Under the pieces are notes generated by a model, which saw only the letters and a program-made list of their open reading frames with translations, was not told the origin of the DNA and made no database searches. A program made the position numbers and the translations under genes. Positions 1-38,682 of a stretch of DNA of 38,682 bases are shown here, one piece after another; the first letter of the stretch is position 1; each line of letters begins with the position of its first letter. The DNA comes from an uncultured Rhodospirillales bacterium. GTDB taxonomy: Bacteria; Pseudomonadota; Alphaproteobacteria; CACIAM-22H2. The stretch is from contig CAIOSQ010000461.1 in the NCBI GenBank assembly GCA_903860935.1, forward strand, positions 1 through 38,682, given 5' to 3'.

Positions 1-16
1 CGGCGGCGCGCGCGCG

Positions 17-1240
17 TCATGCGCTCTGGTACAGCTTGGTCATCACGAATTCGCGATGGCCCAGCGCCTCGGCACAGGTCAGCCTGCCGTTGCAGGTCCG
101 CACCATGATGTCGATCAGCGCATCGCCGGCCTGATCGAGGTTCATCTCGCGGCGCAGGATGCCGGAAACGTCGAGGTCGATGTGCTCGGGCATCAGCCGC
201 GCCGTCTTGGGGTTGGCGGTCAGCTTGATCACCGGCTCGATCGGGTTGCCGATGACATTGCCCTGACCGGTCGGGAACAGGTGCACCACGAAGCCCGCCG
301 CAGCCTGCAGGGTCACGCATTCGGCTGCGGCCGAGGACGTGTCCATGAAATAGAGGCCAGCACCCTTGCGCGGTTCCTCGGCCGGCGCGAGGACATCGAC
401 GTATTTCGTCTGGTGACCGATTTTCTGGAAATTACCGAACGCCTTCTCCTCGATCGTCGACAGGCCACCGGCGATGTTGCCCTTGGTGGGCTGCGACTCC
501 GAGAGGTCGTTGGTCTTGTGACGATTGACCACGTCCTGATAGGCGTTGAACACCGCCATGAACTTGTCGGCGACGTCCTTGTTCAGCGCCCGCTTCGCGC
601 ACTCGACCTCGGCCCCGGTCAGTTCGGTCGTCTCGCCGAAGCATGTCGTGGCGCCCATCGGGTCGATCTTGTCGATGAGATTGCCGACCGTCGGGCACGA
701 GGCGAGCCCCGACGTCGTGTCGGACTCGCCGCACTTGGTCGAGACCCACAACTCGTCGATCGCGCATTCCTCGCGCTGCTTTTCGGTCGCGTCCATGAGG
801 AATTGCTGCGCCCGGCGGCTCGCCATCTCGATGACCTTGAGATCACCGTAGCCCTCGATCGCGAAACCGGCGACGGGTTTGCCCGTCTTGGCGATGCCCT
901 CGACGACGCGCCCGGTCCAGCCCGGTTCGATCCCGATGACGATGACTGCCGCGACGTTCGGGCTGGCGCCCGTTCCGATCAGCGTGCGGAAATGCAGCGC
1001 GAGATCCTCGCCGAACTGGAGCCGCCCGTAGGCGTGCGGAATCGCCAGTGTACCCTTGATGTTGTTGGCCACGGCTTCGCACGCCGCGTTCGACAGGTCG
1101 TCGAGCGGCAGGATGATCACGTGGTTGCGGATGCCGACGCGGCCATTCTCGCGCCGATACCCCATGAACTTGATCTTGCTCGGGCTGCGCGAACGGCGCG
1201 AGACGATGGCCGGCGCGGCCTTGCCAGAACTGCGTGCCAT
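17..1240 (-). CDS. suyB: Probable (2R)-sulfolactate sulfo-lyase large subunit (UxaA/GarD superfamily)
   Basis: Large catalytic subunit of the altronate/galactarate dehydratase superfamily. From memory, the segments [42 protein letters not shown] and [12 protein letters not shown] resemble SuyB more than UxaA. SuyB, with SuyA, splits sulfolactate into pyruvate and sulfite in the cytoplasm. The conserved Cys in STKCGESD and the C-terminal [10 protein letters not shown] and GHREF motifs are present, and the roughly 407-aa length suits the family. I chose the ATG at 1240 because it lies one base after the stop of the small subunit, implying translational coupling; the ORF-track start runs into suyA. 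The alternative is an altronate or other sugar-acid dehydratase. Superfamily is certain, substrate moderately so. Confidence 0.7.
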
Positions 1241-1241
1241 G

Positions 1242-1529
1242 TCACCACCTCTTCGTCTTGATGTTGTGGACATGGACGTGCCGGCCCTTGCCGGTCGCCG
1301 CCACGACCTTCCCGATGTCGTGCCCGTATTTGAGAATCGTCTCGCCGGGCTTGAGGTCGCGCAGCGCGATCTTGTGGCCGAGCGGCACGGGGTCGAGGGC
1401 CTTGACGACGATCGTCCCGTCGCCCTCCATGACCCAGCCGGTCAGACGCTGCCCGGCCTTGACGTCCTCCACGACGACGACGCCGACATTGTCGGCCTTG
1501 TCGTGCACGATGAAATGGGTTGTCGGCAT
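1242..1529 (-). CDS. suyA: Probable sulfolactate sulfo-lyase small subunit (SAF domain)
   Basis: A 95-aa SAF-domain protein, the separate small subunit that partners UxaA-type large subunits. It starts [24 protein letters not shown] and ends [12 protein letters not shown]. The VHDKGD-like opening and the KTKRW tail are what I recall for SuyA; UxaA small domains end differently. The motif [20 protein letters not shown] is the SAF core. The start at 1529 follows an AGGGAG Shine-Dalgarno at about 5 nt, so the upstream ATG in the ORF track is less likely. It is followed with a one-base gap by the large subunit, so the pair is co-translated. Confidence 0.72.
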
Positions 1530-1630
1530 GTCGCTCCCTTGCGCGCTGTCCACCGTCTTCGCGACGGCCCATCAAGCACCCTATGGGCGCACGTGCGGCG
1601 CGTCAACGCGGCGCCCGCGCCGCAAAGCAT

Positions 1631-2395
1631 TCACGCGAGGCCCGCATCGACCCGGAAGGATTGCGCGGTGATAGCGGCGCTGTCGTCCGCCGCGAGGAAC
1701 AGCGCCATGCGCGCGATGTCCGGCGGCTCGACGATGCGGTCGAGGCATTGCTCGCGACGGAACCGCGCCATGGTCTCGTCGGTCCACCACAGCGCGACCT
1801 GACGCTCGGTGCGGGTCGCACCCGGCACGATGGCGTTGACGCGGATGTTCATGGGCCCGAGCTCGCGCGCCATCGTGCGCGTCAGGCCTTCCACCGCCGC
1901 CTTCGCGGTCGTGTACCCCACCATTCCCGGTGCCTTGCGCATCCAGCTGATCGATCCGAAATTGACGATCGAGCCGCCGCCCGCGGCCGCCATTGCCGGC
2001 GCGACCGCCTGCAGCGCGAAGAACTGGTGGCGCAGGTTCACGTCCAGAACAGCGTTCCAGTATTCCGGCGTCACCTCGCGCCAATCGTGCCGGTCGTCGC
2101 GCGCCGCGTTGTTGACCAGCGCACGGATCGGCCCGAGTTCACCCTCCACCCGGGACACCGCCTGGCGCAGCGCCGCGATGTCGCGCAGATCGGCCTCGAT
2201 GAAAACCGGCGCCGTGCCGCCGCCCGCGCCGATCTCGTCGCGCAGAGCGCTGCTCGCCGCCGCCGCGATGTCGATGAAAGCCACGCGCGCGCGCTGTGCG
2301 CAGAAATGCCGGACAATGGAAGCCCCGATGCCGGAGCCGCCGCCGGTGATCAGCACGACACGCCCCGCAAGGCTGGGATAGGATGCGAACGTCAT
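1631..2395 (-). CDS. SDR-family NAD(P)-dependent sugar 1-dehydrogenase
   Basis: Classical short-chain dehydrogenase, 254 aa. It shows the cofactor motif TGGGSGIG near residue 20, NNAARDDRH in the central sheet, and the catalytic Ser plus Tyr-x-x-x-Lys in FGSISW...YTTAK. The NNA-x-DDRH, VNLRHQFF and FGSISW segments match the D-xylose/L-arabinose/galactose 1-dehydrogenase group, to which known sulfoquinovose dehydrogenases also appear related. It probably oxidises an aldose to a lactone. The start MTFASYPSL at 2395 has a GGGGACGAGGT ribosome-binding stretch upstream. It lies about 100 bp before suyA in the same direction, so a shared operon is plausible. The exact sugar cannot be read from sequence. 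Confidence 0.8.
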   Translation of the reverse strand: MTFASYPSLAGRVVLITGGGSGIGASIVRHFCAQRARVAFIDIAAAASSALRDEIGAGGGTAPVFIEADLRDIAALRQAVSRVEGELGPIRALVNNAARDDRHDWREVTPEYWNAVLDVNLRHQFFALQAVAPAMAAAGGGSIVNFGSISWMRKAPGMVGYTTAKAAVEGLTRTMARELGPMNIRVNAIVPGATRTERQVALWWTDETMARFRREQCLDRIVEPPDIARMALFLAADDSAAITAQSFRVDAGLA

Positions 2396-3296
2396 GACCT
2401 CGTCCCCCTGCTCTCTCACGCCGCTCCTGGGCCTGCGCGCGGGCGATCTCGCCCTCGACCTCGCCCCGGACAGCGGCGGCATCATCGCCGGATTCCGCCA
2501 CCGCGACACGCTCCTCATGCGTGCCCCGGACCTTGCCGAAATCGCGGCCCGCAACCCGCGCGGTGGCGCGAGCTGGCCGCTGGTCCCCTATTCCAACCGG
2601 ATTCGCGACGCCCGTTTTCCGTGGCGCGGCCGCATGATCGAACTTGCCCGCGACCACCTGAGCGGCGATCACGCGATCCATGGCCAGGGATGGCGACGGC
2701 CCTGGCAGGTCGTGTCGGCAGACGCGACGCGCGCCGTACTCGAGCAGCGCCACGCTCCTGACGGATTCTGGCCCTTCGCCTATCGCGCGCGCCAGGATTT
2801 CACACTGACCCCGGAGGGCGTCGCGCTGACGATGAGCGTCGAGAACATCGGCGACGAGGCGATGCCCGCCGGTCTCGGACACCATCCCTATTTCAGGCGC
2901 GCACCCGACACGCGGCTCCAGGTCGGTCTCGGCTCGATGTGGGAAGGTGACGCGGCGTGCTTTCCGCGGCGCCGCGTGACGGTACCGGACGCCTTCGACT
3001 TCCGGACCGCGCGCGCGGTCGATGCGATCGACCTCGACGCCGTGTTCGTCGGCTGGACCCGGCCGGCCCGCATCGATTGGCCCGATGCGGGGCTCGCGCT
3101 CGAGATATCCGCCGACGCGATCTACGGACGCCTAGTGGTGTTCATCCCGCCTGGACGGAATGTCTTCGCGGTCGAACCGGTGAGCCACGACACCGATGCC
3201 CTCAACCGTCCGCCGGAGGACGACCATGGACTCGCCTGTCTCGCACCTGGCGAGATTCTCTCGGGCGGCATGACGTTCCGCGTGACGCGGTCGTGA
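2394..3296 (+). CDS. Aldose 1-epimerase family protein
   Basis: Mutarotase-type (galactose mutarotase-like) protein of 300 aa. Recognisable elements are LVPYSNRIRDARF, DHAIHGQGWRRPW with the conserved HGxGW, the second catalytic-region histidine in GLGHHPYF, and the C-terminal EPVSHDTDALN, which carries the expected conserved acidic/His segment. It interconverts alpha and beta anomers of a sugar in the cytoplasm. It diverges from the SDR sugar dehydrogenase, which would act on one anomer, so the two may serve one pathway. The annotated ATG overlaps the SDR ATG on the other strand; the next in-frame ATG is far inside, so this start is kept. It ends 7 bp from the convergent CoA ligase. Confidence 0.85.
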   Translation: MTSSPCSLTPLLGLRAGDLALDLAPDSGGIIAGFRHRDTLLMRAPDLAEIAARNPRGGASWPLVPYSNRIRDARFPWRGRMIELARDHLSGDHAIHGQGWRRPWQVVSADATRAVLEQRHAPDGFWPFAYRARQDFTLTPEGVALTMSVENIGDEAMPAGLGHHPYFRRAPDTRLQVGLGSMWEGDAACFPRRRVTVPDAFDFRTARAVDAIDLDAVFVGWTRPARIDWPDAGLALEISADAIYGRLVVFIPPGRNVFAVEPVSHDTDALNRPPEDDHGLACLAPGEILSGGMTFRVTRS

Positions 3297-3303
3297 CCGC
3301 GCC

Positions 3304-4908
3304 TCAGCCGCCGAAATCCTGCGCCAGCGCGCGCAAACCAGAATCCTGGGCCAGCTTGTAGCGCAGGACACGCTGCGTCGGCCCGTAGGGCATGTCCGCG
3401 ACGATCGCCACATAGCGCGGGACCTTGGCCGGCGCCAGCCGCGCACGCAGGAATGCGTGCAGCACCTCGGCCGTGAGCGCCGCGCCCGCTCGCAGCACCA
3501 CCGCCAGGAGGATGTCGTCCTCCCCGAGTTCGGACGGTACCGCCACGGCGGCGGCCTCGGCCACGTCGGGGCAGGCGAGCGCAGCCTGGTCGATCTCGGC
3601 GGCAGCGACGTTTTCGCCGCGCCTGCGGATCATGTCCTTGTCGCGCGCGACGAACGCGAACAGGCCTGGTTCGGCTTCGCGTACACGGTCGCCGGTCGCG
3701 AAATACGCATCCACATAAGCCGCCGCAGTCGCCTCGGGCGCCTCGAAATAACCCTGCATCCCAAGTTCGGTCTTCACGAGCAACGTTCCCGGCTCACCTG
3801 GCCGGACATCGCGCCCTGCTTCGTCGACGACACGCAGGCTACCGAGCGCACGGCCATCGGGATGCCGGCAGACGCGCCCCATCGTGCCCACGCGCGGCGC
3901 CTCGCCATAGGGCTGCGCCAGGATGCCGGGGACCTCCGACATCCCGTAGCCCTCGGCGATCCAGCGCACGCCGAACGTCTCGCGGAACACCTGTTGCACG
4001 TCGGCCGGCATCGGCACGCAATAGACCCGGTCGAGACGGTGATCCGGCACGAACTCGGCGCGCGGCCGAAGCGCCAGGATCTTGCCGATCGATCCGAGCA
4101 TGTTGACCTGGGTCGCCCCGCTCGATGCGACCAGCGGCCAGAAGCGCGACGCACTGAACCGGCCACCGAGCACGAGCGTCGCGCCAGCGGCAAGCGCTCC
4201 CCCCAGCGAATAGAACAGCGCGTTGACGTGGAACATCGGGAGGATGCAGAGCATCCGGTCGTCGGGCTGTATCCATTGCCGCTCGACGAAACCTTCTCCC
4301 GCCACGACGAACGTCCGGTGTGCGTGCATCACGCCCTTGGGCACGCCGGTCGTACCCGAGGTGAAAAAGACAAGGCAGGTATCCTCCGGGGCCGGCATCG
4401 GATGTCCGGCTTCGAGGCAGGGCGCATCCGCGTCGCCAGTCAGCGCGCATCCCAGATCGAGACGAGGCACCGGCGACCCGGCCAGCGCCTCGTCCAGGAC
4501 GGATTCGAGTTCTGGCGCCTGGAGCACGAGACGCGGCTTCGCGCGGGACAGGATCGTCCCCGCTTCGGCGGCGCGTAGCTCCGGATTGACCGGGACGAAA
4601 ATCGCGCCGACCCGCACGATCGCGAACAGCGCACGCACGAGGTCGATGCCGGTCGGCCCCATCACCGCGACCCGGTCCCCGGCGCGCACGCCAAGCCGGG
4701 CGAGGATCGCAGCGCCGATCGACACCTGCCGCGCGAAGGCCGCGTAGGAAATCTCGCGCTCGCCCTCGACCAGGAAAATCCTGTCGCCGGCGGCGGTGAC
4801 CCGCGCGGCAAGGGTCTGCGGCAGCGTGCGCGGTACGGCCGCGTAGCGCGCGAGCGTCGCGGCTGGCCGCAGGGCCGGCACGCCGAGATCCGTGTGAGCG
4901 GTCGTCAT
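3304..4908 (-). CDS. AMP-dependent acyl-CoA synthetase/ligase (class I adenylate-forming)
   Basis: A 534-aa adenylate-forming enzyme that would activate a carboxylate to acyl-AMP and then acyl-CoA. The P-loop FFTSGTTGVPKG lies near residues 181-192, YGMSE near 321, ATGDRV near 404 and RRGENV near 429. The A10 segment near residues 506-519 reads MPYGPTQRVLRYKL, so Arg (about 513) stands where most family members have the catalytic Lys of TGK. Overall resemblance is to crotonobetaine/carnitine- or cyclohexanecarboxylate-type ligases; the substrate is unknown. It is the last gene of the tctC-to-ligase train, 34 bp after emrB, and converges on the aldose epimerase gene. Confidence 0.88.
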   Translation of the reverse strand: MTTAHTDLGVPALRPAATLARYAAVPRTLPQTLAARVTAAGDRIFLVEGEREISYAAFARQVSIGAAILARLGVRAGDRVAVMGPTGIDLVRALFAIVRVGAIFVPVNPELRAAEAGTILSRAKPRLVLQAPELESVLDEALAGSPVPRLDLGCALTGDADAPCLEAGHPMPAPEDTCLVFFTSGTTGVPKGVMHAHRTFVVAGEGFVERQWIQPDDRMLCILPMFHVNALFYSLGGALAAGATLVLGGRFSASRFWPLVASSGATQVNMLGSIGKILALRPRAEFVPDHRLDRVYCVPMPADVQQVFRETFGVRWIAEGYGMSEVPGILAQPYGEAPRVGTMGRVCRHPDGRALGSLRVVDEAGRDVRPGEPGTLLVKTELGMQGYFEAPEATAAAYVDAYFATGDRVREAEPGLFAFVARDKDMIRRRGENVAAAEIDQAALACPDVAEAAAVAVPSELGEDDILLAVVLRAGAALTAEVLHAFLRARLAPAKVPRYVAIVADMPYGPTQRVLRYKLAQDSGLRALAQDFGG

Positions 4909-4942
4909 GTCATGCCATCCATAAGCCGTCGTCCACGCCCGC

Positions 4943-6478
4943 CTAACGCCGCTGCGCCGCGGGAGCCGGTCGCTCCATCAGCAGGATGAGCGCAATCAGG
5001 GCGGCGAAGACCATCGTCAGCAGTAAGAACAAGTCCGCAAAGCTCATCACCAGCGCCTCGCGCCGGGCAAGTTCGGTCAGGCGCCGGATGGCGATCATCT
5101 CGGCCTCCGCGCCCCTCTCCGCGAAACGGGCGCCAAGACGCGCGACGCTCTCGGTCGCGGTCTCGCGCGACCACGACACCGACTCCCGCAACCGCGCGAA
5201 ATGATGATCGCTGCGCACGCCGAGCATCGTGTTGATCAACGCCAACCCCAGCGCACCGCCGAGATTGCGCATGAGGTTGTAGAGGCCGGCGGCATTCTTG
5301 AGCCGGTCGAGCGGCAGGGTTCCCAGCGCAAGGTTGTTGATGGGAATCATGCAGAACATCAGCGAGCAACCGCGGCAGATCTGGGGCAACAGCAATTCGT
5401 CGAAGCCCCAGTCGCGGGTCAGGGTCGCCATCTGCCAGGTGCTGAGCGCGAAGCCGCCGAAGCCGAACACCAGCATCCAGCGCGGGTCGAGGATCGCCAC
5501 CAGGCGGTTCGCGATCGGCGCCGTCAACAGCATGCAGATGCCGGTCACGAACATCGTCTCGCCGATCATCAGTGGCGTATAGCCCCGCACCCGGCTGAGA
5601 TAGAGCGGGAAGAGATACGTCATGCCGAACAACCCGACGCCCATCGCGAGCGAGAACATCGATCCGAGCGCGAAATTGCCGTTGGCGAAGGCGCGCAGGT
5701 CGACGATCGGTTCCTCGGCGAGCAGGACGCGCGCGAAGAACGCCGCACCGGCGAGAGCGGACACCAAGGCGAAGACGATCACCGTGTCGCTGTCGAACCA
5801 GTCCCGCAGCGGCCCTTCCTCGAGGACGTACTCGAGGCAGCCCAGGAAGGTCGCCATGAAGACGAGACCCGACCAGTCGAACTTGCGGAACAGCGCCCAG
5901 TTCGGGCGATCGTGATCGATCAGCGTCGCCCCGGCGAGGGCCACCAGGATCCCGGGCACGACATTCACGTAGAAGAGCCAGTGCCACGAGAACATGTCGG
6001 TCAGCCAGCCGCCGACCGTCGGGCCGATCGTCGGCGCGAGCGGCACCACGACACCCATCAGCGGCATGATCCGCTGCCGCTGGCTCAGCGAGAACATCGC
6101 ATAGGAGGCCGCGAACGTGGTCGGGATCATGCCGCCGCCCAGGAAGCCCTGAAGCGCGCGGTACACCACCATTTCCTCGATCGACGTCGCGGTGCCGCAA
6201 AGGATCGACGCCAGCGTGAAACCGACCGCGGAGGCCGAGAACATCCAGCGGGTCGAGACGATCCGCGAGAGGAATCCCGACAGCGGGATCATGATGACCT
6301 CCGCGATCAGATAGCTGGTCTGGACATAGGCGATCTCGTCCGCGCTCGCTCCCAGCCCGGCCTGAATCTCGGCAAGCGAGGCAGACACGATCTGGATGTC
6401 GAGGATCGCCATGAACATGCCGAAGATCATGGCGAGAAAGGCCAGCAGGCGGCGCAGCGGTATGGGCTCGGACGTCAT
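4943..6478 (-). CDS. emrB: EmrB/QacA-type MFS drug efflux permease (DHA2 family)
   Basis: A 511-aa multi-pass inner-membrane transporter. The first helix contains FMAILDIQIVSASLAEIQ, the hallmark of the 14-TM DHA2 family, followed by YLIAEVIMIPLSGFLSR, RALQGFLGGGMIPTTFA and the IGPTVGGWLTD motif. The tail LINTMLGVRSDHHFARL also looks like EmrB. It exports hydrophobic compounds with proton antiport together with the preceding EmrA-type adaptor. The start codon overlaps the emrA stop by 4 bp (ATGA), so the two are translationally coupled. The stop is TAG, unlike the TGA of most neighbours. Substrate unknown. Confidence 0.92.
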   Translation of the reverse strand: MTSEPIPLRRLLAFLAMIFGMFMAILDIQIVSASLAEIQAGLGASADEIAYVQTSYLIAEVIMIPLSGFLSRIVSTRWMFSASAVGFTLASILCGTATSIEEMVVYRALQGFLGGGMIPTTFAASYAMFSLSQRQRIMPLMGVVVPLAPTIGPTVGGWLTDMFSWHWLFYVNVVPGILVALAGATLIDHDRPNWALFRKFDWSGLVFMATFLGCLEYVLEEGPLRDWFDSDTVIVFALVSALAGAAFFARVLLAEEPIVDLRAFANGNFALGSMFSLAMGVGLFGMTYLFPLYLSRVRGYTPLMIGETMFVTGICMLLTAPIANRLVAILDPRWMLVFGFGGFALSTWQMATLTRDWGFDELLLPQICRGCSLMFCMIPINNLALGTLPLDRLKNAAGLYNLMRNLGGALGLALINTMLGVRSDHHFARLRESVSWSRETATESVARLGARFAERGAEAEMIAIRRLTELARREALVMSFADLFLLLTMVFAALIALILLMERPAPAAQRR

Positions 6479-7620
6479 CGCCGCGGACGCGCGGCTGCCC
6501 CGACACCGGATCCCGGATCGCGCGTGTCGATCCGCACGACGACCGACAATCCGGGGCGCAGCAGTTCGGGCGCCGGAACCACATCCGGCAGCGACACGCG
6601 AACAGGAACGCGTTGCACGATCTTGGTGAAATTACCGGTCGCGTTCTCGGGCGGCAGCAGGCTGAAGACCGCCCCAGAGGCCGGCGAGAAAGACTCGACC
6701 CGCCCCTCGAGCATCGCCCCCGGAAGCGCGTCCACCTCGATCCGTGCGACCTGCCCCGGCTTGAGGCGCGCGAGATGGGTCTCCTTGAAATTCGCGTCGA
6801 TCCAGAGCCCGGCGACCGGAACCACCGCCGCGATGCGCGCACCGGGCTGCACGAATTCCCCTGGCTGGACCGCCCGGTTGCCGACGATCCCATCGAACGG
6901 CGCCCGGATCGACGCGAAACCCCGGTCGCGCTCCGCCCGCGCCAGCGACGTCTCCAACTCGGGCAGCATGCGCTCCGCCTCGGCCATCTCGGCGCGGGCG
7001 ACCTCGACGCGCGCGCGTGCCGTGGCGATCGCGGCCTCCGCGGACACCAGCGCCGCGGCGCTGCGCTGGCGTTCCGCCTGCGCCTGATCGAGACGGGCAC
7101 GGCTGGCGTGATCACGGGCGGCGAGCGCCGTGTAGCGGGACAACTCCGACTGGGCGAGCGTATCGGCGGCGCGCAGCCCTGCCAGCTCGGCCTCGGCCTG
7201 GACGACCACCGCGCGTGCCGTGTCTGCCTGCCGTGCGAGACGCGCGATCGCGGCGCGTTGTGTCGCGATCCTCGCCCGTGCCGCTGCGATCGCAAGCACG
7301 ATGTCACCATCGTCGAGTTGCGCGATCACGTCGCCGGCATTCACCCGGTCGCCGTTGCGCACCTCGATCGCCACCACATGCCCCGGCAGGCGCGTGGCGA
7401 TCGTGGCGACATCGCCACGCACATAGGCATCGTCGGTCGAGACGACGAAGCGGCCATCACGCCACCACCGCCATCCGGCATCCACACCGGCCGAGAGCGC
7501 GCCGAGCAGCACGACGACGAGGATCCAGCGCCCAGGGCGGCGCTTGCGCGGGGCCGCGGCGGATGGCGCGTGCGGCAGTGACGGGCTCGGAGGGGTCGCA
7601 CCCGCGCCAGGAGAGGTCAT
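6475..7620 (-). CDS. emrA: EmrA/HlyD-type membrane fusion protein
   Basis: Periplasmic adaptor of 381 aa. A Pro/Ala-rich cytoplasmic start and KRRPG precede one membrane helix at about residues 31-50. Then come the typical STDDAYVRGDVATI segment, a lipoyl half-motif (LPGHVVAIEVRNGDRVNAGDV), a long Ala/Arg/Glu coiled-coil hairpin at about 95-215, the second lipoyl half (IRAPFDGIVGNRAVQPGEFVQPG) and a beta-barrel with ANFKETHLARLKPGQ. It links the EmrB permease to an outer-membrane channel; no TolC gene is in the window. It overlaps emrB by 4 bp and lies 62 bp after the amidase gene, probably in the same transcript. Confidence 0.92.
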   Translation of the reverse strand: MTSPGAGATPPSPSLPHAPSAAAPRKRRPGRWILVVVLLGALSAGVDAGWRWWRDGRFVVSTDDAYVRGDVATIATRLPGHVVAIEVRNGDRVNAGDVIAQLDDGDIVLAIAAARARIATQRAAIARLARQADTARAVVVQAEAELAGLRAADTLAQSELSRYTALAARDHASRARLDQAQAERQRSAAALVSAEAAIATARARVEVARAEMAEAERMLPELETSLARAERDRGFASIRAPFDGIVGNRAVQPGEFVQPGARIAAVVPVAGLWIDANFKETHLARLKPGQVARIEVDALPGAMLEGRVESFSPASGAVFSLLPPENATGNFTKIVQRVPVRVSLPDVVPAPELLRPGLSVVVRIDTRDPGSGVGAAARPRR

Positions 7621-7682
7621 GGCGCGATCCTACGCGCGCGTCGCGCGTCGGCAGCGTCGCGATCCGGCACGCCAGACCTGCG

Positions 7683-9116
7683 TCAGGCGCTCAGGGCCGC
7701 TATGTCCGGGCGCGGGCGCGCAAGGACCGGATCGCCGGCCATCGCCTGCTCGAGGGCGAGCGCCACGGCGAGCACCTTCGCGTCCCCGCCATGCGGGCCG
7801 ACGATCTGGAGATGCATCGGCGTGCCGCTTGGCTCGAGTCCGCACGGGATCGAGATCGCCGGATGGCCGGTCAACGTGATCCCGTAGGCGAGCGCGAGCC
7901 AGTGGAAATAGGTCCGCATCTGCACGCCATCGACGTCTTCTGGATAGAGGCGCTCGATCTCGAATGGCGGCACCGTCACCGCGGGGCAGATCAGGACGTC
8001 ATGGGCGCGGAAGAACTCCTGGAAGCCGCGGAAGATCCGCGTCTGCCGCGCATGGGCACGCGCGACGTCCAGCGCTGAATAGGCGAGACCCTGCTCGACA
8101 TTGGCGACGATGTTCGGTCCCAGGAGGTGGCGGCGCTTGAGATAGTTCTCATGATGCGAGGCCAGGAAGTTCTGCGCGCGGATGACCTCGAAGGTCTCGT
8201 CTGCCCCGTCCATGTCCGGATCGCGCCAGGCGCATTCGCGGAACCATCCGCCGATCCGCGCCACGCGATCGGCAAAGGCCTCGCGAATGCGGCTGTCGAC
8301 GACGGCGAAACCGAGATCGGCCGACACCGCGAGCCGCAATCCGGCGAGATCGGCGGGTTCAGGAAGCCGCAGCAGCGCCGGATCGACGCCATGCGCGTGG
8401 GGATCCGCGCCATCGGAGCGAATCTGTGCCGCGAGCAGGAGCGCCGTGTCGGCGACGTCGCGCCCCATCGGTCCCTGCACCGAGATATTCGTCCAGCCGA
8501 GAGGACGACGTTCCGTCGGGACGGTGCCCGGCGACACGCGAAAACCCACGACGCCGCAGAAGGCGGCAGGCGTGCGCAAGGACCCGCCGGTATCGGAACC
8601 CGTGCAGATCGGCAGCATCGACGCGGCGAGCGCCACGGCGGAACCGCCGGACGAACCGCCGCAGATGCGCGCGAGATCGAAGGGATTGCGGGTCGGCCCA
8701 TAAACCGGATTGTTGGTGTTCGCCCCCGCGCCGAATTCCGGCACGTTGGTCTTGCCGACCACGATCGCGCCGGCGGCGCGACACGCCGCGACCATGCGCT
8801 CGTCCTTCGCGGGCACATGGTCCTTCCAGATCGGAGAGCCCCAGGTGGTACGCAGCCCCTCTGTCTCGTTGAGGTCCTTCACGCCGAGCGGAAGCCCCTC
8901 GAGGAGGCCGAGCGCGTCGCCGCGCCGCACACGCTGCTCCGAAGCCGACGCCTCGTCCCGCGCGCGGTCGTAGCAGGTCGCCGTCACGGCGTTCAGCCGC
9001 GGGTTCACGCGCGCGATGCGATCGATGCAGGATCCGAGGAGTTCGACCGGCGAGATCCGGCGCGACCCGATCAATCGGCGCAGTTCCACGGCGGAGAGAT
9101 CGCAGAGTTCAGCCAT
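7683..9116 (-). CDS. Amidase (amidase-signature family)
   Basis: A 477-aa amidase-signature hydrolase. The Ser-cisSer-Lys triad is visible: Lys about 80 in GLPLGVKDLNE, the cis-Ser in ICGGSSGGSA (about 155), and the nucleophile Ser about 179 in GSDTGGSLRTPA. It hydrolyses an amide bond to a carboxylate and an amine or ammonia in the cytoplasm; no signal peptide is seen. Neighbours argue against the GatA subunit, since no gatB or gatC is present. It sits 3 bp after the amidohydrolase-2 gene and upstream of emrAB and a CoA ligase, which suggests catabolism of an imported amide. The substrate is not inferable. Confidence 0.88.
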   Translation of the reverse strand: MAELCDLSAVELRRLIGSRRISPVELLGSCIDRIARVNPRLNAVTATCYDRARDEASASEQRVRRGDALGLLEGLPLGVKDLNETEGLRTTWGSPIWKDHVPAKDERMVAACRAAGAIVVGKTNVPEFGAGANTNNPVYGPTRNPFDLARICGGSSGGSAVALAASMLPICTGSDTGGSLRTPAAFCGVVGFRVSPGTVPTERRPLGWTNISVQGPMGRDVADTALLLAAQIRSDGADPHAHGVDPALLRLPEPADLAGLRLAVSADLGFAVVDSRIREAFADRVARIGGWFRECAWRDPDMDGADETFEVIRAQNFLASHHENYLKRRHLLGPNIVANVEQGLAYSALDVARAHARQTRIFRGFQEFFRAHDVLICPAVTVPPFEIERLYPEDVDGVQMRTYFHWLALAYGITLTGHPAISIPCGLEPSGTPMHLQIVGPHGGDAKVLAVALALEQAMAGDPVLARPRPDIAALSA

Positions 9117-9119
9117 GTC

Positions 9120-9986
9120 TCAGAGCCCCTTTGCCTTGGGATCGTGCCACCAATGCGCGAAGGGATTGGAGTGCAGGATCCGCTCGATCGTTTCGTTGGA
9201 GACCGGCGGCAGGCCTGAATTGCCGATCACGGCGTTCACGTTGCGCAGTCCCGCGATCGACTCGTCGACCTCTGCGAACGGAAAATCGGTTCCCCAGAAG
9301 ATCTTGTCGCGATGCGCGATCGTGTATTCCTCGGCGGTCTTGAGGATGTTCCAGAACTGCCAGGGACGATAAAACAGCGCCGAAACCTCGCAATAGACGT
9401 TCGGCTGCTTGCGGGCGACGATGATGCACTCCTCGTACCAGGGGTGCCCCATATGGGCCATCACCATCTTGAGGTCAGGGTGGCGCCGCGCGACGTCGTC
9501 CACATGGATCGCGCGCCCATACTCGGCGACCGAATTGGCAGCGAAGGTGGTGCCCATATGCATGGTCAGCGGAATGTCATGCCGGACCAGATAGCGATAG
9601 ATCGGCTCCATCCGCGGATCGTTGACCGACACGCCGTTGTAGATGGGTCCGAACTTGACGCCCTTGAGTTTGAGGTCCTCGATCGCATGGACAAGTAGAT
9701 CCATGCAGTTCGGCATGCGCGGATCGATGCACGCGAAGCCGACGAACTTGTCGGGATATTTCGCGACCGCCGTCGCCGTCACCTCGTCGTCGCCATCGAC
9801 ACCGGCGCTGTCGCCGTAGCGCAGCGAAAAGATGATCGCCTTGTCGACATGCGCCATCGCCGCGTGGAGCGTGTCCGCATCCGCCTTGATGCCGACCGAT
9901 CCGGGACGCGCAAATTTCGTCTGCGCGAGGAACATCTCCGTGCAGTGACGATCCTCCCAGACATTGACGTGGCAATCGACGATCAT
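9120..9986 (-). CDS. Amidohydrolase 2 (ACMSD-like) family protein
   Basis: A 288-aa TIM-barrel metal-dependent hydrolase or decarboxylase. The ORF track extends it wrongly into the tctA gene; the true start MIVDCHVNVW is at 9986, overlapping the tctA stop by 4 bp. Visible ligand candidates are His in DCH near residue 6, His in TMHMGT, His in MAHMGHPW and Asp in FWGTDFPF. The usual HxH of the first strand reads H-V-N here. The family includes decarboxylases (ACMSD, gamma-resorcylate) and lactonases or amidohydrolases; reaction unknown. Its place between a TctABC importer and an amidase indicates a role in breaking down the imported compound. Confidence 0.85.
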   Translation of the reverse strand: MIVDCHVNVWEDRHCTEMFLAQTKFARPGSVGIKADADTLHAAMAHVDKAIIFSLRYGDSAGVDGDDEVTATAVAKYPDKFVGFACIDPRMPNCMDLLVHAIEDLKLKGVKFGPIYNGVSVNDPRMEPIYRYLVRHDIPLTMHMGTTFAANSVAEYGRAIHVDDVARRHPDLKMVMAHMGHPWYEECIIVARKQPNVYCEVSALFYRPWQFWNILKTAEEYTIAHRDKIFWGTDFPFAEVDESIAGLRNVNAVIGNSGLPPVSNETIERILHSNPFAHWWHDPKAKGL

Positions 9987-11503
9987 GTGGCGTGCCCTCC
10001 CCGGCCCAGTCTGCGCCAGGCCAGCCAGGCGAGCGGAAGGATCCAGATCGCGAGCGTCGTCGCCCCGAGTGTCCCGCCGATCGGGCGGCCGAAAAGCCCG
10101 GTCACGTCGCCGCCGACCTTGATCATCGACAGCAGGAAATTCTCCTCGATCATCTTGCCGAGGACGAGGCCGAGGATCGCGGGCGCGGTCGGTATCCCGT
10201 TCTCCTCGAAAAGGTATCCGATGATGCCCATCGCCAGCATCACCCAGACATTGAAGAGCGTGTTCTCGATCGCGAAGGAACCGACGACGCAGAACAGCAG
10301 AATGATCGGCATCAGCACTTCGCGCGGCACCGACAGGATGCGCCGCGACGCCTTGATCATTGCCCAGCCGAACGGGATCATCAGCAGATTGGCGAGGAAG
10401 AACACGATGAAGAGCGCGTAGACCAGATCCTGGCTGTTGATGAACACGGTAGGCCCGGGTTGCATGCCCTTCATGTAGAGGACGCCGATGACGATGGCGG
10501 TGATCGAATCGCCAGGGATTCCGAAGACGAGAGCCGGCACCCAGGCGCCGCCGAGCGCCGAGTTGTTGGCCGCGCCCGCGTCGACGAGCCCCTCCGGATG
10601 CCCGGTGCCGAATTTCTCCTTTTCCTTGGAGAAGCGCTTCGAGACCGCGTAGCTGATCCAGGCGGCGATATCGGCGCCGGCGCCCGGCAAGGCACCGATC
10701 AGCACGCCGATGAGATTGCCGCGGAAACAGTTGAGCGGGTAGCGCTTGAACAATTCCCACTGCCCGCGGAACACCGATCCGATGTTCTGCGCCACGATCT
10801 CGACCCGGCCATGATTGGCGGTGACGTTGCGGATCAACTCGGGCACCGCGAAGAATCCGACGAGCGCCGGCACCAGATCGATACCGCCCGTCAGGCTTAT
10901 GCTGCCGAAGGTGAAACGCGGCGTCCCGTGGACCACATCGATCCCCACCTGCGCGACCGCGAGCCCGAAGCACAGCGAGATGATGCCCTTGAGCGGATCG
11001 CCGCGCGCAACGAAGACGGCGCATGTCAATCCGAGACAGGCGAGCCAGAAATACTCGAAGGTCGAGAATTTGAGCGCGAGTTCCGCCAGGGCGGGCGCGA
11101 TCAGGGCAAGCGCCAGGGCACCGAACAGGCCGCCCACGACCGAGAAGACGAGGCACGCGCCGAGCGCCAGTTCGGCCTGCCCCTTCATCGTCATCGCATA
11201 GGCCTCGTCGGTGTAGGCCGCCGAGGCGGGCGTCCCGGGGATGCGCAGCAGGACGCCCGGCACGTCACCCGAGAAGATCGCCATCGCCGTCGCAGCGATG
11301 ATCGCTCCGATCGCCGGCACGGGATCCATGAAGAAGGTCACGGGAACCAGGAGTGCCGTCGCCATGGTCGCGGTCAGACCTGGTATGGCGCCGAAGAAAA
11401 GCCCGTAAAAAGACGACAGGCAGATGATCGCCAGAGTCTTCGGATCGAAGACGAGCCCGAAGGCCTTGGCGAGATTGGCCGTGTTCACGAGGCCGTCAAG
11501 CAT
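9983..11503 (-). CDS. tctA: Tripartite tricarboxylate transporter large permease TctA
   Basis: A 506-aa multi-pass inner-membrane protein, the major channel subunit of the TTT family, which uses an ion gradient and a periplasmic binding protein to import carboxylates. Diagnostic segments are FGAIPGLTATMATALLVPVTF near the start, FSGDVPGVLLRIPGTPASAAYTDEAYAMTMKGQAE, and the internal-repeat counterpart LIGALPGAGADIAAWISYAVSKRFSKEKEKFGTGHPEG. The C-terminal half is strongly hydrophobic. It follows tctB by 10 bp and overlaps the amidohydrolase start by 4 bp, placing transport and hydrolysis in one transcription unit. Confidence 0.95.
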   Translation of the reverse strand: MLDGLVNTANLAKAFGLVFDPKTLAIICLSSFYGLFFGAIPGLTATMATALLVPVTFFMDPVPAIGAIIAATAMAIFSGDVPGVLLRIPGTPASAAYTDEAYAMTMKGQAELALGACLVFSVVGGLFGALALALIAPALAELALKFSTFEYFWLACLGLTCAVFVARGDPLKGIISLCFGLAVAQVGIDVVHGTPRFTFGSISLTGGIDLVPALVGFFAVPELIRNVTANHGRVEIVAQNIGSVFRGQWELFKRYPLNCFRGNLIGVLIGALPGAGADIAAWISYAVSKRFSKEKEKFGTGHPEGLVDAGAANNSALGGAWVPALVFGIPGDSITAIVIGVLYMKGMQPGPTVFINSQDLVYALFIVFFLANLLMIPFGWAMIKASRRILSVPREVLMPIILLFCVVGSFAIENTLFNVWVMLAMGIIGYLFEENGIPTAPAILGLVLGKMIEENFLLSMIKVGGDVTGLFGRPIGGTLGATTLAIWILPLAWLAWRRLGRGGHAT

Positions 11504-11513
11504 GGGCGACCCC

Positions 11514-11990
11514 TCAGAAAAGCTTGAAATAGGGGACGATTCCCCAGGGTAGCGGAACCAGGAGGACCTGGACGAAGAACTGATGGATCGCGAAGCTCGC
11601 CCCGGCCGCGATCACGAGCGCGACCATTGGGTGCCCCCAGAGCAGCCAGATCAGCGCCCAGAGCAGGAGGGGCGCGACGATCAGGAACCCGATGTCCTCG
11701 GAGAAGGCGAGATAACCGAGCAGGAACGCGAAGACGCTGGCGCCCTGAACGACCAGCCGCGGCTGCGAAAACCAGGCGTCCAGTTCGACCAACCTCGCGC
11801 CACGACGTCCGACCAGACCCTTCACGATCAGTCCGATCGCGGCCGCGGCCATGACGCTGGCGACGATCGTCGGAAAGAATCCCGGACCGAATTTCTGGCC
11901 TGGCGGCGTATGGAAGCCGCTGGCGCTGACGATGATGAACACGGCGAGCGCGAGGAAGATCGCGCCCAGGACGGTGTCGTTGAAACGCAT
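11514..11990 (-). CDS. tctB: Tripartite tricarboxylate transporter small permease TctB
   Basis: A 158-aa small membrane subunit of the TTT transporter with about four hydrophobic helices. The N-terminus MRFNDTVLGAIFLALAVFIIVSASGF and the following GQKFGPGFFPTIVA are characteristic of TctB. Its end, VLLVPLPWGIVPYF, also fits. It partners TctA in the inner membrane. The Shine-Dalgarno is weak, and a strong hairpin lies just upstream between tctC and tctB, a common layout in which the binding protein is made in excess over the permeases. Confidence 0.92.
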   Translation of the reverse strand: MRFNDTVLGAIFLALAVFIIVSASGFHTPPGQKFGPGFFPTIVASVMAAAAIGLIVKGLVGRRGARLVELDAWFSQPRLVVQGASVFAFLLGYLAFSEDIGFLIVAPLLLWALIWLLWGHPMVALVIAAGASFAIHQFFVQVLLVPLPWGIVPYFKLF

Positions 11991-12000
11991 CTTGGATACC

Positions 12001-12027
12001 GGGGGCGGACCGGAAGGATCCGCCCCC
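12001..12027 (-). terminator. GC-rich stem-loop between tctC and tctB (partial terminator or RNA stabiliser)
   Basis: Perfect 9-bp inverted repeat: GGGGGCGGA and TCCGCCCCC with a 9-nt loop, lying in the 45-bp tctC-tctB gap. No T-tract follows on the minus strand, so it is more likely a 3'-end stabiliser or attenuator for the tctC message than a full terminator. Confidence 0.6.
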
Positions 12028-12035
12028 GCCCCTGT

Positions 12036-13010
12036 TCACTTGGCGAGGCCGAGCGCCTTCATGGTCTCGGTCATCGAGGCCTCATGCGCCTGCATGAAGG
12101 CCACCGTGTCTTTCGAATTGAGCCACTTGGTGCCGAAATTACGCTGCTTCATGCCGTTCTGGAACTCCTCGGACTTCCAGATCTTCTCGAGCGTCGTCTC
12201 GAGTTTGCTGACGATGTCGGCGGGCAGGCCCTTCGGGCCGGCGACCAGACGGAACGCGCCGCCTTCCATGTCGACCCCGAGGGCCTCCTTGGCGGTCGGC
12301 ACGTCCTGGAACGGCGCACCCTGGCGGGCCGACGAGACGACATAGAGTGGGCGGAGCTTGCCGGCCTCGATCAGCGGCTTGCCTTCCGGCAGCGAACCGA
12401 CCGCGAGGTCGAGGCCACCCGAGGCGAGGTCCTGATTGCTCAGCGCGCCGCCAGCGGACGGCACCATCACCGGCTTCTTCGGGTCGATCCCGTACTTGAT
12501 GAACAATTCGGCGTTCGGGATATGCCAAGAACCGCCGCAGGAACCGCCGCAGCCGATCTTGTACTTCGAGGCATCCGCCTTGAGTGCGTCGAACGCCTCC
12601 TTGCCGGTCTTGAACGGCGAGTTGACGTTCACCAGCAGCGCCGCCGGATCGACGTTGTAGATCGCGATCGGCGCGAACATCGTGTGATTGATGTCCGCCT
12701 GCCCCAGCATCTTCCACTGGTAATAGTTGTAGACGATGCCGAGCGTGTAGCCGTCGGGGCGCGCGGTCGCGATCTGCGTGTGCCCGACGATGCCGCCGCC
12801 CTGGCCGTTATTGACGACGTTGAACGGCTGCTTGAGTTCGTCCTGCAACTGCTTGGCCAGAAGCCGCGCGGTGCCGTCGGTGCCGCCGCCTGCGCCCGCG
12901 GGCACGATGATGGTCACCGGGCGCTCCGGCCAGGCGGCCTGTGCCACCCCAGCGGTGGCCAGCACGGCAAGTGCGGTCCCGGCGATCAACGTCTTCAACG
13001 AAGCCTTCAT
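12036..13010 (-). CDS. tctC: TctC/Bug-family periplasmic solute-binding protein
   Basis: A 324-aa tripartite tricarboxylate transporter receptor. A signal peptide, MKASLKTLIAGTALAVLATAGVAQA, is followed by the mature start AWPERPVTIIVPAGAGGGTDGTARLL, a textbook Bug-family opening. Internal motifs such as VNNGQGGGIVGHTQIATARPDGYTLG bind the ligand carboxylate in known structures. The start at 13010 is chosen for the signal peptide; the ORF-track extension is not needed. It is the first gene of the minus-strand train and separated from tctB by a hairpin. The ligand is unknown. TTT systems carry citrate, tartrate, terephthalate and, in some sulfolactate degraders, sulfolactate. Confidence 0.93.
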   Translation of the reverse strand: MKASLKTLIAGTALAVLATAGVAQAAWPERPVTIIVPAGAGGGTDGTARLLAKQLQDELKQPFNVVNNGQGGGIVGHTQIATARPDGYTLGIVYNYYQWKMLGQADINHTMFAPIAIYNVDPAALLVNVNSPFKTGKEAFDALKADASKYKIGCGGSCGGSWHIPNAELFIKYGIDPKKPVMVPSAGGALSNQDLASGGLDLAVGSLPEGKPLIEAGKLRPLYVVSSARQGAPFQDVPTAKEALGVDMEGGAFRLVAGPKGLPADIVSKLETTLEKIWKSEEFQNGMKQRNFGTKWLNSKDTVAFMQAHEASMTETMKALGLAK

Positions 13011-13099
13011 GTAGTCCTCCCGAAATCGATTGGACCAACAGGTTAGGACGCTGACGCGCGACGCGCCAGCATTCCGCGACGCGATTCGGCGCCGTGCGG

Positions 13100-14144
13100 T
13101 CAGGTCAGCCCCGACGCCGGCAGGTCGACGGCCGCACCATCGAGGATCGCGCACCGGAATCCGAGATGCTGATAACAGGTCGCGCCATGATGATCGCCCG
13201 CGGCCAGAAGCGCCGGATCGATGTCGACCATCCGGCGTCGCGGCGCCTTGTCGGCGCGCGCAGACACCTCGATCTCGGCACGACGCGCGAGTCCGCCCGG
13301 CCAGAACCGCGACGGCCCGGGAATGAAGATCTCCGCGCGACCGGAATCCCCCGTCGCCGTTATGGTCTCCTGCCAGCAGGCGCGATCGGCGAACATGCAG
13401 AGTTCAAGCATCGCGCGCCGACCGCCGCGAAAATCGACCACGACATAGGCGTTGTCGATGATGTCCGGAACCTCACCATCGTAACGCTCGTCGCGATGGT
13501 TCACGTCGGCCGCACCGGAGGCATAGACGCGCACCGGTTCGTCGTCGACGATCAGCCGCATCAGGTCGAAGAAAGGGCAGTATTTCTCGACCAGCGTTCC
13601 GCCGGTCCGGCGCACGAACCGGTTCCAGTCGCCAACCTTCGCGAGAAAAGGATAGCGGTGCTCGCGGATCGACAGCATCCGTAGGCTGCCGACCGCCCCT
13701 GCCGCGAGTTCGCGACGCAACTCCGCGACCGGCGGCATGTAGCGATACTCCATCGCGACCCAGACAGGCGCGCAATGCAGACCGCCTGCACGCGCCAGCG
13801 GGGCAATGACCTCCACGCGGGTGCAGACTGGCGTCTCGACCAGGACCGGGAACGCCCGCGGCGCCGCGAAGATGTCGGCGAGGATGGTGGCATGCGTGTC
13901 GTTCGGCGATGCGACGATCAACGCGTCGACCGCGTCGCTGGCGAGCAGTTCGCGGTGATCCGCGAAGACCATCGGATCAGCGGCGAAGAGACGCCGCGCC
14001 TCGGACAGGGTCTCTGCGCGCGATCCCGGGTCCGGATCGACGATCGCGGCCAGTGAAGACCCCGGCAGCAGCGCGAGATTGCGCAGATGTTCGCCGCCCC
14101 ATCATGCCGGCCCCGATCAGGCCGTGGCGCAGCGTGGCGGTCAT
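13100..14144 (-). pseudogene. Gfo/Idh/MocA-family oxidoreductase, frameshifted
   Basis: The N-terminus is in one frame, MTATLRHGLIGAGMMG from the ATG at 14144, which follows a GGGAGGAT Shine-Dalgarno. The rest is in another: GEHLRNLALLPGSSLAAIVDPDPGSRAETLSEARRLF runs on into the 290-aa ORF of the track. Removing one base from the run of four Gs (C on plus, 14097-14100) joins them into a 347-aa protein of normal family length. The fold is an NAD(P) Rossmann domain plus an alpha/beta domain. The usual EKP motif reads VETP, and the segment GGTLVEKYCPFFDLM has Pro where I expect the catalytic His. Decay or a sequencing error are both possible. The original substrate was probably a sugar or inositol. 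Confidence 0.75.
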
Positions 14145-14157
14145 AGGGAGATCCTCC

Positions 14158-14174
14158 CGCGCGGCATCCGCGCG
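14158..14174 (-). terminator. Short hairpin after hldE
   Basis: CGCGCGG-CAT-CCGCGCG, a 7-bp stem with 3-nt loop directly after the hldE stop. No T-tract follows. It also lies immediately 5' of the ribosome-binding site of the frameshifted oxidoreductase, so it could instead affect that gene's translation. Confidence 0.4.
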
Positions 14175-15674
14175 TCAGAGCTTGCCGGCGGCCTTGCCGA
14201 CCAGCCTCGTCGTGGAATGGCCTTGCTCGAGATCGACCAGGACGACGCGACCGCCCCAGGTGCCCACTTCGCGCGCCCCGACGACCTTGTCGAGCGTGTA
14301 GTCGGCGCCCTTGACCAGCAGGTGCGGACGCAACTGCGTGATCAGGGCAAGCGGCGTGTCCTCCGTGAAGATCACCACGCCATCGACGCTGGCGAGCGAG
14401 GCGAGGACGGTGGCGCGCGACGCCTCGTCCTGCAACGGCCGGTCCTTGCCCTTGAGCCGTTTGACCGAGGCGTCGGAATTGACCCCGACCACAAGCCGGT
14501 CGCAGGCCGCGCGCGCCTTGCGCAGCAGCGTCACATGCCCGGGATGGAGGAGATCGAAGACCCCATTGGTGAAGCCGACCTGGAGCCCGAGGCGACGCCA
14601 GCGTTCGACCTGCTCCTGCGCCTGGGCAGCCGAGAAGATCTTCGCCTCCGAGGCGACATTGGCCTCGTGGACCAGTTCGCGCCGCAATTCGTCGGGATGG
14701 ACCACAGCCGTGCCGACCTTCCCCACGACGATGCCGGCGGCGATGTTGGAGAGGGTCGCCGCCTTGTCGGGCTCGGCCCCGGCCGCAAGGGCGGCAGCGA
14801 AGCTGGCGATCACCGTGTCGCCGGCGCCCGACACGTCGAACACCTCACGCGCAAGCGCCGGCAGCGTAATCGTCCGGCCCTTGAGGCGCACCAGGGCCAT
14901 GCCGTCCTTGCCGCGCGTGCAGAGCATGGCCTCGAGGCCGAGGGCGCGGATCTGGCGACGCGCGGCGCGCTCGATCTCGCCGAGGGTCTCCGTGGGCATG
15001 CCCGTGGCGACCGCCAATTCGTGCCGGTTCGGCGTCAACAGCGTCGCGCCCTTGTAGCGGATCCAGTTGCTGCCCTTCGGATCGACCAGGACAGGCTTGC
15101 GGGCCTTGCGCGCCGCCGCGATCGCGGCGCGAGAGGTGGCGTCACCAAGCACGCCCTTCGCGTAATCGGACAGCACGACGATGTCGCAGTCGCGCACCGC
15201 CTCCTCGACCAGACGCTCGAGATCGCGCGCGGTCTCGGCCGAGAGCGGTGCCGTCGATTCCTGATCGGCGCGGAGCAATTGATGTCCGTCGGCGACGAAG
15301 CGTGTCTTGATCGTGGTCGGACGCAAGCGATCGACGAGCAGATGCGGTTCCAGCGATGACGCCTCGCCGACCAGGCGCATGACATCGTTTCCGGCCTGAT
15401 CGCTGCCCACGACCGACACGAACTGCGCCTGGACACCCAAGCTGACGAGGTTGCGCACGACGTTGCCCGCCCCGCCGAGCATCGACTGCTCGCGCTCGAC
15501 GCGGAAGATCGGGATCGGCGCCTCGGGGCTGATGCGTTCGACCCGCCCATAGACGAAGCGATCGAGCATCACGTCGCCGATGCATAGCACCCGTGCGGTC
15601 GCGAGACGATCGATGAGATCGGCGAGCGCCGCCTCGGTGCTGGTGACGCGCACCGCCGATTTTCTGTTCGTCAT
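14175..15674 (-). CDS. hldE: Bifunctional heptose-7-phosphate kinase / heptose-1-phosphate adenylyltransferase
   Basis: A 499-aa two-domain enzyme that makes ADP-heptose for the lipopolysaccharide core. Domain 1, about residues 20-330, is a ribokinase-type kinase with MLGGAGNVVRN near 65 and the catalytic DVSGAGDT near 280-287. Domain 2, about 360-499, is a nucleotidyltransferase with GFTNGVFDLLHPGHVTLL near 367-384, where HPGH is the nucleotide-binding motif, and KGADYTLDKVVG. The start at 15674 (MTNRKSA) removes a spurious 66-residue extension that overlaps the thiolase gene. Both domains are complete, so the protein should be active. Confidence 0.95.
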   Translation of the reverse strand: MTNRKSAVRVTSTEAALADLIDRLATARVLCIGDVMLDRFVYGRVERISPEAPIPIFRVEREQSMLGGAGNVVRNLVSLGVQAQFVSVVGSDQAGNDVMRLVGEASSLEPHLLVDRLRPTTIKTRFVADGHQLLRADQESTAPLSAETARDLERLVEEAVRDCDIVVLSDYAKGVLGDATSRAAIAAARKARKPVLVDPKGSNWIRYKGATLLTPNRHELAVATGMPTETLGEIERAARRQIRALGLEAMLCTRGKDGMALVRLKGRTITLPALAREVFDVSGAGDTVIASFAAALAAGAEPDKAATLSNIAAGIVVGKVGTAVVHPDELRRELVHEANVASEAKIFSAAQAQEQVERWRRLGLQVGFTNGVFDLLHPGHVTLLRKARAACDRLVVGVNSDASVKRLKGKDRPLQDEASRATVLASLASVDGVVIFTEDTPLALITQLRPHLLVKGADYTLDKVVGAREVGTWGGRVVLVDLEQGHSTTRLVGKAAGKL

Positions 15675-15714
15675 GCCCTGTCCTCTACTGCCAGCGTGGC
15701 GAACGCCACGCGCA

Positions 15715-16884
15715 TCACGCGCGCAGCGGCTCCAGGATCGAGACGTAGTTGGCAACCGCGGCGCCGCCCATGTTGAACACCCCGGCAAGGCCTGGGTTGG
15801 AAACCTGCATGTCTCCCGCCGCCCCGGTCGCCTGCATCGCCGCCATGATATGCATCGACACGCCGGTCGCACCGATCGGATGGCCCTTCGACTTGAGGCC
15901 GCCCGACGCGTTCACCGGAAGACGACCGGTCTTCGCCGTGACGCCCTCCAGGGCGATCCGTCCCCCCTGCCCTGGCGCCGCGAGCCCCATCGCCTCGTAT
16001 TGCAGCAACTCGGCGATGGTGAAGCAGTCATGGGTCTCGACCAGGCGCAGATCCTCGACCCGCGTGCCGGCGTCGCGATGCGCCTGCTGCCAGGCGCGTG
16101 CGCAGCCCTCGAAGGCGACGATGTCGCGGCGGCTCATCGGCAGGTAGTCGTTGACATGGGCGCGCGCGCGGAACGCAACCGCCTTGCGCAGGCGCAGCGC
16201 GGTCTCGACGTCGGCCAGGACGAGCGCCGCGGCGCCATCCGAAACGAGGCTGCAATCGGTGCGCCGCAAAGGTCCCGCGACCAGAGGGTTCTTGTCCGAT
16301 ACCGTGCTGCAGAACGCGAAGCCCAGATCCTTGCGCAGCTGAGCGAACGGATTATCCACGCCGTTGCGATGATTTTTCGCGGCGATAGCGGCCATGGCGT
16401 CGGACTGGTCGCCGTATTTCTGCGCGTAGAGCTGCGCGATGTGACCGAAGACGCCCGCGAAGCTCATGCCGTCGCGGTCCTCCTGCTTGACGTAACTCGC
16501 CTTCATCAGGATCGCACCGATCTGCTCGCCAGGGGTCTCCGTCATCTTTTCGACGCCGACCACCAGCACGATGCGCGCGCGCCGCGCCTCGATCGCGGTG
16601 ATGCCCTGGTGGATCGCCGCCGTTCCGGTGGCGCAGGCATTCTCGACCCGCGTCGCCGGTTTGAAACGAAACGAATCATCGGCCTGCAGCACAAGCGAAG
16701 CAGGGAAATCCTGCTTCACGAATCCGCCGCCGAAATGCCCCACCAGGATCTCGTCGATGTCGGCCGGTGCGAGCCCTGCGTCGGCGATGGCCTGCACCGC
16801 CACCTCACCGACGAGGGCTTCGAGATCGAGCCCCTCGCGCTTGCCGAATTTTCCGTGCGACCAACCAACGATACAGGCTGTCAT
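15715..16884 (-). CDS. SCP2-type thiolase / acetyl-CoA acetyltransferase family protein
   Basis: A 389-aa thiolase-superfamily protein. The acyl-accepting Cys is about residue 84 in VENACATGTAA. Later motifs are VETHDCFTIAELL, with the His-Asp-Cys-Phe loop typical of the SCP2-thiolase branch, and GGLKSKGHPIGATG, which holds the conserved His. The C-terminal CxG of classical thiolases is absent, as expected in this branch. It probably acts on acyl-CoA or ketoacyl-CoA of unknown structure. SCP2-type thiolases often pair with a DUF35 OB-fold protein, but none is adjacent here. It lies between pyrC and hldE with short gaps, possibly co-transcribed. Confidence 0.88.
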   Translation of the reverse strand: MTACIVGWSHGKFGKREGLDLEALVGEVAVQAIADAGLAPADIDEILVGHFGGGFVKQDFPASLVLQADDSFRFKPATRVENACATGTAAIHQGITAIEARRARIVLVVGVEKMTETPGEQIGAILMKASYVKQEDRDGMSFAGVFGHIAQLYAQKYGDQSDAMAAIAAKNHRNGVDNPFAQLRKDLGFAFCSTVSDKNPLVAGPLRRTDCSLVSDGAAALVLADVETALRLRKAVAFRARAHVNDYLPMSRRDIVAFEGCARAWQQAHRDAGTRVEDLRLVETHDCFTIAELLQYEAMGLAAPGQGGRIALEGVTAKTGRLPVNASGGLKSKGHPIGATGVSMHIMAAMQATGAAGDMQVSNPGLAGVFNMGGAAVANYVSILEPLRA

Positions 16885-16915
16885 GGGAACGCTCCTCGGC
16901 GGGGGTGAGGTGAAG

Positions 16916-17947
16916 TCAGGCGATTCGCCAGGCGAGCGGCGCGTCGGGGAAGCCGACGACGCGGGTCGTACCTGCAGCGAGCGGCGCCGGTGGATCGCGA
17001 TGTGCGCGCACCAGGGTGATGCGCTCTTCGTTGGGCGGCAGGCCGTAGAAGCGCGGACCGTTGAGGCTCGCGAAGGCCTCTAGATGGTCGAGGGCGCCTT
17101 CCTCGTCGAACACCTGGGCATAAACCTCGATCGCGGTCTCGGCGTTGAAGACGCCGGCGGCACCGCAGGCGCATTCCTTGGCCTCGACCGAGTGCGGCGC
17201 GGAATCGGTACCGAGGAAGAATTTCGGGTCGCCGGAACACGCGGCCGCGCGCAGGGCGAGCCGGTCTTCCTCGCGCTTCGCGATCGGCAGGCAGTAGAGA
17301 TGGGGCCGCACGCCGCCGCGGAATATGTCGCTGCGATTGATCACAAGATGATGCGGCGTGATCGTGGCTGCCACGGTGGCAGGCGCGCTGCGCACATACT
17401 CGACGGCACGGCGCGTGGTGATGTGCTCGAGGACGATCTTGAGCGCAGGGTTCGCGGCGACGAGGCCGTCCAGCACGTCGTCGATGAATACGGCCTCACG
17501 ATCGAAGATATCGACGCCCTGACGCGTGACCTCGCCATGCAAGAGCAAGGGCATGCCGATCCGCGCCATGGTCGCGAAGACAGGCGCGAGCAAGGCCAGG
17601 TCGGTCACCCCATGGGCGGAGTTCGTGGTCGCATGCGCCGGATAGAGCTTGGCAGCGGTGAGGACGCCCGCGCGCCATCCTGCCTCGAGATCGACGGGAT
17701 CCGTCGTATCGGTCAGATAGGCGGTCATCAACGGCGTGAACGAAGATCCCGGGGGCAGCGCCGCGAGGATCCGCGCGCGATACGCCTTGGCGGCGGCCGT
17801 GTCGGTCACCGGCGGGACGAGATTGGGCATCACGATCGCGCGCGCGAACCGTGCCGCTGTCAGCGGCGCGACGGCCGCGAGCATCGCGCCGTCGCGCAAA
17901 TGGACGTGCCAGTCGTCGGGGCGACGCAGCGTCACGGACAAGGTCAT
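16916..17947 (-). CDS. pyrC: Dihydroorotase (class II, homodimeric)
   Basis: A 343-aa zinc amidohydrolase of pyrimidine synthesis that converts carbamoyl-aspartate to dihydroorotate. The expected ligands are visible: HVHLRD (His 14 and 16), the carboxylated Lys about 100 in [14 protein letters not shown], His about 137 in LLLHGEV, His about 175 in LEHITT, and Asp in [13 protein letters not shown]. The opening [20 protein letters not shown] matches E. coli-type PyrC, so I start at 17947; the 36-residue upstream extension is unlikely. The Shine-Dalgarno is weak. The gene diverges from the small cytochrome oxidase subunit gene. Confidence 0.95.
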
Positions 17948-18200
17948 GACCAGTTTCCGTTCGAGCCAGGGAAGCGGCGCCAGGGGCTGCGCAGGACGCC
18001 TCGCGGCGGCACGCCGCAGCATTGCGGCGCATTCATAGGAGGCGCACCGCGCCACGGCAAGCCTTCGCCCGCAAAGCGCGCCCGGAACCGCAGCGGCACC
18101 TGGCTGGGCGTGAGGTGCGCGCCTGGGCTTGCCTCGACGCGCCTTTGGGCTATAAGCGGCGTCGGCACCGCAACGAACCGCCCAGGAGAGGCTCGATCAG

Positions 18201-18365
18201 ATGGCCAGCGCCCCGGACAGCAAGAATTACCCCTACACCGAAAATCACGTCGCGATGTGGGGCACGTTCTGCACCATCGCGAAATGGGTGACGATCCTGT
18301 CGGTGATCAGCCTGATTCTCATGGCCGCGTTCCTGACTGGCGACCACCGGTCGACCGGCGGCTGA
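18201..18365 (+). CDS. aa3-type cytochrome c oxidase small subunit IV
   Basis: A 54-aa protein too short for the ORF track: MASAPDSKNYPYTENHVAMW, then the helix segment WVTILSVISLILMAAFLTG, ending HRSTGG. This layout, a short polar start with a Y-x-Y-x-E-N/H-x-x-M-W motif and one C-terminal membrane helix, matches the bacterial aa3-type oxidase subunit IV family (PF07835 from memory) common in alphaproteobacteria. It would sit in the inner membrane with the CtaC/D/E core, whose genes are not in the window. An AGGAGAG Shine-Dalgarno precedes the ATG. A strong hairpin follows the stop. Confidence 0.72.
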   Translation: MASAPDSKNYPYTENHVAMWGTFCTIAKWVTILSVISLILMAAFLTGDHRSTGG

Positions 18366-18372
18366 GCGCTGG

Positions 18373-18402
18373 GGGCGCGGGAGGGCACCGCCCCCCGCGC
18401 CC
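18373..18402. terminator. Strong bidirectional hairpin between oxidase subunit IV and alaS
   Basis: GGGCGCGGG pairs with CCCGCGCCC (9 bp), and inside it GGGC pairs with GCCC around the loop ACC, with a single A bulge. It fills most of the 43-bp gap between convergent genes, so it can end both transcripts. No T-tract is present on either side. Confidence 0.6.
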
Positions 18403-18408
18403 GCGACG

Positions 18409-21045
18409 TCACGAAGCGGCCAGCGCCTTACGAAGTGCGGCCAGGGCCTGCTCGGCCTTGGCACCCTCCGGACCTCCACCCTGGGCCATGTCCGGACGCC
18501 CACCGCCACCTTTACCGCCCAGCTCCGCGACGGCGAGCCGCACAAGGCCCACGGCATCGATACGCCCGGCAAGATCGGCGGTCACACCGACCACGACCGA
18601 GGCCTTGCCGTCCTCGACCGAGATGACGGCCGCAACACCGCTGCCCAGCTTGGCCTTGAGATCATCCACGAGCGGCTTGAGCTCGCGCCCCGGAACGCCA
18701 GCGAGGCATTGCAGCGTCGCCTTGACGCCACCGATCTCCTCGATCGCGGGTCCGGCGGCGCTGCCGCCCGTCGCGAGGGCGCGCCGAGCCTCGGCCAGTT
18801 CGCGCTCCAGCCGCCGCTTGTCCTCGACCAGCGCGGCGATGCGGGCCGGCAGATCGCCCGGCGCCGCCTTGAGGGCCGCCGCGCTTTCGCGCACCAGCCG
18901 TTCCTGCTCGTCGAGATAGGCCAGCGCTCCCTTCGCCGTGACCGCCTCCACGCGCCGGACACCTGCCGCCACAGCCCCCTCCGAGATCAGCTTGAACAGG
19001 CCGATATCGCCGGTCCGCCGTACATGGGTGCCGCCGCAGAGTTCGGTCGACAGATGGCCATCGCCCTCCCCCATCGACACCACCCGGACTTCGTCGCCGT
19101 ATTTCTCGCCGAAAAGCGCGAGCGCGCCAGCCTCGACGGCCGCGTCCGGGCTCATCAGCCGGGTCACGACCTCGGCGTTCGCGAGCACCGCCGCGTTCAC
19201 GACCGTCTCGACCGCCCGGATATCCTCCTGGGACAGGGCCGTGGGATGGGAGATATCGAAGCGCAGCCGCTGTGGCCCCACGAGAGATCCCTTTTGGGTC
19301 ACGTGTTCGCCCAGCCGCGCCCGCAGCGCCGCATGCAATAGATGGGTGGCGGAGTGATTGGCGCGCATGGCCGCCCGGCGCTCGCCGTCCACGATCAGTT
19401 CGACCGAGTCGCCGACCTTGAGATGGCCGCCCTCCAGCCGCCCGACATGGGCATGGACGTCGCCCAGTTTCTTTTGCGTGTCCGAGACGACGAAGCTCGC
19501 CGCCCCGGCCCTGATCGCGCCGGCATCGCCAAGCTGACCACCGGATTCGCCGTAGAACGGTGTCTGGTTGACGATGACGACACCCTCGTCACCGGCCAAG
19601 AGTTCAGGGACTTCGGCGCCGCCCTTCAGCAAGGCGACCACCTGCCCCTCGGCACGCTCCGTATCATAGCCAAGGAATTCGGTGGCGCCGACGCGTTCGC
19701 GCAGCGGGAACCACATCTTCTCGGTTCCGATTTCGCCCGATCCGGCCCAGGATGCGCGCGCCGCCTCCCGCGCCTTCCCAAGCGCGGTGTTGAAGCCGTC
19801 GGTGTCGACCTTGAGGCCGCGACCACGCAGCACGTCCTGGGTCAGGTCAAGGGGGAAGCCGAACGTGTCGTAGAGCCGGAACGCGACATCCCCGCCCAGG
19901 ACACCGCCGACGGTGAGCGCCGACGTCGCCTCGTCGAGGAGCCGCAAACCCCGGTCGAGCGTGTCCTTGAACCGCGTCTCCTCGAGTTTCAGCGTCTCCG
20001 TGATCAACGGCTGGGCACGGACTAATTCGGGATAGGCCTGCCCCATCATCTCGATCAGCGCCGGAACAAGGCGGAACATCAGCGGGTCCCTGCACCCCAT
20101 CATATGCGCATGCCGCATGGCCCGGCGCATGATGCGGCGCAGCACGTAGCCGCGACCCTCGTTAGACGGCAGGACCCCATCGGCGATGAGGAAGGACGAC
20201 GCGCGCAGGTGATCCGCGACCACGCGATGCGACACCTTGTGTGCGCCATCGGGGTCGGTCGCGGACGCATCGGCTGAGGCCAGGATCAACCGGCGCAGCA
20301 GATCGGTGTCGTAATTGTCGTGCTTGCCCTGCAACAGCGCGGTGATGCGCTCCAGCCCCATACCCGTGTCGATCGAGGGCTTGGGCAGGGCGACGCGCTC
20401 ACCCGGTGCCACCTGCTCGAACTGCATGAAGACCAGGTTCCAGATCTCGATGAACCTGTCACCATCGGCATCGGGGCTACCTGGCGGACCGCCGGCGATG
20501 CCGGGTCCGTGATCGTAGAAGATCTCCGAGCAAGGCCCGCATGGCCCTGTATCGCCCATCGCCCAGAAATTATCCGAAGTTGCGATCCGGATGATGCGTG
20601 AGTCCGGGAGCCCCGCGATCTTGCGCCAATGCCCGGCCGCCTCGTCGTCGTCATGGTAGACGGTCACGAGCAAGCGGTCCTTGTCGACGCCGTAGCTGCG
20701 GGTGATGAGGTTCCACGCGAGCTCGATCGCTGTTTCCTTGAAATAATCCCCGAAGGAGAAATTGCCGAGCATCTCGAAGAACGTGTGGTGGCGCGCGGTG
20801 TAGCCGACATTCTCGAGGTCGTTGTGCTTGCCGCCGGCACGGACGCATTTCTGCGACGTTGCGGCGCGACGATAGGGGCGGCTTTCCTGGCCCGTGAAGA
20901 CGTTTTTGAACTGCACCATCCCGGCATTGGTGAACATCAACGTCGGATCGTTGCGCGGCACGAGCGGCGACGAGGCGACGACCTGGTGAGCGTTCTTGCC
21001 GAAATAGTCCAGGAAGGTGGAACGGATCTCGTTGGCAGACGCCAT
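18409..21045 (-). CDS. alaS: Alanyl-tRNA synthetase
   Basis: An 878-aa class II synthetase that charges tRNA-Ala. The catalytic domain starts [43 protein letters not shown] and contains [19 protein letters not shown]. The editing domain has the HxxxH metal motif in [13 protein letters not shown] and the distal Cys/His in [15 protein letters not shown]-terminal coiled coil and DHHA1 segment follow ([15 protein letters not shown]). Length is normal and every domain is present. The start at 21045 is the conserved one; the ORF-track start adds 16 spurious residues. It lies 525 bp downstream of recA on the same strand, separated by structured RNA signals. Confidence 0.97.
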
Positions 21046-21409
21046 GACCGATCGCCTCGTCTCTGCGGGTTGATGAACCGGAGCGACATGCATATCCGGC
21101 CCGGCGCGTCCGCATCACACGGCCGGCGCGTCAAACGCAGCCGCCGCACCTGACCGCGATCGCTCCGGTGGGAGGTTTACCGTCGAGACCGCGGGCCTGT
21201 CCAGCAAGCGCCCCGTTTAGAACGGACACGTGAGTGCCGAAGGTGAAATCGCCGAAAACGTGAACCGCGCGACGAGATCGGGTCTGGGCGTGATCCCATG
21301 CAGCAGAGACGAGATCGTCTCGAAGACAAGAGCCCCCTCGCTACCGAGAGTCCCCTAGCTACGAGCTGTTGCGCCGAAGACGCATCACCCTGCCACAGCA
21401 GCACTGCCG

Positions 21410-21482
21410 AAAAACGAGAGGCGGAGCCCCATGCGGTACCGGTAGGGACGGTAGGGCGCATGGAACTCCGCCTCGCCTCTCG
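21410..21482 (-). terminator. Long hairpin plus TTTTT on the minus strand (terminator or sRNA 3' end)
   Basis: On the minus strand, CGAGAG, then GGAG/CCATGCG-type arms (21415-21435 against 21457-21482) give 6+6+7 paired bases with a 5-nt bulge and a 2-nt mismatch. They are followed at once by TTTTT (21414-21410). The 21-nt loop reads CCCTACCGTCCCTACCGGTAC, a direct repeat of CCCTACCG. It is the only hairpin in the window seen with a proper T-tract. Confidence 0.65.
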
Positions 21483-21536
21483 ACGCACACCCGCTGTGAC
21501 AGCGAAAAACAGCGGGGGCGGAGAGCCCGGAAATCA

Positions 21537-21557
21537 GCGGCCAGACCCTATGGCCGC
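21537..21557 (-). terminator. Hairpin just after recA
   Basis: A perfect 7-bp stem GCGGCCA/TGGCCGC with a 7-nt loop, 13 bp after the recA stop. On the minus strand it is followed by TGATTTCC, only a weak T-tract. It may form the recA mRNA 3' end together with the longer hairpin downstream. Confidence 0.45.
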
Positions 21558-21570
21558 CCCGTCCGCCTCG

Positions 21571-22719
<1,149 letters not shown>

Positions 22720-22809
22720 CGCTGATGGCTCCTCTTATCCTGTCGCCTCGATTCGCGAAACGGCAGCCTGGACAGATGACCGCGCCTCGCTCTAGCCCCA
22801 AGGGCTATG

Positions 22810-22824
22810 TACCTGATTTGTTCT
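22810..22824. promoter_or_regulatory. Candidate LexA (SOS) operator 1
   Basis: GTAC-CTGATTT-GTTC; on the recA strand GAAC-AAATCAG-GTAC followed by a TACATA hexamer that could be a -10 element. It differs by one base from the alphaproteobacterial GTTC-N7-GTTC SOS box and lies about 90 bp upstream of the recA start. Confidence 0.5.
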
Positions 22825-22865
22825 TGTCGACAGCAGGCGAACCGGCGGCGCCGACACCCGCGAAT

Positions 22866-22880
22866 GTACACTTTTTGTTC
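22866..22880. promoter_or_regulatory. Candidate LexA (SOS) operator 2
   Basis: GTAC-ACTTTTT-GTTC, same half-sites and same 7-bp spacing as operator 1, offset by exactly 56 bp. On the recA strand it reads GAACAAAAAGTGTACATT, again overlapping a -10-like TACATT. The shared GAACAAA...GTACAT core makes chance less likely. Confidence 0.5.
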
Positions 22881-23098
22881 TCGCTCGCAAGCAGCATCGT
22901 GCGGCGTACCACGTTGGGCATGAAGCCTCCGCCCGAACGCTCGGCCGGAAAGGAACCGTTAACGGAACCGCGCCATAAAGTACGACCATGAGGGCCGTAC
23001 TGGTGCCATGTCGGAAATCTCTGGCATCGGCCTTGTATGCTGGCCAAAACTGGCGACTGTTCCCGCGCATCTGGCCACAGCAAGTTTTCCGGTGATCC

Positions 23099-24742
23099 TT
23101 GTCCGCAGATCTCCATCGCTTCATGTCCTTTGCCTTCGCCGGGGCGGACCTGCTGATCGAGGTGGATGACAACCTCACCATCACCTTTGCCCTGGGCGCG
23201 ACCAAGGGACTGACCCCGACGTCGGATTCGCATCTGACCGGCAAGTCCCTGAAACTGATCGTCGCCGAGTCCGATCACGCCTATGTCGCCGCTCTGCTCA
23301 ATGGCTTGAAACCGGCCAGTCGCTGCGGACCGGTCCTGGTCCGACTGGCGATGACGCGCGAGGATGGAACGCCGCGCGACGCCCTGCTCAATGCCTGCCG
23401 GCTTCCGACGTCGCCCGACAAGATCAACCTGACGCTGGGGCAGGTCTCGCTCACGGGCGCCATGCATGCCGCGTCCAGGCGCAACGGTGCGGACGGCCAA
23501 CTGCTCGACGAGGGGAGTTTCACCACCGCGGCGGCCCAGTTGTCGGACGCGGCGCGCAATCTGCGCAGACCCCTTGAATTGACATTCCTCGACCTGCCGG
23601 AATTGCAAAATCCCGACGGCGCGATGAGCAAGGACCAGACGCAAGTTCTGGTCAATCGCGTCGCCACGATGCTGCGCGCGGCCTCGATCGATGGCTCGAC
23701 CGCGGCGCGGCTTGGCCCGGGACGTTTCGGTGTCGTCCATGATCCGGCACAGAGTTCCGACGACCTGATGTCCAAGGTCTCGGAAGTCGCGATCCTGCCA
23801 GACGGCACACCACTTCAAGTGAGCAAGTCCTCCGTCGATATCGCGCGCGCGGACATGACCTCCGGCACCGCGGTGCGATCGATACGCTACGTCGTCGAGC
23901 AGGTTGCCAAATCCGGCATCGATCCAAACAAGCCGACGGACCTCCTCGAGGTCTTCAATTCGATGGTCAAGACGACGCTTCAAAGGGTTCGTACCTTCAA
24001 CGACGCGGTCAGGGACTCCCAGTTCTCCCTCGTCTACCAGCCGATCGTCACGCTCGCGACGGGGCGGTACCATCATTTCGAGGTGTTGACACGCTTCAAG
24101 CCCGACGAAAGCCCGCTGAACATCATTCAGTTCGCCGAAGAAGTGGGCATCATCGAGCGTCTCGATCTGGCCGTGGCGACACGAATGGTCGACGCGCTGC
24201 GGCGCCCTGGCATGGATCGCCGGACCTCCTTCGCAATCAATGTCTCCGGCAATTCCCTCGCCAACCCTGTCTTCGTGAAGTGCTTCCTCGACCTGTTGCG
24301 CGACAACAAGACCATGGCGCCGCGCCTGGCGATCGAGATCACCGAGAGCGCGCGGCTCAAGAATCTGGAAGACACCAACCGGATCCTTCAGGACATCCGC
24401 GCCGAAGGCTTCAAGGTCTCGCTCGACGATTTCGGCGCCGGGTCCGCGAGTTTCCAGTATCTCCAGGCCCTCACTGTCGATTTCGTCAAGATCGACGGGG
24501 CCTATGTCAAGCGCCTGGGGCAGTCGCAGCGCGACGACACGATGATCAAGGGCCTCGTGCGCATGTGCGAGGATCTCAATGTGGGAACCATCGCGGAAAT
24601 GGTGGAAACGCGCGAGCAGGTAGACATACTGCGCGGGATCGGCGTCGAGATGGCGCAGGGATATTACTTCGGGCGCCCGACGCCCGAGCCGTCCCTTCCC
24701 TGGGACTTTGCCCAGCAACAGATGCGCTTCTCGAACCGCTGA
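23099..24742 (+). CDS. EAL-domain c-di-GMP phosphodiesterase with degenerate GGDEF-like and PAS-like regions
   Basis: About 547 aa, probably cytoplasmic. Residues 1-120 look PAS-like (GADLLIEVDDNLTITFALGAT, GKSLKLIVAESD). Residues 140-270 resemble a GGDEF fold, but the signature is LGPGRFG, so no cyclase activity is expected. Residues 300-547 form an EAL domain: EVL at 328-330, NVSG at 381-384, EITES, LDDFGAGSASF at about 442-452, VKIDG and QGYYFG. The acidic and Lys ligands are mostly present, so hydrolysis of c-di-GMP is likely. The track start is TTG; an ATG at 23123 is an alternative. It diverges from recA and may share its SOS-type operators. c-di-GMP control of the nearby flagellar system is a reasonable inference. 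Confidence 0.85.
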   Translation: MSADLHRFMSFAFAGADLLIEVDDNLTITFALGATKGLTPTSDSHLTGKSLKLIVAESDHAYVAALLNGLKPASRCGPVLVRLAMTREDGTPRDALLNACRLPTSPDKINLTLGQVSLTGAMHAASRRNGADGQLLDEGSFTTAAAQLSDAARNLRRPLELTFLDLPELQNPDGAMSKDQTQVLVNRVATMLRAASIDGSTAARLGPGRFGVVHDPAQSSDDLMSKVSEVAILPDGTPLQVSKSSVDIARADMTSGTAVRSIRYVVEQVAKSGIDPNKPTDLLEVFNSMVKTTLQRVRTFNDAVRDSQFSLVYQPIVTLATGRYHHFEVLTRFKPDESPLNIIQFAEEVGIIERLDLAVATRMVDALRRPGMDRRTSFAINVSGNSLANPVFVKCFLDLLRDNKTMAPRLAIEITESARLKNLEDTNRILQDIRAEGFKVSLDDFGAGSASFQYLQALTVDFVKIDGAYVKRLGQSQRDDTMIKGLVRMCEDLNVGTIAEMVETREQVDILRGIGVEMAQGYYFGRPTPEPSLPWDFAQQQMRFSNR

Positions 24743-24746
24743 GCCT

Positions 24747-24759
24747 CGCCCGCCGGGCG
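24747..24759. terminator. Compact hairpin between convergent EAL gene and cckA
   Basis: CGCCC-GCC-GGGCG fills the 18-bp gap between the two stop codons. The short stem has no T-tract, so function is uncertain, but the position fits a bidirectional terminator. Confidence 0.35.
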
Positions 24760-24760
24760 C

Positions 24761-27202
24761 TTAGGCGATGACCTGCTTCACCTTGCCGGCCAGTTGCTCG
24801 AGCGTGAAAGGCTTGGGCAGGAAATGTACGTCGCTCGCCGAATCCAGGCGCTTGCGGAACGTCTCCTCGGCATAGCCGGAGATGCAGATCACCCGCATCG
24901 TCGGGCGCTGCTCTCGCACGCGCTTGATGAGTTCCGTACCATCCATCTGCGGCATCACGACATCGGTGACGAGGACATCGATCTGCGGATGCGTGGCCAA
25001 CAACTCCAGCGCGTTCTCCCCCGATCGGGCCTCGATGACCTTGTAACCCTTGTTGCGCAGCGCCCGCGCCGAGAACAGGCGCACGGCATCCTCGTCCTCG
25101 ACCAGCATGACGGTGCCGGCCCCCGTCGTGTCGGACCGGCGGGCCTCGGCGACGGTCTCGACGGGCTTCGCGATCTCGCCCTTCCAGCGCGGCAGGAGAA
25201 TACGGAACGTCGTCCCGCGCCCGACGGTGGAATCCACCGATACGAAGCCGCCAGTCTGCTTCACGATGCCGTAGACCGTCGACAGTCCCAGCCCGGTTCC
25301 TGAGCCGAGTTCCTTGGTCGAGAAGAAGGGCTCGAAGATGCGCCCGAGATTCTCGGGCGGAATCCCGATGCCGGTGTCGCCCACCTCGATCAGCACGTAG
25401 TCGCCCACCGGCACGGTCTCGACGCCACGCTGCTCGGGACGCTCCAGGGTCACGTTCGCGGTCCTGATCGTCAGACGCCCGCCTCCGGGCATCGCGTCGC
25501 GGGCGTTGACGGCAAGATTGATGACGACCTGCTCGAACTGCCCCTGATCGACGCGGACGAGATGCAGATCCCGGGCGTGGACGATCTGGAGCGCGATGTT
25601 CTCGCCGATCAGCCGCCGCAGCAGATGGGTCAACTCGCTGAGCGGATCGGTGATGTCCGTGACGGTCGGCTTGAGCGTCTGCTGGCGGGAGAACGCGAGG
25701 AGCTGGCGCACGAGATTGGCGGCACGGTTCGCGTTCTGCTTGATCTGCATGATGTCGGCGAAGGACGGGTCGCCAGGCCGATGGCGCAGCAACAACAGAT
25801 CGCAGAAGCCGATCATCGCAGTCAGCAGGTTGTTGAAGTCGTGCGCGACGCCACCAGCAAGTTGGCCGACCGCCTGCATCTTCTGCGATTGCGTGAACTG
25901 GACTTCGAGCCGCTTCTGGTCGGTCACGTCGAGGAAATGCAGCACGAGTTCGGCATTGCCGGACGCCGCCTGCTCGACCCGGGCGGCATAGAGCGATACC
26001 GACACCTCGCGGCCGCCCTGCGCCACGAAGCGCGCCTCCATGCTGCCCGTCGGATCGTCGCCCCGCGCGATGCGGCCCAGTCGCGCCGTGATGTCGGCGC
26101 GCTCGTCGGCGTGCAGAAACTCGGCGAGCGCCCGACCGCGCGCGGCGCCACGCGAAAACCCGGTCAGCCGACAAAACGCCGCGTTGCAGGCATCGATCCG
26201 CGTGACGGCATCGAGCCGCGCGATCGCGACCGGCGCCTCCTCGAAGAGACGCATGAACCCCTGCTCCGTGCGCGCCAGGGCGGCTGCCATCGCGCGCTCG
26301 GGCCCAAGATCACGCACGACGGCACGGATGGTCACGGCGCCATCGGGACCGATCACCGGGGTCTGGGAAATGAAGACCGGCATGCGTCGCCCGTGCCGGC
26401 CGCGAAGCACGGCCTCGCCCATTGCATGCGTGCCGCCGCCGACCGGATCATGGGGCGGTGTTCCTGGCGGCGGCGGTTCCAGCAGCACGTCGTGAAGGCG
26501 CCGCGGTCGCGCCCCGTCGTCCTCATTGCCGATCCAATCGGCCAGCGTCGCGTTCGTGTAGAGGAAACGCCCGTCGCCATCCACGGCATAGAACCCGACG
26601 GGCGCCCGTTCGAGGAAGTCGACGACCTTCGCGCGCTCCTCGGCCAGGATCCGTTCGGTGCGCCGCTGCACCGTGACGTCGTCGATCTCCCACGACGTGT
26701 AGCCGGCATGCCCGCCGAAGCCGTCGACCGTGATGTCCCAGTAACGCCCCTCGTCGCGCCCGCCATTCAAGACGACGGAAAACCGACGCTCCGCTCCGCC
26801 ACGCGCGTCATCCCACGCCTGGGCGAGGGCGTCGCGGGCCGGATCGTCGGGATCGAGACGCTCGGCGAGCCAGCGCAGCCCCGGTGCCTCCGGCATACCG
26901 AATGCAACACGGAAGGCGAGGTTCGACCAGATCACCCGGCCACCCGGATCCATGACCACCCGCGCGCGGGCCTCGGCGCCCTCCACAAGTTCGAGGATCC
27001 GCGCGGAGCCGGTTGGCCCGCGCGCCAGAACGAGCCGCGCCACCACCGCGCCCAGCGCGCCGCCAGCGACAGCCGCCGCGATCGACAGCGCCGACATGGA
27101 GGGCATTGCGACCTGCGCGGCAAAGACACCGACCGCCGGAAACCCCGCCGCGCACAACCCCGCCATGGCAGTCGTCGCCCAGGCCTGTCCCGATCTGTTC
27201 AT
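24761..27202 (-). CDS. cckA: Cell-cycle hybrid histidine kinase CckA
   Basis: An 813-aa sensor kinase. Two hydrophobic stretches lie at about residues 8-30 and 38-60, followed by PAS-type regions at about 75-180, 190-300 and 315-428. The HisKA/ATPase part opens with FTQSQKMQAVGQLAGGVAHDFNNLLTAMIGFCDLLL, where His 454 is the phosphorylation site, then NLAVNARDAM, GDTGIGI and GTGLGLST. A C-terminal receiver has VEDED, phospho-Asp about 747 in VTDVVMP, and Lys in PKPF. The kinase core is strikingly CckA-like. CckA drives ChpT and then CtrA. The start at 27202 has a CGGAGCAG Shine-Dalgarno; the ORF-track extension is shadow of flhB. It follows flhB by 88 bp. Confidence 0.9.
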   Translation of the reverse strand: MNRSGQAWATTAMAGLCAAGFPAVGVFAAQVAMPSMSALSIAAAVAGGALGAVVARLVLARGPTGSARILELVEGAEARARVVMDPGGRVIWSNLAFRVAFGMPEAPGLRWLAERLDPDDPARDALAQAWDDARGGAERRFSVVLNGGRDEGRYWDITVDGFGGHAGYTSWEIDDVTVQRRTERILAEERAKVVDFLERAPVGFYAVDGDGRFLYTNATLADWIGNEDDGARPRRLHDVLLEPPPPGTPPHDPVGGGTHAMGEAVLRGRHGRRMPVFISQTPVIGPDGAVTIRAVVRDLGPERAMAAALARTEQGFMRLFEEAPVAIARLDAVTRIDACNAAFCRLTGFSRGAARGRALAEFLHADERADITARLGRIARGDDPTGSMEARFVAQGGREVSVSLYAARVEQAASGNAELVLHFLDVTDQKRLEVQFTQSQKMQAVGQLAGGVAHDFNNLLTAMIGFCDLLLLRHRPGDPSFADIMQIKQNANRAANLVRQLLAFSRQQTLKPTVTDITDPLSELTHLLRRLIGENIALQIVHARDLHLVRVDQGQFEQVVINLAVNARDAMPGGGRLTIRTANVTLERPEQRGVETVPVGDYVLIEVGDTGIGIPPENLGRIFEPFFSTKELGSGTGLGLSTVYGIVKQTGGFVSVDSTVGRGTTFRILLPRWKGEIAKPVETVAEARRSDTTGAGTVMLVEDEDAVRLFSARALRNKGYKVIEARSGENALELLATHPQIDVLVTDVVMPQMDGTELIKRVREQRPTMRVICISGYAEETFRKRLDSASDVHFLPKPFTLEQLAGKVKQVIA

Positions 27203-27290
27203 CGCTGCTCCGACCCCGTCCGTCCGCTCATCCCATCCCCGATCCCTCGCGCGCGTCGCGGCAAACACCCGGGCTTGCCCAACCGACACG

Positions 27291-28376
27291 TCATTGGGGT
27301 CTCGGGCGCTGGCTACCCGATTTGAGGCGCCACACATAGCTGATGATCTCCGCGACCGCCTTGTAGTGCTCGGGCTCGATCGCCCGGTCGACCTCGACCG
27401 TCGCGTGGAGGGCGCGGGCGAGCGGCGGGTTTTCGACGATCGGCACCTTGTTTTCCGTCGCGATCTCGCGAATGCGCAGGGCGATCCTGTCGGTCCCCTT
27501 GGCGACGACCATCGGCGCTTCCATGGCGTCGCGATCGTATTTGAGCGCAACGGCATAGTGGGTCGGATTGGTGATCACGACATCGGCCTTCGGCACGGCC
27601 GACATCATCCGGCGGCGCGAACGTTCCTGACGGATCTGGCGCAGCTTCGCCTTCACCATCGGATCGCCTTCCTGCTCCTTGAACTCGTCGCGCAATTCGG
27701 TCCGCGTCATCCGCAGGTCGCGCTGCAGCTTGATCCGCTGATAGACGACGTCGACGCCGGCGATCACCGCCGTCACCGCGACGGTCGCGATCAGCAATTT
27801 GAGGGTCAGATCGGCCGTCGTGACGAGCGATTGCTGCGGCTCTTGGAGCACCATGAGGGGCAAAGTGTCGAAATCTGGAACGGCGACGATCCAGAAGATC
27901 CAGGCGACCACCGCGAGCTTGATCAGCCCCTTGGCGAATTCGACCAGTGACGAAACGGAAAACAGCCGCGACACCCCCTTCAGCGGGGAAACCTTGCTGA
28001 ATTGCGGCTTGATGGCCTCTGGCGCCACCATCCAGCCGACTTGGACATATCCCGCCGCGAGCCCGGCCACGAGTACGGCCAGGACGATCGGCCCGCACAG
28101 CATCCCCACCGCCAGCGCCCAGTCACCCATCATGCCCTGGAGATCGCCGATCTCGATGCGCATGAGGTGCGCATCTCCAAGGGAGGTCGAGAAGAGCACG
28201 CGCAGACGATCGGCCATCCACGGGGAAAACCCCGCGAGCGCCACGGTCGAGGCGAAGAGCACGAACCAGTTGTTGACCTCGCGCGACGACGCGACCTGCC
28301 CACGCTTGCGCGCGTCGTCCAGTCGCTTTTGCGACGGCTCCTCGGTCTTGGAACTCTCGTCGTTGTCGTCGGCCAT
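27291..28376 (-). CDS. flhB: Flagellar export switch protein FlhB
   Basis: A 361-aa component of the flagellar type III export gate in the inner membrane. The N-terminus has DESSKTEEPSQKRLDDARKRGQVASSREV, typical of FlhB, followed by four hydrophobic helices up to about residue 212. The cytoplasmic domain contains the self-cleavage site ITNPTHYAVALKY, with cleavage between Asn 270 and Pro 271, which switches export from rod/hook to filament proteins. It is 15 bp after fliR in the flgB-to-cckA series. Length and motifs are normal. Confidence 0.97.
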   Translation of the reverse strand: MADDNDESSKTEEPSQKRLDDARKRGQVASSREVNNWFVLFASTVALAGFSPWMADRLRVLFSTSLGDAHLMRIEIGDLQGMMGDWALAVGMLCGPIVLAVLVAGLAAGYVQVGWMVAPEAIKPQFSKVSPLKGVSRLFSVSSLVEFAKGLIKLAVVAWIFWIVAVPDFDTLPLMVLQEPQQSLVTTADLTLKLLIATVAVTAVIAGVDVVYQRIKLQRDLRMTRTELRDEFKEQEGDPMVKAKLRQIRQERSRRRMMSAVPKADVVITNPTHYAVALKYDRDAMEAPMVVAKGTDRIALRIREIATENKVPIVENPPLARALHATVEVDRAIEPEHYKAVAEIISYVWRLKSGSQRPRPQ

Positions 28377-28391
28377 GCGATCCGCCCGCGC

Positions 28392-29165
28392 TCAGCGCAA
28401 CCGCAGCAGACCCCCGAGGGTCCGCTCGAGTTCCTCGAGATAGATGATCATCGCCGTTCCGGACCCCATCGCGAACAAGATCAGCCCCAGTGTGACCTGG
28501 AGCGGCATGGCAACGAAGAATACCTGCATCTGCGGCATCAGTCTCTGCATCAGGCCAAGACCGACGAAGAGCAACGTGGCATAGGCAAGGAAGGGCATCG
28601 CCATACGCAGGCCGAGCAGGAAACTGCGCGCTACGAAGCGCACCGCGGCATCCGCGAATTCCCCGGGATCGATCATCTGCCCGGCCGGAAGCAGCGCATA
28701 GGACTCGGCGACGGCCCGGATCAGGACGTGGTGGAGATCGGCCGAGAACATCACGACCAGCGCCAGCGTCGTCATCCAGGACGACGTGATGATGCCTTGC
28801 TGCTGAGTGCCCGGATCGAAGGCGTAGGCACTGGCAAGTGCCGTCTGGAAGCCGATGATGACACCGGCGACTTGCGCCGCCGCCAGGATCAGCCGCGCCA
28901 CGAGCCCGAGGAACAGACCGGCAATCGCCTCGACGGCGATGAGCCCCGCCATCGCCAGGGGCTCCACGGGCAGCGCCGGAAGCACAGCCGAGACGCCTGG
29001 CGCGATCACCGCGGTGATCGCCACGGCGATCACGAGCCGGATGCGCGCAGGAACCACGGTCTCGGCGAAGCCAGGCAGAACCGCGAAGGCCGCGCCGACG
29101 CGCACGAAGACGATGAACAGAGACCAGACCTGACCGGCGAGCAGCTCCGCGAGCGCGCCGGGCAT
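28392..29165 (-). CDS. fliR: Flagellar biosynthesis protein FliR
   Basis: A 257-aa integral membrane protein of the flagellar export gate (FliPQR complex). It is almost entirely hydrophobic helices, with FVRVGAAFAVLPGFAETVVPARIRLVIAVAITAVIAP near the start and IIGFQTALASAYAFDPGTQQQ in the middle; the latter pattern is diagnostic of FliR. The start MPGALAELL at 29165 shares one base with the fliQ stop (TGATG), showing tight coupling. The longer ORF in the track is a shadow extension over fliQ. Confidence 0.94.
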   Translation of the reverse strand: MPGALAELLAGQVWSLFIVFVRVGAAFAVLPGFAETVVPARIRLVIAVAITAVIAPGVSAVLPALPVEPLAMAGLIAVEAIAGLFLGLVARLILAAAQVAGVIIGFQTALASAYAFDPGTQQQGIITSSWMTTLALVVMFSADLHHVLIRAVAESYALLPAGQMIDPGEFADAAVRFVARSFLLGLRMAMPFLAYATLLFVGLGLMQRLMPQMQVFFVAMPLQVTLGLILFAMGSGTAMIIYLEELERTLGGLLRLR

Positions 29166-29431
29166 CAGAACCCGCCGACGATCCGCGATGCGAGTTCGCG
29201 CGTGAACCCGATCAGGGTGGCAACCATGAAAGGCAGCGAGATCAGGAATACGGCGAAGATCGCGAGAATCTTCGGCACGAAGGCCAGGGTCGCCTCCTGG
29301 ATTTGCGTCAGGGCCTGGAACAGCGAGACGACGAGACCGATGACAAGGCCGACCACCATCATCGGCGCCCCCAGCTTGATCGTCACCCACATAGCGTCGC
29401 GCGACACCGTCAGGACGTCGTTGACCTCCAT
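29165..29431 (-). CDS. fliQ: Flagellar biosynthesis protein FliQ
   Basis: An 88-aa protein with two membrane helices, a subunit of the FliPQR export gate. VLTVSRDAMWVTIKLGAPMMVVGLVIGLVVSLFQALTQIQEATLAFVPKI is a near-textbook FliQ sequence, with the conserved FQALTQIQEATL loop between the helices. It follows fliE by 6 bp and overlaps fliR by one base. Confidence 0.96.
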   Translation of the reverse strand: MEVNDVLTVSRDAMWVTIKLGAPMMVVGLVIGLVVSLFQALTQIQEATLAFVPKILAIFAVFLISLPFMVATLIGFTRELASRIVGGF

Positions 29432-29437
29432 GACCGC

Positions 29438-29749
29438 TCAGATCGGCATGCGGATGACGTCGAGATAGGCCTGGATGACCTTGTCGCGCACGGCGACGGC
29501 GGCCTGGAGCGTCACTTCGGCGTTCGACACGGCCGTCACCACCTGCGCCATGTCAGGCTTGCCGGACAGCGCCTGGGACGTCGCGGCCTCGCCGGCCTGC
29601 ACCGTTCCCATCGCCCCGGCAGCCGCCTGCTTGAGCAGGTCGGCGAAGCCGCCCGGCGCGGCCGCCGCACCGTCGATCCCGCCGATCGACGGGACGCGCC
29701 CGAGGGCGCTCGAATAGGCGGCCGCAGCCGCGTTGAAACCGACCTTCAT
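29438..29749 (-). CDS. fliE: Flagellar hook-basal body protein FliE
   Basis: A 103-aa export substrate that links the MS ring and export gate to the proximal rod. The C-terminal half carries the family pattern: ADLLKQAAAGAMGTVQAGE, VVTAVSNAEVTLQAAVAVRDKVIQAYLDVIRMPI. I place the start at the ATG at 29749, which has GGAGG five bases upstream; the GTG at 29755 used in the track would put that signal inside the gene. The N-terminus is Ala/Gly-rich and poorly conserved, as usual. It lies between flgC and fliQ. Confidence 0.93.
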   Translation of the reverse strand: MKVGFNAAAAAYSSALGRVPSIGGIDGAAAAPGGFADLLKQAAAGAMGTVQAGEAATSQALSGKPDMAQVVTAVSNAEVTLQAAVAVRDKVIQAYLDVIRMPI

Positions 29750-29772
29750 CGCCACCTCCGCTGCATGATGAA

Positions 29773-30183
29773 TCAGCCGCGCAGGATGTCGATGGTACGC
29801 GAAATCATGTTCTTCGCCACCTCGATCACGCCGAGATTGGCTTCGTAGCTACGCTGGGCCTGGCGCATGTCCATCATCTCGATCACCGAGTTGACGTTCG
29901 GGATCTTGACGTAGCCCGCGGGATCCGCCGACGCATTCGAGGGTTCGTAGCGGGTCTGGAAGGCCCGCTTGTCGAGGACGACGCGATCCGCGCGCAGTGT
30001 CCGGACGCCATGCTCGCGGTCGAACACGTTGCGGAAGGACGGCATCTTGCGGCGATAGGGGTCTTCGCCCTGCCGGTTCGGAGGGACATCCGCGTTGGCG
30101 ATGTTCTCCGCCACCATGCGCATGCGCAACGTCTGCGCATCCATGCCGGACGCGGACACCTTGAGAATGGACGAGAAGTTCAT
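29773..30183 (-). CDS. flgC: Flagellar basal-body rod protein FlgC
   Basis: A 136-aa proximal rod protein, exported through the flagellar system. The N-terminal helix SSILKVSASGMDAQTLRMRMVAENIANADVPP and the C-terminal VEMMDMRQAQRSYEANLGVIEVAKNMISRTIDILRG-type helix form the conserved rod coiled-coil pair. The central part, DPYRRKMPSF and GYVKIPNVN, is typical of FlgC. It follows flgB by 24 bp and precedes fliE. Confidence 0.96.
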   Translation of the reverse strand: MNFSSILKVSASGMDAQTLRMRMVAENIANADVPPNRQGEDPYRRKMPSFRNVFDREHGVRTLRADRVVLDKRAFQTRYEPSNASADPAGYVKIPNVNSVIEMMDMRQAQRSYEANLGVIEVAKNMISRTIDILRG

Positions 30184-30207
30184 GGGTTTGCGCCTTCCCT
30201 TGGGTCG

Positions 30208-30609
30208 TCAGCCGCCGCGCGTGAGGACTGCGCGGAACATGCCGATCTGCTTGCGGTAGAGATTGGTGACGAGTTGATAGTCCATCGCCGTGTCGGCCGA
30301 CTTCATCAACTCGTGGTCGAGGGTGACGGAATTTCCCGACAGGGTCGTTTCCTTCTGCTTGGCTGTAAGACCGCCCTGCGCCATCCCAGACTCGCTTCCG
30401 CCCGCGTGGGCGGAATTCGATTGCGCGAGACCGATCCGGCCACGCCCCGTCGCGCCGGACACCCGGAACTCGAACGGCCGGATGTCACGCGCCACATAGC
30501 CGGGCGTGTCGGCGTTCGCGACATTCTGGGCGAGCACCTTCTGGCGCTCGCCGAGCCAGTTCATGCGCTGCACGAACTTCGAGAACAGGTTGAGCCGACT
30601 GAGATCCAT
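30208..30609 (-). CDS. flgB: Flagellar basal-body rod protein FlgB
   Basis: A 133-aa proximal rod protein. It has the rod-family signature KVLAQNVANADTPGYVARDIRPFEF near residues 24-48 and a C-terminal helix MDYQLVTNLYRKQIGMFRAVL. The middle, about residues 60-90, is Gly/Ser-rich and variable. It is the first gene of the minus-strand series flgB-flgC-fliE-fliQ-fliR-flhB-cckA, and the CtrA-like boxes lie 60-120 bp upstream of its start. Confidence 0.95.
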   Translation of the reverse strand: MDLSRLNLFSKFVQRMNWLGERQKVLAQNVANADTPGYVARDIRPFEFRVSGATGRGRIGLAQSNSAHAGGSESGMAQGGLTAKQKETTLSGNSVTLDHELMKSADTAMDYQLVTNLYRKQIGMFRAVLTRGG

Positions 30610-30668
30610 CGCCTGGTCCGCGTCTCCGCAAGCAATCCGCGATCAGGCGTCAGAGTCGCATGCCAAGC

Positions 30669-30683
30669 TTAACGAGCGGTAAA
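30669..30683. promoter_or_regulatory. Candidate CtrA-binding box 1 (flgB/fliO region)
   Basis: TTAA-CGAGCGG-TAAA, one mismatch to the CtrA consensus TTAA-N7-TTAA. It lies 60 bp upstream of the flgB start, a suitable place to control that operon. Confidence 0.45.
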
Positions 30684-30710
30684 TCGCAGACGGCAGGCAT
30701 CGGCGGGAGG

Positions 30711-30729
30711 TTAGCGATCGGTTAACCAT
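30711..30729. promoter_or_regulatory. Candidate CtrA-binding box 2 (flgB/fliO region)
   Basis: TTAG-CGATCGG-TTAACCAT: one mismatch to TTAA-N7-TTAA, and the second half is the exact extended half-site TTAACCAT reported for Caulobacter CtrA. It is about 100 bp upstream of both flgB and fliO. Confidence 0.55.
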
Positions 30730-30823
30730 GCATCCCTAGCATGGACGTGCAGACCGGCCTTTTGGCCGTGGTCGCGCGCCTCAGGCCGCGATCCTAGACG
30801 AACCAACCGGCCAGGCATGCGCG

Positions 30824-31144
30824 ATGTTCGACACCGAAATCCTCCTGCGTTTCTCGGCCGCTCTCGCGGCGGTGATCGGGCTCATCCTGGGCGTCGCCTG
30901 GCTTACGCGACTTCGGCGCGGCGGCACCGGCGGCGGTTTGCTCCAGCGCGCACCGCGTCGCCTCTCGGTCGTCGAAACGCTTCCCATCGATAGCCGCACG
31001 CGGATCGCCCTCTTGCGCTGCGACGATCGAGAGTACCTCCTAGCCATTGGGGCCAACGGGGTCACGCCTATCCCCGGGGCGCCCCACGCCGCGTCCCTCT
31101 CCGCCCAGGCCCCTGCCCGCTCACCGGAAATCGCAACGCCATGA
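30824..31144 (+). CDS. fliO: Flagellar biosynthetic protein FliO
   Basis: A 106-aa protein with one membrane helix at about residues 10-27 (FSAALAAVIGLILGVAWLTRL) and a cytoplasmic part RLSVVETLPIDSRTRIALLRCDDREYLLAIGANG, the conserved FliO segment. FliO helps assemble the FliP ring in the export gate. Its stop overlaps the fliP start by 4 bp (ATGA), which supports the assignment. The C-terminus is Pro/Ala-rich and ends soon after the core, short but within the family's range. It diverges from flgB. Confidence 0.88.
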   Translation: MFDTEILLRFSAALAAVIGLILGVAWLTRLRRGGTGGGLLQRAPRRLSVVETLPIDSRTRIALLRCDDREYLLAIGANGVTPIPGAPHAASLSAQAPARSPEIATP

Positions 31145-31902
31145 ACACGACCTTCCCCAGGCTCAACCCCGGACATACCGGCCTGCTTGCGCTCACCCTC
31201 GCCTTCGTCGCCACGGAGGCAGGCGCCCAGAGCCTGTCGCTCGATTTCGGCGACGGCCCGACGAGCACGGGGCGTGTGGTCCAGCTCTTCGTCCTGCTGG
31301 GTGTCCTGAGCCTCGCGCCATCGATCCTCGTCATGGTGACGTCGTTCACGCGAATCGTGGTCGTGCTGTCGTTCCTGCGCAACGCGATCGGGTTGCAGCA
31401 ATCGCCCCCCAACGCGGTGCTGATCAGCCTCGCCCTGTTCCTCACGGGCTTCGTCATGGCGCCGACCCTCGAGATCGCCTATCGCGACGGGCTCGCGCCC
31501 CTGGTCGAAGGGCGGATAGACGAGATGGAAGCGTTCACGCGGATCTCACGGCCCTTGCACGAATTCATGTCGCAGCACACGCGCTCCCAGGACCTCAGAC
31601 TATTCGCCGACATGGCAAACCTCCCGGAGTCCACGCCTCAGGCCGAGGTGCCGCTGCGCGTGCTCATCCCCGCCTTCATGATCAGCGAACTCAAGCGCGC
31701 CTTCGAGATCGGCTTCCTGATCTTCGTGCCCTTCCTGATCATCGACATGGTGGTCGCGTCGGTGCTGATGTCGATGGGCATGATGATGCTGCCGCCCGCC
31801 GTGATTTCCCTGCCGTTCAAGCTGATCTTCTTCGTGCTGGTCGACGGCTGGAACCTGGTCGCCGGCTCGCTGGTCCAGAGCTTCAATCCGGTCACGGGGT
31901 AA
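31141..31902 (+). CDS. fliP: Flagellar biosynthetic protein FliP
   Basis: A 253-aa core ring protein of the flagellar export gate. A cleavable signal peptide (GLLALTLAFVATEAGAQ) precedes helix 1, LFVLLGVLSLAPSILVMVTSFTRIVVVLSFLRNAIGLQQSPPNAVLISLALFLTGFVM, a diagnostic FliP run. The C-terminal half has VPLRVLIPAFMISELKRAFEIGFLIFVPFLIIDMVVASVLMSMGMMMLPP. Length is normal. It is coupled to fliO and ends 22 bp from the convergent TPR-protein gene. Confidence 0.97.
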   Translation: MNTTFPRLNPGHTGLLALTLAFVATEAGAQSLSLDFGDGPTSTGRVVQLFVLLGVLSLAPSILVMVTSFTRIVVVLSFLRNAIGLQQSPPNAVLISLALFLTGFVMAPTLEIAYRDGLAPLVEGRIDEMEAFTRISRPLHEFMSQHTRSQDLRLFADMANLPESTPQAEVPLRVLIPAFMISELKRAFEIGFLIFVPFLIIDMVVASVLMSMGMMMLPPAVISLPFKLIFFVLVDGWNLVAGSLVQSFNPVTG

Positions 31903-31924
31903 ACCCCGGGGCGCTCGCGCGCAG

Positions 31925-34900
31925 TCAGCCTGGCGACGCGCTGCGGCCAGCCATCTGCTTGCGGTAGTTCTGCAGGAAACCCTGGAACGGCGCCACCGCG
32001 TTGATGCGCTGGACGACGGCCGACATGTCGCCTGGCCGGTCCACCGTTTCGGCAGTCACCACCCGGAACAGGTCGCGATAATCCGTCGCGTCCATCGCCG
32101 TCGCGAACCGCTCGCGCAGCGCACGAAGTCCGGCCATGTCCCCGGCGAGTCCGAGCGCCGTCGCATGGTGAAGGAGATCGCGCGCGCGCGCCTCGTCGAG
32201 CACCGTGCCGGCAGGCGGCGGATCGCCGACGATGCGCGCGAAACTCGCGGCGACGCCCGCCCAGTCGCGAGCCTGGCGCAGCAGCTCGGCGCGCAGCCGG
32301 TGCGTCTCCTCGCTGTCATCGCCTGCAAGCCGCGCCATGCCCTCCTGGATCCGCCCGGCTCCCGCCAGCGCGCGCGCCTCGATGCGGGCACGCTGGCGAG
32401 CCACCGCTGGCGTCGCAGGCGCGCCTCGGGTGGCCGTCAGGGTGGCCAGTGCCGTGTCGGGCTGGTTGGCAAGCAACTGGACGAAGGCAAGCTTTGCTGC
32501 GACTTCGGCCTTCTCGGACGGCGTCGCGCGATGCTTCACCTGATGATCGAGAAGCGCCGCGGCCCGATCCATCAGATCGACCTCGACCAGCCTGTCTACC
32601 AGCCGGCGGACCATCGCGTCACCGCGCGCGCCGAGGGGCACGCGGTCGCGAAACTCCTCGAAAAGGGCGATGGCCTGCACGGCGGGAAGCTTGTCGGCCT
32701 CGCCGTCGAGGAACAGGCGCGCGAAGATGATGTCCATCTCCGCCATGATCTCGCGGGTCTCCCGCGCGTCCGGAAACTGCGCCGCGGCGTCGCGCAACAC
32801 CTGGAGACCGGCGCGGTGATTGCCCATCTCGCCGTGGACGCGGGCGAGAAGTATCAGCGTCCGCAGTTCGGTGCGATCACCACGCCACGCGAAGCGCAGG
32901 CGATCCAGCGCCTCGATGGCATCGGCGCGCTCCATCTTGTCGGCACCAAGCCGCAATTCGATGCGTGCGAGCGTAGCCTCGGCGCGCGTCGGCGAGGGAC
33001 CGCCCTCCTCGAGCGGTGCCCAGATGCTGGTCGCGCCCTCGACGTCGCCCTGCCGCGCCAGGACCCGCCCGCGCATCAGCGCCAGCTGGCGCCGCTGCGG
33101 CTCTGTCAGCGCCTGCCGTTGGGCAAGGTCCATGAATTGCACGGCGGCATCGGTCTGTCCGGCGGCGAGTTGGGCCTCGGCGCTGGCGAGCCACACCCTG
33201 GGGCCGACCGGAGGCGGATAGCGTTCCGCAAACTCGACCCCGCGCGTCACCAACTCGCTGGCCGCAGCATAGTCTCCGAGGCGCAGCTTCACGAGACCGC
33301 TCCAAAGCGCCGCCTCATGGCTCAACGCCAGCGTCGGGTGAGCGAGGCTCCGTTCCGCCTCCTCGATGTCGTCGGCAAGCCAGGCGGATGCGGCGCGCAC
33401 CACGCGCGACGACGGAAGCCCCGCGAGACGCGGCGCCTCGACCTCGAGGATGCGCATCTGGGCCAGGGCCTCGAGCCCATATCCATTGGCGAGCAGGAAC
33501 TGAGCCAACGCGACCCGCTCGGGGCCGCGACGTTCGGCAGGCGTCATGGCCAAGGCGCGATGGAGCGACTGCCTGACCTCGTCCACGGGACTCCGCGACC
33601 GCGCCCAATTACGGAGATCAAGCAATTCCTGACGGCGCGTGGCGGCCGCGCCGTCCATCACCGTCGTGTCGGCGCCGATGATCGGCTGTGGTCCAGACAA
33701 TTCGACGAGGCTGCCGTCCAGCTTCGCCTGGACGCGATCGGAACGCGGAAGAACCGCGATCCCGTGCGCCGCGGGCAAAAAACGAAAATCGGGGAATGGC
33801 CGGTTGCTGGTCACCGCAAAGCCGGCGGAGGTCGTCGGCAGGACGATCAACTCGTCGCTGGAATCGGGATCGCGGACGCGCAGGAGGCTCTGGAGCCCCG
33901 GCATGTCGACCACGATGCGACCGCCGGAGCCATCGGGGTTCGCGCGAATGGCGGGTTCCACATTTCGCCGCGGGGGCGCCGGCTTGGCGCCGATCTCGAC
34001 CGCCCATCCATCCCCGTCCCGCGTCACGGCGACGTCCCAGCGCGTCGGCGGCGCGATCCGCAGGATCGTCGCGGGAGCGGGGGTCTCCATGATGGTCGCG
34101 TCGTAGGCACCGATCTCCCGACGACGCGCCTCGAGCTGGGAGAGGTCCAGCGCATGCCGGCGGTCGATGACGATCCAGATCACCGATCCACGCACGAAGG
34201 CAGCGACCCCCGCGACAGGACGGGGCGCGAAACGCAACCGGTAGCCGACCGCACTGGGCGCGATATCGACCGTCAGAGGCGTTGCCCCCACCATGCGCGG
34301 CGGCAGCGGCCCGACTGTCAAGCCGCCGGATGCGGGCGCGACGGCAGCGGCGGACTGTGATTGTGGACGCCCGGATTGCGGCGCCGAGGGTTGAGCCGGG
34401 ATGGACGCCGGGGATGCAGGCGCTGCTGACGCCGGTGGCGGGACCGGCGTTGAAGCCGGGGGTCCCGACGGCACCGGCGTGGAAACCGGAGCCGGCGACT
34501 GGGCCTGAGCCGGCGCGACTGCGGGCGCGGCCGGAAACTCTAGCGACGGCACGGATGGCGGTTCGGTCGGCGGCGGCGCGGGCGGAAGAGCTGCCCTCGT
34601 CTCGGGTGGTGCGGCGATAGCCGATGAGGGAAGCGCGATCGGTCGTGGAAGCGGCGGATTCACCGATGGCGGTGGCGGCGGCGGTCCGGATGCCGTTGGC
34701 GGAGCCTGCACACCCACAGCGCCAGGAACCGCCTGTGCAGCGGGGGAACCGGACGCGGCCGTTGATGCCGCTGCCGATGGCAATGGAGGTGGCGACACGG
34801 ACGCCGATGCCGGTTGCGCCGGCGTGGCGGCTGCCGGCGGCGTCTGAGGCGGCGGCGCGGCGGGGCGCGACGCCTTTTCCTGGACAAGACGCCGCGTACT

Positions 34901-35332
34901 CGCGGGATCGACCGGATCGCTGGCCGTGGTGCGGACGAAATCGAGTACCACCGAGCGCTCGTTGCGGAAGTGCCGCAACTGCACCCCGGGCGCCAGGGTG
35001 AAGCTCACCGTGGTCCCGCCGGGGCTGGCCGTAGCGCGCAACCCGGTGGCGCGTTCCCCCAGCCGCCGGGCGATCGGACCGATATCGATCTCGGAGGCCT
35101 GACCGAAACGGATCGTGATGTCGCGGCCAGAGACATCCACGTCGTATTCGACGGCCCCTCGCCAATCGAGCACGGCACGATCGTAGCTTTCATGCGCGCC
35201 GACGCGCGGCACAAGGCGGTCCTGGGCCCACGCCGACGGCCCTGCCCAGCCCGCGAGGCAAAGCGCCAGCGCAAGCCCGCCAAGACGGGCGGGCAGCCCC
35301 CTGCGCGAGGCGTGCGATCTCTGGCGCGGCAT
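31925..35332 (-). CDS. Large secreted protein: AMIN-like beta domain, Pro/Ala-rich linker, TPR-type helical region (function unknown)
   Basis: An 1135-aa protein I cannot name. A signal peptide (GLALALCLAGWAGPSAWA) is followed by a beta-rich region at about 40-145 (YDRAVLDWRGAVEYDVDVSGRDITIRF, VVLDFVR) that resembles AMIN-type domains. About 150-340 is a low-complexity Pro/Ala linker and about 345-550 a second beta-rich region. From about 555 to 1120 the sequence is helical with TPR-like spacing (LLARVHGEMGNHRAGLQVLRDAAAQFPDA). It should be periplasmic. It is 20 bp after cheY in the fliL-fliM-DUF6468-motE-cheY series, so a motility or envelope role is inferred. Similar large TPR proteins seem to occur beside flagellar genes in related bacteria. 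Confidence 0.75.
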   Translation of the reverse strand: MPRQRSHASRRGLPARLGGLALALCLAGWAGPSAWAQDRLVPRVGAHESYDRAVLDWRGAVEYDVDVSGRDITIRFGQASEIDIGPIARRLGERATGLRATASPGGTTVSFTLAPGVQLRHFRNERSVVLDFVRTTASDPVDPASTRRLVQEKASRPAAPPPQTPPAAATPAQPASASVSPPPLPSAAASTAASGSPAAQAVPGAVGVQAPPTASGPPPPPPSVNPPLPRPIALPSSAIAAPPETRAALPPAPPPTEPPSVPSLEFPAAPAVAPAQAQSPAPVSTPVPSGPPASTPVPPPASAAPASPASIPAQPSAPQSGRPQSQSAAAVAPASGGLTVGPLPPRMVGATPLTVDIAPSAVGYRLRFAPRPVAGVAAFVRGSVIWIVIDRRHALDLSQLEARRREIGAYDATIMETPAPATILRIAPPTRWDVAVTRDGDGWAVEIGAKPAPPRRNVEPAIRANPDGSGGRIVVDMPGLQSLLRVRDPDSSDELIVLPTTSAGFAVTSNRPFPDFRFLPAAHGIAVLPRSDRVQAKLDGSLVELSGPQPIIGADTTVMDGAAATRRQELLDLRNWARSRSPVDEVRQSLHRALAMTPAERRGPERVALAQFLLANGYGLEALAQMRILEVEAPRLAGLPSSRVVRAASAWLADDIEEAERSLAHPTLALSHEAALWSGLVKLRLGDYAAASELVTRGVEFAERYPPPVGPRVWLASAEAQLAAGQTDAAVQFMDLAQRQALTEPQRRQLALMRGRVLARQGDVEGATSIWAPLEEGGPSPTRAEATLARIELRLGADKMERADAIEALDRLRFAWRGDRTELRTLILLARVHGEMGNHRAGLQVLRDAAAQFPDARETREIMAEMDIIFARLFLDGEADKLPAVQAIALFEEFRDRVPLGARGDAMVRRLVDRLVEVDLMDRAAALLDHQVKHRATPSEKAEVAAKLAFVQLLANQPDTALATLTATRGAPATPAVARQRARIEARALAGAGRIQEGMARLAGDDSEETHRLRAELLRQARDWAGVAASFARIVGDPPPAGTVLDEARARDLLHHATALGLAGDMAGLRALRERFATAMDATDYRDLFRVVTAETVDRPGDMSAVVQRINAVAPFQGFLQNYRKQMAGRSASPG

Positions 35333-35352
35333 CCCGCCCCTCTTGGTGACGT

Positions 35353-35739
35353 TCAGAAATCGCCCATCACTGCGACGATCTTCTGCTTCAGCGTCGCCGC
35401 CGTGAAAGGCTTGAGGACGTAATTGTTGACGCCGGCGGCCCGCGCCGCGACGACGTTTTCGGTCTTGCTCTCCGCCGTGATCATAATGAACGGCAAGGCC
35501 TTGAGCCGGCTGTCCGCCCGCACCTCCTTGAGAAGTTGCAGGCCGGTCATGGGCTCCATGTTCCAGTCGGAGATCACGAGGCCAAAATTATGCTCGCGCA
35601 GCTTGGTGAGCGCGGTCGCCCCGTCGGGCGCCTCGGAGATGTTGTGGAACCCGAGTTGCACGAGCAGGTTCCGGATGATGTTCAGCATCGTCTTGTAGTC
35701 GTCGACGATCAGGACGCGCATCGACATGTCGACAGCCAT
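35353..35739 (-). CDS. cheY: CheY-type single-domain response regulator
   Basis: A 128-aa receiver domain with no output domain. It carries the acidic pair DD at 13-14 (LIVDDYKTM), phospho-Asp 58 in VISDWNMEP, Thr 88 in MITAES and Lys 110 in VLKPF, i.e. every CheY switch residue. NIIRNLLVQLGFHNISEAPDG also matches CheY. When phosphorylated it should bind FliM, encoded nearby, and change motor rotation. No CheA or CheB gene is visible, so the kinase is elsewhere. It has a GAGGGAG ribosome-binding site; 133 bp separate it from motE, so it may have its own promoter. Confidence 0.93.
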   Translation of the reverse strand: MAVDMSMRVLIVDDYKTMLNIIRNLLVQLGFHNISEAPDGATALTKLREHNFGLVISDWNMEPMTGLQLLKEVRADSRLKALPFIMITAESKTENVVAARAAGVNNYVLKPFTAATLKQKIVAVMGDF

Positions 35740-35872
35740 TTGTATCTCCCTCAGGCGGGCGTCGCGATCAAAGCTATCGTAGGAACGCCAGCGTGTTTAT
35801 GAACCCGGCCGAAGCCTCGATCCGGTGATGGCACGAAGCCTTTCGCAATTCCAGTTCCGAGCACCCGGCCAT

Positions 35873-36580
35873 TCATCCCTGACGCGCCTGCGGCGGGGTC
35901 CCTGGCCCCCTTCGCTTGGCAAGTTCGGCTGCGACCTGACGCGCCCGGACCGGGTGCATCTGCCCGAGGATAGGAGAGGCGCTGCGCTCCTTCATCCGCT
36001 CGAGCAGTTCAACCAGCTGAGGCAGTTCCATCTGCTCCATGATGCGCGCCGCCTCGGGCGGCTTCATGCCTTCAAAGATCCGCGCGAGGCTCTTCTTGCG
36101 CACCTCGTCCTGCTCGTCGGCGCGGCGCAGCGTCGCCTCGACGGACGCTTTGAGCTGGTTGAGTTCCTGGACCTTGCGGTCGATCTGCTTCTCCGCGGCC
36201 TGCAGCAGGGCTTCACGTTCCGCGAGATCGCGGGCCTGTTTTTCGATCGCCGCGCGGCGCTGCGCCAGTTCCTGCAGCACCTCGATCTCCGTGGCGGAAA
36301 ATCCGCTGCTGTCCTCGATCCCGCCTCGCGAGCCGGCCGCCTCGGCGGGCTTGCGCGCCGGCGCGGCCGCATTGGCCTGGGCGGGTCGCTCCTGGGCTTG
36401 CGCGGGCGAAATCGCCGACAGAAGGCCGCCGGAGGTCGCGGTCGACACACCCGCCTCCATGGCAGGTCCGTCCGTGCTCGCGCCTACCAAGGCCAAGAGG
36501 CGCAGTGCGAGCAGCAGACACAGACCGATCATGAGTGCCGGCAGCAACCGGGGTGAACGGATGAAAGACAGGGCGCTCAT
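35873..36580 (-). CDS. MotE-type flagellar protein (coiled coil plus MgtE-N-like domain)
   Basis: A 235-aa protein with an N-terminal membrane anchor or signal (LLPALMIGLCLLLALRLLALVG), a low-complexity Ala-rich part, and a long coiled coil at about residues 95-170 (EVLQELAQRRAAIEKQARDLAEREALLQAAEKQ). The C-terminal domain, SLARIFEGMKPPEAARIMEQMELPQLVELLERMKERSASPILGQM, is the MgtE intracellular-N/FliG-like fold. This layout matches MotE, the periplasmic chaperone for the stator-associated MotC in Sinorhizobium. I use the ATG at 36580, seven bases from a GGAG, over the one at 36586. It is followed by cheY; DUF6468 precedes it by 22 bp. Confidence 0.82.
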   Translation of the reverse strand: MSALSFIRSPRLLPALMIGLCLLLALRLLALVGASTDGPAMEAGVSTATSGGLLSAISPAQAQERPAQANAAAPARKPAEAAGSRGGIEDSSGFSATEIEVLQELAQRRAAIEKQARDLAEREALLQAAEKQIDRKVQELNQLKASVEATLRRADEQDEVRKKSLARIFEGMKPPEAARIMEQMELPQLVELLERMKERSASPILGQMHPVRARQVAAELAKRRGPGTPPQARQG

Positions 36581-36602
36581 CGTCATGCTCCGCCGGACGG
36601 GG

Positions 36603-37154
36603 TCATCGCAACGACTGAAGAAGGCTGGCGAGATCGGCGGGATCGGCCCCGGCGGGAATACCCGTCGCGGCGGCCGGAGCCGGCGTACGACGCCCTGCCT
36701 CGCCGCGGACTGTTTCGCCACGAGTTCCCTCGGCACGAACTCCCTCGGCACGAACTCCCTCGGCACGGGCCTGCTCGCGTGCTCGCGTGGCGGCCGGCTC
36801 CGGTCCGCTGGCACTCTGCGATGGCCGGATACGCGAGCGCATCACCGCGTCCGACAGGCGGTCGGTGACCGGACCGGCGCGGTCGAGCAGATACTGCACG
36901 TCCTCGCGCAGCCCCTGCGCGCGCGCGATCACCGATTCCAGGTCACGTCCGACACCGTCGGCGGTAAGCTTGAGCGCCTTGACGCTCTGGTCGGCACGCG
37001 CTGCCGCCTGGGCGAAATCGCCGAGCAGCTCCGCGAACTTCGCCTCTTCGCGCTTGAGAACGGCGATGCGCCGCTCCAGCCGCCAGACGAAGGCGATGGT
37101 CACCACCAGAAGGACGGCGACGACGACGTCGACCACGATGGAGGTCCCGCTCAT
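36603..37154 (-). CDS. DUF6468-type membrane-anchored protein of flagellar clusters
   Basis: A 183-aa protein with one N-terminal membrane helix (IVVDVVVAVLLVVTIAFVWRL), a helical segment (EEAKFAELLGDFAQAAARADQSVKALKLTADGVGRDLESVIARAQGLREDVQYLLDRAG), a repeat-rich linker and a short tail, GADPADLASLLQSLR. This arrangement and the place right after fliM match the DUF6468 family, which I recall from Rhodospirillales; function is unknown. It overlaps fliM by 4 bp (ATGA), so a role with the switch or stator is likely. The linker holds tandem copies of AEGVR. Confidence 0.75.
   Translation of the reverse strand: MSGTSIVVDVVVAVLLVVTIAFVWRLERRIAVLKREEAKFAELLGDFAQAAARADQSVKALKLTADGVGRDLESVIARAQGLREDVQYLLDRAGPVTDRLSDAVMRSRIRPSQSASGPEPAATRAREQARAEGVRAEGVRAEGTRGETVRGEAGRRTPAPAAATGIPAGADPADLASLLQSLR
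36721..36765. repeat. 15-bp tandem repeat inside the DUF6468-type gene
   Basis: Three consecutive 15-bp units: CGAGTTCCCTCGGCA, then CGAACTCCCTCGGCA twice, in frame and encoding AEG(V/T)R. A degenerate fourth unit follows, and just beyond it GCTCGCGT occurs twice in a row. Unit number could vary between strains without shifting the frame. Confidence 0.8.
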
Positions 37155-38188
37155 TGCGGCTCTGCCCCTGGCAGCTTTTCCTCGATCGCGACAGCCAGAT
37201 ACTTACCGCGCCTTCCCATGCGTCCCTTGAACATCAATTTGTCGCCGCAGCGCAGATCCACCAGGCTGTCCGGAGTCGCATCGAAGAGGATGCGGCTGCC
37301 GACCTTGAGTTCCATCACGTCGTGCAGCGACATCACCTGCTGGTCGAGAACGGCTTCGAGATCGACATCCGTCCGCCACAACTGGGTCGCGAGATGCGTC
37401 TCCCAGATCGAATCGCGGCCGAACTTCTCGCCCAGAAACATCTGGAGCAGCAATTCGCGGATCGGTTCGAGCGTCGAATACGGCAGCAGAAGTTCGAGAC
37501 GACCGCCGCGATCCTCCATGTCGATGCGCAGGCGCGCGACGATCGCCGCATTGGCCGGGCGCGCGATCGACGCGAAGCGCGGGTTGGTCTCGAGGCGATC
37601 GAAGACGAAGGTGACTTTCGCCAGCGGCTCGAAGGCGAGCGTGATGTCGTGCAGCACCACCCGGGTAAGGCGCTCCACCAACTGCCGCTCGATCGTGGTA
37701 TAGGGCCGCCCTTCGATGCGCATCGCGGCGGTGCCGCGCCGTCCGCCCAGCAGAACGTCGACGACCGAGTAGATCAAGGCGCTATCGACCGTCAGCAAGC
37801 CGAAATTGTCCCACTCCTTGGCCTTGAAGACGCAGAGCATGGCCGGCAGCGGCACCGAGTTGAGATAGTCGCCGAACCGCGTCGAGGTGATCGAGTCGAG
37901 CGTGACCTCGACATTGTCCGAAGTGAAGTTGCGCAGCGAGGTCGTCAGCATGCGCACGAGGCGGTCATAGACCACCTCGAGCATGGGCAGGCGTTCGTAG
38001 GAAACGAGCGCCGAGTTGATGATCGCCTGGATACCGCTTGATCCGGCGGAATTGCCCTCGTCGTCGAAGCCCAGCAGCGAATCGATCTCGTTCTGGCTCA
38101 ACGCCTTTGCGCCGCTGGCGTCATTCGACGCCGCGGCCGCCCAGTCTGCCGCGAGGTCGTCGTTGTTCAGATCGTCGTCAGCCGCCAT
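37151..38188 (-). CDS. fliM: Flagellar motor switch protein FliM
   Basis: A 345-aa C-ring protein. The N-terminal LSQNEIDSLLGF, about residues 30-41, is the phospho-CheY-binding motif, preceded by an unusually long acidic stretch. The middle domain (YERLPMLEVVYDRLVRMLTTSLRNFTSDNVEVTLDSI, LLGGRRG, TTIERQLVERL) binds FliG. The C-terminal SpoA-like domain (VDLEAVLDQQVMSLHDVMELKVGSRI) pairs with FliN. No fliG or fliN gene is visible here. It follows fliL by 22 bp and overlaps the DUF6468-type gene by 4 bp. Confidence 0.97.
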   Translation of the reverse strand: MAADDDLNNDDLAADWAAAASNDASGAKALSQNEIDSLLGFDDEGNSAGSSGIQAIINSALVSYERLPMLEVVYDRLVRMLTTSLRNFTSDNVEVTLDSITSTRFGDYLNSVPLPAMLCVFKAKEWDNFGLLTVDSALIYSVVDVLLGGRRGTAAMRIEGRPYTTIERQLVERLTRVVLHDITLAFEPLAKVTFVFDRLETNPRFASIARPANAAIVARLRIDMEDRGGRLELLLPYSTLEPIRELLLQMFLGEKFGRDSIWETHLATQLWRTDVDLEAVLDQQVMSLHDVMELKVGSRILFDATPDSLVDLRCGDKLMFKGRMGRRGKYLAVAIEEKLPGAEPQ

Positions 38189-38210
38189 GGTCAGGCTCCG
38201 TCCTTCGCCG

Positions 38211-38682
38211 TCACTGGATCAGCATTTCCTTGAAGAGCACGTCGTTCACGCGCGCCGGTTGCGCGGACGTGTTGACGCGCGCGAGCAGTTCCTCGCGCAG
38301 GCGGTACAGCCCGGCGGACCCTCTGAGGTCCTCGGGCCGCAACTCGCGCAGATAGGTCTGGAACGCATCGACGATGCGCGGCAGCACGGCTTCGATCCGC
38401 GGAATGTCGGCCGCGTCCGCCAGTTCGAAGCTGAGGCTGATCTTGAGGAAGCTCGACCGGCGCCCCTGGCTGTTCAGGTTCACCAACAGTTCCGGCAGGT
38501 TGTAGAAGACCATCGCCTTGGGCGGCTTTGCCTCCTCGGCTTTGGCCGCGGTCGCGGCGGCGTCTTCGCTTTTCGCGAAGAAGAGGAAATACGCGGCCGC
38601 CCCGCCGCCGATGAGCAGCAGCGGCACCACAACGATGAGCGCCAGCATGACGATGCTGAGCTTCTTCTTGGCTGGCGCCTGA
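38211..38682 (-). CDS. fliL: Flagellar basal body-associated protein FliL (5' end outside the window)
   Basis: The reading frame continues upstream of the ORF-track ATG to the window edge as ...QAPAKKKLSIVMLALIVVVPLLLIGGG, so the true start lies beyond the window. One membrane helix is followed by a linker and the periplasmic FliL domain (FYNLPELLVNLNSQGRRSSFLKISLSFEL, ending ARVNDVLFKEMLIQ). FliL surrounds the stator units and supports torque. It is the first visible gene of the fliL-fliM-DUF6468-motE series. Confidence 0.93.
   Translation of the reverse strand, partial: QAPAKKKLSIVMLALIVVVPLLLIGGGAAAYFLFFAKSEDAAATAAKAEEAKPPKAMVFYNLPELLVNLNSQGRRSSFLKISLSFELADAADIPRIEAVLPRIVDAFQTYLRELRPEDLRGSAGLYRLREELLARVNTSAQPARVNDVLFKEMLIQ

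Follow-up and report, generated by a model that had tools for sequence, protein, structure and literature searches.

The 214-bp region between flgB and fliO most probably serves as a divergent flagellar promoter, in which two predicted CtrA sites would activate transcription both ways, the kinase gene cckA being probably co-transcribed on the flgB side. In the window (the whole stretch of 38,682 bp analysed here), two CtrA-like boxes, each a single base off the consensus TTAA-N7-TTAA, lie in this region 42 bp apart, just as an earlier note on this DNA had claimed for positions 30665-30732. Box 1, on the flgB side, is TTAACGAGCGGTAAA (30669-30683, no strand assigned); read on the flgB strand, it takes the form TTTAC-N6-TTAA and precedes the flgB start codon by 60 bp. 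Box 2, on the fliO side, is TTAGCGATCGGTTAA (30711-30725, no strand assigned), followed by CCAT (to 30729), and the exact extended half-site that the same note had placed in the second box is indeed there: TTAACCAT, at 30722-30729 on the forward strand, points toward fliO and is the sole copy in the window when both strands are searched. Both boxes are identified by pattern, matrix and conservation, which for box 1 is conservation of the TTAA-N7-TAAA form.

The placement of the boxes between flgB and fliO, likewise claimed earlier, is confirmed by profile searches with the flanking genes. The leftward cluster, on the reverse strand, starts with flgB, which encodes a proximal rod protein (30208-30609; TIGR01396, 65.0 bits, above the cut-off), and continues with flgC, for another proximal rod protein (29773-30183; TIGR01395), fliE (29438-29755; TIGR00205), the export gate genes fliQ (29165-29431; an open reading frame for which tblastn finds a match in the corresponding syntenic position in 20/20 relative loci) and fliR (28392-29141; TIGR01400; start approximate, the N-terminal part of the listed reading frame being probably non-coding), the export gate/switch gene flhB (27291-28376; TIGR00328) and, finally, the hybrid histidine kinase gene cckA (24761-27202; PAS, HisKA, HATPase and receiver domains). 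The CckA models NF046020 and NF046026 match cckA with 711.6 and 499.3 bits, respectively, both below the curated 1000-bit cut-off and by far the best matches; the start of this gene is taken as the in-frame putative ATG at 27202, 88 bp past flhB. On the forward strand, the rightward cluster starts with fliO (30824-31144; PF04347, and TIGR03500 with 49.5 bits against a cut-off of 55.25), followed by the export gate gene fliP (31141-31902; TIGR01103, 301 bits). Among the loci that hold both flgB and fliP, the two genes are divergent in 61 of 62, including that of a Caulobacter MAG, and the order flgBC-fliEQR-flhB-cckA is found class-wide: in 49 of 55 loci, cckA follows flhB at a distance of at most 2 kb and in the same orientation. 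The earlier statement that the operon ends in cckA holds in part: cckA does belong to the leftward gene run, but an open reading frame on the same strand starts approximately 42 bp further on, so that cckA may not be the last gene. That reading frame (22805-24718, reverse strand) has no family matches and is conserved in the relative G003, where its homologue also follows cckA. Downstream of fliP, a large convergent reading frame (31925-35332, reverse strand) shows a weak TPR-type match, and its homologues adjoin fliP in several members of the class. Most relatives carry an FhlB-like gene and a small reading frame between box 2 and fliO; both are missing from 30730-30823 of the window, and an FhlB query on this genome returned two flhB genes and nothing else.

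Could the boxes simply be AT-rich words that happen to occur in a divergent promoter? Neither of them is a perfect palindrome and promoters are richer in AT than genes, which is what such an explanation would draw upon. No sequence in the window other than boxes 1 and 2 comes within one mismatch of TTAA-N7-TTAA, with 0.31 such matches expected, and two of them are reached by 4 of 100 shuffles; TTAA itself occurs three times in these 38.7 kb, twice in the flgB-fliO region. The genome-wide scan proposed in the earlier note has now been run, and this pattern search detects 36 places with no more than one mismatch in the whole 4.59-Mb genome, fewer than the 98 places for the reversed control pattern. 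Because the genome holds just 36 such places, the occurrence of two of them 42 bp apart at one promoter is far from chance. When a scoring matrix trained on the flgB promoters of other families of alphaproteobacteria is applied to the window, the two boxes rank first and second, with 19.1 and 16.7 bits, whereas the next best match scores 8.2; this advantage of 8-11 bits also argues against chance words. In a simulated 4.59-Mb sequence, the matrix finds 0 and 1 sites at 19.1 and 16.7 bits, respectively.

It is conservation that decides the matter. In three genomes of the genus, the half-sites together with CCAT are invariant at 18 of 20 bases, the spacers at 2 of 14, and the 59 bp adjoining flgB at 11 of 59, a footprint that is hard to reconcile with chance words. 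The family comparison covered flgB upstream regions from 18 genomes (among the searched genomes, the order consists of this family alone); 17 of the 18 have TTAA-N7-TAAA, identically oriented, on the side of flgB, with counts of 0-2 for any other spacer. Since these 17 genomes share the TAAA deviation, box 1 is itself a conserved variant, and this variant is found in several other class members as well. On the side that corresponds to box 2, the relatives G003, G004, G005 and G006 possess the perfect TTAA-N7-TTAA. Across the class, 37 of 61 loci have an exact TTAA-N7-TTAA ahead of flgB (35 of 57 upstream regions after removal of near-duplicates), compared to 0-3 loci for spacers of 2-6 and 8-13 bp, and both the specificity for spacer 7 and the class-wide recurrence count against chance. 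Thus, the boxes are kept in orthologous promoters of the genus, the family and the class, and the chance reading, to which we assign a negligible probability, is, as far as comparison of sequences goes, already refuted by this conservation. In one genus of the family, g6 (L052-L060), box 1 is kept and box 2 is TTAA-N7-TTAG. The box-to-box spacing of 41-42 bp is strict in the genus of the present genome alone and is at least 48 bp elsewhere; hence we refrain from any statement about the helical phasing of the two boxes.

The genome encodes the entire set of relay genes considered here, namely ctrA, chpT and cckA. The gene for CtrA itself, on the presence of which the earlier note had made its interpretation depend, is located on contig C82 (G000:C82:12060-12731), and its product is 70% identical to Caulobacter CtrA over the full query; chpT, which encodes a ChpT-type phosphotransferase, is on the same contig. 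No box with one mismatch or less was found in the region upstream of ctrA, and accordingly, autoregulation of ctrA is not claimed. Within positions 1-17000 of contig C82 (L086), ctrA and chpT occur together with a DUF1153 (SciP-like) gene and fliF, and the latter two genes are preceded by one-mismatch CtrA boxes (1272 and 1716, respectively). Elsewhere in the genome, one-mismatch CtrA-like boxes are located just upstream of, or near, the starts of two DUF2336 genes (L068 1501 and L069 1501), and further sites of this kind were located at, or close to, a GGDEF-EAL gene, a PAS_5 gene and a response regulator gene. There is, furthermore, a second, divergent flagellar system in this genome (L107, that is, G000:C30, and G000:C174; 31% identity for flgB and 47% for fliP), the flgB of which has no CtrA box with one mismatch at a distance of 1.5 kb or less.

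With ctrA present and the boxes conserved in orthologous promoters, the earlier proposal that the rod and export-gate genes are under CtrA control is largely supported. Under the scenario that we favor, the phosphorelay would proceed from CckA via ChpT to CtrA~P, which would bind boxes 1 and 2, close to the -35 regions of the leftward flgB promoter and the rightward fliO promoter, respectively, such that each gene would be served by its nearer box. CtrA would most likely activate both directions, turning on the genes for the proximal rod and the export gate as part of the early flagellar set, and cckA, the last gene in the conserved leftward run, would probably be co-transcribed at least in part, resulting in positive feedback on the relay. 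No clear -10 element is readable in the window at the flgB or the fliO promoter, and a sigma-70 scan yielded nothing useful at either of them; because no such element can be read with confidence, we infer the sign of regulation, and activation of flgB seems preferable to repression. By analogy with flgB2p-fliI2p of Rhodobacter sphaeroides, one activating CtrA box per promoter is the most likely arrangement. On the flgB strand of the class alignment, the pattern TTAACCAT...GGCAa...tGCC includes a downstream signal at a fixed distance, which is what a promoter driven from the box should show. This GGCAa...tGCC after TTAACCAT is seen in many Hyphomicrobiales-type loci among the class loci L119-L186 and possibly represents the core promoter or another site; a sigma-54 reading of GGCA...TGCC in other orders was dropped given that the GG-to-GC distance does not fit.

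The same sites might act with the opposite sign on one side, CtrA activating fliO and repressing flgB along with cckA, in which case the cckA loop would be negative or absent. This is what has been reported for the flgBp/fliOp pair of C. crescentus (PMC6180460), and the exact TTAACCAT in the window does face fliO, not flgB. We nevertheless regard this version as unlikely: the two boxes here are separate, one per side, as in the R. sphaeroides promoter pair in which both directions are activated; the distance from box 1 to the flgB start codon leaves room for a promoter downstream; and TTAACC(AT) faces flgB in many other members of the class, accompanied by the fixed-distance downstream signal. 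In part of genus g6, no more than about 25 bp separate box 1 from the flgB start codon as assigned by homology, and there repression or a leaderless transcript fits as well as activation.

The possible feedback loop from CckA through CtrA back to cckA is the least settled and the most interesting part of this analysis. An exact CtrA box is present in the flhB-cckA gap in just 1 of 49 relatives; if CtrA controls cckA at all, it would therefore do so via the flgB promoter, and in this genome such control rests on read-through from flgB across the 88-bp gap after flhB. An alternative that falls only a little short of an even chance is that the boxes work and cckA is transcribed mainly from its own, CtrA-independent promoter after flhB, its placement in the operon being a relic of an ancestral cluster; this alternative is limited to cckA and is compatible with the preferred explanation of the boxes. 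The 88-bp gap itself, in which no CtrA box was found in the window, is consistent with such a promoter, as is the fact that other species require cckA for more than motility; none of the nine g6 loci examined showed cckA after flhB, and the gene was not found beside the cluster in 6 of the 55 class loci. Against it stand the gene order kept in the other 49 and the failure of a pattern scan to detect a terminator in the gap. For co-transcription with flgB, one can tentatively, and with less confidence than for the separate promoter, envisage a deeper origin, whereby an ancestral alphaproteobacterial flgBC-fliEQR-flhB-cckA operon was a CtrA target, so that CckA production was tied to early flagellar expression by a direct feedback loop that predated the cell-cycle role of CtrA and disappeared wherever cckA moved out of the cluster. 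CtrA control of cckA has been predicted in Rhodobacterales (Brilli et al., 2010; PMC2877005); in a search of the open-access literature on cckA, flhB and the operon, no paper describing CtrA control of cckA via the flgB promoter was found. If it is true that cckA is read from the flgB promoter, an old feedback loop becomes testable in many species.

The two boxes themselves are an ordinary, well-supported counterpart of a promoter already known as a CtrA target in Caulobacter. CtrA control of flagellar genes has been stated for all studied alphaproteobacterial orders (PMC8116508), and the present observations extend predicted direct control of the genes for the rod and the export gate to an order that has been little studied; the recurrence of a CtrA box upstream of flgB across the class agrees with the published view that motility was the original role of CtrA (Greene et al., 2012, as cited in PMC8116508). 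The flagellar cluster of Rhodospirillum rubrum carries ctrA, cckA and chpT, according to PMC12363192, and resembles the present case in the association of CtrA-relay genes with flagellar genes. In R. sphaeroides, flgB2p-fliI2p contains two independent CtrA sites, both activating, as established by mutagenesis and ChIP (PMC6180460); the likeness consists in a divergent flgB promoter with two CtrA sites, predicted here from sequence, but the partner there is fliI2, with 6 bp between the half-sites and 47 bp between the start sites, whereas here the partner is fliO and the spacing is 7. The closest parallel in gene content is the flgBp/fliOp region of C. crescentus, with the same two genes, divergent, and a CtrA site between them; there, as cited in PMC6180460, one site is common to both promoters, with fliO activated and flgB repressed, whereas here two predicted boxes lie 42 bp apart, one per side.
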